Below are positions 1-64,000 of a stretch of 64,000 nt of DNA, in pieces. Every line of letters starts with the position of its first letter. The first letter of the stretch is position 1. Made by a program: the position numbers and the translations under genes. Source of the DNA: Ideonella benzenivorans (GTDB lineage Bacteria; Pseudomonadota; Gammaproteobacteria; Burkholderiales; Burkholderiaceae_C); assembly GCF_020387415.1 (NCBI RefSeq), contig NZ_JAGWCB010000012.1:372001-436000 (forward strand), given 5' to 3'. Below the pieces are notes generated by a model. It was given only the letters and a program-made list of their open reading frames with translations. It was not told the origin of the DNA and ran no database searches.

Positions 1-1
1 C

Positions 2-738
<737 letters not shown>

Positions 739-742
<4 letters not shown>

Positions 743-2373
743 CCACGCTGAAGACGCAGCTCAACCCCCGCAGCGAAGAAGCCCGGGCCAACGCCCTGGC
801 CATGCGCGCGCTGGTGGACGACCTCAACACCCGCCTGGCCCGCATCGCCCAGGGCGGCGGCGAGGCCGCCCGTGCCAAGCACCTGGCCCGCGGCAAGCTG
901 CTGCCGCGCGAGCGGGTGGAGATGCTGCTGGACCCGGACACGCCCTTCCTGGAGATCGCGCCGATGGCCGCGCACGGCGTCTACCGCGAGGCGGACGCGA
1001 CGGGCGAGATGGTGGACAGTGCCCCGGCCGCCGGCATGATCGCCGGCATCGGCCGGGTGGCGGGCGTGGAGTGCGTCATCGTCTGCAACGACGCCACCGT
1101 CAAGGGCGGCACCTACTACCCGCTGACCGTCAAGAAGCACCTGCGCGCGCAGGAGGTGGCCCGCGAGAACCGCCTGCCCTGCATCTACCTGGTCGATTCC
1201 GGCGGCGCCAACCTGCCCAACCAGGACGAGGTCTTCCCCGACCGCGACCACTTCGGCCGCATCTTCTACAACCAGGCCACGATGAGCGGCGAGGGCATCC
1301 CGCAGATCGCCGTGGTCATGGGCTCCTGCACCGCCGGCGGCGCCTACGTGCCGGCCATGAGCGACGAGACCATCATCGTCAAGAACCAGGGCACCATCTT
1401 CCTGGGCGGCCCGCCGCTGGTGAAGGCCGCCACCGGCGAGGTGGTGAGCGCCGAGGACCTGGGCGGCGGCGACGTGCACACCCGCCTGTCCGGCGTGGCC
1501 GACCACCTGGCCGAGAACGATCTGCACGCCCTGGCCCTGGCCCGCCAGGCGGTGAGCCACCTGAACTGGCAGAAGCCCGCGCCGCTGGCGGTGCGCCCGC
1601 CGCAGGCCCCGCTCTACCCGGCCGAGGAATTGCTGGCCGTCATCCCCACCGACACCCGCAAGCCCTTCGACGTGCGCGAGATCATCGCCCGCATCGTCGA
1701 CGGCAGCGAATTCGACGAGTTCAAGGCCCGCTACGGCAGCACCCTGGTCTGCGGCTTCGCCCACATCGAGGGCATGCCGGTGGGCATCGTGGCCAACAAC
1801 GGCATCCTGTTCGCCGAAAGCGCCAACAAGGGCGCCCACTTCATCGAGCTGTGCTGCCAGCGCAAAATCCCGCTGGTCTTCCTGCAGAACATCACCGGCT
1901 TCATGGTGGGCCGCAAGTACGAGAACGAGGGCATCGCCCGCGCCGGCGCCAAGATGGTGACCGCCGTGGCCTGCGCCAATGTGCCCAAGTTCACCGTCAT
2001 CATCGGCGGCAGCTTCGGCGCCGGCAACTACGGCATGTGCGGCCGCGCCTACTCGCCGCGCTTCCTCTGGATGTGGCCCAACGCCCGCATCAGCGTGATG
2101 GGCGGCGAGCAGGCCGCCAGCGTGCTGGCCACGGTCAAGCGCGACGGCATCGAAGCCAAGGGCGGCCAATGGAGCGCCGAGCAGGAAGAGGCCTTCAAGG
2201 CCCCGATCCGCCAGCAGTACGAGGTGCAGGGCCACCCGTACTACGCCAGCGCCCGCCTGTGGGACGACGGCATCATCAACCCCGTCGACACCCGTCGCGT
2301 GCTGGCCCTGGGCCTGTCGGCCAGCCTCAACGCACCGATCCCGGACGCCAAGTTCGGCGTGTTCCGCATGTGA
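739..2373 (+). CDS. liuB: Methylcrotonyl-CoA carboxylase, beta (carboxyltransferase) subunit
   Basis: A protein of 544 residues, the usual length for MCC beta. It transfers the carboxyl group from carboxybiotin to 3-methylcrotonyl-CoA, step three of leucine degradation. The sequence has the paired crotonase-like carboxyltransferase lobes. Glycine-rich CoA and oxyanion segments include [12 protein letters not shown] near residue 119 and the [18 protein letters not shown] block in the second lobe near residues 421-440. The ATG overlaps the upstream stop, and AGGA sits just before it. The alpha subunit is two genes downstream with the hydratase between them, which is the order of the Pseudomonas liu cluster. 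The propionyl-CoA carboxylase beta family is the main alternative; the neighbours argue for MCC. Confidence 0.95.
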
Positions 2374-2381
2374 GGCCGGCG

Positions 2382-3167
2382 ATGACCACCACGCTCGAAC
2401 TCAAGCGCCCCTCGCCCTTCGTGGCCGAGGTCTGGCTCAACCGGCCGGACGTGCGCAACGCTTTCAACGACCAGGTCATCGCCGAGCTGACCGCCACCTT
2501 CCGCGCGCTGTCGCAGGAGAACACGCTGCGCGCCGTGGTGCTGGCCGGCCACGGCAAGGCCTTCTGCGCCGGCGCGGACCTGAACTGGATGCGCGCCATG
2601 GCCGACTACAGCTGGGAGCAGAACCGGGCCGACGCCCAGGCCCTGGCCGACATGCTGTGGACGATCCACCAGTGCCCGGTGCCCGTCATCGGCCGCGTGC
2701 AGGGCGACTGCTATGCGGGCGGCGTGGGCCTGGCCGCGCTGTGCGACGTGCTGGTGGCCGCCGATGGCGTGCACTTCTGCCTGAGCGAGGCCAAGCTGGG
2801 CCTGCTGCCGGCCACCATCGCGCCCTATGTGATCGCTGCCATCGGCCAGCGCGCCGCCCAGCGCTACTTCACCACCGCCGAGCGCTTCAGTGCCGCCGAG
2901 GCCCACCGCCTGGGCCTGGTGCACGAACTCTGCCCGGCCGATCAGCTGGACGTCCGCGTGCAGGCCCTGACGGAGGTCCTGGTGGCCAATGGCCCGGCCG
3001 CCGTGCGCGCCTGCAAGCGCCTGGTGCAGGACCTGGCCCAGCAGCCCCTGAGCAACGAACTGCGCACCGACACCGCCCGGCGCATCGCCGACATCCGCGG
3101 CAGCGCCGAAGGCAAGGAAGGCGTCTCGTCCTTTCTGCAGAAGCGCCCCCCCGCCTGGCTGGCCTGA
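2382..3167 (+). CDS. liuC: Enoyl-CoA hydratase family, probable methylglutaconyl-CoA hydratase
   Basis: A 261-residue crotonase-fold protein. The oxyanion-hole segment GHGKAFCAGADLNWM lies near residues 53-67 and the second CoA/catalytic segment GDCYAGGVGLAALCDV near 108-123. In the liu pathway it hydrates 3-methylglutaconyl-CoA to HMG-CoA. It starts 8 bases after the beta subunit stop and is followed 31 bases later by the alpha subunit, so all are probably on one mRNA. The enzyme class is certain; the exact substrate is inferred from the operon. Confidence 0.92.
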   Translation: MTTTLELKRPSPFVAEVWLNRPDVRNAFNDQVIAELTATFRALSQENTLRAVVLAGHGKAFCAGADLNWMRAMADYSWEQNRADAQALADMLWTIHQCPVPVIGRVQGDCYAGGVGLAALCDVLVAADGVHFCLSEAKLGLLPATIAPYVIAAIGQRAAQRYFTTAERFSAAEAHRLGLVHELCPADQLDVRVQALTEVLVANGPAAVRACKRLVQDLAQQPLSNELRTDTARRIADIRGSAEGKEGVSSFLQKRPPAWLA

Positions 3168-3198
3168 GCGCCGCCCACCCCGATTGAGCCGAGGCACC

Positions 3199-5217
3199 AT
3201 GTTCAAGAAAATCCTCATCGCCAACCGAGGCGAAATCGCCTGCCGTGTGGCCCAGACCGCGCGCCGCCTGGGCGTGCGCACCGTGGCCGTCTATTCCGAG
3301 GCCGACGCCCAGGCCGCCCATGTCGGCGCCTGCGACGAGGCCGTGCCCATCGGCGGCCTGGCCGCCAAGGACAGCTACCTGCAGTGGCAGCGCATCCTGG
3401 AGGCGGCCAAGGCCACCGGCGCCCAGGCCGTGCACCCGGGCTACGGCTTTCTGAGCGAGAACGAGGACTTCGCCCGCGCCTGCGCCGCCGCCGGCCTGGT
3501 CTTCATCGGCCCGCCGCCCGAGGCCATTGCCGCCATGGGCAGCAAGGCCGCCGCCAAGGCCCTGATGGCCGAGGCCGGCGTGCCGCTGGAGCCCGGCTAC
3601 CACGGTGACAACAACGACCCGCAGTTCCTGCTGGGCCAGGCCGAGGCCATCGGCTTTCCGGTGCTGATCAAGGCCAGCGCCGGCGGCGGTGGCCGTGGCA
3701 TGCGCCGGGTGGACCGCGCCGAGGACTTCGTCGCCGCCCTGGCCTCCTGCCAGCGTGAGGCCGCCGCCAGCTTTGGCAACGACCATGTGCTGGTGGAGCG
3801 CTACGTCACCCGCCCGCGCCACATCGAGATCCAGGTCTTCGCCGACACCCAGGGCCAGTGCGTCTACCTGTTCGAGCGGGACTGCTCGGTGCAGCGCCGC
3901 CACCAGAAGGTGCTGGAAGAGGCCCCCGCCCCCGGCCTGTCGGCCGAGCGCCGGGCCGAGATGGGCGCCGCCGCGGTGGCCGCGGCCCAGGCCGTGGGCT
4001 ATGTGGGCGCGGGCACGGTGGAGTTCATCGCCGAGGAACGCGACGACGGCGACATCCGCTTCTATTTCATGGAGATGAACACCCGCCTGCAGGTGGAGCA
4101 TCCCGTGACCGAGGCCATCACCGGCCTGGACCTGGTGGAATGGCAGTTGCGCGTGGCCGCCGGCCAGCCCCTGCCGCGCCGGCAGGACGAGCTGCGCATC
4201 CACGGCCACGCCGTCGAGGCCCGCATCTGCGCCGAGAACCCGGACGCCGGCTTCCTGCCCGCCACCGGCACGCTGCAGGTGCTGCGTTGGCCCGCCCACG
4301 TGGCCTTCCAGCGCGGGGGCGATGCGCTGACGCCCGCGCCGGTGCGGGTGGATGCCGGCGTGCGCGAGGGCGACGCCATCAGCCCGCACTACGACTCGAT
4401 GGTGGCCAAGCTCATCGTCTGGGGCGAAGACCGCGCCCAGGCCCTGGCCCGGCTGGACGCCGCGCTGCGCGACACCCACATCGTCGGCCTGGTCACCAAC
4501 GTGGCCTTCCTGCGCCGGGTGGTGGGCAGCCGCGCCTTCGCCACCGCCGACCTGGACACCGCGCTGATCGAGCGCGAGCGCCCCGCCCTGTTCGGCCACG
4601 CCGGCCTGCCGCTGGAGGTGGCTGCCGCGGGCGCGGTGGCCCACCAGTTGCACCGCGAGCAGGCGCTGGAGAGCACCAACCCCTGGAGCCGCCGCGACGG
4701 CTGGCGCCTGCACGGCGGCGCGCGCCGCCGCATCGACCTGGCCCTGGGCGGCGAGCATCATGGCTTCACGCTGGCTCGCCTGCACGACGGCGCGCTGCGC
4801 CTGGGCCTGGGCGACCAGCACTGGCCCCTGGGCTGGCGCGCCCTGGGCGAACAGCGCTACGAGTTGCTGCTGGCCGGCCAACGCCATGTGCTGGCCGTGC
4901 ACGCCGCGGGCGAAACGCTGGCGGTGTTCGGCGAGCATGGCAGCCTGGAGCTGACCGAGTACGACCCGATCGCCCATGCGACCGACCAGGGCGGTGGCGG
5001 TGGCTCACTGACCGCGCCCATGCCCGGCAAGGTGGTGGCCCTGCTGGTACAGGCCGGCGCCACCGTCACGGCCGGCCAGCCGCTGGCGGTGATGGAGGCG
5101 ATGAAGATGGAACACACCCTGCACGCCCCGCGCGACGGCGTGGTGGGCGAGCTGCTCTATGCCGTGGGCGACCAGGTGAGCGAAGGCGCCGCGCTGCTCA
5201 CGCTGGCCGGAGAATGA
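3199..5217 (+). CDS. liuD: Methylcrotonyl-CoA carboxylase, alpha (biotin carboxylase/BCCP) subunit
   Basis: A 672-residue biotin enzyme that carboxylates its own biotin using ATP and bicarbonate. Domains in order are: biotin carboxylase N-lobe (KILIANRGEIACR at the start), ATP-grasp with the glycine-rich loop GGGGRGMR near residue 162, the MEMNTRLQVEHPVTE active-site stretch, the BC C-terminal domain, a connecting domain, and a C-terminal biotinyl domain with EAMKMEHT near 633-640 (biotinylated lysine in AMKM). I chose the ATG at 3199 (MFKKILIANRG); a TTG at 3184 in frame would add five unlikely residues. Together with the beta subunit it forms the carboxylase complex. Confidence 0.95.
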   Translation: MFKKILIANRGEIACRVAQTARRLGVRTVAVYSEADAQAAHVGACDEAVPIGGLAAKDSYLQWQRILEAAKATGAQAVHPGYGFLSENEDFARACAAAGLVFIGPPPEAIAAMGSKAAAKALMAEAGVPLEPGYHGDNNDPQFLLGQAEAIGFPVLIKASAGGGGRGMRRVDRAEDFVAALASCQREAAASFGNDHVLVERYVTRPRHIEIQVFADTQGQCVYLFERDCSVQRRHQKVLEEAPAPGLSAERRAEMGAAAVAAAQAVGYVGAGTVEFIAEERDDGDIRFYFMEMNTRLQVEHPVTEAITGLDLVEWQLRVAAGQPLPRRQDELRIHGHAVEARICAENPDAGFLPATGTLQVLRWPAHVAFQRGGDALTPAPVRVDAGVREGDAISPHYDSMVAKLIVWGEDRAQALARLDAALRDTHIVGLVTNVAFLRRVVGSRAFATADLDTALIERERPALFGHAGLPLEVAAAGAVAHQLHREQALESTNPWSRRDGWRLHGGARRRIDLALGGEHHGFTLARLHDGALRLGLGDQHWPLGWRALGEQRYELLLAGQRHVLAVHAAGETLAVFGEHGSLELTEYDPIAHATDQGGGGGSLTAPMPGKVVALLVQAGATVTAGQPLAVMEAMKMEHTLHAPRDGVVGELLYAVGDQVSEGAALLTLAGE

Positions 5218-5222
5218 GCCCC

Positions 5223-6140
5223 ATGAGCACCGCCAACCTCCCCGCCCGCGTCACCCTGGTCGAGGTGGGCCCGCGCGACGGCCTGCAGAACGAGAAGCAG
5301 ACCGTCCCGGCCGCCACCAAGATCGAGCTCGTCCACCGCCTGCAGGCCGCCGGCCTGCGCGAGATCGAGGTCACCAGCTTCGTCAGCCCCAAGTGGGTGC
5401 CGCAGATGGCCGACAACGCCGAGGTGATGGCCGGCGTGCAGCGCCAGCCCGGCGTGCGCTACTCGGTGCTGACGCCCAACCTGAAGGGATGGGAAGCGGC
5501 CGCTGCCACGCAGCCGGACGAGATCGTCGTCTTCGGCGCCGCCAGCGAAGCCTTCAGCCAGAAAAACATCAACTGCTCCATCGCCGAATCCATCGAGCGC
5601 TTCGCGCCGGTGGTGGCCGCCGCCCGCGCCGCGGGCGTCAAGGTGCGCGGCGCCATCTCCTGCGCGGTGGGCTGCCCCTACGAGGGCGCCATCGCCCCCG
5701 AGCGGGTCGAACTGGTGGCTCGGCTGATGGCCGAGATCGGCGTGCAGCACGTGGGCGTGGCCGACACCATCGGCGTGGGCACCCCAAGCCAGGTGCAGCG
5801 CGCGCTGGAGGCCGCGCTGCGCCACTTCCCGCTGGCGGAGGTGAGCGGGCATTTCCACGACACCTACGGCATGGCCCTGGCCAATGTCTACGCCAGCCTG
5901 GAGCTGGGCATCCACACCTTCGACGCCAGCGTCTCCGGCCTGGGCGGCTGCCCCTACGCCAAGGGCGCCACCGGCAACGTGGCCACCGAGGACGTGGTCT
6001 ATCTGCTGCACGGCCTGGGCATCGACACCGGCATCGACCTGGACGCCCTGATCGACGCCGGCGCCTTCATCCGCGACGCGCTGGGCCAGGCCAATGGCTC
6101 GCGCACGGCACGGGCGCTGCTGGCCAAGCGCGGCGCCTGA
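5223..6140 (+). CDS. liuE: Hydroxymethylglutaryl-CoA lyase
   Basis: Cleaves HMG-CoA into acetyl-CoA and acetoacetate, the last step of leucine breakdown. The roughly 305-residue TIM-barrel protein has the HMGL signature VGPRDGLQNE near residue 14, metal-ligand histidines in SGHFHDTYGMAL, and the catalytic cysteine loop LGGCPYAKGATGN near 240. Two in-frame ATGs exist: 5214, which overlaps the upstream stop, and 5223. GGAG at 5209-5212 is better spaced for 5223, so I chose that. It is the last gene of the operon. Confidence 0.94.
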   Translation: MSTANLPARVTLVEVGPRDGLQNEKQTVPAATKIELVHRLQAAGLREIEVTSFVSPKWVPQMADNAEVMAGVQRQPGVRYSVLTPNLKGWEAAAATQPDEIVVFGAASEAFSQKNINCSIAESIERFAPVVAAARAAGVKVRGAISCAVGCPYEGAIAPERVELVARLMAEIGVQHVGVADTIGVGTPSQVQRALEAALRHFPLAEVSGHFHDTYGMALANVYASLELGIHTFDASVSGLGGCPYAKGATGNVATEDVVYLLHGLGIDTGIDLDALIDAGAFIRDALGQANGSRTARALLAKRGA

Positions 6141-6218
6141 CAGACATACCACCGCGGCATTCCACAGCAATGGCCCGCTGACACCGAGATTGACTGACTG
6201 CCCGCTCGCCAGCGCAGC

Positions 6219-6485
6219 TCAGGAGCTGGCCTGGCGCTTCCGCTCCCGCAGCATGAACAAATAGAGCCCTTCGACCTTCTCGCGCGCCCACGGCGTCTTG
6301 CGCAGGAACTTCAGGCTCGACTTGACGCTGGGCTCGAAGGCGAAGCAGCGCAACGGAATGCGCGCGTCCAGACCCTCCCAGCCGTACTCCTCGCTGAGGG
6401 CCGTCACGATGGCTTCCAGCGTCAGGCCGTGCAAGGGGTTGCGCGGCTGTGCGGGCGGTGGCACGGGTGGTGATGCATCGTTCAT
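6219..6485 (-). CDS. VF530 / DUF2132 family small protein
   Basis: An 88-residue protein with the family core [20 protein letters not shown] and the [13 protein letters not shown] segment, followed by the [19 protein letters not shown] helix region. Members adopt a small helical fold and are described as DNA-binding, but their biological role is not established. The start is the ATG at 6485; the open frame upstream is low-complexity-free but has no family similarity and no clear ribosome site. It is transcribed convergently to the leucine operon. Confidence 0.88.
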
Positions 6486-6778
6486 GAGGCGATTGTCGTC
6501 GTCCGTGGGTTGGTCAACTCGGGACTGCGATTGGCCTGAAGCCGGCAGTTGCATCCGCCCTTGGCAGGCAGAAAGTGGTCGTTCACCAGCGGTTGCTTTG
6601 CAGCCGCTCAGTCCGCGATCTACGGGCGTCCAAGAAACCCCGGGACGATTTTCAACATCGTTGGCAACGCTACGCCTTCGGTGACCATCATCACGGCCGG
6701 CCATATTTAGCTCATCCAGTGAGCTACTCGGCATCAAGAATGAGCGAACCTCAACGGAAATTTGACAGAGGGAATCAG

Positions 6779-6925
6779 ATGAGGCCCAACAACTCCCCGC
6801 TAGAGCACCTCGCCGCGTTCGCTATCGCGTTCACGATGGGCGTAGTCTCGACCGTCGCCATCTCGGTCTACGGAAAGCGCATGGCGCGCGCCGGTGCCGA
6901 GAACCAGAAGCCCACCCGTTCCTGA
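6779..6925 (+). CDS. Small single-pass membrane protein, hypothetical
   Basis: A 48-residue ORF that I do not recognise. It has one strongly hydrophobic segment ([18 protein letters not shown], residues about 10-28) followed by a positively charged tail (YGKRMAR). AGAGGGA lies 5-8 bases before the ATG. An in-frame ATG at 6740 would add 13 residues. It lies 158 bases upstream of the dynamin pair, in the same lower-GC block and on the same strand. It may belong to that transcription unit, but nothing in the sequence proves it. Confidence 0.4.
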
Positions 6926-7083
6926 AGAAGCTGGTTTCCTAGGCGGTGTCGTCATTGGCGAACTGTTAAATAGTTGGCCTATCTCTAGGGAACATCTCGA
7001 CCACGTGGTCGGAATTCGATTTGCACGGGCGCCAAGCTCTTACTATCAACCAAAATTCAAAAACTACGCACAGGGGAGAAGCC

Positions 7084-9315
7084 TTGCTTGCTGATTCTGA
7101 CGCACCGATACGTCAGCGCTCCACCAAGAAGGCGCTGCATTCCAAGGAGCTCTACACGGAGCTGGCCTTGGAAATCAAGTTCATCCTCAGGACGTTGGAG
7201 GACCTGACCGACGACCCCGGAGCCAGCGGCGTCCGGGCGTCCGTCAGTGCCATCCTCGAACCGCTCCGGCGCGACACCGGCGGGCGTATCGCCGAACTCG
7301 ACGAGCATGCCGAGTGGGGCACATTTACTATTGCCTTCTACGGGGAAACCAACGCAGGTAAGTCAACTCTAATCGAAACGCTTCGCATCCTCCTCGATGA
7401 GCCCAGTAAGCTCCACGAGCGGCGCCTGTTCGCCGAAGTGCAGCAGAAGCATGGTCTAAGCAGCGAGGACATCCGCGCTGCTGAGGCTGCGATAGCAGCA
7501 GCAGAGCAGCAACTTCAAGCAGGCGCTGCTCGCCAAGCCCAGGAGATAGATACTCTGGAAGCGAGGGTGGCCGAGGCAAGCCGACTGGCTGGAGAGGCTC
7601 AAGCCGCAGCGGCAACCTGGAAATCGTCTGTCAATCTCTGGAATCGCGTAATGGCGATCCTCAGGGGTAGCCCCGCTCAGCAAGCCGTGGAAGAAAAAAG
7701 CCGGCAGCTGCGCGATGCTGCTGCCGCGCGGACGCAGGCTGCGGATGAGCATGCTGCAGCCATGAGTGGGCTGCGGGCAACTCTTGCCGCCAAGCAAGCA
7801 GCGCTGGAGCGTATCCAGTCCCAAGTCGGGATGCTGGCAGAGCATGCGGACGGTCGCATCATCGGAACCGGTCGCTCTGACTTCACGCTGAAGTCCCAGA
7901 TCTACAACTTCGAATGCAACGGCCAGAAGTTCGCTCTGATTGATGTTCCAGGTATTGAGGGCAGCGAGGCTAAGGTCGAGAGCGCGATTTGGGAAGCGGT
8001 TCAGAAGGCACATGCAGTCTTCTACGTGACGCCGAAGCCTGCCGCGCCGCAAATGGGCGACGAAGGCCATAACGGTACGCTCCAGAAAATCAAACTGCAC
8101 CTCGGGAGCCAGACCGAGGTCTGGACCATCTACAACAAGGGCGCTACGAATCCTCTGGCGCTGTCCGGGGACAAGCTCCTTACCCTTGACGAGCAGCGCA
8201 GCCTCAAAGAGCTTGACCGAAAGCTGAGGGGCGAACTCGGGGACAGCTATGCGAAGACCATCTCGGTCAGTGCCAGGCCGGCATACCTTGCTGTGGCCGA
8301 GTGCCACGTCCCCGGAGGGTCAGATGCCAAGGCCAGGGACAAGTTCATGGCCAAGCTCCCAAAGAATGAGCTTCTGGCGCGATCGAACATAGGTGCGCTG
8401 GTCGAGCTCCTGTCCGGTAAGCTTGTGCTGGGACAGCAGGACAAGATTCTGAAGTCAAATCTGTCTAAGGCCCAGAAGTTGGTAAGCCACGCTCACGCAG
8501 AGGTGTCTGCCGTGTACGAGGAGAAGTTAAAGCCATACAAGGCTGAGCTCAATGGTCTCGTCAGGGACTCCTCGCGTCAGTTGGACCTCAGCGCTGACGC
8601 CTTGGTTGCAAGACTTGAAGTCAGCGTCGTTGGCGCAGTCGATTCGTTCGTCAGCGGGCTGCGCGCTTCGACCTACAAGTACATCGACGGCGACGTAGCA
8701 AACGATGATCTTCGTGTTTTCTTCAGGAAACAACGCGACAACCTAAGTGAAGTGCTTGGAACTGAGCTGAAGCGGGAGGTTGAAGCTGAGCTGGTCACGT
8801 TCCGTGAGGAAATCGCCAACTCGCTGGAACGCTTTCGGCAGTTCGCTGAAGACTTGCAGGTTTCGCTTGGCGACCTAACGGTTGCGGGCAAATCTGCTGG
8901 CCTCAAGCTCGAATTTCCGAGCGGCGTGGATTGGATCAGTGCCATTTCAGCCCTTGTCGGAGGTGCCTTGCTCTTCTGGAATCCGATTGGTTGGTATGGC
9001 ATTGCCGCGGGTGCAGTCAGTCTGGTTATCTCCGCGGCGAAGGCACTGTACGGAGTCATTAGCAGTGACTACAAGAAGGCGCAGCAGCGCAAGGCGATCG
9101 ACCAGCAGCTTGGGTCTATCCGCGACTCCGCCTTGGAGGCTATACGGGAGCAGGTGGAACGATGCACAACCAGCGTCCTGGAACAAGTGGACCTCATAAA
9201 GCAGTTGATGTCTCGCCCGCTGGTGCAGGCCGGCGAGGTCAACAAGGCCATCAAGAAGTCGATCGACAAACTACAGAAGCTAGCTGGCTCGCTGGAGCCT
9301 CAGGGAGTGGAATGA
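7084..9315 (+). CDS. leoBC: Dynamin-like GTPase, LeoBC-type (Eleos defence system)
   Basis: A large GTPase of about 743 residues. The P-loop GETNAGKST is at residues 87-95 and G3 DVPG near 287. Between them lies an insertion of about 190 residues that is mostly charged and alanine-rich helix, predicted coiled coil. The G4-like segment YNKGA lacks the usual aspartate. A hydrophobic stretch with two helical halves around NPIGWYG (residues about 617-658) could insert into or press on membrane. I chose the TTG at 7084 because AGGGGAG sits five bases upstream; the longer TTG frame from 7021 has no ribosome site. The next gene overlaps it by ATGA and is a second dynamin-like GTPase. This pairing matches LeoBC/LeoA of the Eleos anti-phage system, related to E. 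coli LeoABC. GC is clearly below that of the flanking genes, suggesting transfer. Confidence 0.8.
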   Translation: MLADSDAPIRQRSTKKALHSKELYTELALEIKFILRTLEDLTDDPGASGVRASVSAILEPLRRDTGGRIAELDEHAEWGTFTIAFYGETNAGKSTLIETLRILLDEPSKLHERRLFAEVQQKHGLSSEDIRAAEAAIAAAEQQLQAGAARQAQEIDTLEARVAEASRLAGEAQAAAATWKSSVNLWNRVMAILRGSPAQQAVEEKSRQLRDAAAARTQAADEHAAAMSGLRATLAAKQAALERIQSQVGMLAEHADGRIIGTGRSDFTLKSQIYNFECNGQKFALIDVPGIEGSEAKVESAIWEAVQKAHAVFYVTPKPAAPQMGDEGHNGTLQKIKLHLGSQTEVWTIYNKGATNPLALSGDKLLTLDEQRSLKELDRKLRGELGDSYAKTISVSARPAYLAVAECHVPGGSDAKARDKFMAKLPKNELLARSNIGALVELLSGKLVLGQQDKILKSNLSKAQKLVSHAHAEVSAVYEEKLKPYKAELNGLVRDSSRQLDLSADALVARLEVSVVGAVDSFVSGLRASTYKYIDGDVANDDLRVFFRKQRDNLSEVLGTELKREVEAELVTFREEIANSLERFRQFAEDLQVSLGDLTVAGKSAGLKLEFPSGVDWISAISALVGGALLFWNPIGWYGIAAGAVSLVISAAKALYGVISSDYKKAQQRKAIDQQLGSIRDSALEAIREQVERCTTSVLEQVDLIKQLMSRPLVQAGEVNKAIKKSIDKLQKLAGSLEPQGVE

Positions 9316-11027
9316 TGAATACGACGCTGGAGAAATTCAAATTGCAGCAGGAGCAAGCCACCGCGCTTCTGAGCAAGGTCAAGGAGTTCCTCAAACAGGG
9401 GCAAAAGGTCGGTGTGCCGATAGATGATTCCCTGGTCGACAAGGTCGAGCGCGCCATCCGAGAGGCCGGGGGCGGTAGGCTCAAGATTGTTCTGGTTGGC
9501 GGCTTCTCCGAGGGAAAGACCTCGATCGCCGCGGCCTGGATCGGGCGGCTAGATCGCTCGACGATGAAGATCAGCCACGAAGAGTCTTCCGACGAGGTTG
9601 CAAGCTACGTGGTTGGCAACGACATCCTCATTCTCGACACGCCGGGCCTGTTCGGCTTTAAAGAGAAGACCGCTGCTGATAAAGCGACTGCAGAACGGTA
9701 CAAGGACATCACGCGCAAGTACATCAGCGAGGCGCACCTCGTTCTCTACGTGATGGATCCGAAGAATCCCATCAAGCAGAGCCATGGCGAGGAGCTCAAA
9801 TGGCTGTTCAGGTCGCTGAATTTGTTACCGAGAACCGTGTTCGTGCTCAGTCGCTTCGACCTTGTGGCCGATGTGGAGGACTTGGAGGATTTTCGGCGGA
9901 ATCTTCAGGTGAAGCGCTCGATGGTCATCTCACGCCTTGGCGAGGAGATTCAGCTTTTGCCAGAGGAGCAAGAGGTCCTGTCGGTCGTTGCCGTAGCGGC
10001 GAACCCATTTGACCTCGGTGTCGAGCATTGGCTGGCCAACCCCGAGCAGTTCGGCGCGCTCTCCCACATCTCAGACCTCCAGCGTGCGACGAGCGTGAAG
10101 GTCGAACAAAGTGGCGGTCCCTTGGCGGTTGTTCAAGCGACGAAGCAATCCGTCATCCGGGATGTTCTGACCAAGCAGCTTCCCGTCGCCGTTAAAGTAG
10201 ATGCCCAGATCCAGGCGGAGCTTGAGAAGCTCGATTCAGCGAATGGCCGTCTTCAGAAGCAGCTGACAACCGTCAAAGGTCGCATCTCCGATGTCCGGAT
10301 TGGGCTAAGGAAGTTCGTGACGACCTACTTCACCGACCTCATCCTGCAGGCCAGGGGTCTGGACCAGAACACCTATGTTGACTTCTTCGAGCGGGAGATT
10401 GGCAACGAAGGCGTCGTCCTGGCCGCTAAGCTGCAGAGCGAATTCGAACGCCAACTGAATTCGGTCAAGCTGGAGTTGACAAATCTCAGTGTCAGCGTCG
10501 ATGCCGAGGTCAACCACTTCAACGCCGCGGTCCGGTCCTACGGCAAGCAAGGGGTCGACTACCTGATTGGCGGAAAGCTCATCAACGGTCAGAGCGTGAA
10601 AGCTGCCAGAGACGGTATCGCGGCCACGGCGAAGGTAGTAGGTCTGGACTTGGGCAAGTACCTCAAGTTCAAGCCTTGGGGTGCGGTGAAGCTGGCAAAG
10701 ACCCTCAACGGAGCTGTCGCCATTGTCGGGTTGGCCTTCGACCTGTGGGAGATGTGGGAGAGCAACCAGCGTGAGCGCGCCTTCCGAAAGTCCATCGAGA
10801 AGCTGATTGAGAACTTCGAGGCGCAGCGCATGGACCTGATGAGCCTCATCGACAGTCCCGACTTCGAGAGCAAGTTCTTTGCGGACTACGAGAACCTTTC
10901 AGGTCAAGCTCAGGAGCTGGCTTTCAGCCTTGAAGAACGGCAGGCCAAGCACAAGGAATTCCAAGCTTGGCGGGCCCAGGCTGAAGCGCTGGATGCTGAA
11001 GTGCGGACGCTCAGCTCGGCGAGCTAA
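9312..11027 (+). CDS. leoA: Dynamin-like GTPase, LeoA-type (Eleos defence system)
   Basis: A protein of 571 residues, close to the length of characterised LeoA. The P-loop GGFSEGKTS is at residues 63-71, the G3 motif LDTPGLFG near 108-115, and a G4-like SRFD follows. The rest is long helical trunk, with a hydrophobic, membrane-like stretch near TLNGAVAIVGLAFDLWEMW. Known LeoA has a dynamin fold. The start is ATGATG; 9312 overlaps the LeoBC stop, and 9315 has slightly better spacing from GGGAG. Tight coupling implies equimolar production with LeoBC. Expected role: membrane-acting, phage-triggered defence. That role is inferred from the Eleos family, not shown here. Confidence 0.8.
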   Translation: MMNTTLEKFKLQQEQATALLSKVKEFLKQGQKVGVPIDDSLVDKVERAIREAGGGRLKIVLVGGFSEGKTSIAAAWIGRLDRSTMKISHEESSDEVASYVVGNDILILDTPGLFGFKEKTAADKATAERYKDITRKYISEAHLVLYVMDPKNPIKQSHGEELKWLFRSLNLLPRTVFVLSRFDLVADVEDLEDFRRNLQVKRSMVISRLGEEIQLLPEEQEVLSVVAVAANPFDLGVEHWLANPEQFGALSHISDLQRATSVKVEQSGGPLAVVQATKQSVIRDVLTKQLPVAVKVDAQIQAELEKLDSANGRLQKQLTTVKGRISDVRIGLRKFVTTYFTDLILQARGLDQNTYVDFFEREIGNEGVVLAAKLQSEFERQLNSVKLELTNLSVSVDAEVNHFNAAVRSYGKQGVDYLIGGKLINGQSVKAARDGIAATAKVVGLDLGKYLKFKPWGAVKLAKTLNGAVAIVGLAFDLWEMWESNQRERAFRKSIEKLIENFEAQRMDLMSLIDSPDFESKFFADYENLSGQAQELAFSLEERQAKHKEFQAWRAQAEALDAEVRTLSSAS

Positions 11028-11103
11028 GGACGACTGCGCTCTCAGCTCGCTACTACGTAGTGGTTCTTCGCCAGCTGTTCCAGCGCAGGTCCTCTGCCTT
11101 CGG

Positions 11104-11148
11104 TGAACTGCCCCCAAGAAGTTGGACGAACTTCAAGGGGTCAGTTCA
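11104..11148. repeat. IS3-end-like imperfect hairpin closing the dynamin island
   Basis: A 45-base dyad. The outer arms TGAACTG and CAGTTCA pair perfectly, then one mismatch, CCCC with GGGG, two mismatches, and an inner GAAGTT/AACTTC stem around a GGACG loop. The TGAACTGxCCCC termini look like the inverted repeats of IS3-family elements, but there is no transposase between them. It could be a relic of two abutting IS ends or act as a terminator, although no T-run follows. It lies 77 bases after the LeoA stop. Confidence 0.5.
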
Positions 11149-11216
11149 ATCCGGGGCGGTTCAACTCGCCACTCCCGGCTCAACTGAGCCTGACCTGCGC
11201 CCCCTTTTCCCGGCCC

Positions 11217-12734
11217 TCAGGGACAGCTGCCAATGACGTAGTAGTTCGTCCCGGTCTGCTTCAGCGTGGTGGTGACGAAGACGTTCCACAGGCCCATATT
11301 CTGGTTGGAGCCGTTGGCATAGGCGTAGCCGCCGCTCTGGTGGGCCCGGCCGGCCGTGGTGTGCGCGTAGTTGCTGGCGGTGAAGCAGGTGGCGGCCGCG
11401 CCAGTGGTTGTGGCGCTGACCGCGGCCGAGAGCGCGCCCTGCGCGCCGCCGCTGTCCAGGGCGGCCACGGTCCAGCTGTAGGTGGTGGCGGGCGACAGGC
11501 CGCTGTCCACGTAGCTGGTGGCGGTGACGGCCGTGCTGTCCACCTGCACGCCGTTGCGGAACACGTGGTAGCCCACCGCGCCGCTGACCGCGTTCCAACC
11601 GAGGGTCATGGTGGTGTCGGTGGCCCCTGAAGCCACCAGCCCGGTGGGCGCAGGCAGCGCGCCTCCGCCGCCGCCACCGCCCGAGCCGGAGGACACCTGG
11701 TCCACCATGGCCTTGATGGCCTGCGCCTGGGTGCCGGCCCGTTGGGCAAAGTTGCCGCCGTACCAGCCCACCCAATCCCAGCAGCCGTTGGGGTTGGCCA
11801 GCGAGCCGCTGGCGGCGGTGCTGCGGGCGGTGTTGTCCACCTTCGTCTGCGGGAAGAGCACGACGATGCTGTTGGTGTCGGCCCAGCGGGCGTAGCCGGT
11901 GTTCTTCAGGAACTTGTCGCCGATGGTGGCGACATTCTGCTGGCAGCCATGCAAGGCCACATGCAGGCGGCACACCGCCCCGCTGGCGCAGTTGGCCGGC
12001 ACATAGAGCCAGCCGGTGGCGGCCATGCCGGGGTTGCCGGCGGTGTAGGGCGTCTGGTCGAACTCGATGTAATTGGCCGTGGCCGGTGCATCGTTGCGCG
12101 CATTGAGCGTGCCGTAGAACTGGCTCAGCACCGCCTTGGCACCGTCATAGCTGCAGTTGGCGATGTAGGGCGAGGCGCTGGTGCCGCAGCTGTTGTTGCC
12201 GGTGGTGGCAAAGTCGGTGGGGAACACATGCGCCGTGCCGCTGCGCTGCACATAGCTCAGGTTGGCGGCCGGCACGCCGTTGTTGGTGTACTGGGTCTGC
12301 ACCGCGTTCATCGGCTTGGGGCCCACCGTGGTGTCGCTGGTGCCCACGAACATGAACACCTTTTGCCCGGCCACGTTGGCCAGGGGGTCGATGGCGGTGC
12401 CGCTCCAGTTGTTCAGGTCCGCCTGCAGGGTGCTGAGCATGCTGCTGGAGATGCTGGCGTTGTACATGCAGGCGGTGTAGTTGCTGTGGCCCGCGCACAT
12501 GTACGGCCCGCCGGCAAACACCCCCACGCCCTTGAAGGTGCCCGAATACGCATAGCCCAGCTGATTGGCCATGAAGCCCCCCGAGGACAGGCCCGAGACG
12601 GTGATCTGGCCGGTGTCGATGTTCAGCTGTGGCAGGGCCACGGCGGCCGTGGCGGTGGTGGATGCAGAGGCAAGGGTCAGCGCGGCCAGCAGCACCGCCA
12701 CGCCCTGCGCCCGAAGATGGGCAAAGCTTGTCAT
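11217..12734 (-). CDS. Secreted short-chain PHA (PHB) depolymerase
   Basis: A 505-residue exported esterase that hydrolyses extracellular poly(3-hydroxybutyrate). It starts with a Sec signal peptide (hydrophobic VAVLLAALTLASAS, cleavage after TATAA or nearby). The catalytic domain has the lipase-box-like SGLSSGGF with the serine, and LHGCQQN, which forms the oxyanion hole, lies late in the domain (type 2 arrangement). A GSGGGGGGG linker follows, then a fibronectin type III domain (about 80 residues) and a C-terminal region with aromatic residues that resembles substrate-binding modules. I start at the ATG at 12734, just before the signal peptide; upstream in-frame codons would bury it. Confidence 0.9.
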   Translation of the reverse strand: MTSFAHLRAQGVAVLLAALTLASASTTATAAVALPQLNIDTGQITVSGLSSGGFMANQLGYAYSGTFKGVGVFAGGPYMCAGHSNYTACMYNASISSSMLSTLQADLNNWSGTAIDPLANVAGQKVFMFVGTSDTTVGPKPMNAVQTQYTNNGVPAANLSYVQRSGTAHVFPTDFATTGNNSCGTSASPYIANCSYDGAKAVLSQFYGTLNARNDAPATANYIEFDQTPYTAGNPGMAATGWLYVPANCASGAVCRLHVALHGCQQNVATIGDKFLKNTGYARWADTNSIVVLFPQTKVDNTARSTAASGSLANPNGCWDWVGWYGGNFAQRAGTQAQAIKAMVDQVSSGSGGGGGGGALPAPTGLVASGATDTTMTLGWNAVSGAVGYHVFRNGVQVDSTAVTATSYVDSGLSPATTYSWTVAALDSGGAQGALSAAVSATTTGAAATCFTASNYAHTTAGRAHQSGGYAYANGSNQNMGLWNVFVTTTLKQTGTNYYVIGSCP

Positions 12735-13034
12735 GGCTTGTCTCCCTGAGTGGATGAATCCGCACGCAACAGGTGACAGGCCGTGTTGTTCTGAAATGCT
12801 GAGGCCCGCACCTGGGAGGCGGCGGGTCATCGTAGGGGGCAGGCCGAGCGCGTGGGACAGGTCTTTTCCCTGACACCCGGGCAGGCACCAACCAGGCCCG
12901 GGGATGGGAATGCCGCGACCGCAGACCGGCCCTGCTGGAAACCTGTCAGATGAAGACTACAAAAAGCCCTCAACCGCGAGGACTGCCTGGTCGATAAGTG
13001 CGGGAGTATCCGCATGTCATCGCAAAGGACCACC
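12735..13034. other. Divergent intergenic region, depolymerase / chemoreceptor
   Basis: About 300 bases between the depolymerase and chemoreceptor starts. On the plus strand it holds a flagellar-type promoter listed separately. I see no convincing sigma-70 promoter for the depolymerase and no small gene. Confidence 0.5.
12970..12997 (+). promoter_or_regulatory. Candidate sigma-28 (FliA) promoter for the chemoreceptor
   Basis: GTCGATAA at 12990-12997 matches the FliA -10 consensus GCCGATAA at 7 of 8 positions. TCAACCGC about 12 bases upstream is a weaker -35 match (TCAA variant). Transcription would start near 13004, which favours translation from 13035 rather than from the upstream ATG at 13014. 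Chemoreceptor genes are commonly FliA-dependent. Confidence 0.5.
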
Positions 13035-14612
13035 ATGCCCTTCTTCAAGAGAATGAGTCTCAGCCAGCGCCTCTATGCGGTTTCGCTTGCCCTCATCGTC
13101 GCGCTGCTGGCCGTCACGGCCAGCACCTGGCTTCAGTTGCGCGAAGTCCGCGAGCTGGCCCACCGTACCGGCGACATCAAGGTCCAGCAGCTGAGCTTGA
13201 TCGGCAGCACCGAGTTGAAGATCGCGCAGGCACTCTCGGACATCCGGCAGGCCATGCTGGCGGGCACCCCGCAGGAGATGGAGCTTGCAGCCAAGGCCCT
13301 GCAGACACGACGCCAGGACATCACCAAGAACGACAACGAGTTCCTGGCGCAGATCAACGACCAGGCGAGCCGCGATGTGTTCAAGCGTGACTGGCTGGAT
13401 CTGCAGGAGGCCTCCTGGCCTGTGGCGGAGAAGAACCTGGACCTGGTCCGGTCGGGACAGCACGAGGCCGCCCTGGCCATGCTGGCAGAGACCACCACGC
13501 CGCAGTTCGCCAAGATCCAGAAGTGGCTCAGCGAAGAGCGCAGCCGTCAGACCCAGGTGTTGGGAAAAGACGTGGCGACCATCGGCAGCAATGTCGATGA
13601 AATCCGCCTTCAGCTGACGGTGCTGGTTGCCGCAGTGGCGGCCGGTCTGGTCGCGCTCTCGTGGTTCATTGCGCGTTCGCTGCGGACACGGGTCGCCCAG
13701 GCACAGATCGTCGCCGACCGCGTCAAGCAGGGCGACTTCTCCACCACCGTCCAGGACACCGCGGTGGACGAGTTCAGCCCCTTGCTGGCCACGCTGGCCG
13801 CCATGCAGGCCTCACTGACCGAGGTCGTGGCCCAGGTGCGCGGCAGCGCTGAAAGCGTGGCCACGGCCAGTGCCGAGATCGCCCAGGGCAACCAGGACCT
13901 CAGCCAACGCACCGAGGAGCAGGCCGGCGCGCTGCAGCAAACCGCAGCCACCATGCATCAGCTGGGCTCCACGGTGCGCACCAATGCCGACAGTGCCCAC
14001 CAGGCCAATCAACTGGCCCAGGGTGCGTCCAGCGTGGCCACCCAGGGCGGCGCCATCGTCGAGCAGGTGGTGGCCACGATGCAGGGCATCAGCGGCAGCA
14101 GCCGCAAGATCGGCGACATCATCGGGGTGATCGACGGGATCGCCTTCCAGACCAACATCCTGGCGCTGAATGCCGCGGTGGAAGCGGCGCGTGCCGGGGA
14201 ACAAGGACGCGGCTTTGCCGTCGTCGCAGGCGAGGTGCGCACGCTGGCGCAACGCAGCGCCGAGGCGGCCCGGGAGATCAAGCGCCTGATCACCAGCAAC
14301 GTCGAACAGGTGGATCAGGGCGCAGCCCTGGTCGACCAGGCCGGCAAGACGATGGACGAGATCGTGCGCTCCATCAAGCAGGTCAGCGACATCGTGGGTG
14401 AGATCAGCTCCGCCTCGACCGAACAGAGCGATGGCGTCGTGCAGGTGGTCAACGCCGTGGGCCAGATGGACCAGGTGACGCAGCAGAACGCCGCCCTGGT
14501 GGAACAGAGCGCTGCCGCGGCCGAGAGCATGAAGAACCAGGCTCAGCAGCTGGTGCAGGCCGTCTCGGTCTTCAAGTTGGCGGGCCCCCATCGGATGGCC
14601 TCGATGGCCTGA
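13035..14612 (+). CDS. Methyl-accepting chemotaxis protein
   Basis: A 525-residue transmembrane chemoreceptor. TM1 is at about residues 12-32. A periplasmic four-helix-bundle-type sensor follows, with TM2 about 190-210 ([20 protein letters not shown]). A HAMP domain comes next, then the signalling coiled coil, with the conserved hairpin tip [21 protein letters not shown] that contacts CheA/CheW. No CheB/CheR pentapeptide tether is visible at the C-terminus. The ligand is unknown. The start at 13035 has AAAGGA five bases upstream and suits the FliA-like promoter; 13014 is an in-frame alternative that adds seven residues. No che genes are adjacent. Confidence 0.93.
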
Positions 14613-14646
14613 GCCTCTGACGGCTCCTCAGTGCACCGGTCGGCAC

Positions 14647-15498
14647 TCAGCCCCGGTGGGCCATCACCTCGCCCAGGCGGATCGCACCGCCGGGCGCCCA
14701 GGCGGGGTTGAACTGCAGCGGCCCCTGCGGGAACAGCATCACCACGGTGGAGCCCAGCAGGAAGCGGCCCATCTCCTCGCCCTGGCGCAGCTGCACCGGC
14801 GCGGCGGTGTCGTCGTAACGCCATTCGCGCACGTGGCCGGGGCGCGGCGGGTTGACCACGCCGTGCCACACGGTGGCCATGCTGCCGACGATGGTGGCGC
14901 CCACCAGCACCAGCACGAAGGGACCGTGCGCCCCCTCGAACACACAGACCACCCGCTCGTTGCGGGCAAACAGCCCGGGCACGCCGCGGGCGGTGATGGG
15001 GTTGACGGAGAACAGCTCGCCCGGCACGTGGATCATGCGCGTGAGCCGGCCATCGCAGGGCATGTGGATGCGGTGGTAGTCGCGCGGGCTCAGGTACAGG
15101 CAGGCGAAGTGGCCGTGGTCAAAGCGCGCGGCCAAGGCGGTGTCCCCCCCCACCAGGGCGGTGCTGCTGTAGTGGTGGCCCTTGGCCTGCAGCAGCTGGT
15201 CGCGCTGCAACGGGCCAAACTGACTGATCGCACCATCCACCGGGCAGATCAGGTCGGCCCGCGCCAGCGGGCGGGCCTCGGGCTTCAAGGCCCGGGTGAA
15301 GAAGTCATTGAAGGTGGCGTAGGCGGCCGGGTCGGGCTGCACCGCCTCGTCCATGTTCACGCCGTAGCGGCGGATGAAGCGCCGGATGATGCCGGTGGTG
15401 ATGATGCCCCAGCGTCCCCCGGCCACCCAGCCGGCAAAGGACGTGAGGGCCCGCTTGGGCAGCAGGTACTGGGGCAGGACGGCGAGGCGGTCGGACAC
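14647..15498 (-). CDS. psd: Phosphatidylserine decarboxylase proenzyme
   Basis: Makes phosphatidylethanolamine from phosphatidylserine at the inner membrane. It is a 283-residue proenzyme with the self-cleavage motif LGST near the C-terminus, where the serine becomes the pyruvoyl group. Conserved FFTRALKPEARP and SPRDYHRIHMPCDG segments are present. I chose the GTG at 15498 (VSDRLAVLPQYLLPK) because related proteins begin there; a GTG at 15534 is also in frame. Neither has a clear ribosome site. Confidence 0.92.
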   Translation of the reverse strand: MSDRLAVLPQYLLPKRALTSFAGWVAGGRWGIITTGIIRRFIRRYGVNMDEAVQPDPAAYATFNDFFTRALKPEARPLARADLICPVDGAISQFGPLQRDQLLQAKGHHYSSTALVGGDTALAARFDHGHFACLYLSPRDYHRIHMPCDGRLTRMIHVPGELFSVNPITARGVPGLFARNERVVCVFEGAHGPFVLVLVGATIVGSMATVWHGVVNPPRPGHVREWRYDDTAAPVQLRQGEEMGRFLLGSTVVMLFPQGPLQFNPAWAPGGAIRLGEVMAHRG

Positions 15499-15575
15499 GT
15501 TGGCGGCGGCAGGCTGAAGTGAGTGCCCGGGCACGCACGCCAGGGCAGGATGGCGCGCGATTGTAAGGACGCCGC

Positions 15576-16133
15576 TCAGCCCTTCTTGGGCGGGAAGAGC
15601 TGCCGCCAGCCATCCAGACCCAGGCGCTCCAGCGTCTCGATGTTGCGCTCGTAGATGGCCTCGGCCTCGGGGAAGGCCTCCACCGCGCGGTCGATGCTGG
15701 CCTCGCGGATCAGGTGCAGCGTGGGGTACGGGGCGCGGTTGGTGAAGTTGGACACATCGTCGATGTCCGTGCCGGCGAACTGGAACTGCGGGTGGAAGCT
15801 GGCAATCTGCAGCGTGCCCTCCAGGTTCAGCGCCTCCAGCGCGGCATCGGCCTCGTCCAGGAAGTCGTTGAAATCCAGGAAGTCCTGCAACGCCAGCGGG
15901 TGCACCAGCAGCGTGGTGTCGGTCACCTCCGGGTCCACCTCGGACAGGTGGCGCAGCTCAGCCACCAGTTCGTCGCGCAGGGCCTCGGGCGTGGTGGCCT
16001 CGCTCACCACGGTACGCACCTGGCCCTTCACCCGCACGCTCTTGGCAAAGGGGCACAGGTTCAGGCCGATGACGGCCTTGTCCAGCCAGTCCAGGGTGTC
16101 GGCCAGCACCTGCTGGCGGAAGGTCTCGTCCAT
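15576..16133 (-). CDS. DUF1415 family protein
   Basis: A 185-residue protein of unknown function matching the DUF1415 family, with the conserved NLCPFAKSV near residue 25, the FLDFNDFLDEAD region, and the SFHPQFQFAGTDIDDVSNFTNRAPYP block. These proteins are soluble and common in proteobacteria; no activity has been assigned. The ATG at 16133 begins the family-like MDETFRQQV; an ATG at 16160 would add nine residues. It is divergent from the ParA-like gene. Confidence 0.87.
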   Translation of the reverse strand: MDETFRQQVLADTLDWLDKAVIGLNLCPFAKSVRVKGQVRTVVSEATTPEALRDELVAELRHLSEVDPEVTDTTLLVHPLALQDFLDFNDFLDEADAALEALNLEGTLQIASFHPQFQFAGTDIDDVSNFTNRAPYPTLHLIREASIDRAVEAFPEAEAIYERNIETLERLGLDGWRQLFPPKKG

Positions 16134-16257
16134 GGGGGCTCCGAAGGTTCTGGCGCGCATTGTCCCCTGCCCCGCGCACCATGCCAGGGTGTGCCCGGAG
16201 CCGGCCAGACCTTGTTGCGATGCACAATCACGCCAGCGCCCGACAGGAGACGTGCTC

Positions 16258-17034
16258 ATGCGATACGTGGTGTTCAATCAAAAAGGCGGTGTGGGCAAAT
16301 CCACCATCGCCAGCAACCTGGCGGCCATCAGCGCCAGCCAGGGCCTGCGCACCCTGCTGGTGGACCTGGACCCCCAGGGCAATTCCACCCGCTACCTGCT
16401 GGGCGAGGCGGCCGACGAGGCCCCGGCCGGCGTGGCCGACTTCTTCGAGCAGCAGCTCAAGTTCAGCGTGCGCACGCCCACCCTGGACGAGTTCATCACC
16501 CAGACACCCTTCGAGGGCCTGGACCTGATGGCCTCCAGCCCGGCACTGGACGACATGCACGGCAAGCTGGAGTCACGCTACAAGATCTACAAGCTGCGCG
16601 ACGCCCTGGCCGAGCTGCAGGCCACCGGCTACGACCAGGTGTGGATCGACACCCCACCGGCGCTGAACTTCTACACCCGCTCGGCACTGATCGCGGCGCA
16701 GGGCTGCCTGATCCCCTTCGACTGCGACGATTTCTCGCGCCGGGCGCTCTACACCCTGCTGGAGAACGTGCAGGAGATCCAGTCCGACCACAACGAGGAG
16801 CTGAAGGTCAGCGGCATCGTGGTCAACCAGTTCCAACCGCGCGCCAGCTTGCCCCAGCGCATCGTGCAGGAGCTGGTCGATGAGGGCTTGCCGGTGCTGC
16901 AACCCTATTTGGGCAGCAGCGTGAAGGTGAAGGAATCGCACGAGCGCAACCTGCCGCTGATCCACCTGGATGCACGGCACAAGCTGACCCAGGACTTCCT
17001 GGCCCTGCACGCGGCCATCGGCGCGGCCGCCTGA
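16258..17034 (+). CDS. ParA-family ATPase (orphan)
   Basis: A 258-residue P-loop ATPase with the deviant Walker A KGGVGKST near residues 9-16, the LVDLDPQGNST switch, and the IDTPPALNFYTRSAL Walker B region. These proteins dimerise on ATP and position DNA or protein cargo. AGGAGA lies seven bases before the ATG. There is no ParB or parS next door, so the cargo is unknown. A chromosomal parAB member would normally sit near gidAB, so this is probably an orphan positioning ATPase. Confidence 0.88.
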   Translation: MRYVVFNQKGGVGKSTIASNLAAISASQGLRTLLVDLDPQGNSTRYLLGEAADEAPAGVADFFEQQLKFSVRTPTLDEFITQTPFEGLDLMASSPALDDMHGKLESRYKIYKLRDALAELQATGYDQVWIDTPPALNFYTRSALIAAQGCLIPFDCDDFSRRALYTLLENVQEIQSDHNEELKVSGIVVNQFQPRASLPQRIVQELVDEGLPVLQPYLGSSVKVKESHERNLPLIHLDARHKLTQDFLALHAAIGAAA

Positions 17035-17047
17035 TGATGACAGGGGC

Positions 17048-17167
17048 TCAGCCCACCCAGAGCACCGCCCCCGAGGCCAGCAGGCAATAGGCACCGAACA
17101 GGTGCAGCTCGGCGGCGCCTCGAACGGCGGCGAGCAGGGCCAACGTCAGAGTTGGCAGAACACCCAT
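17048..17167 (-). CDS. Possible 39-residue membrane peptide
   Basis: A short frame starting MGVLPTLTLALLAAV, with two hydrophobic stretches separated by RGAAELHLFGAY. The composition looks like a membrane peptide, but I recognise no family and see no strong ribosome site. It may be the tail of a decayed gene, since the frame stays open upstream. Confidence 0.2.
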   Translation of the reverse strand: MGVLPTLTLALLAAVRGAAELHLFGAYCLLASGAVLWVG

Positions 17168-17252
17168 GGGACTGGCCGCGAGGGGCAAAGCGGCATTGCC
17201 CCGGGCACGGCACGCCCCAACCTGTCGGAAAGCTGAGGGGCCGGTGACCGAT

Positions 17253-17639
17253 TCAGGCGAAGAACTCGCGCAGCTGGAAGACATTGCCCTCTGGGTCGCA
17301 GGCATTGCGCACCCGAAAACGCGGGCCGGCCCACTCCTCGTCGAAGACGATGCCGCCGAACTCGGCGGCGCGCTCGCGCGCCTCGGCCAGGCTGTCCACC
17401 GTGAAGAAGAGCTTGAGCGCCGTGTCCTCCCGCGGGACCGGAGGGGTGTGGAGTTGCACCCGCTCGGCGTAGGCCGGCGGCAGTGCATGCAGCACCATCT
17501 GGAAGTCGGGCGACTCGATCACCATCAGCTCCGGCGTCGCGTGCAGGGTGCGCATGCCCAGCAGCGCTTCGTAGAAGACAGCTAGGCGGTTCATGTCCTT
17601 GGCGTAGATCAGCGCGCCGGCGCGGGCGGGTCCTGACAT
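17253..17639 (-). CDS. VOC (glyoxalase/bleomycin-resistance) family protein
   Basis: A 128-residue single vicinal-oxygen-chelate domain. It shows the beta-alpha-beta pattern IYAKDMNRLAVFYEALLGM, LFFTVDSLAEARERAAEFGG, and the terminal DPEGNVFQLREF, which supplies a metal-ligand glutamate in many members. The reaction cannot be told from sequence. It sits just downstream of the YgjP-like metallopeptidase gene on the same strand, with a 24-base gap. Confidence 0.88.
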   Translation of the reverse strand: MSGPARAGALIYAKDMNRLAVFYEALLGMRTLHATPELMVIESPDFQMVLHALPPAYAERVQLHTPPVPREDTALKLFFTVDSLAEARERAAEFGGIVFDEEWAGPRFRVRNACDPEGNVFQLREFFA

Positions 17640-17663
17640 CGGGCCTCCGGTCTCCAGGGGGTC

Positions 17664-18209
17664 TCAGGGTTGCGGCGCAGCCTGCCGCCGGGACCATTCA
17701 CCGTGCAGCAGCCACAGCCGGGTGTCGAATTCCAGCTGATGGTAGTCGGGCGCCAGGTGGGTGCACAACGCATAGAAGGCCTTGTCGTGCTCGCGCTCCT
17801 TCAGGTGGGACAGCTCGTGCACGACGATCATGCGCAGGAAGTCGGCCGGCGCGTCGCGGAACAGGCTGGCCACGCGGATCTCGCGCTTGGCCTTGAGCTT
17901 GCCACCCTGCACCCGCGAGATGGCGGTGTGCGTGCCCAGGGCCTGGGTCAGCACCTTGAGCTTGGCGTCATAGGCCACCAGCGACAGCGGGCCGCTCTGG
18001 CGCATGTGGCGCTGCTTCAGCTCCATCACGTACTGGTAGAGCGCGCCATCGGTGCGCACGGTGTGCGCCTCCGGGTGGCGGCGGGCCAGCACCTCGCCCA
18101 GCTGGCCGGCTTCCAGCACGGGCGGCACCTGGGCCAGCAGTTCGGGCGCATAGCCGCCCAGGAAGCGGGCGATCAAGGGGGACAGGTTCGTGACCGGTGA
18201 AACAGACAT
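17664..18209 (-). CDS. YgjP-like zinc metallopeptidase-fold protein (DUF45)
   Basis: A 181-residue protein with the zinc motif HELSHLKEREHDKAFY near the C-terminal third (HExxH, the third histidine in the KEREH segment). The VLTQALGTHTAISRVQGGKL region is characteristic of this family. It resembles the YgjP/WLM-type group of M48-like proteins, several of which are still of uncertain substrate. The ATG at 18209 precedes MSVSPVTNLS. It is divergent from the haem-binding-like gene, with about 80 bases between starts. Confidence 0.85.
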   Translation of the reverse strand: MSVSPVTNLSPLIARFLGGYAPELLAQVPPVLEAGQLGEVLARRHPEAHTVRTDGALYQYVMELKQRHMRQSGPLSLVAYDAKLKVLTQALGTHTAISRVQGGKLKAKREIRVASLFRDAPADFLRMIVVHELSHLKEREHDKAFYALCTHLAPDYHQLEFDTRLWLLHGEWSRRQAAPQP

Positions 18210-18288
18210 GACCGAATTGTCGGTTCTGAGTGCCCCCAGCGCGGCGATACTTCCCGTTTCACAGTTCAACCCTCTCACGGAACCCACG

Positions 18289-18702
18289 ATGTTCACCAAG
18301 CCCTGCCTCAGCCATGCCGACGTCACCGCCATCCTGGACGGCGCCCGCGCCGAAGCCCAGCGCAACCAATGGGCTGTGTCCATCGCCGTGGTGGACGACG
18401 GCGGCCACCTGCTGGGTCTGTATCGCCTGGATGGCGCGGCCCCGATCTCGGCCCACATCGCCCCGGCCAAGGCCCACAGCGCCGCGCTGGGCCGCCGTGA
18501 GACGGTGGGCTACGAGGAAATGATCAACAAGGGCCGCATCTCCTTCCTGAGCGCCCCGACCCTGGAAGGCATGCTCGAAGGCGGCGTGCCCGTGGTGGTG
18601 GACGGCCAGGTCATCGGCGCCGTGGGCGTCAGCGGCGTGAAGTCCAACGAGGACGCGCAGATCGCCAAGGCCGGCATCGCCGCCCTGGGCCTGGGCGCCT
18701 GA
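18289..18702 (+). CDS. GlcG/HbpS-type (DUF336) protein
   Basis: A 137-residue protein with the family hallmarks: WAVSIAVVDDGGHLLGLYRLDGA near 28-49, KAHSAALGRRET, and the glycine-rich VDGQVIGAVGVSGVKSNEDAQIAKAGI near the C-terminus. Homologues bind haem or degradation products in other bacteria, or sit in glycolate operons; no such operon is present here. I start at the ATG at 18289, since the longer frame begins inside the divergent gene's start region. Confidence 0.88.
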   Translation: MFTKPCLSHADVTAILDGARAEAQRNQWAVSIAVVDDGGHLLGLYRLDGAAPISAHIAPAKAHSAALGRRETVGYEEMINKGRISFLSAPTLEGMLEGGVPVVVDGQVIGAVGVSGVKSNEDAQIAKAGIAALGLGA

Positions 18703-18772
18703 GTCAGAACCTCCTTGATTGGGCGGGCCGGCTGCCGATAACGGAAGCAACCGTCCTGCCCCCCACGCCGAC

Positions 18773-19660
18773 ATGACCGAGACCCCCGCGCCCGCACGTT
18801 CGCGTGCCCAGCAAGTCCGCCAGGAGCTGGATCAGGCCCACCGCAGCGGCCCGCTGCGGACCATCGTGATTCCGCCCTGCCCGGAACTGCTCACCCGCAT
18901 GCGCGACGCGCTGGCCCAGGCCGAACCGGATCTCAACGAGGTGGCCCGCATCGCCGCCAGCGACGTGGCCATGTCGGCCATGTTGATCAAGGCGGCCAAC
19001 AGCCCGGCCTTCTCCACCGGCCAGCCGGTGCAGACGGTGGGCCAGGCCATGACCCGCCTGGGCCTGCAGAAGACCGCCCAGGAGATGACCGCCTACCTGG
19101 TGCGCACCACGCTCAAGATCAACAGCCCGCAGCTGCAGCGCTTCTGGGAGCGTTCCACCAAACGGGCCGTGGCCATGGGCCACATCGCGCACCACCTGCC
19201 GGGCCTGTCGGTGGACGTGGCCCACACCTACGGGCTGTTCGCCCACGTGGGCATGCCGGTGATGATGCAAAGCCTGCGTGGCTACGCCGGGACGATGGCC
19301 GAGGCCGCGGCCCGCATCGACCGCCCCTACATCGCCACCGAGAACGCCAACCACCGCACCGACCATGCGGTGGTGGGGGCGCTGGTGGCGCGGGTCTGGC
19401 AGCTGGCCCCCGAGGTGATGGTGGCCATCCGCCGCCACCACGACCTGGAGATGCTGGGCGACGCGGAGACCGAGCCCGAAGCCCACACGCTGGTGGCCGC
19501 CGGTCTGGTGGCCGAGCACCTGATGCGCCGCCATGAGGGCCTGCCGCCCGATTCCGACTGGGACCAGCATTGCCAAGTGGCGCTGGACTGGCTGCACACC
19601 ACGCCGGACGACCTGTCCCAGTGGGAAGAGGAGCTGCTGCCGCTGCTGGACGCCTGCTGA
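18773..19660 (+). CDS. HDOD domain protein
   Basis: A 295-residue protein with the HDOD signalling domain: PCPELLTRMRDALAQAEPDLNEVARIAASDVAMSA, then LIKAANSPAF and the VGQAMTRLGLQKTAQEM helices, with an HD-like core lacking a full catalytic set. HDOD proteins act in cyclic-di-GMP and stress signalling without known catalysis. There is no attached GGDEF or EAL domain. The ATG at 18773 was chosen because the 18 upstream in-frame residues are not domain-like. Confidence 0.88.
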   Translation: MTETPAPARSRAQQVRQELDQAHRSGPLRTIVIPPCPELLTRMRDALAQAEPDLNEVARIAASDVAMSAMLIKAANSPAFSTGQPVQTVGQAMTRLGLQKTAQEMTAYLVRTTLKINSPQLQRFWERSTKRAVAMGHIAHHLPGLSVDVAHTYGLFAHVGMPVMMQSLRGYAGTMAEAAARIDRPYIATENANHRTDHAVVGALVARVWQLAPEVMVAIRRHHDLEMLGDAETEPEAHTLVAAGLVAEHLMRRHEGLPPDSDWDQHCQVALDWLHTTPDDLSQWEEELLPLLDAC

Positions 19661-19697
19661 AGGCCCCACAGCGCGACAGCGGGCTGTGCAGGCGCGC

Positions 19698-19958
19698 TCA
19701 GCGCGCGTCTGGCAACTCGATCTTCACTTCCAGCACTTCCAGGTTGTCCTGGCGTTCAAGCTGGACCTTCAGGTCCTCCGGGTTGATCTTCACGTACTTG
19801 GAGATCACCGCCACCAGTTCGCGCTGCAGCGCAGGCAGATAGTCGGGCGTGGCAGCGCTGCGGCCGCTCCGCTCGTGCGCCAGGATGATCTGCAGCCGTT
19901 CCTTGGCCACCGTGGCGGTGGTCTTCTTCTCGCCGAGGAAAAAGGAGAGAAAGGACAT
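19698..19958 (-). CDS. minE: Cell division topological specificity factor MinE
   Basis: An 86-residue protein. The N-terminal amphipathic [14 protein letters not shown] touches the membrane, [14 protein letters not shown] is the MinD-binding/anti-MinCD helix region, and the C-terminal dimerisation domain follows. It stimulates MinD ATPase and drives pole-to-pole oscillation. It is the third gene of minCDE on the minus strand, 6 bases after minD. Confidence 0.97.
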
Positions 19959-19964
19959 GGGCTG

Positions 19965-20780
19965 TTACCTCCCACCAAAGATACGCTTGAAGAAGCCTGG
20001 CTTGACCGCATCGGTGAAGCGCAGGGGCTTCTCTTCACCCAGGAAGCGGGCCACCACGTCCTGATAGGCCTCGGACACATCGGTCTCCTTGAGGTGGATG
20101 GCCGGCACGCCCTGGTTGGAGGCCTCCAGCACGCTTTCCGACTCGGGGATCACGCCGATCAGCTCGATGCGCAGGATCTCCTGGATGTCTTCCAGCGACA
20201 GCATCTGGCCGCCCACCACCCGGTTCGGGTTGTAGCGGGTGATCAGCAGGTGCTCCTTGATCGGCTCGGCGCCGGAGATGGCGCGCTGCGTCTTGGAGGC
20301 CAGGATGCCCAGGATGCGGTCGGAGTCGCGCACCGAGGAGACCTCGGGGTTGGTCACCACCAGCGCCTCGTCGGCGAAGTGCATGGCCATCAGCGCGCCG
20401 GTCTCGATGCCGGCGGGCGAGTCACAGACGATGTAGTCGAAGCCCATCTCCTTGAGCTCACCCAGCACCCGTTCCACGCCTTCCTGGGTCAGCGCGTCCT
20501 TGTCGCGGGTTTGCGAGGCGGCCAGGATGAACAGGTTGTCGCACTGCTTGTCCTTGATCAGCGCCTGCTTGAGCGTGGCCTCGTTGTGGATCACGTTGAT
20601 CAGGTCGTAGACCACGCGGCGTTCGCAGCCCATGATCAGGTCCAGATTGCGCAGACCGACATCGAAGTCGATCACGGCGGTCTTGTGGCCGCGCAGGGCC
20701 AGGCCGGAGGCAAAGCTGGCCGATGTGGTGGTCTTGCCGACGCCTCCCTTGCCGGAGGTCACCACGACGATCTTGGTCAT
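19965..20780 (-). CDS. minD: Septum site-determining ATPase MinD
   Basis: A 271-residue ATPase with the deviant Walker A GKGGVGKTTT at residues 10-19, IDFDVGLRNLDLIMG, and CDSPAGIETGA. The C-terminal amphipathic helix KPGFFKRIFGGR is the membrane-targeting sequence. It recruits MinC to the membrane away from midcell. It lies between minC and minE, all on the minus strand. Confidence 0.97.
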   Translation of the reverse strand: MTKIVVVTSGKGGVGKTTTSASFASGLALRGHKTAVIDFDVGLRNLDLIMGCERRVVYDLINVIHNEATLKQALIKDKQCDNLFILAASQTRDKDALTQEGVERVLGELKEMGFDYIVCDSPAGIETGALMAMHFADEALVVTNPEVSSVRDSDRILGILASKTQRAISGAEPIKEHLLITRYNPNRVVGGQMLSLEDIQEILRIELIGVIPESESVLEASNQGVPAIHLKETDVSEAYQDVVARFLGEEKPLRFTDAVKPGFFKRIFGGR

Positions 20781-20811
20781 CGGTTCAGGTCCTTTCGAGA
20801 ATTTTTCGGAG

Positions 20812-21612
20812 TCAGAACTTCAAGGGTTCAAACAGCAGCTTGTCGCCCTCCAGCCGCACCTGGGCCGGCTTGCCGGACACCTCGGGCGGCAGGCCGGCTT
20901 CGGTGGTGCGCCAGGTGCCGGCGATGGAGACCAGCTGAGGCTCCATGCAGGCCGCGAAGATGCGGGCCTTGGTGTCGCCCTGCGCGCCAGCAATGGCGCG
21001 GCCACGCAGCGGCGCATAGACGTGGATGCTGCCGTCGGCGATCACCTCGGCGCCAAAGCTCACCACCGCCAGCACGATCAGGTCCGCCCCACGGGCATAG
21101 ACCTGCTGGCCGGAGCGCAGCGGCTTGTCGATGATCACGGTGGCGGGGGCCGGTGCAGCCACTTCAGGCGCAGGCGCGGCGGCAGGAGCTTGGGCAGGCG
21201 CCACCGGCTCGGCGGGCGGTGCCACCGGGGCGGGTGCGGGCGCAGCAGCAGCCTCGGGCGCGGGCTCCGCACGGTGCGGGCCGGCTTCGGGCGCCTCGGC
21301 CAGACCGGCCTCCAGCGCTGCGGCCATCTGCTCGGGCGTGCCGCCGCGGGCGGCCATCGGGTTGAAGCCGAAACGGCGCAGCAGCGGCAGCAGCGCGGCG
21401 AAATCGGGCAGTTCGCCCTCCTCGCGCAGGTGGCTGAGGTCCACACACAGCGGCTCGTGCTCGAACAGGCCGGGCGTGGCGCCATAGCGGGCCTGCAGGG
21501 CCTCGCCCAGGGCGGTCAGATCAGGCGTCCGGAGTTGCAGCGCCAGAACGGTCAGCGCAGCGCTCTTGAGTTCGAACACCGAGGTCGCCGGGACCTTGGA
21601 AGACAGGGACAT
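20812..21612 (-). CDS. minC: Septum site-determining protein MinC
   Basis: A 266-residue FtsZ inhibitor. The N-terminal FtsZ-binding domain (residues 1-100) is joined by a long Ala/Pro linker (about 105-165, AEPAPEAAAAPAPAP) to the C-terminal beta-helix that binds MinD, with the conserved RSGQQVYARGADLIVLAVVSFGAEVIADGSIHVYAPLRGRA region. The ATG at 21612 lies inside the upstream dus gene: the two overlap by 92 bases in different frames. Confidence 0.95.
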   Translation of the reverse strand: MSLSSKVPATSVFELKSAALTVLALQLRTPDLTALGEALQARYGATPGLFEHEPLCVDLSHLREEGELPDFAALLPLLRRFGFNPMAARGGTPEQMAAALEAGLAEAPEAGPHRAEPAPEAAAAPAPAPVAPPAEPVAPAQAPAAAPAPEVAAPAPATVIIDKPLRSGQQVYARGADLIVLAVVSFGAEVIADGSIHVYAPLRGRAIAGAQGDTKARIFAACMEPQLVSIAGTWRTTEAGLPPEVSGKPAQVRLEGDKLLFEPLKF

Positions 21613-22663
21613 GGCGCGGGGGATGCGTTGGATCAAGGGCTCCGTCACACGGGAGCCATCCCGCAGTGTACCGGGCGACGGCCCCGTTCCGGCCTTCGCC
21701 CCCGGGGCCAGCCCCTTCCGGCCCCAGCAGCGCCAGCGCGATGCGCCGCCCGTCTGTCTCACCGCGCCAGGCCTGGTAGGCGGCCTCGGCCTCCGGGTGG
21801 CGACGGCGCAGCAGGTTGAGCCACTGCTTGAAGCGGCCGGCCTGGTGGCGGGGGATGATGCGCAGCCGCACCAGATCCCAGAACACCGCCAGCAGGGGCT
21901 GCAGGGCCGCCCAGTCCAGGCCGGCGGGCGTGGCCTCTCCCCGCCAGGCGGCACGCACCGCCAGCGCCAGGCCCGGGTCGCAGACCATGCCACGCCCCAG
22001 CATCAGGTCGGTGCAGCCACTTTCGGCCTGACAGCGGCGGGCGTCCTCGGCAGTCCAGATCTCGCCATTGGCCACCACCGGGATGGCGACCGCGGCGCGG
22101 ATGGCGCCGATGCGGTCCCAGTAGGCCGGCGGCCGGTAGCCCTGGGCCTTGGTGCGGCCATGCACCACCAGCTCCTGCGCGCCACCTTCGGCCAGGGCCA
22201 GGGCGCACTCCACGGCCCGGGCGTCGTCCAGATTGCCCAGGCGCATCTTGGCCGAGACCGCCGTGCCCGGCGGCACGGTGCGGCTGACCTCGCGCAGGAT
22301 GCGGTGCATCAGCGCCGGCTCGTCCAGCAGCGCGGCGCCCCCCCGATGCCGGTTAACCACCTTGGCCGGGCAGCCGAAGTTCAGGTCCACCCCGTGCGGG
22401 CTGAGGCTGGCCAGGCGCGCGGCGTTGTCGGCCAGGCAGACCGGGTCGGAGCCCAGCAACTGGCCCCGCACCGGCACGCCAGCGGGCGTGCAGCCCCCCT
22501 GGGCCAGCTCGGGCATCACACGCTGATAGACCCGCTCGGGCAGCAGGGTGTCGGTGACGCGGATGAACTCGCTCACGCAGCGCGTGATGCCCCCTGCCCG
22601 GGTCAGGACATCGCGCAGCGTGGCATCGAGCAGCCCCTCCATCGGGGCCAGCAACAGGTTCAT
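21521..22663 (-). CDS. dusC: tRNA-dihydrouridine synthase, DusC-like
   Basis: An FMN enzyme that reduces uridine in the tRNA D-loop. The barrel begins MNLLLAPMEGLLDATLRD; DLNFGCPAKVVNRHRGGAALL near 93-113 holds the catalytic cysteine, and VVHGRTKAQGY and VVANGEIW bind substrate and FMN. At 380 residues it is about 60 longer than usual. The extra C-terminus (from about residue 320, GGEGRNGAVAR) has no family similarity and runs 92 bases into minC, so it looks like a tail created by loss of the ancestral stop. Confidence 0.92.
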   Translation of the reverse strand: MNLLLAPMEGLLDATLRDVLTRAGGITRCVSEFIRVTDTLLPERVYQRVMPELAQGGCTPAGVPVRGQLLGSDPVCLADNAARLASLSPHGVDLNFGCPAKVVNRHRGGAALLDEPALMHRILREVSRTVPPGTAVSAKMRLGNLDDARAVECALALAEGGAQELVVHGRTKAQGYRPPAYWDRIGAIRAAVAIPVVANGEIWTAEDARRCQAESGCTDLMLGRGMVCDPGLALAVRAAWRGEATPAGLDWAALQPLLAVFWDLVRLRIIPRHQAGRFKQWLNLLRRRHPEAEAAYQAWRGETDGRRIALALLGPEGAGPGGEGRNGAVARYTAGWLPCDGALDPTHPPRHVPVFQGPGDLGVRTQERCADRSGAATPDA

Positions 22664-22729
22664 CGCGGTTCGGGCAGACGGTGCAAACCCGAGACGATAC
22701 CTGCTCCACGCGGCGCGCGCGGGGCCGCC

Positions 22730-22966
22730 TCAGTGCGTGGCCGGCAGCACGTGGGGGAAGGTGTATTCCCGACCGATCACGGCGCGGGCATACAGGTAGT
22801 GCTCGCGCGCACGCTCGCTCAGGCCGTCCAGGTCGACATGCCCCTGGGCGTCGCAGGGGAAGACCACACCGCGGCCGGCATGGAACAGCGAATCGAAGCG
22901 GAGCAGGTACTGCGTCAGCGGCAGGTCGGAAGCCGGCGCGACACAGCAGGTGTGAAGACGGACCAT
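22730..22966 (-). CDS. Conserved hypothetical protein, 78 residues
   Basis: A small soluble protein starting MVRLHTCCVAP, with FDSLFHAGRGVVFPCDAQGHVDLDGLSERAREHYLYARAVIGRE. The pattern looks like a conserved Burkholderiales hypothetical, but I cannot name a domain. CC near the start and a third cysteine could bind metal. It is the only gene between dusC and the S9 peptidase. Confidence 0.6.
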   Translation of the reverse strand: MVRLHTCCVAPASDLPLTQYLLRFDSLFHAGRGVVFPCDAQGHVDLDGLSERAREHYLYARAVIGREYTFPHVLPATH

Positions 22967-23176
22967 GGCATTTCTCCCCGGCACCCACCCCGGATGCCAT
23001 GGACACCACTCTAGGCAGCGCCCCGGGCGCGGGACATCGGCGGGCGACTGTGCGTCCTGTCGGCGCACGCGCGCGGCAGAGTGTCGGAAAGCCGCCGACA
23101 AGGGTTGACCCGCATCGGTCTGGCGGACGGTACATTGCGGGACCGCCTTTTTCTCACGCCTGTTCCGCGTCCACCC

Positions 23177-25210
23177 ATGCGCCTCACGACGTCCGTCCTG
23201 TGCCTGATCACCGCGCTGCTGGCCAGCGCCTGCAGCTCACTGCCCACCGCCGAGCCGGGCGTGCTGGCCCCCAACCCCAACCTGGTGGTGCAGGGCATTC
23301 CCCCGGTGCCGATGTCTCTGGTGAAAGCCGTCGGGCGGTACACCGAGTTCAGCGGCGACCGTTTCGTGGACTGGCACCCCAACCGGCGAGAGATGCTGAT
23401 CAGCCACCGCGCCGAGGGAGCCAGCACGCCCCAGCTTTACCGCCTGAGCGGCCCCATGGCCGAGCCCGAAGCCCTGACCGACTTCGCCGACCCGGTGCGG
23501 GTGGGCCGCTATGACCCGCGCGATGGCCGCTACATCGTCTTTCAGCGCGCCAGCGGCGGCAACGAGGCCGACCAGCTATACCGCCTGGACCTGGACACCC
23601 GGGTGGTGACCCCGCTGGTGGACGCCGGCCAGCGCTATGAAATGAACGTCTGGCTGCACGGCAACGCCGCGCCGGGGGCGGAAGCCCCACCGGCCCAGCT
23701 GCTCTACACCGCCGTGCCGCTGGACCGCACCGCCCAGGGCGACCGCCGGGCCAGCGTGGACACCACGCTGTGGCTGGCCGACCCGCTGCACCCGGAGGGC
23801 CGCCGCAGTGTGGCCACCCTGCCCGGCACCGGCTGGGAGGCCACCGCCGTGTCGCCCGACGACCGCCAGGTGGCACTGCTGCGCTACCTGTCGGCCAACC
23901 GCACCGAAATCTGGCTGCTGGACCTGGTCAACGGTGAGCGGCGTCAGCTGCTGCCGCCGGTCGGCGACACCACGTCTGCCACCTGGTTCCCCCAGGCCTT
24001 CCAACCTGACGGCCGGGGCCTGCTGCTGAGCAGCGACGCGCGCGGCGAATTCCGCCAGCTGCTGCGCCTGGATCTGAAGAGCGGCCACTTGACGCCCGCC
24101 CGCCTGCCCATCCCCTGGGACCTGGACCTGGCCAGCAGCACGGAGGAAGGCGACCTGCTGGCCGTGCTGGCCAACGAAGATGGCCGCACGGTGCTGCACC
24201 TGGTGGACAGCCGCACGCTGAGTGAACTGCCCCAGCCCACGCTGCCCGAGGGCACGGTGGGCCAGGCCAGCTTCCACCCGGCCACGCGCGAGCTGGCCTT
24301 CTCGCTCAACAACAGCGCCGGCCCCAGCCAGCTCTACAGCCTCAACCCGGCCACCGGCCAGGTGCAGCAGTGGACCGAAGCCCAGGCCCCGGCGGGCCTG
24401 GACCCGCAGCAGTTCGCCCGGCAGGCGGTGGTGCGCTGGCCGAGCTTTGACGGCCTGACGATCTCGGGCCTGATCTCACGGGCTGACCCGCAGCGCTTTC
24501 CTGGCCGCCGGCCGGTGCTGATCGCGATCCACGGCGGCCCGGAAGGCCAGGCCCGTATCGGCTTCCTGGGCCAGGCCAACTACTACGTGCACGAACTGGG
24601 CGTGACCATTGTGCAGCCCAACGTGCGTGGCTCCAGCGGCTTCGGCAAGACCTTCCTGGCGGCCGACAACGGCCCGAAGCGCGAGGACTCGGTCCAGGAC
24701 ATCGGCGCCCTGCTCGACTGGATTGCCACCCAGCCCGACCTGGACCCGAGCCGCGTGCTGGTGATCGGCGGCAGCTATGGCGGCTACATGAGCCTGGCGG
24801 TGGCCGAGCACTACGCCGACCGCATCGCCGGCAACATCGACATCGTCGGCATCTCGCACTTCGTGACCTTCCTGAACAACACCGAGAGCTACCGGCGCGA
24901 CCTGCGGCGGGTGGAGTACGGTGACGAGCGCGATCCCGCGATGCGCGCCTTCCTGGAGCGCATCTCACCGCTCACCAACGCCGAGAAGATCCAGAAGCCG
25001 ATGTTCGTGGTGCAGGGCAAGAACGACCCGCGCGTGCCCTGGACCGAGGCCGAGCAGATCGTCGCCAAGGTGCGCGCCAACGGCGTGCCGGTCTGGTACC
25101 TGCGTGCCGAGAACGAGGGTCACGGCTTCCAGCGCAAGGAGAACGCCGACTTCCAGTTCTACGCCACGGTGCTGTTCCTGCAGCAGACGCTGCTGAAACC
25201 GCAAAACTGA
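23177..25210 (+). CDS. Lipoprotein S9-family peptidase (prolyl oligopeptidase-like)
   Basis: A 677-residue exported peptidase. The signal peptide ends in a lipobox (LLASACSS, cysteine about residue 19), so it is probably anchored to a membrane by lipid. A beta-propeller of WD-like repeats occupies about 40-400. The alpha/beta-hydrolase domain then has the HGGPEGQAR oxyanion segment, the nucleophile GGSYGGY near residue 534, the acid in QGKNDPRVP, and the histidine in NEGHGF. It cleaves oligopeptides at the C-terminal side of favoured residues; specificity (DPP-IV-like or acylaminoacyl) is not resolvable. The ATG at 23177 begins the signal peptide. Confidence 0.92.
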   Translation: MRLTTSVLCLITALLASACSSLPTAEPGVLAPNPNLVVQGIPPVPMSLVKAVGRYTEFSGDRFVDWHPNRREMLISHRAEGASTPQLYRLSGPMAEPEALTDFADPVRVGRYDPRDGRYIVFQRASGGNEADQLYRLDLDTRVVTPLVDAGQRYEMNVWLHGNAAPGAEAPPAQLLYTAVPLDRTAQGDRRASVDTTLWLADPLHPEGRRSVATLPGTGWEATAVSPDDRQVALLRYLSANRTEIWLLDLVNGERRQLLPPVGDTTSATWFPQAFQPDGRGLLLSSDARGEFRQLLRLDLKSGHLTPARLPIPWDLDLASSTEEGDLLAVLANEDGRTVLHLVDSRTLSELPQPTLPEGTVGQASFHPATRELAFSLNNSAGPSQLYSLNPATGQVQQWTEAQAPAGLDPQQFARQAVVRWPSFDGLTISGLISRADPQRFPGRRPVLIAIHGGPEGQARIGFLGQANYYVHELGVTIVQPNVRGSSGFGKTFLAADNGPKREDSVQDIGALLDWIATQPDLDPSRVLVIGGSYGGYMSLAVAEHYADRIAGNIDIVGISHFVTFLNNTESYRRDLRRVEYGDERDPAMRAFLERISPLTNAEKIQKPMFVVQGKNDPRVPWTEAEQIVAKVRANGVPVWYLRAENEGHGFQRKENADFQFYATVLFLQQTLLKPQN

Positions 25211-25297
25211 GCGGTTCCGTCACGCGACGGTCACCATCGCCCGGAAACATGGCCCATCGCCCGCTACCGCGGGCCTTCCTGTTTCCGGAGTCACCCC

Positions 25298-27796
25298 ATG
25301 ATGGACCGTCGCCGCTTCCTGAAGCTGAGCAGCTTCTTTTCGATCTCCACCCTCTCGGCCGGCATGAGCGCCGGCCTCAGTGCCTGCAGCGGCGATGACC
25401 CGGTCACGCCCGAGGCCACCGGCTCGGCCTGGGCCTTCCCGCAGAGCGTGGCCTCGGCCGACCCGCGCGCGGACAGCATCGTGCTGTGGACCCGGGTCTC
25501 GCCCAGCGGCGTGGACGGCGCGGCCTCGCTGCAGGGCGGGCAGGACGTGAGCATCCGCCTGGTGGTGACCGCCACCGACAACAGCAGCCTGCTGGGCAGC
25601 AACGGCGCGCTGAGCGGCCCCGCACTGGCCGACCTGCGGCTGGCCGCCTATGCCGACTACGACGGCACCCTCCGCCACAAGCTGACCGGCCTGTCGCCGG
25701 CCACCACCTACTACTACCAGTTCACCGCCGGTGCAGTGCGCTCCAACGTGGGCCGTTTCAAGACGGCTGCCGCCAGCACCACCGCGCTCGATCAGTTGCG
25801 CTTTGCCTTCATCACCTGCCAGGACTGGAGCGTCAACCACTGGGCCGGCTACGAGCACCTGGTGGCCAACGAGACCGAGCTGGACTTCTTCCTGCACCTG
25901 GGCGACTACATCTACGAGACCGTGGGCGCCGACTTCCAGAACGGGCTGGTGGAGAGCCGCCACACCGCGCTGGCCCTGCCCGACGGTGCCAGCAAGGCCG
26001 ACGGCAGCAGCGGCACCTACGCCAACGCGCTGGACGATTACCGCTACCTCTACAAGCGCTACCGCAGCGATGCGCGCATCCAGGCCCTGCACGAGCGCTT
26101 CGCGATGATCGCGATCTGGGACGACCACGAGTTCACCGACGACTGCTGGCAGGACGCCGAGACCTACGACCTGGGCACCTACGACGCCACCACCGGCGCG
26201 GCCGACAACACCCACCAGACGGCGCGCCGCCTGCATGCCAACCGCGCCTGGTTCGAGTTCATGCCGGCCGATGTGAGCTACGACGCCGACAGCAGCAGCA
26301 TCGACGCGATCCAGATCTACCGCAGCTTCCAGTTCGGCACCCTGGCCCAGCTGGCGATGACCGACGAACGCCTCTACCGCGCCGACCACACCCTTCCCGA
26401 GGCGGCCGTGGGGTCGAGCATCGGCTCGCGCTACATGGTGCCGGCCAGCACGCTGGCCGCGGCCACCACCGCCAAGATCAGCGCCGCAACGGCCGCGGGC
26501 GCCGCCGACCCGATCGCCCCGGTGTCCATGCTGGGCACCACCCAACGCGCCTGGTGGCAGAACACGATGAAGTCGACCAGCGCCACCTGGAAGTTGTGGG
26601 GCAACGAGGTGTCGCTGCTGCGCATGGGCCTGAACGGCACGGATGCGATTGCCACCTTGGTGGCCTTGAACGCCATCAGCACACTGGCCACCCAGATCGG
26701 CTCGGCGGCCAGCAGCACCGGCAGCGTGCCGGTGGCCGCCGCCCTGGTGGCGGCCGTGACCGCCGGGGCCAGCCAGGCCACCGCCACCAGTGCCGCCGTG
26801 GCCATCGCCACGGCCGATGCGAGCAGCGCCAACCTGACCACCGCCGCCGTGGGCGCGGGCCTGAGCGCCACGCAAGCGGCCATCGCCGTGGCGGCCTACA
26901 CGGCCGCCCAATCGGCCGCTGGCGCGGGCAGCAGCGCGCAGGCCAGCGCCGCCGCCCAGGTGATCGCCTTCGGCCTGATCAAGCCCGACATCCAGGCCCA
27001 CGGGGTCAGCTCCAGCTTCATCGTCGCGGCCGGGCTGCAGACCAGCCTGGCGCCCTACTTCCAGAAGTTCCTGCTCAACTGTGACCAGTGGGATGGCTAC
27101 AACGCCGAGCGCAAGGCCCTGATGGGCTTCCTGCGCGACAACGCCATCCAGAACGTGGTGGCGCTGACGGGCGACATCCACGCCTTCTTCGCTGGCACCG
27201 TGCGGGACGATTTCGACACGGGCTCGGGCCAGGACGTGATGGTGGACCTGGTCACCGCGGGCATGAGCTCGGACTCGTTCTTCTCCTACCTGAGCAGCGC
27301 GGTGGGCGAGCTGTCGGCCGAACTGGCCACGCTGGTGGTCTACACCCTGTCCATCCCGACGGCGGCCGGCACGCTCAGCGTGCCCTTCAACCTGCTGGAC
27401 TACACGATGGGCAAGGCCGCGCCCACGCTGGACAGCCTGGCCGAACAGGCCCGCGTGCGGGTGCGCGGTGCGCTGGCCCAGGCCGGCGTGGCCGAGGCTG
27501 CGCTGGACACCACGACCGACACCGTGCTGGCCGCGCTGAAGGCCGACAGCGGCTTCAACACCACGCTGCTGGGGCTGGCGCAGCAGCTCGCCAGCCTGAA
27601 CTCCAACCCCTGGCTGAAGCACGTCAACACCGATGCCCAGGGCTACTCGGTGGTGACCTTGACGGCCCAGCAGCTGCGCTGCGAGTTCCGCCAGGTGAAC
27701 CGGCTGATCGGGACCAGCGCCCCGTCCACCTCGGTCATCGCCCGCACCACCACCGCGGTGGTGACGGCCGGCACCGCGGCCGTCACGGTGAGCTGA
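25298..27796 (+). CDS. phoD: PhoD-type alkaline phosphatase/phosphodiesterase with large Ala-rich insert
   Basis: An 832-residue Tat-exported metalloenzyme: RRRFLKLSS in the first residues is a twin-arginine signal, and LSACS may be a lipobox. A PhoD N-terminal beta domain (about 45-160) is followed by the metallophosphatase core, with FITCQDWS, LHLGDYIYE, WDDHEFTDDC and the late LTGDIHAFFAG motif. PhoD enzymes are usually about 500-560 residues. Here a 130-residue, Ala/Thr/Ser-rich segment (about 450-570) splits the core, and another insertion (about 700-770) sits near the end. GGAG lies seven bases before the ATG. It likely scavenges phosphate from phosphoesters. Confidence 0.88.
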   Translation: MMDRRRFLKLSSFFSISTLSAGMSAGLSACSGDDPVTPEATGSAWAFPQSVASADPRADSIVLWTRVSPSGVDGAASLQGGQDVSIRLVVTATDNSSLLGSNGALSGPALADLRLAAYADYDGTLRHKLTGLSPATTYYYQFTAGAVRSNVGRFKTAAASTTALDQLRFAFITCQDWSVNHWAGYEHLVANETELDFFLHLGDYIYETVGADFQNGLVESRHTALALPDGASKADGSSGTYANALDDYRYLYKRYRSDARIQALHERFAMIAIWDDHEFTDDCWQDAETYDLGTYDATTGAADNTHQTARRLHANRAWFEFMPADVSYDADSSSIDAIQIYRSFQFGTLAQLAMTDERLYRADHTLPEAAVGSSIGSRYMVPASTLAAATTAKISAATAAGAADPIAPVSMLGTTQRAWWQNTMKSTSATWKLWGNEVSLLRMGLNGTDAIATLVALNAISTLATQIGSAASSTGSVPVAAALVAAVTAGASQATATSAAVAIATADASSANLTTAAVGAGLSATQAAIAVAAYTAAQSAAGAGSSAQASAAAQVIAFGLIKPDIQAHGVSSSFIVAAGLQTSLAPYFQKFLLNCDQWDGYNAERKALMGFLRDNAIQNVVALTGDIHAFFAGTVRDDFDTGSGQDVMVDLVTAGMSSDSFFSYLSSAVGELSAELATLVVYTLSIPTAAGTLSVPFNLLDYTMGKAAPTLDSLAEQARVRVRGALAQAGVAEAALDTTTDTVLAALKADSGFNTTLLGLAQQLASLNSNPWLKHVNTDAQGYSVVTLTAQQLRCEFRQVNRLIGTSAPSTSVIARTTTAVVTAGTAAVTVS

Positions 27797-27812
27797 GCTG
27801 GGCGGGTGCGTC

Positions 27813-28898
27813 TCAGCCCCGCTTGATCCGCATCACCTCCCGCGTGGCCTTGCTGCGGGCCTTCCACTGTGCCTGCTGTTCCCGCCGTTGCAGGGCGTCC
27901 TGCTCCTGCCGGCGGGCTTCGCGCTGCAGCTTGTGCCAGCTCAGCAGCCGTGCGGGGGCTACCTGCCCACGCACCGCGCAACCAGGCTCGTCCTGGTGCT
28001 GGCAATCGCGGAAGCGGCACTGCGTGGCCAGTTGACCGATGTCGTCGAAAGCCCGGGCCAGCTCGGCTTCGTCGGCATCCAGCTGCAGGCCGCGCAGGCC
28101 CGGGGTGTCGATCACACAGGCGCCCGAGGGGCAGCGGTGCAGCGAGCGGGCGGTGGTGGTGTGGCGGCCCCGGCCGTCCTGCACGCGGGCCGCGCCGGTG
28201 CGCTGAACATCACCGTCCGTCGGCCCGACCAGGGTGTTCAGCAGCGTGCTCTTGCCCGCGCCGCTGGAGCCCAGCAGCACCAGCGTGCGGCCCGGCTGCA
28301 ACCAGGGTGCCAGGGCCTGCGCCGCCTGCGGGCTGCGCCCGTCGAGCGCCAGCACCGGCACCGCGGCGCCTGCCGGCCCCAGATGCTGCCGAACCGCAGC
28401 CACCCGGGCCTGCGGCGCGGGATGACAGTCGGCCTGGGTCAGCACCACCACCGGGTCCACCTCGGCCAGGCGCACCAGCGCCAGATAGCGGTCCAGCCGT
28501 CGCAGGTTGAAGTCGTGACCGCAGGTCATCACCAGCAGCGCATGGTCCACATGGCTGACCAGGGCCTGGCGCTGGCCACTGGGGTCGCGCCGCACCAGCC
28601 GGTGGTCGGGCGGCAGCACGGCCACCACCCAGCCGGCCTCCGGCCGCTCGGGGCGCATCAGCACCCAGTCGCCCACGGTCAGGCTGTCGCCCTCGAGCTG
28701 CAGGCGCGCCTGCAAGGCCGGCCACAGCCGCGCTTCATGTTGCGCATGACCATCGTGCAGGGTGCAGCGGTCGCGCTGCACCTCGGTGACCCGCATCAGC
28801 CGGTCGGCGGGGTCGGAACTCAGGCTCAGGGCCTGGGAAACCAAAGATGAATGAAGTCCCAGACGACGCAGGGCGTCGAAGTCGTTCGTGTCGAACAT
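27813..28898 (-). CDS. rsgA: RsgA-like circularly permuted ribosome-associated GTPase
   Basis: A 361-residue protein with an N-terminal OB-fold, then GTPase motifs in the permuted order G4 (LTQAD, degenerate), G1 (GSSGAGKSTLLN) and G3 (DTPGLRGL). A zinc knuckle CRFRDCQHQDEPGC is near the C-terminus, followed by a basic tail. RsgA aids late 30S subunit maturation. The unusual G4 motif and the extended basic tail suggest a divergent paralogue as possible as the housekeeping copy; I cannot see whether the genome has another. The ATG at 28898 precedes MFDTNDFDAL. Confidence 0.88.
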   Translation of the reverse strand: MFDTNDFDALRRLGLHSSLVSQALSLSSDPADRLMRVTEVQRDRCTLHDGHAQHEARLWPALQARLQLEGDSLTVGDWVLMRPERPEAGWVVAVLPPDHRLVRRDPSGQRQALVSHVDHALLVMTCGHDFNLRRLDRYLALVRLAEVDPVVVLTQADCHPAPQARVAAVRQHLGPAGAAVPVLALDGRSPQAAQALAPWLQPGRTLVLLGSSGAGKSTLLNTLVGPTDGDVQRTGAARVQDGRGRHTTTARSLHRCPSGACVIDTPGLRGLQLDADEAELARAFDDIGQLATQCRFRDCQHQDEPGCAVRGQVAPARLLSWHKLQREARRQEQDALQRREQQAQWKARSKATREVMRIKRG

Positions 28899-29088
28899 GG
28901 ATGTCGCTTCCGTGGGCCGACCTCGGCAGGTCGGCCCGGGTGCGCGCAAGGCGCACAGGGTCGAATGACGCGCCAGGCACAAGGGCACAGCACGTGACGG
29001 CGGCAGAGGCCGTGACCGGATGGAAGCGAGAGAGAAACCCCGGTGCGGGGCGGTGCGGGTGGATCACCCGCGCAGATTCAACCTGCGC

Positions 29089-29133
29089 TCAACGGGCCAC
29101 GGCAGAGAGGGCAAGTTCCGAGCGTTGCATCAT
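29089..29133 (-). CDS. Candidate 14-residue leader peptide
   Basis: A tiny frame MMQRSELALSAVAR, preceded by a perfect AGGAGG at an ideal six-base spacing. It lies upstream of the RsgA-like gene on the same strand. The following 190 bases hold short inverted repeats (for example CGGGTGATCCACCCG). A leader peptide controlling the downstream gene is possible; an unannotated small protein is the alternative. Confidence 0.35.
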   Translation of the reverse strand: MMQRSELALSAVAR

Positions 29134-29214
29134 GGTCGTCCTCCTGTGGCTTGAGGGGTTGAAGAAAAACTGAGGTTTGCACTCTGGCGTGGCCGCCGCG
29201 AGTTGTCAAGCAAA

Positions 29215-29460
29215 ATGCCCACCATGCAAGAGATCGAACTGCCGCTGCGCGGCGAGCACATTCCCCTGGACGCCCTGCTCAAGGCCACCGGCCTGGCCCC
29301 CAGCGGCGGCACCGCCAAGCAACTGATCGCCGCCGGCGAAGTGCGGGTGGATGGCCAGGTGGAACTGCGCAAGACCTGCAAGATCCGCGCGGGTCAGCGG
29401 GTCACGCTGGGCGAGCAGACCGTGGTCGTGGTGGCCGACCCCGAGGGTGGCGGGGACTAA
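29215..29460 (+). CDS. S4-domain RNA-binding protein, YbcJ-like
   Basis: An 81-residue S4 domain: LDALLKATGLAPSGGTAKQLIAAGEVRVDGQVELRKTCKIRAGQRV matches the alpha-L RNA-binding fold of YbcJ. It probably binds structured RNA; its target is unknown. Starts at 29215 or 29224 are both plausible; the 29203 TTG is less so. Confidence 0.9.
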   Translation: MPTMQEIELPLRGEHIPLDALLKATGLAPSGGTAKQLIAAGEVRVDGQVELRKTCKIRAGQRVTLGEQTVVVVADPEGGGD

Positions 29461-29491
29461 GCCCTCAGCCGGTGCCCCGGGGCTGCGGGGC

Positions 29492-31795
29492 TCAGAGCTT
29501 CATTTCGAGCTGCAGCGCCCAGTTGATGTAGCTGCGCGACAGCGTCGTGGCCGTCTCGTCGCCCACGGCGCTGGCCGTCTGCACCCAGCGCGGGTCCAGG
29601 TTGCTGGCGCTCAGCCGCACCCGGGCATTGGGCGAGACCTGGTAGAGGCCATAGAGGTCGATGACCCGCTTCGGGCTTTGCACCGCCCACTGGTTCTCCG
29701 ACAGGCGGGTGCGGTAGCCCGGCGTCCAGTTGACGTTGCCGCCCACCGTCACCGGCGTCTGCGGGATCTTGTAGTCGGCCCCCAGGTTCAGCGAGCCAGC
29801 GGCCTGCTGGCTCAGCCGGTTGTCCGGCCCGGGCACGCCATCCACGCGCGACTGGTAGAGGCTGACATTGCTGCGCACATCCACCGCCGGCGCCGTAGCC
29901 CACAGCGTGCTCAGACGGAACTTGGCCTCCAGCTCGATGCCCTGCGTGCGGGCATTGCCGATGTTGGCCGGGCTGGACACCCAGCGGGTGCTGCCATCGC
30001 CCTGCGGCACGGCCGTGGTCAGGGTGCGCATCAGGTTGCTGATGCGGCGGGCAAACAGGTTGGCGCTGAGCATGCCGCCATCGTCCAGGTAGACCTCGTA
30101 GGCCAGGTCCACGCCGGTGGCCAGCTCGGGCTTCAGGTCCGGGTTGCCCGCCTTGTCCGGGTTGGTCTCGGAGTTGGTGCCCTTGGCCAGCCAGGTCGTG
30201 CCGATCAGGTCGCTCAGGTCGGGCGAGCGGTAGCTGCGGGTCAGGCTGATGCGGATCTGGTCGCGGCGCTTGGGGTCGAACTTGTAGACCGCATGCAGCA
30301 GCGGCGTCCAGACGCTGCTGAGGTTGCTGTGGTTGATGCCGTCGCTGCCCTCGCTCTGGGTGCGGATGCCCTCCCAGCGCAGGCCGGCATAGGCCGCCCA
30401 CTGCGGGCTGATGTTCCACTCGTCCTGCGCATAACCGGCCAGCCGCAGGCTGTTGGCCAGGTAGTCGTCGCCATCGTCGGCGGTGGCAGGCAGGCCGTTG
30501 GTCAGCTGGCGGTTGCTCTGGTTGCGGCGGGCGTATTCGCTCTCGAAGCCGGTGACCAGGCTGTGGTCGTTCTCCAGCAGCAGGCTGTACTTGGCGCTGG
30601 CGTTGCCGGTGCGCTCCACGCCCTGCGAGCGATCGTCCTCCCGCTGGGTGCCGCCCTGCTCGCTGTCGAACTCGGTCGTCCAGCTGTGGCTGAGGTTGCG
30701 CGACTGGCCCACACCGGCCCTGAGCTCCAGGCTGCCCTCGCCCGCGCGGCCACGCCACTGGCTGTTGACCCGCGCCAGCGAAAATTCACTGTCCGTCTTG
30801 CTGCTGCTGGCGCTGTAGGGCAAGGTGCCCAGCGCGCCGGGTTCGAAGCTCGAATCGCCATGGCTGTTGCCGCTGGCATAGACCAGCATCGGCATCAGCA
30901 TCAGGGTGTCGCCGCCGTCGAACTTCCACTGCAGCTTGCTGCCCAGGTGGACACCGTTGCGTTCGCTGTTGGCGCGCTTGTCCTCGGTGCGGTCGTCGGT
31001 GTCGTTGACGGTGTGGACCTGACTGGCATCGGCCCGGTCGAAGCGGAAGGCCGAGAGCGTGACGTTGTAGTTCATCGCCCCGAAGGTGTCCTCACGCGAC
31101 CAGGACGCGCGCGGCTGCACCCGGCCGTTCTCCAGGCCGACGCTGGCCCGCACATCGTTGCGCCGTTTGGTGAAGCCCTCGCGGGTGATGATGTTGATGG
31201 TGCCGGCGATGGCCCGGGCGCCGGTCTCGGCGGTGGGCGCGCGCAGGATCTCGATGCGCTCGATCTGGTCCGGGTCGATCGAATCGAGCGACAGGCCGCC
31301 CTGCACCCGCTCGCCATCGAGCAGGATCTGGGTGTAGCCACCGCCCAGGCCGCGCATGCGGATGTTGCCGCCACGGCCGGGCGTGCCCGACAACGTGACG
31401 CCCGGCAGGCGCTTGAGCAGATCGCCCACGGTGCTGTCGCCGAACTTCTCGATCTCGTCGCGGCCGACGATGATCTTGGCGGCCGTGGAGCGCCGCCGCG
31501 CCTCGACATCGGACAGCGCGCTGCCGTTGACCTCGATCCGCTGCACCCCCGGCGTCGCCGGAGCCGGGTTCTGGCCGGGCGCGGGGTCTGCCGTCGGCGG
31601 CGGGGCGCTCTGCGCCAGCAGGGCCGGCGATGCAGCCAGCAGGCCGATCGCCAGCAGGCAAGGGTTCAGACGAAACGGGTGCGCGGCCCGCCAGAGGGGC
31701 CGAAAGGTGTTGGACGACAAGGAAGCCTCGACGGGGAGTGGCCAGGGAGAAGGTGACGCGATCTGGCGGCGGCTGGGCTTCGGACGATGAAGCAT
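29492..31795 (-). CDS. TonB-dependent outer-membrane receptor
   Basis: A 767-residue receptor. After a signal peptide (NPCLLAIGLLAASPALLAQ) come a Pro-rich linker and the plug domain, with VEVNGSALSDVE-like TonB-box-region sequence, GRDEIEKFGDSTVGDLLKRLPGVTLSG, IRMRGLGGGYTQILLDGERV and the ARAIAGTINIITR segment. A 22-strand-type beta barrel ends in QLEMKL. It imports a siderophore, cobalamin or other chelate; no ligand-specific partner genes are next to it. A TTG at 31720 would give a shorter, more typical signal peptide and is a good alternative start. Confidence 0.92.
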   Translation of the reverse strand: MLHRPKPSRRQIASPSPWPLPVEASLSSNTFRPLWRAAHPFRLNPCLLAIGLLAASPALLAQSAPPPTADPAPGQNPAPATPGVQRIEVNGSALSDVEARRRSTAAKIIVGRDEIEKFGDSTVGDLLKRLPGVTLSGTPGRGGNIRMRGLGGGYTQILLDGERVQGGLSLDSIDPDQIERIEILRAPTAETGARAIAGTINIITREGFTKRRNDVRASVGLENGRVQPRASWSREDTFGAMNYNVTLSAFRFDRADASQVHTVNDTDDRTEDKRANSERNGVHLGSKLQWKFDGGDTLMLMPMLVYASGNSHGDSSFEPGALGTLPYSASSSKTDSEFSLARVNSQWRGRAGEGSLELRAGVGQSRNLSHSWTTEFDSEQGGTQREDDRSQGVERTGNASAKYSLLLENDHSLVTGFESEYARRNQSNRQLTNGLPATADDGDDYLANSLRLAGYAQDEWNISPQWAAYAGLRWEGIRTQSEGSDGINHSNLSSVWTPLLHAVYKFDPKRRDQIRISLTRSYRSPDLSDLIGTTWLAKGTNSETNPDKAGNPDLKPELATGVDLAYEVYLDDGGMLSANLFARRISNLMRTLTTAVPQGDGSTRWVSSPANIGNARTQGIELEAKFRLSTLWATAPAVDVRSNVSLYQSRVDGVPGPDNRLSQQAAGSLNLGADYKIPQTPVTVGGNVNWTPGYRTRLSENQWAVQSPKRVIDLYGLYQVSPNARVRLSASNLDPRWVQTASAVGDETATTLSRSYINWALQLEMKL

Positions 31796-32175
31796 TCGCG
31801 TCTGGATGAGAATTGTGCCGGCGACTTCAGTTCCCCGTTTGTCAAAACGGACACATCCTGATAGAATTTCTCGCTTGGAGCAAAAATGCTGACCGCCACG
31901 GGCTGTTCTCTCAATAGCCTTTCTGTGTGAGTTGGTCTTTTGCCGGAGCCATCCGGCCGCTCCTGCGGTAGCTAGCCGCCTTTCGCACATCCCCTTCGAC
32001 CTTCCGGTTTCTTGCCTTGTGGGCCTCGGCCTGCCAGGTGGTTCATCAGAGCCGGGCTTCGCTGCAGTCTGCAGGTGGCCCAGCACGGTCGGTGGCGATG
32101 CCCTTGACTGCCCCACCGTGCCGTTCGCAGCCCTTTGCTTTGATCTGGGCTGCCCGGTGCTCTTTGAAGGTTGAT
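31796..32175. other. 380-base divergent region with helicase promoter and long leader
   Basis: Lies between the TonB receptor and the RNA helicase. It holds the promoter listed separately and then about 300 transcribed, untranslated bases before the helicase ATG. The segment GATGAGAATT near 31805 vaguely resembles half a Fur box, but I do not claim it. I see no gene. Confidence 0.5.
31839..31867 (+). promoter_or_regulatory. Sigma-70 promoter of the DEAD-box helicase
   Basis: TTGTCA at 31839-31844 and TAGAAT at 31862-31867 are separated by exactly 17 bases. Transcription would start near 31874, giving a leader of about 300 bases before the helicase ATG. Its AT-richness stands out from the flanks. 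Confidence 0.65.
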
Positions 32176-33846
32176 ATGAGTTTTGAATCCCTGGGTCTCG
32201 ACGAGGCCCTGCTGAGCGCCGTGCGCACCGCCGGCTACGAGAACCCCACTGAAGTCCAGGCCCGTGCCATTCCGGCCGCGTTGGCCGGGCGCGATCTGCG
32301 CGTCTGCTCTGCCACGGGCAGCGGCAAGACCGCGTCCTTCGTGCTGCCCGCGCTGATGCGCGTGCTGGAGGCCCGCAAGGACCCCGCCAACAAGCCCAAG
32401 CGCGGTGAGGTCAAAGGCCCGCGCATCCTGGTGCTGGTGCCCACCCGTGAACTGTCGATGCAGGTGGCCAAGGCGGCCTCCGACTACGGCCGCCATGTCC
32501 AATGGCTGTCGGTGACCAGCGTGGTCGGCGGCGTGCCCTACCCCGCCCAGCTCAAGGCGCTGCGCAGCCCGCTGGACATCCTGATCGCCACCCCGGGCCG
32601 CCTGATCGACCACATCCAGAGCGGCAAGGCCGTGCTGGAGAACGTCGAGATGCTGGTGCTGGACGAAGCCGACCGCATGCTGGACATGGGCTTCATCGAG
32701 GACATCGAGCACATCGCTGCGCAGCTGCCCGCCAAGCGTCAGACGCTGATGGCCAGCGCCACCTTCGACGGTGAAGTAGGCCGCCTGGCCCAGCGCCTGC
32801 AGAAGGAAGATGTCGAACGCATCGAGGTGGACGGCCACACCGCCAAGCATGAAAACATCACCCAGCAGCTGATGTGGGCCGACAGCATCGACCACAAGCA
32901 GGCCCTGCTCGACAGCCTGCTGACCGACCGTGCCGTGGACCAGGCCGTGGTCTTCACCAGCACCCAGGTCGATGCCGACTTCCTGGCGGACCGCCTGGCC
33001 GACATGGGCCACAAGGTTGCTGCACTGCACGGTGGCATGCCGCAAGGCCGCCGCAACCGCGTGCTGCAAGGCCTGCGCAGCCGTCAGCTGCGCATCCTGG
33101 TGGCCACCGACGTGGCCGCCCGCGGCATCGACGTGCCCACCATCACCCACGTGATCAACTACGGTCTGCCGCTCAAGGCCGAGGACTATGTGCACCGCAT
33201 CGGCCGTACCGGCCGTGCCGGCCGCGAGGGCCGTGCCGTGACGCTGGCCGAGCGCCGCGATGTGCCGATGATCCGCCGCATCCAGCAGTACACCACGCAG
33301 CCGATCCCGGTGATCACGGTGGAAGGTCTGGAACCCAGCCGGCCGGCACCGGAGATCTTCGGTGCGCGTCCGCCGCGGGGTGGCGCACCGCGCGGCCGTG
33401 GCAGCTTCGGCGGTGGGTTCGGGGGTGGCTTTGGCGGCAAGGGCGGCCAGCAGGACCGCCAGGGCTACGGTGCGCGCCCGCCGCGTGACCGTCGCCCCAC
33501 CGATCGTCCGTTCGACCGTGCAGAGCGCCCGGCCTTCGGCCGCCAGGATGGTCCGTTCGAGCGCCGTGAAGGCGGCCAGCGCGATGGCGGCTACTTCGAA
33601 CGTCGTGACGGTGGGCCTTCCGCCCGCCGCGAAACCGCGCCGTTCGAGCACCGCACGCCGCGCACCGACCGCCCGGTCTTCGACCGCCGTGACGGGGCCG
33701 AGCGTCCGCCGCGCGCGCCTTTTGAAGGCAACCGCGACAACCGCGGCCCGCGTCAGGGCGCTGGCAAGCCGGCCTCGGCCGGCAACAAGCCGCGCTTTGC
33801 CAACAGCGGCTCCAACGCCGGCAAGCGTCCCCGGAAGGACGTGTAA
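32176..33846 (+). CDS. rhlE: RhlE-type DEAD-box ATP-dependent RNA helicase
   Basis: A 556-residue helicase. Motifs in order: Q motif (YENPTEVQARAIP), I (ATGSGKT, near 48), Ia (PTRELSMQ), Ib (TPGRL), II (DEAD), III (SAT), IV region (VVFTSTQ), V (ATDVAARGID), VI (HRIGRTGRAGREG). The C-terminal tail from about residue 395 is Gly/Arg/Phe/Asp-rich, with repeated FERRDGG/FDRRDG-type units, typical of RNA-binding, condensate-forming tails. It remodels RNA in ribosome assembly or decay. GAAGG lies just upstream of the ATG. Its 3' end overlaps the convergent M3 peptidase gene by 94 bases. Confidence 0.93.
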   Translation: MSFESLGLDEALLSAVRTAGYENPTEVQARAIPAALAGRDLRVCSATGSGKTASFVLPALMRVLEARKDPANKPKRGEVKGPRILVLVPTRELSMQVAKAASDYGRHVQWLSVTSVVGGVPYPAQLKALRSPLDILIATPGRLIDHIQSGKAVLENVEMLVLDEADRMLDMGFIEDIEHIAAQLPAKRQTLMASATFDGEVGRLAQRLQKEDVERIEVDGHTAKHENITQQLMWADSIDHKQALLDSLLTDRAVDQAVVFTSTQVDADFLADRLADMGHKVAALHGGMPQGRRNRVLQGLRSRQLRILVATDVAARGIDVPTITHVINYGLPLKAEDYVHRIGRTGRAGREGRAVTLAERRDVPMIRRIQQYTTQPIPVITVEGLEPSRPAPEIFGARPPRGGAPRGRGSFGGGFGGGFGGKGGQQDRQGYGARPPRDRRPTDRPFDRAERPAFGRQDGPFERREGGQRDGGYFERRDGGPSARRETAPFEHRTPRTDRPVFDRRDGAERPPRAPFEGNRDNRGPRQGAGKPASAGNKPRFANSGSNAGKRPRKDV

Positions 33847-35831
33847 GCCGCGGTGGGGTCCACCGTGTCCCCCACCGCGTAGATGTGGCGCAGCAGCCGC
33901 TGCGCCACCCTTGGATCAAAGGGGTTGCCGGCCTCGACAAAGGCGTTGAAGGCGTCGGCATCCAGCACCTCGGCCCAGAGGTAGACGTAGTAGCCCGCGG
34001 CATAGCCCGCGCCGGCGAACAGATGCTGGAAATGCGGCAAGCGATGCCGCATGCCCACCGCGGCCGGCATGCCCAGCCGCTGCAGCGCGGCCTGCTCGAA
34101 GGCCACCACATCGCCCGGCCCCGCCGGGTCGCTCAGCGCGTGGACCTCCAGGTCCACCAGCGCACTGCCGGTGTAGCTCACCGTCTCATAGCCCTGCCCC
34201 CAGCGGCGCGCCGTCTCCAGGCGGTCGATCAGCCCCTGTGGGATCGGCTCGCCCGTCTGCCAGTGGCGGGCATGGCGACGCAGCACCTCGGGCTCGCCCA
34301 GCCAGTGCTCGAACAGCTGCGAGGGCAGCTCCACGAAGTCGCGCAGCACCTGCGTGCCGGCCAGCCGGTGGTAGGTGACGTTGGACAGCAGACCATGCAG
34401 GCCATGGCCGAACTCGTGGAACAGCGTGCGCGCGTCGTCGAAGGACAGCAGCGTGGGCTGGCCGGGCGCCGCCTTGGCGAAGTTGTTGTTGTTGACGATG
34501 ATGGGCCGCTCCACCCCGCGGTTGCGCGACTGGTAGGCAAAGTCGCTCATCCAGGCGCCCGAGCGCTTGGTGGCACGGGCGAAGTTGTCCTGCAGGAACA
34601 GGCCGGCGCTGCGCCCGTCTGCGTCGAACATCTCGTAGACCTTCACATCCGGGTGGTAGGCCGACACCTCCGGCCGGGCCTCGAAGCGCACGCCGAACAG
34701 GCGCTGGGCGCAGTCGAACAAGGCCTCGACCATGCGCTCCAACGAGAAGTACGGCTTCACCTCGGCGTCGTCGATGTCGTAGCGGGCCTGCCGCACCTTC
34801 TCCGACCAGTAACGCCAGTCCCAGGCCTCGGGCTCGCCCTCCACACCGTGGCTGCGCATCATCGCGATCAGCGCCTGGCGCTCGCGCTCGGCCGCCGGCA
34901 GGGCCCGCTGCCAGACCTCGCCCAGCAGTTGCCGTACCGCCTGCTGGCCGCCGGCCATGCTGTCGGTCAGCACGTAGTCGGCGTAGTTGTCGAAGCCGTG
35001 TTCGCGCGCCTGGGCATTGCGCAGCACCAGGATGCGCTCAATCAAGGCACGGTTGTCCGTGTCGCCCGCCATCTCGCCACGGCGGCTCCAGGCGGCCCAG
35101 GCTTGCTCACGCAGGTCGCGCCGGTCGGAATAGGTCAGGAAGGGCTCGATCAGCGAGCGGTTCAGGGTGATGACATGAGCGGCCTCGTCCAGGTCACGCT
35201 CGGCTGCGGCCTGACGTGCGGCGGCGCGCACGAAGTCCGGCAGGCCGGCCAGGTCGGCATCGCCGCGCAGCACCAGCTGGTAGGCCGCCTCATCGGCCAG
35301 CACGTTCTGGGCGAACTGAGTGCACAGCGTGGCCAGTTCTTCCATGATGGCCGCATAGCGCACCTGGGCCGCCGGCCCCAGGCGGGCGCCGGCCCGCACG
35401 CAATCCAGGTGCAGGCGCTCCAGCAGACGCAAGGCCTCGGGCACCAAGCCCAGCGCATGGCGCTGCCCATGCAGTGCGTCCAGCCGCGCAAACACCCCCG
35501 GGTGCATCTTGACCCGGGTGTCGTGCGCCGCCATCGGGGCGGCCAGTTCGCGCTGCACCGCCTGCAGGGCCGGCGAGGTGGCCGAGGCGGTCAGGTTGGA
35601 CAGCAGCGCATCCAACCGGTAGAGCCAGGCGCCGGAACGGTCCAGGGCCGCCACGGTGTTCTCGAAGTTCGGGGCTTCTGGGTTGCCCGCAATGGCGTCC
35701 AGCTCTTCGAGCTGCTCGGCCATCGCCGCCTGCATCGCCGGCCCGAAATGACCCGGCTGGATCTCCGCGAACGGGGGCAGGCCATAGGGCCCAGGCCACT
35801 TGGCCAGCAAAGGATTGTGGTGGGTGTTCAT
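33753..35831 (-). CDS. prlC: M3 family oligopeptidase A-like metallopeptidase
   Basis: A 692-residue thimet-type zinc peptidase with HEFGHGLHGLL (HExxH) in the C-terminal half and the distal FVELPSQLFEHWL glutamate ligand region. It degrades cytosolic peptides, including cleaved signal peptides, as in E. coli OpdA. The start at 35831 (MNTHHNPLLAKWPGPYGLPPF) matches related proteins. The last 31 codons lie opposite the 3' end of the helicase gene. Confidence 0.93.
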   Translation of the reverse strand: MNTHHNPLLAKWPGPYGLPPFAEIQPGHFGPAMQAAMAEQLEELDAIAGNPEAPNFENTVAALDRSGAWLYRLDALLSNLTASATSPALQAVQRELAAPMAAHDTRVKMHPGVFARLDALHGQRHALGLVPEALRLLERLHLDCVRAGARLGPAAQVRYAAIMEELATLCTQFAQNVLADEAAYQLVLRGDADLAGLPDFVRAAARQAAAERDLDEAAHVITLNRSLIEPFLTYSDRRDLREQAWAAWSRRGEMAGDTDNRALIERILVLRNAQAREHGFDNYADYVLTDSMAGGQQAVRQLLGEVWQRALPAAERERQALIAMMRSHGVEGEPEAWDWRYWSEKVRQARYDIDDAEVKPYFSLERMVEALFDCAQRLFGVRFEARPEVSAYHPDVKVYEMFDADGRSAGLFLQDNFARATKRSGAWMSDFAYQSRNRGVERPIIVNNNNFAKAAPGQPTLLSFDDARTLFHEFGHGLHGLLSNVTYHRLAGTQVLRDFVELPSQLFEHWLGEPEVLRRHARHWQTGEPIPQGLIDRLETARRWGQGYETVSYTGSALVDLEVHALSDPAGPGDVVAFEQAALQRLGMPAAVGMRHRLPHFQHLFAGAGYAAGYYVYLWAEVLDADAFNAFVEAGNPFDPRVAQRLLRHIYAVGDTVDPTAAYTSFRGRLPALEPLLAKRGLLPAEAGLPAP

Positions 35832-35980
35832 CGTGTGCTCTGGCCTCTTGTGGTGTTTCCCTGCGCTTCATGATGCCACCGCCCTGCGCGTGATCTCCAC
35901 CCGCCCGCCCTGCCCTCGGCAGGGATTCCGCAGGCCATCGGCCCTACACTGGTGGGTTCCTTTCCTTGGCTCACCGTCCC

Positions 35981-36547
35981 ATGGCCCTCAAGTCCACTGT
36001 CTACAAGGCCCAGCTGCAGATCGCCGACATGGATCGCTCGCTCTATGCCGACCATTCGCTCACGCTGGCCCGCCACCCGTCCGAGACCGATGAACGGTTG
36101 ATGATGCGGCTGCTGGCCTTCGCGCTGGCCGTGCCACCCGACACCGACCGTGGGGCGCTGGAGTTCGCCGCCGGACTGTCGGACACCGATGAACCCGACC
36201 TCTGGCAGAAGGACCTGACCGGGGCCCTGGTGCAGTGGATCGAGGTGGGACAGCCCGACGACCGCCGCCTGGCCAAGGCCTGTGGCCGTGCCGAGAAGGT
36301 GCGCATCTGGACCTACGGCAGTTCCGCCCCCATCTGGTGGCAGGGCCTGGCCGGCAAGGTGGCCCGTCTGTCCAACCTGGAGGTCTGGCAGGTGCCCGTC
36401 GAAGCCAGCCGCGAGCTGGCCGGCCTGGCCGCCCGCGGCATGCAGCTGCAGGTGACGGTGCAGGAGGGACAGATCTGGGTGGGCAATGGCGAGCATTCGG
36501 TGGCTTTGGAGCCCATCGCCCTGCAACGCCCGACAGTGCGCAGCTGA
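35981..36547 (+). CDS. yaeQ: YaeQ family protein
   Basis: A 188-residue protein matching YaeQ: MALKSTVYKAQLQIADMDR at the start, HPSETDERLMMRLLAFAL, and DLWQKDLTGALVQWIEVGQPDDRRLAKACGRAEKV. The fold is PD-(D/E)XK nuclease-like (the ETDERLM and WIEVGQPD segments), but activity is unproven. E. coli YaeQ was linked to suppression of RfaH loss in haemolysin expression. Confidence 0.92.
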   Translation: MALKSTVYKAQLQIADMDRSLYADHSLTLARHPSETDERLMMRLLAFALAVPPDTDRGALEFAAGLSDTDEPDLWQKDLTGALVQWIEVGQPDDRRLAKACGRAEKVRIWTYGSSAPIWWQGLAGKVARLSNLEVWQVPVEASRELAGLAARGMQLQVTVQEGQIWVGNGEHSVALEPIALQRPTVRS

Positions 36548-36674
36548 CCATCCCCAGAACAGGGAGCGCGGCCGCGCCTATCATCGCCAGCCTCGAACTT
36601 CCGTCCGTTGACCGGCCCGGCCGTGATCCGCCCCGGCTCCTCTTCTCTTCGGTGCCACCCGCGCCGCTGCCCGC

Positions 36675-38813
36675 ATGACCTTGTTCACCCGCCGCCAGGC
36701 TCTTGCCCTGCTGGGCGCCACCAGCGCCCCTCTCACCATGGCCCAGACCGCCGCCCCCCGCCCCGAGACCGACGACCCCTTCCTGTGGCTGGAGGATGTC
36801 GAGGGTGAACGTGCCCTCCACTGGGTGCGCGAGCACAACGCGGCCAGCCGCAAGCTGCTGGAGGCGCGCCCCGGCTTTGCCGAGACCCGGCACAGCCTGC
36901 AGGCCATCCTGGATTCGAAGGAACGCATCCCGGCGGTGACCCGCCGCGGCGACTGGCTCTACAACTTCTGGCGCGACGAGCAAAACCCGCGCGGCCTGTG
37001 GCGCCGCACCACGCTGGCGCGTTTCCGCCAGGCCGACCCGCAGTGGGAACTGATCCTCGACCTGGATGCCCTGGCCCGTGCGGAGACGGAGAACTGGGTC
37101 TGGGGCGGGGCGCAGCTGCTGGGCGGCCGCTCGACCCGCTGCCTGGTGTCGCTGTCCCGCGGCGGCGCGGACGCCAAGGTCGTGCGTGAGTTCGACCTGG
37201 CCACCCGCCGCTTCGTCGAGGGAGGCTTCTTGCTGCCGGAGGCCAAATCCGAACTGGACTGGCTGGACGAGGACCATCTCTTCGTGGGCACCGACTTCGG
37301 GCCGGGCTCGCAAACCGATTCCGGCTACCCGCGCGTGATCCGGCTGTGGCAGCGTGGCACCCCGCTGAGCGCCGCTGTGAAGGTCTACGAGGGGCGCCAG
37401 ACCGACGTCTCGGCCTTCGTCTCGGTGGACCCGACCCCGGGTTTTGAGCGGGTGCTGGTCGGCCGCGCGCCCGATTTCTTCACCAATGAAATCGCGCTGT
37501 GGCAGGACGGCCGGCTGGTGCCGGTCGACAAGCCGCTCGATGCCCAGTTGAGCTTCTGGCAGGCCCATGTGCTGATCAAGCTGCGCAGCGACTGGACCGT
37601 GGCAGGCCGCACTTGGCCCAGCGGCTCGCTGCTGCTGAGCGATGCCGCGGCCTACCTGAAGGGCGAGCGCCAGTTCACCGCCCTGTTCACCCCCACGACC
37701 ACCCGCTCGCTGGACGCCTTCACCACCACCGGCAGCCAGGTGCTGCTCTCGGTGATGGACAACGTGGCCAACCGGGTGGTGGCCTGGCGCCGGACCCCGG
37801 GCGGCTGGGAGGAACGGGCGATCGACACCCCCTTCCCCGGCACGCTGCATGTGCAGGCCCTGCACGACCCGCAGGTGCCTCATGACCCCTTGGCCGAGCA
37901 GTTCCTGCTCTCCTACGTCGACTTCCTGACGCCGGACACGCTGTACCTGGGCGACGCCAGCAGCGACCGGCTGGTGAAGATCAAGGCCCGACCGGCCTTC
38001 TTCGACGCCACCGGCATGCGGGTGGAGCAGCAGTTCGCCACCTCGAAGGACGGCACCAAGGTGCCCTATTTCGTGATCTGGCCGCGCGGCGCCAAGGCGG
38101 ATGGCCACAACCCGACCCTGCTCTACGGCTATGGCGGCTTCGAGGTGTCAATGCAGCCCTGGTACTCGGCCAGCTGGGGCCAGGCCTGGCTGAGCCGGGG
38201 CGGCGTGGCCGTGGTGGCCAACATCCGTGGCGGCGGCGAGTACGGCCCGGCCTGGCACCAGGCCGCCATCAAGGCGAACAAGCAGCGCAGCTACGACGAC
38301 TTCATCGCGATCGCCGAGGACCTGGTGGCCCGCAAGATCACCCGCCCGCAGCAACTGGGCATCATGGGCGGCAGCAATGGCGGCCTGCTGATGGGCGCGG
38401 TGCTGGTCCAGCGCCCGGACCTGTTCAACGCCGTGGTCTGCCAGGTGCCGCTGCTGGACATGAAGCGCTTCAACAAACTGCTGGCCGGCGCCAGCTGGAT
38501 GGCCGAGTACGGCAACCCGGACGTGCCGGCCGAGTGGGCGTCCATCTCGCGCTACAGCCCCTACCAGAACGTCAAGGCGGACGTGACCTACCCGAAGGTG
38601 TTCTTCGTCACCTCGACGCGCGATGACCGGGTTCACCCGGGGCACGCACGCAAGATGGCCGCGCGCATGATGGCCCAGGGCCATGACGTGCTCTATTACG
38701 AGAACATCGAAGGCGGCCACGGGAGCGCGGCCAACAACGCCCAGCTGGCCGACCGCCAGGCCCTGGAATTCGCCTTCCTGTGGAACCAGCTGGGTTCCAC
38801 CCCGCAGCGCTGA
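36675..38813 (+). CDS. Prolyl oligopeptidase family serine peptidase (S9A)
   Basis: A 712-residue exported enzyme. The N-terminus TRRQALALLGATSAP resembles a Tat-type signal peptide. A seven-blade propeller (about 75-430) precedes the hydrolase domain, with LLYGYGGFEVS, the RGGGEYGPAWHQAA segment, the nucleophile in GGSNGG near residue 570, TSTRDDRVHPGHARK with the acid, and the histidine in GGHGS. It cleaves short proline-containing peptides, here probably in the periplasm. This is the second S9 enzyme in the window and is only distantly like the one near 24 kb. Confidence 0.92.
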   Translation: MTLFTRRQALALLGATSAPLTMAQTAAPRPETDDPFLWLEDVEGERALHWVREHNAASRKLLEARPGFAETRHSLQAILDSKERIPAVTRRGDWLYNFWRDEQNPRGLWRRTTLARFRQADPQWELILDLDALARAETENWVWGGAQLLGGRSTRCLVSLSRGGADAKVVREFDLATRRFVEGGFLLPEAKSELDWLDEDHLFVGTDFGPGSQTDSGYPRVIRLWQRGTPLSAAVKVYEGRQTDVSAFVSVDPTPGFERVLVGRAPDFFTNEIALWQDGRLVPVDKPLDAQLSFWQAHVLIKLRSDWTVAGRTWPSGSLLLSDAAAYLKGERQFTALFTPTTTRSLDAFTTTGSQVLLSVMDNVANRVVAWRRTPGGWEERAIDTPFPGTLHVQALHDPQVPHDPLAEQFLLSYVDFLTPDTLYLGDASSDRLVKIKARPAFFDATGMRVEQQFATSKDGTKVPYFVIWPRGAKADGHNPTLLYGYGGFEVSMQPWYSASWGQAWLSRGGVAVVANIRGGGEYGPAWHQAAIKANKQRSYDDFIAIAEDLVARKITRPQQLGIMGGSNGGLLMGAVLVQRPDLFNAVVCQVPLLDMKRFNKLLAGASWMAEYGNPDVPAEWASISRYSPYQNVKADVTYPKVFFVTSTRDDRVHPGHARKMAARMMAQGHDVLYYENIEGGHGSAANNAQLADRQALEFAFLWNQLGSTPQR

Positions 38814-38832
38814 GCATCGCCAGGAGCCTTCG

Positions 38833-39123
38833 ATGAGCGACACGACCGAGCCGACCATCGTGCACAACGTGGCGGCCTCCCGCTTTGAGACCAAGGTCAG
38901 CAACCTGCTGTGCGTGGCCAGCTACCACCTGCACAACGGTGTGATGGACATGCTGCACACAGGCGTGCCCCCCGCGCTGGAAGGCCGCGGCATTGCCGCC
39001 AAGCTGGTGGCCGCCGCGCTGGCCCATGCCCGGGCCCAGGGGCTGAAGGTGCGGCCCAGCTGCAGCTATGTGGCGGTGTACATGCGCCGCCATCCGGAGA
39101 CGGCCGACCTGCTGGCCCCCTGA
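38833..39123 (+). CDS. GNAT-type small acetyltransferase (YidJ/YjdJ-like)
   Basis: A 96-residue protein with the short GNAT core of the N-acetyltransferase-like family: VPPALEGRGIAAKLVAAALAHARAQGLKVRPSCSYVAVYMRRHPE. The GRGIAAKL loop binds acetyl-CoA pyrophosphate. Only this reduced fold is present, as usual for the family, and substrates are unknown. It starts 19 bases after the prolyl oligopeptidase. Confidence 0.87.
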   Translation: MSDTTEPTIVHNVAASRFETKVSNLLCVASYHLHNGVMDMLHTGVPPALEGRGIAAKLVAAALAHARAQGLKVRPSCSYVAVYMRRHPETADLLAP

Positions 39124-39214
39124 GCGGCCCCTGAGCGACACCGCCCCCGGGCTCGCCCGGGTACGCTTGTTGCTGGTGGGGACAACACAATTCCGAACAC
39201 CTTCAGGGATCCCC

Positions 39215-39754
39215 ATGCCAGCCCCCGCCACCGCCCCTCCCGGCCCCCTGCCCTGCGTGATCGACATCGAGGCCTCCGGCTTCGGCCGCGGCAGCTACCC
39301 GATCGAGGTTGGCTTCGTGCTGCCCAATGGCGAGTCGGTTTGTACCCTGGTGCGCCCGCCCGCGCACTGGACGCACTGGGATGGCCGCGCCGAGCGCCTG
39401 CACGGCCTGACCCGCGAGCTGCTGGAGCAGCGCGGCAAGACACCGGAAGAAGTGGCCGAGCTGCTGAACACCCACCTGCGGGGCTGCACCGTCTACTGCG
39501 ACGGCTGGGCCCACGACTACACCTGGCTGGCTCTGCTGTTCGAGGAAGCGGGCCTGCAACCGGCTTTCACCCTGCGCCACCTGCATGAGCTGATCGAGGA
39601 AGCCCACGCCGAGCACTGGGACCAGACCTGCGCCGAGGTCCGCAGCAGCCTGCAGCTGACGCGCCACCGCGCCAGCAGCGATGCCCGCGTGCTGCAACTG
39701 GCCCTGGGGCAGCTGCGCCAGGCCCCGGGCACAGCGCCGATGGCCGCCGCCTGA
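39215..39754 (+). CDS. DEDDh 3'-5' exonuclease, RNase T/DnaQ-like
   Basis: A 179-residue exonuclease-fold protein. The first metal motif is DIEASGFG (D, E) near residue 17; the second aspartate lies in YCDGWAHDYTWL, and HRASSDARVL gives the DEDDh histidine and last aspartate. It removes 3' nucleotides from RNA or DNA; it has no polymerase partner here. The start at 39215 follows a 91-base gap from the acetyltransferase. Confidence 0.87.
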   Translation: MPAPATAPPGPLPCVIDIEASGFGRGSYPIEVGFVLPNGESVCTLVRPPAHWTHWDGRAERLHGLTRELLEQRGKTPEEVAELLNTHLRGCTVYCDGWAHDYTWLALLFEEAGLQPAFTLRHLHELIEEAHAEHWDQTCAEVRSSLQLTRHRASSDARVLQLALGQLRQAPGTAPMAAA

Positions 39755-39770
39755 GCCGGCGGCAGCCCCC

Positions 39771-40805
39771 TCAGACCATCACCGGCTCCATCTCCAGCCG
39801 GATGCCGAAGCGGCCGTAGACGCTCTCCTGGATCGCCCGGGCCAGGGTCTGCACTTCGGAGCCGATCGCATCGCCGCGGTTGACCAGCACCAGGGCCTGC
39901 TTGTCGTAGACCCCGGCATGGCCGACGGTCTTGCCCTTCCAGCCACAGGCGTCAATCATCCAGCCGGCGGCCAGCTTGAAGCGGCCATCCTCCAGCGGGT
40001 AGTGCACCACGTGCGGATCGCGGGCGATGATGTCGCGGCACTGCTCCTCGGTGACGATGGGATTCTTGAAGAAGCTGCCCACGTTGCCGATCACGGCCGG
40101 ATCGGGCAGCTTGGCGCGCCGCACCTCGCAAACCCACTGGAAGATGGTGCGCGCGTCGGGCTGGTGGTTGCCCGTCTCGTCCATCTTGCGCTCCAGGTCC
40201 AGGTAGCCCAGCACCGGCTGCCAGGGTTTGGGCAGGCGCAGGCGCACCCGCGTGATCACGCTCTTGCCCGCCAGCGCCCGCTTGAAGATGGAATCGCGGT
40301 AGCCAAACTGGCACTGGGCCGCGTTGAGCGTGACGGTGCGGCCGGTCAGCAGGTCCACCGTGTCGAGCGACTCGAAGCGGTCCTGCAGTTCCAGCCCGTA
40401 GGCGCCGATGTTCTGCACCGGGGCCGCGCCCACGGTGCCGGGGATCAGCGCCATGTTCTCCATGCCGCCCCAGCCCTGTTCCAGCGTCCAGGCCACGGCG
40501 TCGTGCCAGCGCTCGCCGGCACCGAACTCGACGATCACCGCCCGCTCGGTTTCCTCGACCAGGCGCTTGCCCAGAATCTCGACCTTGAGCACCAGCTCGG
40601 GCATGTCACGGGTCAGAATGACATTGCTGCCGCCCCCCAGCACGAACTTGGGCGCCAGGCCCAGTTCCGGGTGGTCCACCACCGCACGGACGTCGGCCTC
40701 TGAACGGATGCGCACCAACTGCCCCGCCACCGCTGGCAGGCCGAAGGTGTTGTAGGGTTTCAGGCTGACGCCCGGTTCGATTTGCATGGCAGAATTTTCC
40801 GCCAT
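39771..40805 (-). CDS. murB: UDP-N-acetylenolpyruvoylglucosamine reductase
   Basis: Reduces the enolpyruvyl group to make UDP-MurNAc for peptidoglycan. The 344-residue type I enzyme has the FAD-binding [13 protein letters not shown] and the [15 protein letters not shown] segments, the catalytic serine in [10 protein letters not shown], and the [14 protein letters not shown] region. AGAAGGAG lies 11 bases before the ATG at 40805; an ATG at 40787 is the alternative. It is divergent from yajQ, with 34 bases between starts. Confidence 0.95.
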
Positions 40806-40839
40806 TTCTCAAACCGCTCCTTCTGAAGAAAGCACAACC

Positions 40840-41334
40840 ATGCCCAGCTTTGACGCCGTCCTCGAACCCGACATGGTGGCCATCAAGAATTCGGTGAGCA
40901 ACGCCCAGAAGGAGATCGCCACCCGCTTCGACTTCAAGGGCACCTCGGCCGCCGTGGAACTCAAGGAGAAGGAAAAGGAAATCCAGCTCGTGGGTGATGG
41001 CGACTTCCAGATCGAGCAGGTCAGCACCGTGCTGATCGGCAAGCTCACCAAGCAGGGCGTCACCGTCAACTACCTGGACATGAGCGGCAAGATCGAGAAG
41101 ATCGGCGGCGACAAGGTGCGCCAGACCTACAAGATCAAGGCAGGCATCGAGGCCGAACTGGCCAAGAAGATCACCGGCGGGCTCAAGAACAGCAAGCTCA
41201 AGGTGCAGGCCAGCATCCAGGGCGATGAAGTGCGCGTGACCGGCAAGAACCGGGACGACCTGCAGCTGGCCATCGCCCTGCTGAAGAAGGAGTTCGCCGA
41301 CCAGCCGCTGAAGTACCAGAACTTCCGCGACTGA
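40840..41334 (+). CDS. yajQ: YajQ nucleotide-binding protein (DUF520)
   Basis: A 164-residue protein with two RNP-like repeats, [30 protein letters not shown] at the start and [28 protein letters not shown] at the end, plus [11 protein letters not shown]. Family members bind nucleotides, including cyclic di-GMP in Xanthomonas, and may bind tRNA. Length and ends match the family. Confidence 0.95.
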
Positions 41335-41358
41335 CCGGCACCGCGCCGGTCCCCCTCC

Positions 41359-42186
41359 TCAGTGCAGCAGGTGCTCGCCGCGGCCCGTCGGCACCGCATG
41401 CGGGCGCAGATGCGTCTTGACCCAGTCCAGCTCCAGGCCCAGCCGCTGCACCAGTTCCTCCTGCGCCGCCAGCGCGTCGGTCAGCGCGAGGCCGCCCTGC
41501 TCGCCGGCCTCGGCCATCACGCTGGCCAGGCGCAGCACGGCCCCCAGCCGGCAGAACGGCCGGCAGGCCAGCGGGTCGTCCGCCGCACTCAGCGCCAGCA
41601 CCAGGGCGCCGGGGAACTGCCAGCGCCGCGCCAGCTCGGCAGTGACCTGCACATGGCTGCACTGCAGCAGACGGCGCTCATGGTCCAGCAGGCTGTCCGG
41701 CAGGCTGGCCTGCCGCTCAGCCTGGGCCATGGCCTCCGGGTCCTGCATCAGCATCAGCAGCTCGCCAGTGCGCATCACCATCCCGGCCAGATGGGCGGTG
41801 TCGGGGTCCAGATCGCATGCGCCCGCCAGCACGCGGGCATGGTCGGCCGTCGCCAGGCACTGGCGCCAGAAGCGCATGCGGTCAAAACCGTCGACCTGCG
41901 GGAACGCCCCGGCCGCGCAAGCGGCCAGCGCCAGGTCACGCAAGCCCTCCAGGCCGATGATGACGGCCGCGTCCTGCAGCGTGGCCACCGAATGGCTGGG
42001 GCTGTAGTGGGGGGAATTGGCCAGCCGCAGCACCTTGACCGACAGGCCCTGGTCTTGCGCGATCAGTTGGGAGAGTTCCCGCAGGCCCAGCGAGGCCTTG
42101 TCCAGGGACTGCATCAGGCTGTGCGCCACCTCCGGCATCGACGGCAGCGCCGCGGGGTTGGCGAAATACTTGTCCATCAACGGCAT
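41359..42186 (-). CDS. HDOD domain protein
   Basis: A 275-residue protein with an HDOD domain from about residue 15: PSMPEVAHSLMQSLDKASLGLRELSQLIAQDQGLSVKVLRLANSP, then LQDAAVIIGLEGLRDLAL. It lacks catalytic HD residues of phosphohydrolases. It is a second HDOD protein in the window, and the two are only modestly alike. Probably a signalling or stress adaptor; partners are not visible. Confidence 0.88.
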   Translation of the reverse strand: MPLMDKYFANPAALPSMPEVAHSLMQSLDKASLGLRELSQLIAQDQGLSVKVLRLANSPHYSPSHSVATLQDAAVIIGLEGLRDLALAACAAGAFPQVDGFDRMRFWRQCLATADHARVLAGACDLDPDTAHLAGMVMRTGELLMLMQDPEAMAQAERQASLPDSLLDHERRLLQCSHVQVTAELARRWQFPGALVLALSAADDPLACRPFCRLGAVLRLASVMAEAGEQGGLALTDALAAQEELVQRLGLELDWVKTHLRPHAVPTGRGEHLLH

Positions 42187-42321
42187 GGTGTCTCCATCAA
42201 CAGGTGAGTCGAACGTCGGACCGCACGCTGGCGGTGTCCGCCCCGGTGATCGAACACCCGCCCGCCGGCCCGCGCATCAGCACCGACCCGGATACCGCTC
42301 AAAACACCGGACAATGGCGCG

Positions 42322-43011
42322 GTGAAAGTGACTCAAATCCTGTTCAGCCAGGGCTTCGGCACCCGGCGGGTGTGTGCCGGGCTGGTCGAGGCCGGTCTGG
42401 TCCGCCTGGGCGAGCGCGTGCTCGACGACCCCCATGAGGACCTGCCCACCGAGGGCCTGGTGCTGACCGTGGAGGGCAAGGACTGGCCTTACCACGCCCA
42501 GGCGCTGGTGATGCTGCACAAGCCTGCGGGCTATGAGTGCTCGCAAAAGCCCAAGCACCACCCCAGCGTGCTGACGCTGCTGCCACCGCCGCTGCGGGAA
42601 CGCGGGGTGCAGCCCATCGGCCGGCTGGACGAGGACACCACCGGCCTGCTGCTGCTGACCGACGATGGCCGGCTGATCCACAAGCTCACCTCCCCCAAGC
42701 ACCATGTGCCCAAGGTGTACGAGGTGAGCTGCAAGCACCCACTGGCCGCGGACGCGGTGCCCCGCCTGCTGGCCGGGGTGGTGCTGGACGACGACCCGGC
42801 CCCGGTGGCCGCCGCCGCCTGCGAGCTGGTCGACGAGACCCACCTGCGGCTCACGCTGACGGAGGGCAAGTACCACCAGGTCAAGCGCATGGTCGCCGCC
42901 ATCGGCAACCGGGTCGAGGCCCTGCACCGCAGCCGCTTCGGCCCGCTGAGCCTGCCGGCCGACCTGGCGCCCGGCCAATGGTGCTGGATTCCCGGTTGGC
43001 CGGCGGGCTGA
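42322..43011 (+). CDS. rsuA: RsuA-family pseudouridine synthase
   Basis: A 229-residue enzyme with an N-terminal S4-like RNA-binding segment (QILFSQGFGTRRVCAGLVEAGLV) and the catalytic motif IGRLDEDTTGLLLLTDDG, whose aspartate attacks the uridine. EGKYHQVKRMVAAIGNRV is the RsuA-type C-terminal motif. Length fits RsuA, which modifies 16S rRNA U516, but RluE-like activity cannot be excluded. It starts at GTG 42322, as no ATG is in frame nearby. Confidence 0.88.
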   Translation: MKVTQILFSQGFGTRRVCAGLVEAGLVRLGERVLDDPHEDLPTEGLVLTVEGKDWPYHAQALVMLHKPAGYECSQKPKHHPSVLTLLPPPLRERGVQPIGRLDEDTTGLLLLTDDGRLIHKLTSPKHHVPKVYEVSCKHPLAADAVPRLLAGVVLDDDPAPVAAAACELVDETHLRLTLTEGKYHQVKRMVAAIGNRVEALHRSRFGPLSLPADLAPGQWCWIPGWPAG

Positions 43012-43038
43012 TGACCCTGCACCGATAATCGATCCGTC

Positions 43039-44007
43039 ATGCGAGTTTTCCGAGGCCACCACCCGTCCTTCGCCGCCGGTCCCGGCTGTGCGCTCACCAT
43101 CGGCAACTTTGACGGCGTGCACCGTGGCCACCAAGCCATGCTGGCCCTGCTGAACAACGAAGCCCGGCTGCGTGGCCTGCGCAGCTGCGTGATGACCTTC
43201 GAGCCGCACCCACGCGACTGGTTTGCACAGAAGCTGGGCAAGCCCGAGGCGGCGCCGCTGCGCATCGCCACGCTGCGCGACAAGCTGCAGGAGTTGGAGC
43301 ACTGCGGTGTGGATGACGTGGTGCTGATGCGCTTTGACGACCGTCTGGCCAGCCTCTCACCGGACGACTTCATCCGCCAGGTGCTGGTGAACCAGCTCAA
43401 GGCCCGCTACGTGCTGGTGGGCGATGATTTCCGCTTTGGCGCCAAGCGGGCGGGTGACTACGCGCTGCTGGATGCCGCTGGCAACGACCTGGGTTTCGAC
43501 GTCGCCCGCATGATGAGCTATGAGGTGCACGGCCTGCGCGTCTCCAGCTCGGCCGTGCGCGAGGCCCTGGCCGCCGGCGACATGCGCCGCGCCGCCACCC
43601 TGCTGGGCCGGCCCTACTGCATCTCCGGCCATGTGGTGCATGGCCGCAAGCTGGGCCGTGACCTGGGCTTTCGCACGCTGAACCTGCGCTTTCCCTCGCA
43701 CCGCCCCGCCGCCCAGGGCATCTTCGTCGTGCGGGTGCACGGCCTGGGCCCCAGCCCGCTGCCGGGCGTGGCCAGTCTGGGCGTGCGCCCGTCGGTGGAA
43801 GACGCCGGCCGGGTGCTGCTGGAGGTGCATTGCCTGGACTGGCCAGCCCACATCGCGCTGGAAGGCGGCTACGCCCGCCTGCTGCGGGTGGAGCTGATGC
43901 ACAAGCTGCACGACGAACGCCGCTACCCCTCGCTGGAGGCCCTGCGGGCCGGCATTGCCCAGGACGTGGTGGATGCCACGGCCTGGTGGCGCGCCTACGG
44001 CGTCTGA
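43039..44007 (+). CDS. ribF: Bifunctional riboflavin kinase / FAD synthetase
   Basis: Converts riboflavin to FMN and FAD. The 322-residue protein has the nucleotidyltransferase domain first (TIGNFDGVHRGHQ with HxGH near 20-32; SSSAVREAL), then the kinase domain with GRKLGRDLGFRTLNL, where FRTLN replaces the usual FPTAN. The stretch HKLHDERRYPSLEALRAGI closes it. It is the first gene of the ribF-ileS-lspA order common in proteobacteria. Confidence 0.95.
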   Translation: MRVFRGHHPSFAAGPGCALTIGNFDGVHRGHQAMLALLNNEARLRGLRSCVMTFEPHPRDWFAQKLGKPEAAPLRIATLRDKLQELEHCGVDDVVLMRFDDRLASLSPDDFIRQVLVNQLKARYVLVGDDFRFGAKRAGDYALLDAAGNDLGFDVARMMSYEVHGLRVSSSAVREALAAGDMRRAATLLGRPYCISGHVVHGRKLGRDLGFRTLNLRFPSHRPAAQGIFVVRVHGLGPSPLPGVASLGVRPSVEDAGRVLLEVHCLDWPAHIALEGGYARLLRVELMHKLHDERRYPSLEALRAGIAQDVVDATAWWRAYGV

Positions 44008-44233
44008 ACCGCCGCTGGCGGCCGGCCGCTAGAATCCAAGGATGCGCCCCGCTCCCCTCCTGGCCGGCTCCTGCTGCGAACACACCGCGGTGCGCCGGCA
44101 GACCACGCGCGACCGAATTCCGCTCGGCGCGGCCTGAACCGGGCCCCGCCAGCTCTGTCGCGCGGCGCCTGCGGCGCCGTTCCTCCCTTTTCGCCTGCCA
44201 GTGCGCGCCCCTTCCTGCGCCGCACGAGAAGCC

Positions 44234-47137
44234 ATGACCGACAAGAAATCCGCCCCGAAGAACGACGCCAAGGACAGCAGCGCCTACCGCGCCACGCTGA
44301 ACATGCCCGACACCCCCTTCCCGATGCGTGGCGACCTGCCCAAGCGCGAACCGGGCTGGGTGAAGGACTGGAACGAGAGCGGCCTGTACAAGCGCCTGCG
44401 CGACGCCCGCCACGGCGCCCCGCTGTTCGTGCTGCACGACGGCCCCCCGTACGCCAACGGCCAGATCCACATGGGCCACGCGGTCAACAAGGTGCTCAAG
44501 GACATGATCGTCAAGAGCCGCCAGCTGGCTGGCTTTGACGCCCAGTACATCCCCGGTTGGGACTGCCACGGCCTGCCGATCGAGAACGCGATCGAGAAGA
44601 AGTACGGCCGCAACCTGAGCCGGGACGACATGCAGGCCAAGAGCCGTGCCTACGCCACCGAGCAGATCAACCAGCAGCGCGAGGACTTCAAGCGCCTGGG
44701 CGTGCTGGGCGACTGGGAGCGCCCCTACCGCACGATGGACTTCGCCAACGAGGCCGGTGAGCTGCGCGCCTTCAAGCGGGTGATCGAACGCGGCTTCGTC
44801 TACCGTGGCCTGAAGCCGGTGTACTGGTGCTTCGACTGCGGCAGCTCGCTGGCCGAGTTCGAGATCGAATACGCCGACAAGAAGAGCGACACGCTGGACG
44901 TGGCCTTCGAGACCGATGACGCCGATGCGCTGGCCACCGCCTTCGGCCTGCCGGCCCTGCCCGCCGGCAAGAGCGGCTTCATCGTCATCTGGACCACCAC
45001 CGCCTGGACCATCCCGGCCAACCAGGCGCTGAACGCCCACCCCGAGCTGAACTACGCCCTGGTCAACACGCCCATGGGCTGCCTGGTGCTGGCCGAGGAC
45101 CTGGTCGAGACCGCCCTGGCACGCTTTGGCCTGGAAGGCCAGGTGCTGGCCACCGCCAAGGGTGAGAAGCTGGGCGGCCTGAACTTCCGCCACCCGCTCT
45201 ACGACGTGGATGCTGGCTACCGCCGCCTGGCACCGGTCTACCTGGCCGACTACGTGTCGGCCACCGACGGCACCGGCATCGTGCACTCGGCCCCCGCCTA
45301 TGGTCTGGACGACTTCAACTCCTGCGTCGCCCACGGCATGAGCTACGACCAGATCCTCAACCCGGTGCAGGGCAACGGCTGCTATGCGGCCGACTTCCCG
45401 CTCTTCGGCGGGCTGCACATCTGGAAGGCCGTGCCGGTCATCCTGGAAGCACTGAAGAACGCCGGCCGGCTGATGGCCACCCAGCCCATCACCCACAGCT
45501 ACCCGCACTGCTGGCGCCACAAGACGCCGGTGATCTACCGCGCCGCCGCGCAGTGGTTCATCCGCATGGACGAGGAGACGCCCGACAGCCGCGGCGTGTT
45601 CGTCAAGGACCGCGCCGAGAAGACCCTGCGCCAGATGGCGCTGGAGGCGATCGAGCACACATCCTTCTACCCCGAGAACGGCCAGGCCCGGCTGCGCGAC
45701 ATGATCGCCAACCGGCCGGACTGGTGCATCTCCCGCCAGCGCAGCTGGGGCGTGCCGGTGCCTTTCTTCCTGCACAAGGACACGGGCGAACTGCATCCGC
45801 GCACGATGGAGATCCTCGACCAGGCCGCCGACATCGTCGAGCAGGGCGGCATCGAGGCCTGGAGCCGCGTGACCGCGGAGGAGATCCTGGGCGCCGCCGA
45901 TGCCCCGCACTACACCAAGAGCACCGACATCCTGGAGGTGTGGTTCGACTCGGGCTCGACCTTCTGGCACGTGCTGCGCGGCAGCCACGCCAAGGCCTAC
46001 CCGAACGGCGACTTCCACGCCGAAGGCCCCGAGGCCGACCTCTACCTGGAAGGCCATGACCAGCACCGCGGCTGGTTCCACAGCTCGTTGCTGCTGGGCT
46101 GTGCGCTGTTCGGCCGCGCGCCCTACAAGGGCCTGCTGACCCACGGCTTCACCGTGGACAGCCAGGGCCGCAAGATGAGCAAGAGCCTGGGCAACGGCAT
46201 CGACCCGCAGGAGGTCAACAAGAAGCTTGGCGCCGAGATCATCCGCCTGTGGGTGGCCGCCAGCGACTACTCCGGCGACATCGCCGGCGACGACAAGATC
46301 CTGGCCCGGGTGATCGACGCCTACCGCCGCATCCGCAACACGCTGCGCTTCCTGCTGGCCAACACGTCCGACTTCGACCCGGCCACCGACGCCGTGCCCG
46401 ACGCCGAGCTGCTGGAGATCGACCGCTACGCCCTGGCCCGTGCCGGCCAGCTGCAGGCCGAGATCCTGGCCCACTTCGACCGCTATGAGTTCCACCCGGT
46501 GGTGTCCAAGCTGCAGGTCTACTGCTCGGAAGACCTGGGCGCCTTCTACCTGGATGTGCTCAAGGACCGGCTCTACACCAGCGCCCCCAAGAGCCTGGCC
46601 CGCCGCTCGGCCCAGACCGCGCTGTGGCAGATCACGCACGCCATGCTGCGCTGGATGGCCCCCTTCCTCAGCTTCACCGCGGAAGAAGCCTGGCCGATCG
46701 TCGCCGGGGCCAAAACCCAGGGCTCGATCTTCTTCGAGACCTTCTGGAAGTTCACGACGCCGGACGAGGGTCTGCTGGCCAAGTGGGGCCGCATCCGCGC
46801 CATCCGCGAGCTGGCCAACAAGGAGATCGAAGCCGTGCGCACGGCCGGTGCCGTGGGCGCCTCGCTGCAGGCCACGCTGACGATCACCGCCGGCGCCGAC
46901 GACGCGGCCCTGCTGCGCTCGCTGGGCGAGGACCTGAAGTTCGTCACCATCACCTCGGCGGTGACGGTGGTGGACGGCGCCGAGCTGGCCGTCACGGTCA
47001 CGCCCAGCACCGCCGTCAAGTGCGAGCGCTGCTGGCACTACCGTGAGGACGTGGGCAGCGACGCCGCCCACCCGACGCTGTGCGGCCGCTGCAGCAGCAA
47101 CCTCTACGGCGCGGGCGAAACCCGCACCGTGGCCTGA
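44234..47137 (+). CDS. ileS: Isoleucyl-tRNA synthetase
   Basis: Charges tRNA-Ile. The 967-residue class I enzyme has the HIGH-type motif [11 protein letters not shown] near residues 74-84, a CP1 editing domain with the [13 protein letters not shown] stretch, the KMSKSLGNG loop near 650, and a C-terminal zinc site [12 protein letters not shown]...CGRC. I start at ATG 44234 (MTDKKSAPK); the longer frame from 44201 is less likely. The 226-base gap after ribF contains no gene I can see. Confidence 0.97.
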
Positions 47138-47148
47138 GCGGAGCGCGC

Positions 47149-47658
47149 ATGGCACGCAGTCCACGCAAGTCCGCCAGCAACGGCGACAGCACCAACCTGT
47201 GGGTCTGGCTGGGCCTGGCCGTGGCGGTGATCCTGCTCGACCAGTTCAGCAAGACACTGATCCTCGGCTTCTTCCAGCTGGGCGACAGCCACACCGTCAC
47301 CTCGTTCTTCAACGTCGTGCGGGTGCACAACACCGGGGCCGCGTTCTCGTTCCTGGCCGGCGCCTCGGGCTGGCAGCGCTGGTTCTTCATCGGACTGGGC
47401 GTGGCCGCCTCCGGCTTCATCGTCTGGATGCTGCGCCGCCATCCCGGCCAGACGCTGTTCTGCTTCGCCATCAGCATGATCCTGGGCGGCGCGCTGGGCA
47501 ACGTGATCGACCGGGTGATCCACGGCTATGTGGTGGACTTCATCCAGGTCCACTACGCCGGGCGCTACTTTCCGTCCTTCAACCTGGCCGACAGCGCCAT
47601 CACGCTGGGCGCGATCTGCCTGGTGCTCGACGAACTGCGTCGGGTGCGCAAAGGCTGA
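47149..47658 (+). CDS. lspA: Lipoprotein signal peptidase (signal peptidase II)
   Basis: A 169-residue inner-membrane aspartic peptidase that cuts signal peptides from prolipoproteins. Four membrane segments are visible, with the catalytic aspartates in [14 protein letters not shown] and [12 protein letters not shown], plus [19 protein letters not shown] lies a few bases before the ATG at 47149, and the gene starts 11 bases after ileS. Confidence 0.95.
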
Positions 47659-47696
47659 GCCGCCTCGACCGCGGGGCCCGACGGTAGACTGAGCCC

Positions 47697-49388
47697 ATGC
47701 TGCTCGACACGATCGACACCGCCCGCGATTTCGGGCGGCTGAAGAACATCGCCGGCGTGCTGATCCGGCACGGGCTGGGCGACCTGGTGCGCCGCCTGGG
47801 CTTGGCCGACACGCTGGACCGTGCCGGCCACCGCCTGCACTGGGAAGGCGCCGCCGACCTGGCCCGCCTGCCGCCACCGGTGCAGCTGCGCAAGGCGCTG
47901 GAGGAGCTGGGGCCCACCTTCGTCAAGCTGGGCCAGATCCTGGCCGGCCGGGCCGACCTGTTGGATGCTGAGTGGATCCACGAGCTGGAGCAACTGCACA
48001 GCCAGGTGCCGGCGCTGCCGCTGGACCAACTGCGGCCCCAGCTGGTGCAGGACCTGGGCGGCGAACCCGAGGACGTCTTCGCCAGCTTCGATGTCGAGCC
48101 GCTGGCCGCCGCCTCGATCGCCCAGGTGCACCGCGCCACACTGAAGGACGGCACCGAGGTCATCGTCAAGATCCGCCGCCCCGGCATTGAGACCATCATC
48201 GAATCCGACCTGCGGCTGCTGGAGCGCTTTGCCGGCGTGGCCGAGAAGCAGATGCCGGCCCTCAAGCCGTATCGGCCGCAGAACCTGGTGCGGGAATTCG
48301 GCCGTTCGCTGCGCCGCGAGCTGGACCTGGCCGCCGAGTGCCACAACGCCGAGCGCATCGCCACCAACCTGCTGCCGCTGGGCTTTGTGGTGATCCCCAC
48401 CGTGCACTGGGAATACACCAGCGCCCGGCTGAACGTGCAAAGCCGCATCCTGGGCGTGCCCGGCACCGATCTGGACCGGGTGGCCCGCGAGGGCATGGAC
48501 AAGGTGCTGCTGGCCCGGCGCGGCGCCCAGGCGGTGCTGAAGATGATCGTCGAGGACGGCTTCTTCCACGCCGACCCCCACCCCGGCAACGTCTTCTACC
48601 TGCCCGAGAACCGGCTGGCCTTCATCGACTTCGGCATGGTGGGGCGGCTGTCGGCCCGCCGACGCGAGGAACTGCTGCAGCTGCTGCTGGGCCTGGTGCA
48701 GCGCCGCCCGCAGGCCGTGGCCGATGTGCTGATGGACTGGGCGGGCGCCGACGCCAACGTGCAACTGGTGCAGCTGGAAGCCGAGATCGAGGACTTCGTC
48801 GACCAGTACCACGGCACGCCACTGGCCCAGCTGAGCCTGGGCGGGATGCTGTCGGACGTGACGGCCATCCTGCGCGAACACAGCCTGGCCCTGCCCTCGG
48901 ACTTGGCGCTGCTGATCAAGGCGTTCATTTCGCTGGAAGGCATGGGCCGGGCGCTGGACCCCGAGTTCCACATGGCCGAGGAAGCCCTGCCGCTGCTGCG
49001 CCAGGTGGTGCGCGCCCGCTACCAGCCCAAGGCGCTGGCCAGCCGGGGTCTGCAGTCCCTGCAGCGGGTGCTGCAGCTGGCGGAGCAACTGCCCCACGAC
49101 ATCTCGCGCCTGCTGCGGGCGGCCCGGCGCGGCCAGCTCAACATCAACATCGAGGTGCAGTCGCTGCAGCGCGTGGGCGATCAATTGGACCGGGCGGCCA
49201 GCCGGCTGTCGGTCGCACTGGTGATCGCCGCGCTGATCATCGGCTCCTCCATCGTCATGACGGTGAACGGCGGCCCGCACCTGCTGGGCCTGCCGGCCTT
49301 CGGGCTGATGGGCTTCGTCGGCTCGATCTTCGGCGCGCTCTGGCTGGTGCGCTCCATCATCCGCAGCCGACGCCACCTGGACGAGTGA
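47697..49388 (+). CDS. UbiB/ABC1 (AarF) family kinase-like protein
   Basis: A 563-residue atypical kinase-fold ATPase of the ubiquinone-biosynthesis UbiB group. It shows LGPTFVKLGQILAGRADLL (KxGQ), the Ala-rich loop AAASIAQVHRA, HADPHPGN and IDFGMVG, with two C-terminal membrane helices (residues about 500-555) that anchor it. A housekeeping ubiB would usually follow ubiE/ubiJ, which are not here, so this may be a paralogue. Confidence 0.88.
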   Translation: MLLDTIDTARDFGRLKNIAGVLIRHGLGDLVRRLGLADTLDRAGHRLHWEGAADLARLPPPVQLRKALEELGPTFVKLGQILAGRADLLDAEWIHELEQLHSQVPALPLDQLRPQLVQDLGGEPEDVFASFDVEPLAAASIAQVHRATLKDGTEVIVKIRRPGIETIIESDLRLLERFAGVAEKQMPALKPYRPQNLVREFGRSLRRELDLAAECHNAERIATNLLPLGFVVIPTVHWEYTSARLNVQSRILGVPGTDLDRVAREGMDKVLLARRGAQAVLKMIVEDGFFHADPHPGNVFYLPENRLAFIDFGMVGRLSARRREELLQLLLGLVQRRPQAVADVLMDWAGADANVQLVQLEAEIEDFVDQYHGTPLAQLSLGGMLSDVTAILREHSLALPSDLALLIKAFISLEGMGRALDPEFHMAEEALPLLRQVVRARYQPKALASRGLQSLQRVLQLAEQLPHDISRLLRAARRGQLNINIEVQSLQRVGDQLDRAASRLSVALVIAALIIGSSIVMTVNGGPHLLGLPAFGLMGFVGSIFGALWLVRSIIRSRRHLDE

Positions 49389-49498
49389 GTCCGGCCGCCC
49401 ACTGACGCGCCCGGCATCCGGGTTGGCGCGGACAGGGCTGCCCCCCTCCCCACGCCGTCCCGGCCGAGGTTAGGGTTCGGGATAAGGAGGGTTTGCCC

Positions 49499-50332
49499 AT
49501 GTCCCAGGTGTCTCCCCATCCCAGCGCGGCCTACGACCGCCCGGCCATCGCCGCCCCCGCCGGCAGCGTGCCGGCCCTGCGCCCCCTGCCGCTGAGCGCG
49601 CCGTTTCGCTGGCTGCTGATGGGCTGGCGCGATTTCAACGAGTGCCCGGCCATCGGTCTGTTCTACGGCACGGCCTTCATGGCGATGGGCTGGCTGCTGC
49701 TGTCGGTGTTCCACCATGCGCCGGCCTACACGCTGGCCCTGTCGGCCGGCTTTCTGCTGCTGGGCCCCTGCCTCTGCCTGGGGCTGTACCAGGCCAGCCG
49801 GGCCCTGCATCAAGGGGAGACGCCGGACCTGGGCCGCTCACTGCTGGCCTGGGAGACCCGCACCGGACAGCTGGCCATCTTCGGCTTCGTGCTGCTGATC
49901 CTGGAGATGCTGTGGGGACGCGCCTCGCTGATCGTCTTCGCCGTCAGCTTCGATGGCATGCCGGACTTCAAGGGCTCGCTGCTGGCCCTGCTGGAGCGGG
50001 AAAACCTGGAGTTCGCGCTGACCTATTTGTCAGTGGCCGCGGTGTTCGGCGGGCTGATCTTCTCGGTCAGCGCGGTGTCGATCCCGATGCTGCTCGACCG
50101 CGACACCGACGCCGTCACCGCCGGCCTGACCAGCCTGCGCCTGGTGCTGAGCCAGCCGCTGGTCATGCTGCTGTGGGCGCTGCTGCTGATGGTGCTGGTC
50201 ACGCTGGCCATGCTGCCCTGGTTCGCCGGCCTGTTGGTGGTGGCGCCGGTGCTGGGCCACGCCAGCTGGCATGCCTATCGCGAGGCGGTGCTGCCCGAGG
50301 CCGAAGACGACGGCTCGGCCGACCTCGATTGA
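49499..50332 (+). CDS. DUF2189 multi-pass membrane protein
   Basis: A 277-residue inner-membrane protein. After a Pro/Ala N-terminus, PFRWLLMGWRDFNECPAIGLFYG begins the DUF2189 domain. About six hydrophobic segments follow, including SVFHHAPAYTLALSAGFLLLGPCL and two long ones near 170-190 and 220-245. No function is known. AAGGAGG eight bases before the ATG at 49499 sets the start. Confidence 0.88.
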   Translation: MSQVSPHPSAAYDRPAIAAPAGSVPALRPLPLSAPFRWLLMGWRDFNECPAIGLFYGTAFMAMGWLLLSVFHHAPAYTLALSAGFLLLGPCLCLGLYQASRALHQGETPDLGRSLLAWETRTGQLAIFGFVLLILEMLWGRASLIVFAVSFDGMPDFKGSLLALLERENLEFALTYLSVAAVFGGLIFSVSAVSIPMLLDRDTDAVTAGLTSLRLVLSQPLVMLLWALLLMVLVTLAMLPWFAGLLVVAPVLGHASWHAYREAVLPEAEDDGSADLD

Positions 50333-50374
50333 GCGGAGTCCCCGCCCGCACAGGGCTTGCGGCAAGATGGCGGG

Positions 50375-50800
50375 ATGGATCTGTCCCCCGATGCCCCCTG
50401 CCCCTGCGGCCGGCCCGACCGGCAACGCCGCGGTCCCCCCCTGGCCTATGGCGCCTGCTGCGGCCGCTGGCACCACGGCCCGCAGCAGCTGCAGGCCCCA
50501 GACGCCGAGAGCCTGATGCGCTCGCGCTACAGCGCCTTTGTGCTGGGTCTGCACGACTACCTGCTGGCCACCTGGCACCCCGACACCCGCCCCGCCACGC
50601 TGGACCCGGACGAGCCCGGCCTGCGCTGGCTGGGCCTGGAGGTGCGCCGGCATGTCGCCCAGGATGCGGACCACGCGATGGTGGAGTTCGTCGCCCGCTG
50701 CAAGCTGGGCGGGCGCGCCCAGCGCCTGCATGAATGCAGCCGCTTCGTGCGGGACGCCCAAGGCCACTGGCTGTACCTGGACGGCGAGTTCCGCGACTGA
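50375..50800 (+). CDS. YchJ-like UPF0225 protein
   Basis: A 141-residue protein with an N-terminal zinc-binding CPCGRPDRQRRG...ACCGRWH (SEC-C-type), then the NTF2-like YchJ core AESLMRSRYSAFVLGLHDYLLATWHP. Function unknown, predicted metal-binding. The next gene starts right at its stop. Confidence 0.88.
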   Translation: MDLSPDAPCPCGRPDRQRRGPPLAYGACCGRWHHGPQQLQAPDAESLMRSRYSAFVLGLHDYLLATWHPDTRPATLDPDEPGLRWLGLEVRRHVAQDADHAMVEFVARCKLGGRAQRLHECSRFVRDAQGHWLYLDGEFRD

Positions 50801-51577
50801 ATGCCGCCGCCGTCTCCCGTCCCCATCCATCACCAGGACGAACACCTGCTGATCGTCCACAAGCCGGCCGGCCTGCTGGTACACCGCACGGCCCTGGACC
50901 GCCACGAGCACGACAGCCTGCTGGACCGCCTGCGCCAGTGGCTGCCGCCTGCGGACGCCGCCGGGCTGGCACCGGCCCACCGGTTGGACAAGGGCACCTC
51001 GGGCCTGCTGATCTTCACCCGCCATGCGGAAGCCGCGCGCCAGATGGGGCGGCTGTTCGAGCAGGGACGGGTGCACAAGCGCTATCTGGCCTTGGTGCGG
51101 GGCTGGCCAGGGCCCACCGGCGCCTGCGACCACCCCCTGGCGCGCGACCCGGAACGCCCCAGCCAAGGCCAACCGCAACTGCCCGCCCTCACCCACTATC
51201 GCCGACTCGCCCGGGTGGAATGGCCGCTGAGTGTCGACCCTCGTTTCCCCACGGCCCGCTACGCGCTGGTGGAAGCCGAGCCGCTGACCGGCCGACGCCA
51301 CCAGATCCGGCGCCACTTCAAGCACCTGGCCCACCCACTGGTGGGCGACGCCACCCACGGCAAAGGCCCGCACAACCGGGCGGTGGCGGCCTGGACCGGC
51401 ACGACGCGCCTCTGGCTGCTGGCCCACCACCTGAGCCTGCCGCACCCCATCCACGGGCAGCCGCTCTCGTACCACGCGCAACCCGAGCCCGAGTGGCCCG
51501 CGCTGCTGCAGCGCGGCCACTGGCTGGCGGATGACCCCGCCGGGCTGGTCCCGTTGCTCACGCCGGTCGACCACTGA
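50801..51577 (+). CDS. truC: RluA-family pseudouridine synthase, TruC-like
   Basis: A 258-residue pseudouridine synthase with HRLDKGTSGLLIF, whose aspartate is catalytic. The later EAEPLTGRRHQIRRHFKHLAHPLVGDATHG is the RluA/TruC C-terminal signature. E. coli TruC, of nearly the same length, modifies U65 of tRNA; the assignment here rests on length and motif. It begins immediately after the YchJ stop. Confidence 0.9.
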   Translation: MPPPSPVPIHHQDEHLLIVHKPAGLLVHRTALDRHEHDSLLDRLRQWLPPADAAGLAPAHRLDKGTSGLLIFTRHAEAARQMGRLFEQGRVHKRYLALVRGWPGPTGACDHPLARDPERPSQGQPQLPALTHYRRLARVEWPLSVDPRFPTARYALVEAEPLTGRRHQIRRHFKHLAHPLVGDATHGKGPHNRAVAAWTGTTRLWLLAHHLSLPHPIHGQPLSYHAQPEPEWPALLQRGHWLADDPAGLVPLLTPVDH

Positions 51578-51705
51578 GGCCCGGTCCTCGCCAGGGCGAT
51601 CGGCCAGTGGGCACTGCTCCCATGGCCGGGCAGCGCGACAATGCGGGCCCGCTCTTCGCAACCGCCAGCGCCCTTGCGCGCACCCGTGCGGCACCCACCC
51701 CATTC

Positions 51706-52590
51706 ATGCAAAACGGACTGCTTGCTGCCGCCCTGGCCTATGTCATCTGGGGCCTGTTTCCGCTCTACTTCCACCAGTTGACCCGGCTCGGCGCCTTTGA
51801 ACTGGTGCTGCACCGCACCGTCTGGGCCCTGTGCTTCCTGTTGTGCGTGCTGGCCTGGCGGCGACAGTGGCGCTGGCTGGGCCAGGCGTTGCGCCAACCC
51901 CGGCTGCTGGGGCTGTACGCGGCCAGCGCCGCCCTGCTGTCGGTCAACTGGCTGATCTACGTCTGGGCCGTCAACAACGGCCATGTGCTGGAAGCCAGCC
52001 TGGGCTACTTCATCAACCCTCTGGTCAATGTGCTGCTGGGCGTGCTGGTGCTGCGCGAACGCCCACGCCCGCTGCAATGGCTGGCCCTGACTCTGGCCGC
52101 CAGCGGTGTGTTGTGGATGGCCTGGCGCACCGGTGCGCCACCCTGGGTGGCGCTGGCCCTGGCGCTGAGCTTCGGCCTCTACGGCCTCATCAAGAAGACG
52201 GCTCCACTGGAGGCCTTTGAGGGCCTCACCTTCGAAACCCTGCTGCTGGCCCTGGTGGCAGTGCCACTGCTGATCGGCTGGGACCTGACCGGGCACAGCA
52301 GCATGACGGGCGCCCCCGCCTCGCTGTGGGCCTGGCTGCTGCTGGCCGGCCCGCTGACGGCCATCCCCCTGCTGCTGTTCGGCCACGGCGCCCGCCGCAT
52401 CCCGCTGGGCACCCTGGGCCTGCTGCAGTACATCAGCCCTTCGCTCCAGTTCCTGCTGGGCGTCTGGCTGTTTCATGAACCCCTTCAACCCGACCGCCTG
52501 GCCGGCTTCGCGCTGATCTGGCTGGCTCTGCTGCTCTACAGCGGCGAAACCCTCTGGCGCGCCCGCCTGGTCGCCCCGCGCCCTGCATGA
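51706..52590 (+). CDS. rarD: EamA-type transporter RarD
   Basis: A 294-residue inner-membrane permease with ten hydrophobic segments in two EamA halves. NGLLAAALAYVIWGLFPLYFHQL opens it, and LSVNWLIYVWAVNNGHVLEASLGYFINPLVNVLLG is the RarD signature. The substrate is unclear; E. coli RarD was named from chloramphenicol sensitivity. The ATG at 51706 was chosen because the 33 in-frame codons before it lack similarity. Confidence 0.9.
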   Translation: MQNGLLAAALAYVIWGLFPLYFHQLTRLGAFELVLHRTVWALCFLLCVLAWRRQWRWLGQALRQPRLLGLYAASAALLSVNWLIYVWAVNNGHVLEASLGYFINPLVNVLLGVLVLRERPRPLQWLALTLAASGVLWMAWRTGAPPWVALALALSFGLYGLIKKTAPLEAFEGLTFETLLLALVAVPLLIGWDLTGHSSMTGAPASLWAWLLLAGPLTAIPLLLFGHGARRIPLGTLGLLQYISPSLQFLLGVWLFHEPLQPDRLAGFALIWLALLLYSGETLWRARLVAPRPA

Positions 52591-52594
52591 GCCG

Positions 52595-52624
52595 GAGACA
52601 CAGCCAACGAAACCGTGGTATAGT
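52595..52624 (+). promoter_or_regulatory. Candidate tRNA-Ala promoter
   Basis: TATAGT at 52619-52624 lies 11 bases before the tRNA. A weak -35 (GAGACA at 52595) is 18 bases upstream. The -10 is convincing; the -35 less so. Confidence 0.45.
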
Positions 52625-52635
52625 GATTGGCTTCT

Positions 52636-52711
<76 letters not shown>

Positions 52712-52721
52712 AGAACCGCAC

Positions 52722-52750
52722 AGGGGTTGCACCGAAAGGCCGCAACCCCT
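52722..52750 (+). terminator. Element-carried terminator behind tRNA-Ala
   Basis: A perfect 9-bp stem AGGGGTTGC/GCAACCCCT with a loop of ACCGAAAGGCC type. It resembles the terminator beyond attR at 59891, so the element appears to replace the tRNA terminator it displaced. Confidence 0.7.
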
Positions 52751-52817
52751 TGTCGCTTCTAGGATTTGTGCTCTGACAAGCACTTAGGAACCGGTCCCGC
52801 TCTGCCCTCGCCCCGAG

Positions 52818-52829
52818 GACTGTGTAAGA
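52818..52829 (+). repeat. Candidate integrase arm-type site, left
   Basis: GACTGTGTAAGA, repeated exactly at 59801-59812 near the other end, with a partial copy CGTGTAAG at 52834. The position between att core and integrase fits an arm-binding site and would also place the integrase promoter under its control. Confidence 0.5.
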
Positions 52830-52849
52830 GCACCGTGTAAGCTGGTCGC

Positions 52850-54667
52850 GTGAATGACTCTGACGTGACCCCTTTTCCTGGCGTGTACCTCCGCGAAGGC
52901 AGCACCGTCTACCAGTTCGGAATCCAGGTCCCCACGGACCTGCGAGAACACTTCAAGACCCAATGGGCCGTGCGCAAGTCGCTGGGCACCAAGGACCTCC
53001 GCGAGGCCAACGCAAAGGCGAAGGCCCTGCATGCGGAGTGGGAGGAGAAGTTCGGGGCCCTCCGCAGGAGGCAGAACCCGGAGCCCGTCCCCCTGACCCC
53101 TGCACTGGTCGCCACCTTCGCCCGTGAGGTGCGCCGCTGGGTGCTGGAGGCGGACGACAACATGCGAGCCTTCCCGAGTGCTGCCAGAGCCCTCCAGGTG
53201 GCGCAGCTGGGGAAGCTACGGGCCGAGCTGGAGAAGACCCCCGAGGGGGCCGCGCTGGCCCAAGCCGTGCGCCCCGACCTGTCCGCCTTGACCATCGGAG
53301 GACAGGCCGAGCCCTCACCCGCCCCTGATCCCCTGGCCGGTCTCTCTGCCCCCGAAGCCGAGGCCCTGGCACAGTGGAACGCTGCCGGTGTGGCTGCGGC
53401 TGCTGTGGACATGGCCCGCCAGAACCTGCGCTCTGTCCTGCCCCTGGCCGAGGGCATCGCCCTGGAGATGGGACTGCGGGTGAACTGGACCAGCCCCGAG
53501 GGCGTGCAGGCACTCCGGGAACTCCTCAAGGCGCACCGACAGGCCACAGAGGAGGCCCTGCTGCGAGACCGTGGGGAGGTGATCAACACCCCTGCCGCCG
53601 AGCCCTCCACCAGCGCCAGCAGCGGACACCCTCAGGAAGGCACCCAGCAGCCCGCAGGAGGGCCGAACGGGGCCAAGGCAGGACACACCCCCATGGATGC
53701 CTTTGAGGCTTGGCAAAGGCGCAAGCCTGGGCGACCGGTCAAGTCCGTGGCGAAGTACCGCGCCACAGCCGAGAAGCTCGCCAAGCTCGCCCGCGTGCCC
53801 ATCCTGGAGCAGCTAACCCGGGAGGATGGGCGAGCCATCCAGGACAAGCTGATGGCCGAGGCCACCGAGCGTGGGGGCCGGGCGCAAAACACCGCCGCAT
53901 CGGAGCTGGGCCGCATCAAAACTCTGTTCAATGAGGCCGTGGACCTGGGATGGATTGACCGCAGCCCGATGCCCGCACGAGGCATCGAGAGGATCAAGGC
54001 CGACCGCAGGGCCTGGACGAGGGCCGACCTGCCTCGCCTGTTCGATGACCCCCTCTTCACCGACTATGCCGTGCCCAGCGCCTCCATGGCGGGCCTGGAC
54101 GCTGCCTACTGGCTTCCTCTGCTGGGCCTGTACACCGGGGCCCGGGTGTCCGAGTTGGCGCAACTGCGCACCTCCGACATTGAACACACCGAGGAGGCAG
54201 GCTGGGTGCTGCACATCCAGGAGGATCAGGAGGAGGGCCTGCGGGTCAAGAACGCCCACTCAGTGCGGGACGTGCCCATTCACCCCGAACTGGTGCGCCT
54301 GGGCTTCGTGGACTACTGGCGGGCCATCGCAGAGCACGGGGCGGGCCCCCTGTGGCCTGCACTGCGCCGCACGGAGTTGAACGGTGCCGGGGGCAAGTTC
54401 AGCCAGTGGTTCGGGAAGTACAAGGCCGCCAAGGGCTTCGGCCCTGATCTGGTCTTCCACTCGTTCAGGCACACCGTGGAGACCGAACTGCGGGCCCTGC
54501 GAACCCCTAAGTACCTCATCGACGCCATCACCGGCCACGCTGGAAAGACGGTCGCGGACGACTACGCGCACACCACCGTGGGCACCTTGAGGGAGGCTCT
54601 GGACCCGCTGGCCTACCCTGGCTTGGAGCTGCCCCGGGTGTTCACTGCGCCCGCCTGGAAGCCCTGA
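52850..54667 (+). CDS. int: Tyrosine recombinase integrase
   Basis: A 605-residue integrase. Residues about 1-60 form an arm-binding-type domain (GVYLREGSTVYQFGIQVPTDLREH), then a long Ala/Pro-rich middle. A core-binding SAM-like domain lies at about 280-380. The catalytic domain has the first arginine in TGARVSELAQL, then HSFRHTVETEL (HxxR) and the GHAGKTVADDYAH region with the tyrosine nucleophile in DDYAH. It is longer than typical (about 400). It starts at GTG 52850; there is no strong ribosome site. It sits directly after the tRNA, as expected for a tRNA-targeting integrase. Confidence 0.93.
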   Translation: MNDSDVTPFPGVYLREGSTVYQFGIQVPTDLREHFKTQWAVRKSLGTKDLREANAKAKALHAEWEEKFGALRRRQNPEPVPLTPALVATFAREVRRWVLEADDNMRAFPSAARALQVAQLGKLRAELEKTPEGAALAQAVRPDLSALTIGGQAEPSPAPDPLAGLSAPEAEALAQWNAAGVAAAAVDMARQNLRSVLPLAEGIALEMGLRVNWTSPEGVQALRELLKAHRQATEEALLRDRGEVINTPAAEPSTSASSGHPQEGTQQPAGGPNGAKAGHTPMDAFEAWQRRKPGRPVKSVAKYRATAEKLAKLARVPILEQLTREDGRAIQDKLMAEATERGGRAQNTAASELGRIKTLFNEAVDLGWIDRSPMPARGIERIKADRRAWTRADLPRLFDDPLFTDYAVPSASMAGLDAAYWLPLLGLYTGARVSELAQLRTSDIEHTEEAGWVLHIQEDQEEGLRVKNAHSVRDVPIHPELVRLGFVDYWRAIAEHGAGPLWPALRRTELNGAGGKFSQWFGKYKAAKGFGPDLVFHSFRHTVETELRALRTPKYLIDAITGHAGKTVADDYAHTTVGTLREALDPLAYPGLELPRVFTAPAWKP

Positions 54668-54976
54668 GGGGCCCCAAGGGGCGGCCGAATTTCTGGCCAA
54701 AATTTCCGAGGGGGTATCTGATGAGCCCGGGGCCGGAGTTCCCCCCCGTGGGGGTGCCCTTCCTGGTCAACAACGGACGCAAATCCGTGTGGAACGGATG
54801 GCTCATCCCTTGAGCTGAAGCTCCCTCGGTTGCAACAGTTGCAGATGGGGGAAGGTCGATGGCACAGGCGAGGATCAAAGGATATCAGGCCCAGCGGTAG
54901 ACGCATCTCTGCTGATGCGCTGCCCCCTGTTCTGCGGGTGCAATGGGGGCTGTTCAACCCACAGGAAACACCCCTG
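54668..54976. other. Noncoding gap after the integrase
   Basis: About 310 bases without a convincing gene. It holds the imperfect palindrome listed at 54687. Frames here are short or shadow-like. Confidence 0.4.
54687..54706. repeat. Imperfect 20-bp palindrome
   Basis: GAATTTCTGGCCAAAATTTC is a near-palindrome centred on GGCC, 19 bases after the integrase stop. Its AT-richness stands out. It could be an operator or part of an excision region. Confidence 0.4.
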
Positions 54977-55237
54977 ATGACCACTGCAACCGCTGCCGCT
55001 TCCTCCGTGTCCTTCCGCCTCCTGGGTGCCCCCTTGCTGGCCCTGGCCGACCTCTCCGTCCGGGGCATCTGCCGGGCCCTGTCCAAGGTCTCCCGGGTCA
55101 CCGATGGCGGGGTCTTCCGCTATCCGAACGGGCCCGCCTTCCTGGACTGCTGGCATGAGCGGTCCGAGCTCGGGGGCTCGGTGATCCTGCGCCTGGGACG
55201 GGTGGAGGTTTGCGCCGACTACCGGCACCCGGCCTGA
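54977..55237 (+). CDS. Hypothetical element protein, 86 residues
   Basis: Not recognised. It begins MTTATAAASSVSFRLLGAPLLALADLSVRGICRALSKV and ends with GGSVILRLGRVEVCADYRHPA. AGGAAA lies about ten bases upstream. The hydrophobic first third might be a membrane helix. It lies between integrase and serine recombinase. Confidence 0.5.
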   Translation: MTTATAAASSVSFRLLGAPLLALADLSVRGICRALSKVSRVTDGGVFRYPNGPAFLDCWHERSELGGSVILRLGRVEVCADYRHPA

Positions 55238-55355
55238 TAGCAGAGTCCCGCCAAGGCCCGCAGGAGCCTCCAGGCGGGCCTGCAGCAGCGCGGACAGGGC
55301 CAACCCACAGGGGCACGCTCTGAGGACCCACAGCTGCCGGACTGCCCCGCCTCGG

Positions 55356-55471
55356 GAACTGGTTCGATTCGGGTGTACCTCCAAGGACACGGCCCTCCCT
55401 GGTTCGATATAGCCAGATTGACAACTCAAAGCGAACCGACATAATACGAACCATCCAAACGGAACCAGTTC
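55356..55471. promoter_or_regulatory. GGTTCG/CGAACC operator array over the recombinase promoter
   Basis: GAACTGGTTC at 55356-55365 and its exact inverse GAACCAGTTC at 55462-55471 are each a GAAC-NN-GTTC dyad. Between them are half-sites GGTTCG at 55401 and CGAACC at 55432 and 55447. The last dyad ends three bases before the recombinase ATG; one half-site lies within the promoter spacer and one at the predicted start of transcription. This fits autorepression, or a res site bound by the recombinase. Confidence 0.6.
55418..55445 (+). promoter_or_regulatory. Strong sigma-70 promoter of the serine recombinase
   Basis: A perfect TTGACA (55418-55423), 16-base spacer and CATAAT (55440-55445). The start of transcription would be near 55452, giving a leader of about 23 bases. 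The spacer contains a CGAACC half-site. Confidence 0.7.
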
Positions 55472-55474
55472 GCT

Positions 55475-56107
55475 ATGCCATTCGTCCGCGCCTACCTCCG
55501 AGCCAGTACCGAAGACCAGGACGCCTCCCGCGCCCGCAGTGACCTGGAGACCTTCGCCCGTGAGCACCACCTCCAGGTCGCCTCCTGGTACATGGAGAAC
55601 GAGTCCGGGGCCAAGCTGGAGCGCCCCGAGTTGTTCCGCCTGATCCGGGACGCGAGCCCTGGGGACGTGCTCCTGGTCGAACAGGTGGACCGGCTGTCCC
55701 GCCTGAGCACCCAGGATTGGGAGACGCTAAAGGCCAAGCTCCAGGAGAAGCGCTTGCGGGTGGTGGCTCTGGATCTGCCCACAAGCTGGATGGGCGCCAG
55801 CGCCAACATGGACGAGACCACCCAGGCGCTCCTGGACGCTGTGAACCGCATGCTCCTGGACATGCTGGCAGCCGTGGCCCGCAAGGACTACCAGGACCGC
55901 AGGCGCAGGCAAGCCCAGGGCATCGCCAAGGCCAAGGAGGCCGGGAGCTACAAGGGCCGCAAGGTGGACGCAGAGCGCCACGCCCTCATTGCCGAACTGC
56001 TGGATAAGGGGCTCTCCTGGTCCAAGGTGTGCGAGGCCACCAAGGCCAGCCGCTCCACCGTGCTGCGGGTGGTCAACGCCAGGAAGGAAGCCGCACAGGC
56101 CGCCTGA
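55475..56107 (+). CDS. Serine recombinase (resolvase/invertase family)
   Basis: A 210-residue recombinase. The catalytic serine lies in AYLRASTEDQ (about residue 11), with EQVDRLSRLSTQDW carrying the conserved DRLSR arginines near 70. The long E-helix follows, then a C-terminal helix-turn-helix (LLDKGLSWSKVCEATKASRSTVLRVV, about 175-200). It could resolve dimers or multimers, invert DNA, or help maintain the element. The tyrosine integrase already present makes a resolution or regulatory role more likely than integration. Confidence 0.93.
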   Translation: MPFVRAYLRASTEDQDASRARSDLETFAREHHLQVASWYMENESGAKLERPELFRLIRDASPGDVLLVEQVDRLSRLSTQDWETLKAKLQEKRLRVVALDLPTSWMGASANMDETTQALLDAVNRMLLDMLAAVARKDYQDRRRRQAQGIAKAKEAGSYKGRKVDAERHALIAELLDKGLSWSKVCEATKASRSTVLRVVNARKEAAQAA

Positions 56108-56449
56108 CCGCCCACCAGCGAGGGCCCGCCAGCTGCCCCCTCCGCCCCTCTTCCAGCGCCTGCCGAGGACCATCCTGGGCAGGCGTTCTCATTTCAACGA
56201 AATCGCTTCGCTAAGTGCTTGATACACAAGCAACTCGACCAGCGCGTGCCCATTTATGCAGCAGAAACGCGGCCTAAACCCTGAGTATTGGGGAGAGCCT
56301 CCCTCCCCTCCCTCGTTCACACCCTATAGGTATACCTAGAGGACCCCTTGTAGTGGCCCTGTAGGTCCCCTGAAGTTGGCCCGCTGCTGGCTTTCCTGGG
56401 CATGACCGAGGACACCCATCCCATTGCAGTCACTGAAGGAGTGAAGCCC
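56108..56449. other. Regulatory gap before the RHH-like gene
   Basis: About 340 bases with no gene I can support. It contains the overlapping palindromes listed at 56323, and several short direct GGTCCCC/GACCCC-like runs just before the coding region. Confidence 0.4.
56323..56338. repeat. Overlapping palindromes upstream of the RHH-like gene
   Basis: CCTATAGG (56323-56330) and TAGGTATACCTA (56327-56338) are both perfect palindromes sharing four bases. They lie about 110 bases before the RHH-like start and resemble a repressor operator or a -10 region. Confidence 0.45.
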
Positions 56450-56644
56450 ATGCACCAGCCCAAGGTGTACCGGCAGCTTGCCTTCCCTGTCCCGGTGTTC
56501 GACCGGATCAAGGAGGTCCAGCGCCAGCAGGCCGCACTGAGCGGCCAACACATGACCATCGCCCAGGTGGTCGGTCACATCGTCCAAGCCCACCAGCGCC
56601 AGGAATGTCAGGAACGTGTCACCCGTGCTGCCCTCCTACGCTGA
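56450..56644 (+). CDS. Small RHH-like DNA-binding protein, probable
   Basis: A 64-residue protein. VYRQLAFPVPVFDRIKEVQRQ followed by MTIAQVVGHIVQAHQ fits a ribbon-helix-helix: a strand, then two helices. I prefer the ATG at 56450 because GAAGGAG lies eight bases upstream; an ATG at 56402 would add 16 residues. No family match is claimed. A role in repressing element genes through the palindromes upstream is an inference. Confidence 0.6.
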   Translation: MHQPKVYRQLAFPVPVFDRIKEVQRQQAALSGQHMTIAQVVGHIVQAHQRQECQERVTRAALLR

Positions 56645-56648
56645 CCCC

Positions 56649-57206
56649 ATGAGCCCAGACCTCGCACCGATGAGGCGCAAGCAAGCCTTGGCCCTCGGAC
56701 TGAAGGAGTACACCAGCCCCTTCCGCTGCCTCAAGTGCCACAGCTACCTCCGCAGAACCCGCAGCAATGCCTGCGTGGGTTGCCAGCAGATCCAGCGGCG
56801 CAAACGCGAGCTCCTGATCCAGCGAGGCCGGCAAGAGGTGATGGACAAAGCAAGGGCCCAGATCCTGCGGGAAATGGCAGCAGCGGAACGCAGACAGGCC
56901 AAGGAGGCCGAGAAGGCACAGAAGGGGGCCGCTCGCCGGGAAGCCAAGGAGGCCGCAGCGCGGGAGCGCAGACGTGCCCAGCGTGAGGCCAGCCGCGCGG
57001 AGAAGCTCAGGAGAGCCGCAGAAGCCACCCCGGAGCCCGTGCCTATGGTGTCCCCTCTACCCCATACCCAGGAGGTCCCTGGGGGCCCGGAAGTGCCCCC
57101 GTGGGAGGTGGTCACAGCGCCAGCCAAGGAAGGTTGCTCAGTGGAGCAGGCTCCCGCAGCTGGAGCAGAGCCTGTAGACCTGGATGACCTCTGCCCCTGG
57201 GACTGA
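56649..57206 (+). CDS. Zinc-ribbon / coiled-coil phage-type protein
   Basis: A 185-residue protein. RRKQALALGLKEYTSPFRCLKCHSYLRRTRSNACVGCQQ (residues about 9-48) forms a two-CxxC zinc ribbon of the kind found at the start of phage HNH or DNA-binding proteins. A highly charged Ala/Arg/Glu helix (about 60-125) and a Pro-rich acidic tail follow, with no nuclease motif visible. It starts four bases after the RHH-like gene, so the two are co-expressed. Confidence 0.65.
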   Translation: MSPDLAPMRRKQALALGLKEYTSPFRCLKCHSYLRRTRSNACVGCQQIQRRKRELLIQRGRQEVMDKARAQILREMAAAERRQAKEAEKAQKGAARREAKEAAARERRRAQREASRAEKLRRAAEATPEPVPMVSPLPHTQEVPGGPEVPPWEVVTAPAKEGCSVEQAPAAGAEPVDLDDLCPWD

Positions 57207-57392
57207 GGGACACCAGCCCGCACAGCAGACCCAGCTCTGCAGATTCACAGGCGGGGTGGTCGGTCAGCACCCAAGGTGCCCCGAGATTGCTTCAAGCGTC
57301 CGGGAGCACCTGTTTTCTTGCTGCAGTGCCCGCGCCGGTCTACCACTGCGGGCGGCCACAATTGACCACCCTCCGTAAGCGCAGCGCACCTC

Positions 57393-57635
57393 ATGGCTTT
57401 CGCAGACCTACACCCGCGCATCGAGCAAATTCTCGGCAAGCCCATCCCGCCCGAGCATTCCCTCCCCAGCCTGGAGCGCCTTCCACCAGAGGTACTTCGC
57501 GATGCAGACTTGCTCCACAAGCATGCCGGAAGCCTTCTGGCGTTCGCCTACTTGTTCCACGTTACGGGGGCTGCGTTCGGCGACGTTAAGGGCTACTGCA
57601 ACGCCCGAGGGTGGACGACTGGTATCGACGAATAG
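57393..57635 (+). CDS. Hypothetical protein, 80 residues
   Basis: Not recognised. MAFADLHPRIEQILGKPIPPEHSLPSLERLPPEVLRDADLLHKHAGSLLAFAYLFHVTGAAFGDVKG is leucine-rich with helical character. No ribosome site is visible. It directly precedes the BRO-N gene. Confidence 0.4.
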   Translation: MAFADLHPRIEQILGKPIPPEHSLPSLERLPPEVLRDADLLHKHAGSLLAFAYLFHVTGAAFGDVKGYCNARGWTTGIDE

Positions 57636-57645
57636 TCGATGGGCC

Positions 57646-58077
57646 ATGAACGCTCTGACCAACTTCACCACCCCCTTCGCCACCGCCCTGCGTGTCCTGA
57701 ACCGCGAGGGCCAGCCCTGGTTCATCGCCAAGGACGTCTGCGAGACCCTGGGACTGACAAACGTAACCCGCGCCACGGCCGGGCTCGGGCCCCACGAAAA
57801 GGGACTTCAAACTGTGAAGACCCTTGGAGGCCCCCAGATGCTCACTGTGGTCAACGAGTCAGGCTTCTACAAGCTGGTCCTCAAGTCCCGCAAGCCGGAA
57901 GCCCGCAAGTTCCAGGACTGGGTGACCGGCGTGGTCCTGCCTGCCATCCGCAAGGACGGGGGCTACATCCTGGGTGAGGAGAAGGTGGCGACCTCCGGCC
58001 GATGTATGTTGCCCCTAGCTCAGTGCGTATCTAGACTTGGGCGATGGACCTTCTCATCGGAATCCCCGCGTGGCTGA
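57646..58077 (+). pseudogene. BRO-N antirepressor-type gene, truncated
   Basis: The first 110 residues match the BRO N-terminal domain of phage antirepressors: PWFIAKDVCETLGLTNVTRATAGL, then SGFYKLVLKSRKPEARKFQDWVTGVVLPAIRKDGGYILGEE. Family proteins normally continue with a C-terminal domain. Here the reading frame leaves the family after EEKVATSG (about residue 117) and stops at 58077, overlapping the start of the membrane SHOCT gene by 34 bases. The BRO-N domain may still bind DNA. Confidence 0.7.
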
Positions 58078-58610
58078 TTGCTTCCGTTGTTGTGGGCGCA
58101 GTTGCCGCCTCTAGGGGGCGGAGTGGCTTCGGCTTCTTCCTCATTTCATTCCTGCTCTCCCCGCTTATCGGCTTGCTGGTCCTCCTGCTGGTTCGCAACT
58201 ATGCAGAGGAGGACCGCCAGTGGAGGGCGAGGCGAGACGCAACGCGTGGGGCTTCGCCACTACAACCTCCGGCCGTGACTACCACCGCGACTGGTGGAGG
58301 CTCGACGGGGGCACCTTACGCCACAGGGATGGAACTTCGCATTTCGCAGCTAGAACGGCTTGCCGCTCTTCGTAGTGCCGGAGTACTCAGCGACACCGAG
58401 TTTGAGGAACAGAAGCGGCAGCTACTTGGTGGCGAAGCCACTTCAGACTCCCACTCCGAGGCAATGGATGCGGCCGCTTCGGCGCGAAAAACAACCCTCT
58501 TCGGACTCTGCCCGACATGCAGGTCCACTATTCAGATGGACGCCACAGTGTGCCCCCGCTGCGGGGCCTCTAAAGCCGCGCGGACGGATTGGGCACCCAG
58601 GCCCATATAG
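58044..58610 (+). CDS. Membrane-anchored SHOCT / zinc-ribbon protein
   Basis: A 188-residue protein with three parts. N-terminal hydrophobic helices are at about 1-52 (LLIGIPAWLIASVVVGAVAA and FGFFLISFLLSPLIGLLVLLLV). After a linker comes a SHOCT-type motif ISQLERLAALRSAGVLSDTEFEEQKRQLL (about 98-126). A C-terminal zinc ribbon CPTCRSTIQMDATVCPRCG (about 155-173) ends it. The layout resembles membrane stress or effector proteins of mobile elements; no activity is known. It replaces the end of the BRO-N gene. Confidence 0.8.
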   Translation: MDLLIGIPAWLIASVVVGAVAASRGRSGFGFFLISFLLSPLIGLLVLLLVRNYAEEDRQWRARRDATRGASPLQPPAVTTTATGGGSTGAPYATGMELRISQLERLAALRSAGVLSDTEFEEQKRQLLGGEATSDSHSEAMDAAASARKTTLFGLCPTCRSTIQMDATVCPRCGASKAARTDWAPRPI

Positions 58611-58628
58611 CGGCACTGAGCCCATGCC

Positions 58629-59114
58629 ATGAACGTACTGACCACCTTCGCCCAGCCCCTCACCATGTCCAGCCGCGAGATTGCCGAGCTGACCGGGAAG
58701 CGCCACGACCACGTTCTCCGTGACATCGACAACCTGCTGGCCGAGTTGGGGGAGACATCTCCCCAACTTTGGGGCCATCTCCCGGACGCTTACGGCCGCC
58801 CCCAGCGTGTGGCGTTCCTCCCCAAGGACCTGACGCTGACCCTGGTGGCCGGCTACTCGGCCCCGCTGCGGCACCGCATCGTGTCCCGCTGGCTAGAACT
58901 GGAGGAGGCCGCGAAGGGCCCCGCGCTGCCGAACTTCAGCAACCCCGCCGAGGCCTCCCGTGCCTGGGCCCTGGAATTCGAGCGTGCCGAGGAGCAGGCC
59001 CGGCTGGTGGTCGAGCACGCCAAGAAGGTCGAGGCCCTGCCCTCACATGATCTGGAAGTAGACGACGTCCCCATCTTGGCCCGGAGTCACCTGGTTCCGA
59101 TTTATGTCCCCTGA
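58629..59114 (+). pseudogene. Rha-family phage regulatory protein gene, truncated
   Basis: The N-terminus matches Rha: MSSREIAELTGKRHDHVLRDIDNLLAELGE (about residues 13-42), followed by DAYGRPQRVAFLPKDLTLTLVAGYSAPLRHRIVSRWLELE and a coiled coil EEQARLVVEHAKKVEAL. Full proteins carry a further C-terminal domain. Here the frame becomes unrelated at about residue 137 and stops at 59114, overlapping the opposite-strand gene by 72 bases. Confidence 0.72.
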
Positions 59115-59360
59115 GACCTCCCCTCCGTTCGGATGAATCAGGGTCACCGCAGTGGCCTGCCGGATGAGATCCAGCCGCCCTCCATGCCATCGAACATCCC
59201 AGGGCTCAGGGTCCACGCTCAGGTGCCCATCGACTCCCATCAGAACCGGGGCTTCCTCCCTTGAGAGGTCGACCCATTGGTCCCCAAACTGCCACTCAGA
59301 CCGCTCCCGGCCCATGCAATCGGAGACCACGACAACAGTTAGACGCTCGCTCAATTTCAT
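59043..59360 (-). CDS. Hypothetical protein on the minus strand
   Basis: A 105-residue ORF not recognised: MKLSERLTVVVVSDCMGRERSEWQFGDQWVDLSREEAPVLMG, then a beta-rich middle and GDVVYFQIM at the end. The composition looks protein-like, with many Trp, Gly and Asp residues. It overlaps the tail of the Rha gene and may be a cargo gene that replaced its C-terminal part. Confidence 0.45.
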   Translation of the reverse strand: MKLSERLTVVVVSDCMGRERSEWQFGDQWVDLSREEAPVLMGVDGHLSVDPEPWDVRWHGGRLDLIRQATAVTLIHPNGGEVSGDINRNQVTPGQDGDVVYFQIM

Positions 59361-59414
59361 CCCTTTCAGTTCGCAGGTTCAAGAACATCGCGTCAGCCAT
59401 CTGAGCATCGGAAG

Positions 59415-59478
59415 AGCCCTACGGCTGCCGCGATTCGAGAGCCAAGACTACTCGCCTCCTGGCAGTACCCGTAGGGCT
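59415..59478. repeat. Long-spaced inverted repeat, hairpin candidate
   Basis: AGCCCTACGGCTGCC at 59415-59429 pairs with GGCAG-TAC-CCGTAGGGCT at 59461-59478, a 15-bp stem with a 3-base bulge and a 31-base loop. It may be a noncoding RNA, a terminator or a recombination site. Confidence 0.4.
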
Positions 59479-59800
59479 GCCCTCCCTGCAAATGACCTGA
59501 AGCTGAGGGTGTAACTGCGTGGCTTCCTCCCCTCGGACAGAGGGCCTAGGCCACGAGCCATACAAGGTGGGTGTGGGCCCTGATGAGCACCTCCATCTAG
59601 CTGCTGGGCGTCCTGTCGATGTTCCGGGGTGTCCAGTACGAAACAGGGCACCTAACCCCAGGAGACCCGCCTCGGCCAGGACGAACGTTCGCACCGCATC
59701 GATTGGACGCCACGCCCTCGGTGGCCCTGACTTGGGCGTCATCCTCTAGAAAACCTGGGCATGCACTAGAATCCGCGCCCGACGCATCAACTGTGTGCGC

Positions 59801-59812
59801 GACTGTGTAAGA
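59801..59812 (+). repeat. Candidate integrase arm-type site, right
   Basis: A second exact GACTGTGTAAGA, 52 bases before attR. It is preceded by the related ACTGTGTGCG at 59790. Confidence 0.5.
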
Positions 59813-59864
59813 CGAAGCTCTGCAACGCACCGGTTCTCCTAGGTAAAGTGGTGAAATCGAGGCT

Positions 59865-59883
59865 TCCTCCTCGTCTCCACCAA
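59865..59883 (+). repeat. attR: copy of the tRNA-Ala 3' end
   Basis: Exact 19-base repeat of 52694-52712. The bases before it do not continue the tRNA, and the terminator at 59891 follows, so this is the right junction of the element. Confidence 0.92.
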
Positions 59884-59890
59884 AATACGA

Positions 59891-59921
59891 AGGGCTGCAC
59901 CGCAAGGTTGCAGCCCTTTTT
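59891..59921 (+). terminator. Original tRNA-Ala terminator, now beyond attR
   Basis: A 9-bp stem AGGGCTGCA/TGCAGCCCT followed by five T. It lies eight bases after attR, where the tRNA terminator would have been before integration. Confidence 0.8.
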
Positions 59922-60021
59922 GTTGCTGCCTCCGGGCGACTTCGCCTCGTCCTCAGGCTTGGGGTTGCCAGATCCAGCTGGCCCTCTAGGGTTTGCCCAT
60001 TCAACCTCACCGGACACAGGC

Positions 60022-60546
60022 ATGAAGACAGGCGTGACAGTCCTGGCCCAGCAGGCCGCAATGCTCGTTCTGACGGTCGCGGCAGGCACCTGCTGGGCCC
60101 AGTACAAGTGCACAGGCACGGACGGCCGGGTGTCTTTTCAGCAACTGCCCTGCCCCGCCAGCGCGTCGACCCAGAAGCTGACCATCAAGCCCGCTGCGGG
60201 GGTGCCCGCCGACGCCGGGCCCGCGGCACCGCCCGCTTCCGGCACGTCGGAGATGCAATGGGTGCGCAGCATGGAGCGCGAGAGAAAGATCAAAGAGCAG
60301 CAACAGCGCATTGCCGAGACACAGGCCACCATCGACCGCCGCAACCGGCAGATGCAGCAAGAGATGGCAACCATCCGGGACCAGAAGGCAATGGCCAAGA
60401 ACAACCTGGCCGGCGCCACCTGGGAGCAGAGTCTGAGCACGGAAATGCAGGCTGTGGCCGCCAAGTACCAGGCGCTCAATGAGGCGGACCAGGCCCGCAT
60501 CAAGCAGATGCAGACCGAGCTTGAGCAGATGCAGCGCGCACCGTAG
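60022..60546 (+). CDS. DUF4124 exported protein with coiled coil
   Basis: A 174-residue protein. After a signal peptide (LAQQAAMLVLTVAAGTCWA), YKCTGTDGRVSFQQLPCP is the DUF4124 motif. A helical Gln/Glu/Arg-rich region then extends from about 80 to 170 and is predicted coiled coil. It is probably periplasmic; DUF4124 proteins have no assigned role. A terminator follows 58 bases later. Confidence 0.85.
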   Translation: MKTGVTVLAQQAAMLVLTVAAGTCWAQYKCTGTDGRVSFQQLPCPASASTQKLTIKPAAGVPADAGPAAPPASGTSEMQWVRSMERERKIKEQQQRIAETQATIDRRNRQMQQEMATIRDQKAMAKNNLAGATWEQSLSTEMQAVAAKYQALNEADQARIKQMQTELEQMQRAP

Positions 60547-60604
60547 CCTGCCCAGGCACCGAGGGCCCTTCCCTCGCACGGCAGAACCGGCAACCTGAAA
60601 CAGA

Positions 60605-60637
60605 AAAGCCCTGAGTGAAGGGTTCACTCAGGGCTTT
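60605..60637 (+). terminator. Terminator after the DUF4124 gene
   Basis: A 15-bp perfect stem AAAGCCCTGAGTGAA/TTCACTCAGGGCTTT with a 3-base loop. It can act in both directions. Confidence 0.85.
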
Positions 60638-60722
60638 GTCGTTTGCACACCGAAGTGTGCGGGTAAGTGGTGGGCCGGGGTCACTCGCACTCTCCTATGG
60701 AGCTGTTGCTTTCGTGAGACGA

Positions 60723-60744
60723 GTTACCCTCAAAGTTACCCTCA
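60723..60744 (+). repeat. Tandem GTTACCCTCA repeats
   Basis: Two exact 10-base copies of GTTACCCTCA with a 2-base spacer. They resemble integrase arm-site arrays, but there is no integrase beside them. Confidence 0.5.
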
Positions 60745-60778
60745 TCAGTCACAGCAAGCAGCTCAGCCAATGAGGAAA

Positions 60779-60807
60779 CGAAGAAGCCCGCTTAGCGGGC
60801 TTCTTCG
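60779..60807. terminator. Bidirectional hairpin terminator
   Basis: A 13-bp stem CGAAGAAGCCCGC / GCGGGCTTCTTCG with a TTA loop. No T-run follows on the plus strand; it probably ends the minus-strand operon whose last stop is 17 bases away. Confidence 0.55.
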
Positions 60808-60823
60808 ACTTGATCAGGCCGGG

Positions 60824-61177
60824 TTAGGCTGCATGCCTGAGCGGAGGAGAAGCATCACTCGGCTGTTCGGCTTCGGCCTGCCGCTGGGTCTGCTCCTCGG
60901 CGGCGCCGATCAGCAGCAACTTCATTTCACCCTCAACAAAGCGCTGCAAAGCGTCACGCATTAGCGGCTGATAGCCAATGCCGTGCATCTTCGCCAACAT
61001 CTTGTAGGCCTCGATTAGACCCTTCGGGAGCCGGATGGAGATGGCCTGCAGCCCGAGCGCTTCATCCACAGCGGCCTCAAGTTCGGCCGGTGCTGCCTTT
61101 GCGTTAGCCTGAGTCAGTCCAAGGGCGCCACTCTCCCACGCCTCGGTAGTCCCGCGAATCATGTGTCTATCTTCCAT
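60824..61177 (-). CDS. CopG/BrnA-like RHH antitoxin
   Basis: A 117-residue protein. Its centre, LQAISIRLPKGLIEAYKMLAKMHGIGYQPLMRDALQRFVEGEM, is a ribbon-helix-helix of the CopG/BrnA antitoxin type: a strand then two helices. The N-terminal half is acidic/Ala-rich and the C-terminal tail is Gln/Glu-rich. GAGG lies seven bases before the ATG at 61177. It is 22 bases after the toxin-like gene, in toxin-first order. Confidence 0.7.
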   Translation of the reverse strand: MEDRHMIRGTTEAWESGALGLTQANAKAAPAELEAAVDEALGLQAISIRLPKGLIEAYKMLAKMHGIGYQPLMRDALQRFVEGEMKLLLIGAAEEQTQRQAEAEQPSDASPPLRHAA

Positions 61178-61199
61178 TGTGTTACCTCACAGCAATGAC

Positions 61200-61487
61200 T
61201 CAGCGCCCATTGGCGTTGTAGATCGCGACCGCCTCAGGTTCGGGCGGATACGCGGACTTCAAGTGAACATTGCCATCTTTAAGAATGAAGATGATCTTCA
61301 GCTCCCTCTCTTGGTTGGTAGGAGCAATGAACCAGAGACTAGGTGGATCAGTCTGGTGGTCTTCTCTGTCATCGACGAGATACATGCCGCACTTGTTTTC
61401 AAAGCACTGCTCAACCTCGCGCTTGCTAACGCCATGTTTGCTCTGCAGCTTGGACAGAACATCGGCAGAGACGATCAAGTTCTTCAA
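61200..61487 (-). CDS. BrnT-like toxin, type II toxin-antitoxin
   Basis: A 95-residue protein starting at TTG 61487 (LKNLIVSADVLSKLQSKHGVSKREVEQCFENK), with GAGG five bases upstream; the longer ATG frame has no homology at its start. DREDHQTDPPSLWFIAPTNQERELKIIFILKDGNVHLKSAYPP resembles the BrnT/DUF4258-like group. It may be an mRNA endonuclease, but identity is moderate only. Paired with the RHH gene downstream. Confidence 0.65.
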   Translation of the reverse strand: MKNLIVSADVLSKLQSKHGVSKREVEQCFENKCGMYLVDDREDHQTDPPSLWFIAPTNQERELKIIFILKDGNVHLKSAYPPEPEAVAIYNANGR

Positions 61488-61497
61488 CGCGACCTCA

Positions 61498-61509
61498 TTG
61501 TATATACAA
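61498..61509. promoter_or_regulatory. Palindromic operator at the toxin start
   Basis: TTGTATATACAA is a perfect 12-base palindrome 10 bases before the TTG start codon of the toxin gene. RHH antitoxins commonly repress their own operon by such dyads. Confidence 0.55.
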
Positions 61510-61627
61510 ACGTGTAAACAGGCATGCCGTTGATCCTCAGAAGTGCCTAACAACGTGGGGGGATTTCTCAAGCGAGGCGGCGTTGATAGCGCGGGACCCC
61601 TGCGCGGAAAGCCGTGCCTGCATTGCG

Positions 61628-61990
61628 TCAGCCACGGTGAACGATCGCCTCATTCAGTGCCTGCGTGACCTGCTCCAGGTAGTTGCGCTGATGCGTGGAA
61701 AGCGCCTTCGTCTCACCGCCTGACGTCCTGAGCATGATGTGAAACATGGTCTTCTGCCCATGCCACCAAGCGGCTGCGAGCGCCAGTAGGACCAGGGCGA
61801 TGATGTAGTTCGCGCCGAGAAGAAAGACCGCGCCAAAAATGCCAACGAGAAGAGGGCCCACCCGACTGGGCCGCACCTCAACCGGCTTCACAGAGGTCAC
61901 GTTCCCCATTGCAAAGGTCTGCCCGTCCACGACGAACCGCGCGTTCGTCACCTTGACGCCTTCGTACTCGAAGAAGGTCTTCTCCTCCAT
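61628..61990 (-). CDS. DUF6232 family membrane protein
   Basis: A 120-residue protein. EEKTFFEYEGVKVTNARFVVDGQTFAMGNVTSVK opens it, as in DUF6232 proteins. Two hydrophobic helices follow (GPLLVGIFGAVFLLGAN and YIIALVLLALAAAWW, about 46-78), then a cytosolic beta-rich domain with SGGETKALSTHQRNYLEQVTQALNEAI. Its role is unknown. The ATG at 61990 fits the domain start; the open frame upstream is unrelated. Confidence 0.8.
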   Translation of the reverse strand: MEEKTFFEYEGVKVTNARFVVDGQTFAMGNVTSVKPVEVRPSRVGPLLVGIFGAVFLLGANYIIALVLLALAAAWWHGQKTMFHIMLRTSGGETKALSTHQRNYLEQVTQALNEAIVHRG

Positions 61991-62152
61991 GCTCCCCCCA
62001 ACGTGATCGCAAACTAGGTGTTGCTGAGCGTAAGTGGCATGGAAAGCGGTTCCGCGGCGGCCCGCCCCGTTCGTCATCAACCCGCAGGATGAACTTGTCC
62101 TGGATGGCGCACTCAACAGACATCTTCGACCGAATCCACCCGAAATCCCCGG

Positions 62153-62700
62153 ATGAACCTCCTTGGCCCCGCCCTCCTCTGCCTGCCCTTCGCATTCCTG
62201 CCGGCCTTCTCTTTCGCCTGGGGTGCCCAACCAAGCCCACTGCGCAATCGCCACTGAGGCCTATGCCCAGCTCTCGCCCAAGGCCCGGGCCGACGTGGAC
62301 ACACTGCTGGAGCTGGAGCCTGACGCCACGCTGGCCAGCATCTCTACCTGGGCCGATGAGCACCGGTCGCCTGCTACGGCCCGGTGGCACTTCGTCAACA
62401 TCGCCGCGGACGCTGACTGCCACTACGTCGCAGAGCGCGACTGCCCGGGCGGGGCTTGTGTGGTGGGTGCAATCAAGCGCCAGGCCGCGGTCTTCCGGTC
62501 TACAGCGTCAACACCGGAGCGCCTGAAGGCGTTGAAGTACCTCGTGCACCTTGTCGCCGACGTGCACCAGCCGCTGCACGCTGGCCGGGCTGCGGACAAG
62601 GGCGGCAACCTGTACCAGGTGCATGCCTTCGGCCGGGGCACGAACCTGCACGCGGTGTGGGACTCGGGGCTGGTTCTAGAAGCGCGCAAGCTGTCAGCGA
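62153..62700 (+). pseudogene. S1/P1 nuclease gene, frameshifted and truncated
   Basis: An exported zinc nuclease in decay. The ATG at 62153 opens a signal peptide ending FSFAWG, whose Trp would be the N-terminal zinc ligand, but that frame stops at 62257. The remaining domain is in the next frame: HCAIATEAYAQLSP, STWADEHR, RWHFVNI, LVHLVADVHQPLHAG and NLHAVWDSGL carry the zinc histidines and aspartates. The shift lies at about 62222-62245. Similarity ends at about 62695, some 100 residues short of a normal C-terminus. Confidence 0.75.
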
Positions 62701-62751
62701 TACGAACGGCCCTCTTGAAATTAGAGACAGCGGCCTCAACTGGGGCTCACT

Positions 62752-62868
62752 GCGCGTGTGGCGAAATCGGTATACGCGCCAACTTGCCCAAGGGCCTTAG
62801 ATCACGGGCCTTTGGGAAGTTGGTGGGGTGTGAGCCCCATAGGGGTTCGATTCCCCTCGCGCGCACCA
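62752..62868 (+). tRNA. Class II leucine-type tRNA-like gene with stretched anticodon arm
   Basis: 117 bases with encoded CCA. The acceptor stem GCGCGTG/CGCGCGC (one G-T pair), D-arm GCG/CGC with G18G19, a long variable arm GGGG/CCCC and a canonical T-arm (AGGGG TTCGATT CCCCT) make a complete tRNA frame, with leucine-like discriminator A73. The anticodon region is abnormal: CCAACTT pairs with AAGTTGG, then a bulged G, then a further 10 bp to an apical loop TTAGATCACG. That replaces the usual 5-bp stem and 7-base loop. The apical loop contains TAG (Leu). It may be an intron-bearing precursor, a nonstandard tRNA or a tRNA-like regulator. Confidence 0.75.
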
Positions 62869-63073
62869 TTCCCCGTCACGCCCCCTTGCTTGGCGCCATC
62901 AGCACGGCGTCCCTTGACAACCCGCACGGGTAATCCGGGATTCTGAGGATCACTTTCGGCAGCCAACTCACGGGCTTGTTTCAGCCGAAGAAAGTCGGCT
63001 GGCTAGCCCGCGGTCATGGTCTCCGCTGTGGTCCGGTCCTGGGCGCGGCGCTTCCCGGGCTACCATTCCCATC

Positions 63074-63289
63074 ATGAGCACCGAACAACTCCACGCCAAA
63101 GGCCCAAACGGCGAAAGCTGCATCATCGAACGTATCAGCGCCAGCATCGATACGAGCAATCTGAGCGGACGGTCCAGCCTCACCGGTCTTGCATCGTACC
63201 GGCTCGCCACGGGCGAACGACTCAACCCAACGGAAGACCCGAAGGTGTTCGCGTCGCTCGACGGGCAGCGCCGATACTCGTTGACCTGA
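63074..63289 (+). CDS. Hypothetical protein, 71 residues
   Basis: A conserved-looking small soluble protein: MSTEQLHAKGPNGESCIIERISASIDTSN, then GLASYRLATGERLNPTEDPKVFASLDGQRRYSL. The pattern suggests a short beta domain. I cannot name a family. It lies just downstream of the tRNA-like gene. Confidence 0.55.
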   Translation: MSTEQLHAKGPNGESCIIERISASIDTSNLSGRSSLTGLASYRLATGERLNPTEDPKVFASLDGQRRYSLT

Positions 63290-63388
63290 GCCGACACTGG
63301 CCGGCCCCGCCTTGAATCGCCCCAAGGACTGACCAAGGCCACCGCCGTCGATAACACTTGAGGCTGCTTCAGCACAACCGAACCGACC

Positions 63389-63601
63389 ATGCCCAGCCCG
63401 CCCAAGCCTGTTGCCACGCTCGACTGTCAGACCCTCGACGGCCGCACCATCTTCGTGACGGTCGCCAAGGAAGGACGCCTCTATCACCTATCCGCACCCG
63501 GCGAACGATCCCACATTTGCCATCCATCCGTCAGCAGCCTTGACGGTGTCAGGCGAGAGATCTTGCTGGTGTACCGCGCCCGCGTCGTCCCAACGATCTG
63601 A
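63389..63601 (+). CDS. Hypothetical protein, 70 residues
   Basis: Small protein MPSPPKPVATLDCQTLDGRTIFVTVAKEGRLYHLSAPGERSHICHP..., ending YRARVVPTI. Probably beta-rich. Unrecognised, and not clearly related to its 71-residue neighbour. Confidence 0.45.
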   Translation: MPSPPKPVATLDCQTLDGRTIFVTVAKEGRLYHLSAPGERSHICHPSVSSLDGVRREILLVYRARVVPTI

Positions 63602-63606
63602 CATAC

Positions 63607-63738
63607 ATGAAGCTCTTTGCTCGAGTCCTCTCGGCTCTCGCCGCGGTTGGTAGCCTGGTGTCGTCCGCACTCTGGCTGATATCAGCCAGCCAGCAGAAGA
63701 ACGCGGCGTCACTAGCTAGCTCTGCTAGGGCCTGTTAA
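63607..63738 (+). pseudogene. Small membrane protein cut by an IS
   Basis: MKLFARVLSALAAVGSLVSSALWLISASQQKNAAS has one membrane helix. The frame runs into the IS inverted repeat and stops on its TAA (63736-63738), so the native C-terminus is lost. The IS junction lies at about 63728, after CTAG. Confidence 0.55.
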
Positions 63739-64000
63739 CACAACCGAAGTCCATCGGCGACGAGGACGAAGCTGAGGAAGCCGAGGAACATGACGTCGAG
63801 CTTCTCGAAGCGAGAGAAGATTCGGCGGTAGCCTTTGAGCCTGCGGAACAGGCGCTCGACTTCGTTGCGGCGCTTGTACATCTCGCGGTCGTACTCCCAG
63901 GGGTCCAGCCGCGTCTTGGGCGGCGGTACAACTGGGATGTAGCCGAAGTCCAGCGCCAGTTGGATCGTTTCGTTGCCCGCGTAGGCGCTGTCCATCAACA
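63728..64000 (-). mobile_element. IS5-family insertion sequence, right end
   Basis: The end begins at about 63728 with GGGCCTGTTAACA, the IS5-type terminal repeat. CTAG flanks it and could be the target duplication. It holds the transposase C-terminal part and continues past the window end. Confidence 0.75.
63735..64000 (-). CDS. IS5-family transposase, C-terminal part
   Basis: The start is beyond the window. Visible: DSAYAGNETIQLALDFGYIPVVPP, then EYDREMYKRRNEVERLFRRLKGYRRIFSRFEKLDVMFLGFL, which is the IS5/IS1031-type DDE segment; the glutamate is in RRNEVERLF. Its stop lies in the terminal repeat. Confidence 0.85.
   Translation of the reverse strand, partial: LMDSAYAGNETIQLALDFGYIPVVPPPKTRLDPWEYDREMYKRRNEVERLFRRLKGYRRIFSRFEKLDVMFLGFLSFVLVADGLRLC

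Follow-up and report, generated by a model that had tools for sequence, protein, structure and literature searches.

What is a tRNA-like gene for if the arm that should read the codon has been replaced by a hairpin of 17 bp? We encountered this question in a 64,000-nucleotide stretch of the Ideonella benzenivorans genome (referred to here as the window, to which all coordinates refer), where a class II tRNA with an overlong anticodon hairpin had been proposed at positions 62752-62868 of the + strand. The initial annotation was made from the letters alone, and both its coordinates and its description of the anatomy were right. The whole gene spans 117 nt including an encoded CCA, and it was classified as Leu-type from Rfam RF00005 and its identity elements. 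All arms other than the anticodon arm are intact, as had been claimed. The acceptor stem (5' strand GCGCGTG at 62752-62758; 3' strand, A73, and CCA at 62858-62868) forms all seven of its pairs, one of them G-U; the D arm (62761-62777) has a 3-bp stem and the loop AAATCGGTATA, with A14, A15, G18G19, and A20a; the long variable arm, TGGGG/CCCCA plus U48, occupies 62824-62840; and the T arm (62841-62857) has five of five stem pairs and the loop TTCGATT. The elongated anticodon arm covers 45 nt (62779-62823) and reads, from 5' to 3', CCAACTT, G, CCCAAGGGCC, TTAGATCACG, GGCCTTTGGG, and AAGTTGG. It folds into 7 bp, then a G (62786) that bulges out where position 34 would be, and a further 10 bp, for a total of 17 bp that includes one G-U pair. 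The terminal loop TTAGATCACG (62797-62806) has 10 bases, or 8 nt if one further possible U-G pair closes. All of these features lie on the + strand.

Comparison with shuffled sequences indicates that this fold is more than chance would provide. The full RNA has a z-score of -5.95, with none of 200 shuffles equally stable, and the arm alone has a z-score of -5.99, with none of 1000 shuffles as good and a folding energy between -29.1 kcal/mol (45 nt) and -31.1 kcal/mol (47 nt). The Rfam tRNA model scored the gene at 43.8 bits against a cut-off of 29, which places it within the tRNA family. ARAGORN missed the gene when introns were off, and when introns were allowed it reported a “Pro(TGG)” tRNA with a 26-nt intron. 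The hairpin had also been credited with compensating pairing. A single sequence cannot show this, and the copy that we found in a congener (genome G004) is identical and adds no covariation, so covariation comes only from the unrelated long-arm examples described below.

We examined the leucine identity elements of bacterial tRNA-Leu given in the available text of PMC9976931, and A73, A15-U48, G18G19, A20a, and the long variable arm are all present, as are A14, U54, and A58. The gene therefore resembles a bacterial tRNA-Leu in its acceptor, D, and T arms, its long variable arm, A73, CCA, and the leucine-identity elements of the elbow. It differs in that the 17-bp bulged hairpin stands in place of the 7-nt anticodon loop, no Leu anticodon is present, and the gene is redundant with a full set of ordinary Leu tRNAs. 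The window's own genome (G000) encodes Leu tRNAs with the anticodons CAA, UAA, CAG (two copies), UAG, and GAG; G004 has the same set, and a distant chromosome (G782) that carries a similar gene has each of them once. Because none of the three host genomes lacks any ordinary Leu isoacceptor, the candidate is not needed for decoding, and the long-arm gene adds nothing visible to it. The suggestion that the tRNA works with its long arm, for example by decoding through the TAG in its terminal loop, can thus be set aside as extremely improbable. The loop does contain UUAGAU, which resembles the loop of Leu(UAG), but about 12 extra bp would put it far from the decoding centre, G000 already has an ordinary Leu(UAG) gene, and the terminal loops of the other four long-arm genes differ, with no shared anticodon by eye. 

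Anticodon stems of natural tRNAs are nearly fixed in length. The exceptions in the available portions of PMC7609411 and PMC13092985 gain or lose one bp, and the longest stems named in the former have 6 bp. tRNAPyl and mitochondrial tRNASer(UCN) are like the candidate in having an anticodon stem of more than 5 bp, but theirs has 6 bp and still presents an anticodon, whereas the candidate has 17 bp and presents none (PMC7609411, in the text available). Among the matches listed from the open-access literature, no description of such an arm was recognised. Loss of the anticodon need not mean loss of the amino acid. According to the parts of PMC9976931 available to us, leucylation in E. coli depends on A73 and elbow contacts rather than on the anticodon, a truncated tRNA-Leu still charges, and the anticodon arm matters for editing by LeuRS but not for charging. 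As charging can proceed without the anticodon arm in E. coli, leucine tRNA would be a scaffold that is able to lose its reading head and stay charged.

An insert in the anticodon arm could also be an intron. The initial annotation had dismissed a group I intron because the hairpin is much too small for one, and we likewise reject such an intron on size and shape. The group I intron of tRNA-Leu(UAA) sits at 34/35, and that tRNA and the candidate both have an anticodon-loop insert in a Leu tRNA, but the insert of the candidate is far too short and its excision restores no Leu anticodon. Archaeal tRNA introns are also short helical inserts in the anticodon arm and form a bulge-helix-bulge, a pair of 3-nt bulges around a 4-bp helix; the candidate, by contrast, has no paired 3-nt bulges around a 4-bp helix, and its host is bacterial. 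A bulge-helix-bulge intron was therefore also rejected on size and shape. The remaining version of the idea, a precursor whose small anticodon-loop intron is spliced by an unknown enzyme, had been among the options first proposed, and we find it very unlikely. The intron mode of ARAGORN does fit an intron in the candidate, and phage Leu tRNAs of another set do have the look of intron-containing genes. Nevertheless, excision from an intron-containing pre-tRNA should leave the cognate anticodon, and cutting the candidate down to a 7-nt loop by any of the four possible cuts gives GGG, GCG, or GCC, none of which is a Leu anticodon. The bulge-helix-bulge motif is absent from its fold by inspection, and no isoacceptor is missing from the host. 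Excision by any of the four cuts restored a Leu anticodon in none of the five long-arm genes, compared with all 10 of the intron-like phage Leu tRNAs, which were picked partly because their loop ends look like a Leu anticodon loop. Since random inserts give a Leu anticodon by at least one cut in just 23% of cases, the failure of all five is only mild evidence. The long-arm genes and the intron-like phage tRNAs look like different things.

The intron-like phage tRNA-Leu genes are L340, L344, L351/L356, L357, L354, L342, L252, L274, L363, and L349. They carry an insert of 32-43 nt after position 34, with a hairpin in all but possibly L349, and seven of the 10 have three or more other tRNAs nearby. 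The core CTACGGAAC...GTTCAAA of this set reappears in L357 with an altered stem. The remaining Leu genes found in L340 and L344 were AAG, TAG, and CAA, and the intron-like gene is the only UAA seen. It is possible that the insert in these genes is a small tRNA intron that does not belong to group I.

The build of the candidate recurs elsewhere. Leu scans of viral contigs with an encoded CCA returned 34, 19, and 9 stretches (all matches), and an unbranched arm of at least 11 bp was present in 37 of 191 distinct folded elements. We read these 37 individually for a plan in which the 5-bp stem is extended by T32-A38 and T33-A37 and followed by a second helix of 8 bp or more, for an arm of 42-46 nt. 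The plan was found in the candidate and in three viral contigs (L281, L283, and L339), and the G782 gene is a near variant that departs from it by C-G at 32-38, a T-C mismatch at 30-40, and the absence of a bulge; its predicted arm has 20 bp with one mismatch. The candidate, L339, and L281 have in common 7 bp, a one-base 5' bulge at the same place, and a second helix, with different base pairs, while L283 is a variant with an internal loop in the arm. A final scan, which looked for correctly spaced TT...AA and was restricted to a GCG D stem, gave 18 stretches that included L281 and L283 and no further clear member, and a scan of viral contigs for Ser-type tRNAs gave 21 stretches, none of which was seen to have the long-arm build.

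The arms could not be aligned by MAFFT, and base pairs were compared by stem position instead. Positions 27-31 of the stem differ in their pairs across the five long-arm genes: pair 27-43 is C-G or G-C, pair 29-41 is A-T, G-T, C-G, or G-C, and pair 30-40 is A-T, T-A, C-G, or T-G, with the T-C of G782 breaking the pair. All five have A73, CCA, A15-U48, G18G19, A20a, U8:A14, U54:A58, and a 7-bp acceptor stem; the D-loop letters, most of the T-loop, and ACCA in L339, L281, and L283 were forced by the search patterns, which left free U48, the acceptor pairs, and, for the candidate and G782, A73. Compared pair by pair, the five gene bodies are 56-79% identical (37-53 of 66-69 positions), versus 58-74% to ordinary Leu tRNAs, and because they are hardly more alike than this, common descent of the long-arm genes is unproven. 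A looser arm criterion (15 bp or more, with gaps of 2 or less) picked out 12 of the 191 elements, versus 3.2 expected from shuffles, and shuffling the five long-arm genes gave sequences that satisfied it in 2.6-6.4% of cases; taken by itself the criterion discriminates poorly, and the arm energies test the point better. Those 12 elements comprise the five long-arm genes, L342 and L354 from the intron-like set, and L149, L167, L210, L343, and L347, which we left out by eye as they do not have the TT/AA plan.

We also observed a large set of other Leu-like elements in the viral contigs (L137-L256 and several of L372-L384; for example L166, L144, and L373), with at least 117 distinct members. These often read AGTCAGGTGGCGGAATTGGTAGACGC...ACAGGTTCGAATCCTGTCCTGACT, and many are without an ordinary anticodon arm and have a variable middle; a few, such as L146 and L218, combine an ordinary arm with a long variable arm. 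Among the matches listed, 93 of 117 have at least 6 acceptor pairs, A73 occurs in 63 of those 93, and 87 of the 117 have no other ARAGORN tRNA within 2 kb. HNH endonucleases and terminase small subunits are among the products encoded downstream of these elements (99 proteins, at most 3 per family).

The gene neighbourhoods of the viral long-arm genes bear on how they are carried. A head-closure gene (phrog_25) and a terminase small-subunit gene (terS; phrog_83) flank the long-arm gene in both L339 and L283, and as the terminase small subunits are only 43% identical, the two phages are not close. Four further relatives were found through the terminase small-subunit protein, and no T-arm motif occurs on that strand in any of the four (5.3-5.4 kb each). 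In L368 and L369, terS is preceded at 5 and 11 nt by the end of an ORF of similar size (109 and 111 aa), versus 169 nt in L339. The CCA of the L283 gene overlaps the terS start codon, and in L281 an integrase starts 216 nt downstream of the long-arm gene. These positions would be accessory-gene sites. The last two arrangements would also suit a cis-acting element that is not a free RNA, either an attachment site or tRNA punctuation that directs an RNase P cut. We consider this improbable for the candidate, as a normal arm would presumably serve punctuation just as well, and among the 16 window ORFs searched against Pfam there is no terminase and the sole integrase is at 52.8 kb. Separately, L281 contains at about 675-740, just before the long-arm gene and the integrase, what looks by eye like the 5' piece of a tRNA-Cys without its 3' half, possibly an attachment-site remnant.

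Among bacterial genomes, the gene was found in only two of 16 from the genus, the window's own included (G000 and G004). Of 399 family genomes, the window's own was the only one matched by a loose long-Leu pattern, and a stricter form gave the same result among 369 class genomes; these samples and that of the phylum overlap, and the listed genomes of the family samples do not include G004. In 398 phylum genomes the loose pattern matched G000, G782, and G882, the last of which has a different build from the long-arm gene. The covariance-model search that had been recommended was run with a single-sequence model on the 399 family genomes, and ordinary Leu tRNAs filled the matches listed; with at most nine candidates scored per genome in this search, rarity is better judged from the pattern scans. 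The long-arm gene is missing from two other searched genomes of the family of G782, and no integrase was seen by eye near the G782 gene among ORFs of 220 aa or more. Neither the candidate gene in plasmids or phages nor its 1.5-kb region in plasmids gave a match. An exact 18-mer of the arm occurs in 42 stretches of the genome contigs, in a search that may leave out the window's own genome, and none of the 42, each inspected by eye, continues as the candidate arm. The long-arm tRNA class is very rare.

The setting of the candidate is one of broken and mobile DNA. Immediately upstream is a fragment of an S1/P1 nuclease gene (62163-62690, + strand; PF02265, E 1.9e-40, profile positions 6-164 of 258) that is missing approximately the last third of its domain, and the domain match stops about 60 nt before the tRNA, in agreement with the earlier description of a broken nuclease gene. 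The same nuclease gene in G004 (L087, about 7140-9790) is split by an insertion that looks IS21-type by eye. The further description of the region as a mobile patchwork is fair for the surroundings, with an integrase element that ends about 2.9 kb upstream and a transposase fragment about 0.9 kb downstream, but the gene is inside neither. The former runs from a tRNA-Ala(CGC) (52636-52711) and a DUF6538 tyrosine integrase (52850-54667) to an 18-bp copy of the tRNA-Ala 3' end (59865-59882), 7.2 kb on from the tRNA, and is probably an integrated element holding Bro-N and Rha regulators. We rejected the candidate as part of this element based on the distance from its closing repeat. No match to a sigma-70-type promoter or a terminator was found around the candidate in G000 (62500-63100) or in G004. 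An empty site could not be read, as a search of the 16 genus genomes recovered the flank at 62900-63727 from G000 and G004 alone.

Comparison of G000 with G004 provides some insight into recent change at the locus. The segment at 62541-63312 is 98.2% identical to C1 of G004, and the tRNA is 100% identical, with no changes in its 117 nt, whereas the remainder of the 772 nt holds about a dozen events; by our estimate, the identity of the tRNA beyond that of its flanks is not significant. Just before the gene (62741-62750, + strand), G000 has TGGGGCTCAC, which repeats the variable arm (62830-62839) exactly in inverted orientation over 10 bp; G004 has TAATGTTCAC there. The four bases that differ are clustered and create the inverted repeat, a templated-looking change, and a template switch may have acted here in G000.

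This leads to the main rival to a functional RNA, namely that the candidate is a relic: a tRNA-Leu copy that moved with broken DNA and acquired its arm in one template-switch step, with an inactive RNA as the result. A single template-switch mutation during replication can create a perfect stem, according to the text available of PMC8794818, and the argument that the pairing speaks against random decay is weakened to that extent, even though occurrence of the same build in other genomes favours it. The templated-looking change upstream, the lack of a promoter match, the broken nuclease gene in both G000 and G004, and the occurrence of the gene in only two of 16 genus genomes all fit such a relic. 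Conversely, neither genome shows damage to any other arm or to the Leu charging elements tested, and viral contigs repeat the arm plan, in two cases at the same position among the genes. We regard the relic as a real possibility, although we would not wager on it. A recent chimera of two tRNA fragments, which had been named as grounds for abandoning the interpretation, is not supported, as all 7 bp of the acceptor form and the body shares 61-72% identity with each of the host's own Leu isoacceptors. Over about 30 nt, the 5' and 3' pieces of the candidate do match ordinary Leu tRNAs from other genera at 88-93%.

The reading we prefer, to which we assign a probability of roughly 45%, is that the candidate is a chargeable, non-decoding leucine-type tRNA mimic spread by mobile DNA. 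A mimic was one of three options originally put forward, and it is the best of them: the build recurs and the decoding set is complete, while charging and a role are inferences. The presence of the same build in viral contigs and in another bacterium suggests a rare kind of tRNA that is chargeable but unable to read codons. The transcript would be trimmed by RNase P with its encoded CCA kept, and LeuRS would charge it, given that the E. coli enzyme requires A73 and the tRNA elbow but can do without the anticodon. With its 17 bp, the arm exceeds the usual length by about one helical turn and would keep the RNA out of the ribosomal decoding site. Any role would then lie away from the ribosome; the most plausible is that of a decoy or sink that occupies enzymes binding or cutting tRNA-Leu. 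Phages would carry the long-arm tRNA as a single accessory gene, and in G000 it is probably cargo left by mobile DNA. A tRNA gene on a temperate phage is also a feature of tRNA-dependent lysogeny, but there, as described in the available part of PMC10865867, the phage tRNA replaces a disrupted decoding tRNA, whereas the candidate shows no Leu anticodon. The broader proposition, that temperate phages and their relics carry a charged, non-decoding leucyl-tRNA with a 17-bp arm for use off the ribosome, for example as a decoy, is more speculative, and we think it rather unlikely on present evidence. A default ARAGORN run skips a gene of this kind. If the proposition is true, a charged Leu tRNA that reads no codon would hint that tRNA is put to use outside translation, and its placement in phages makes such off-ribosome use testable in a lysogen.
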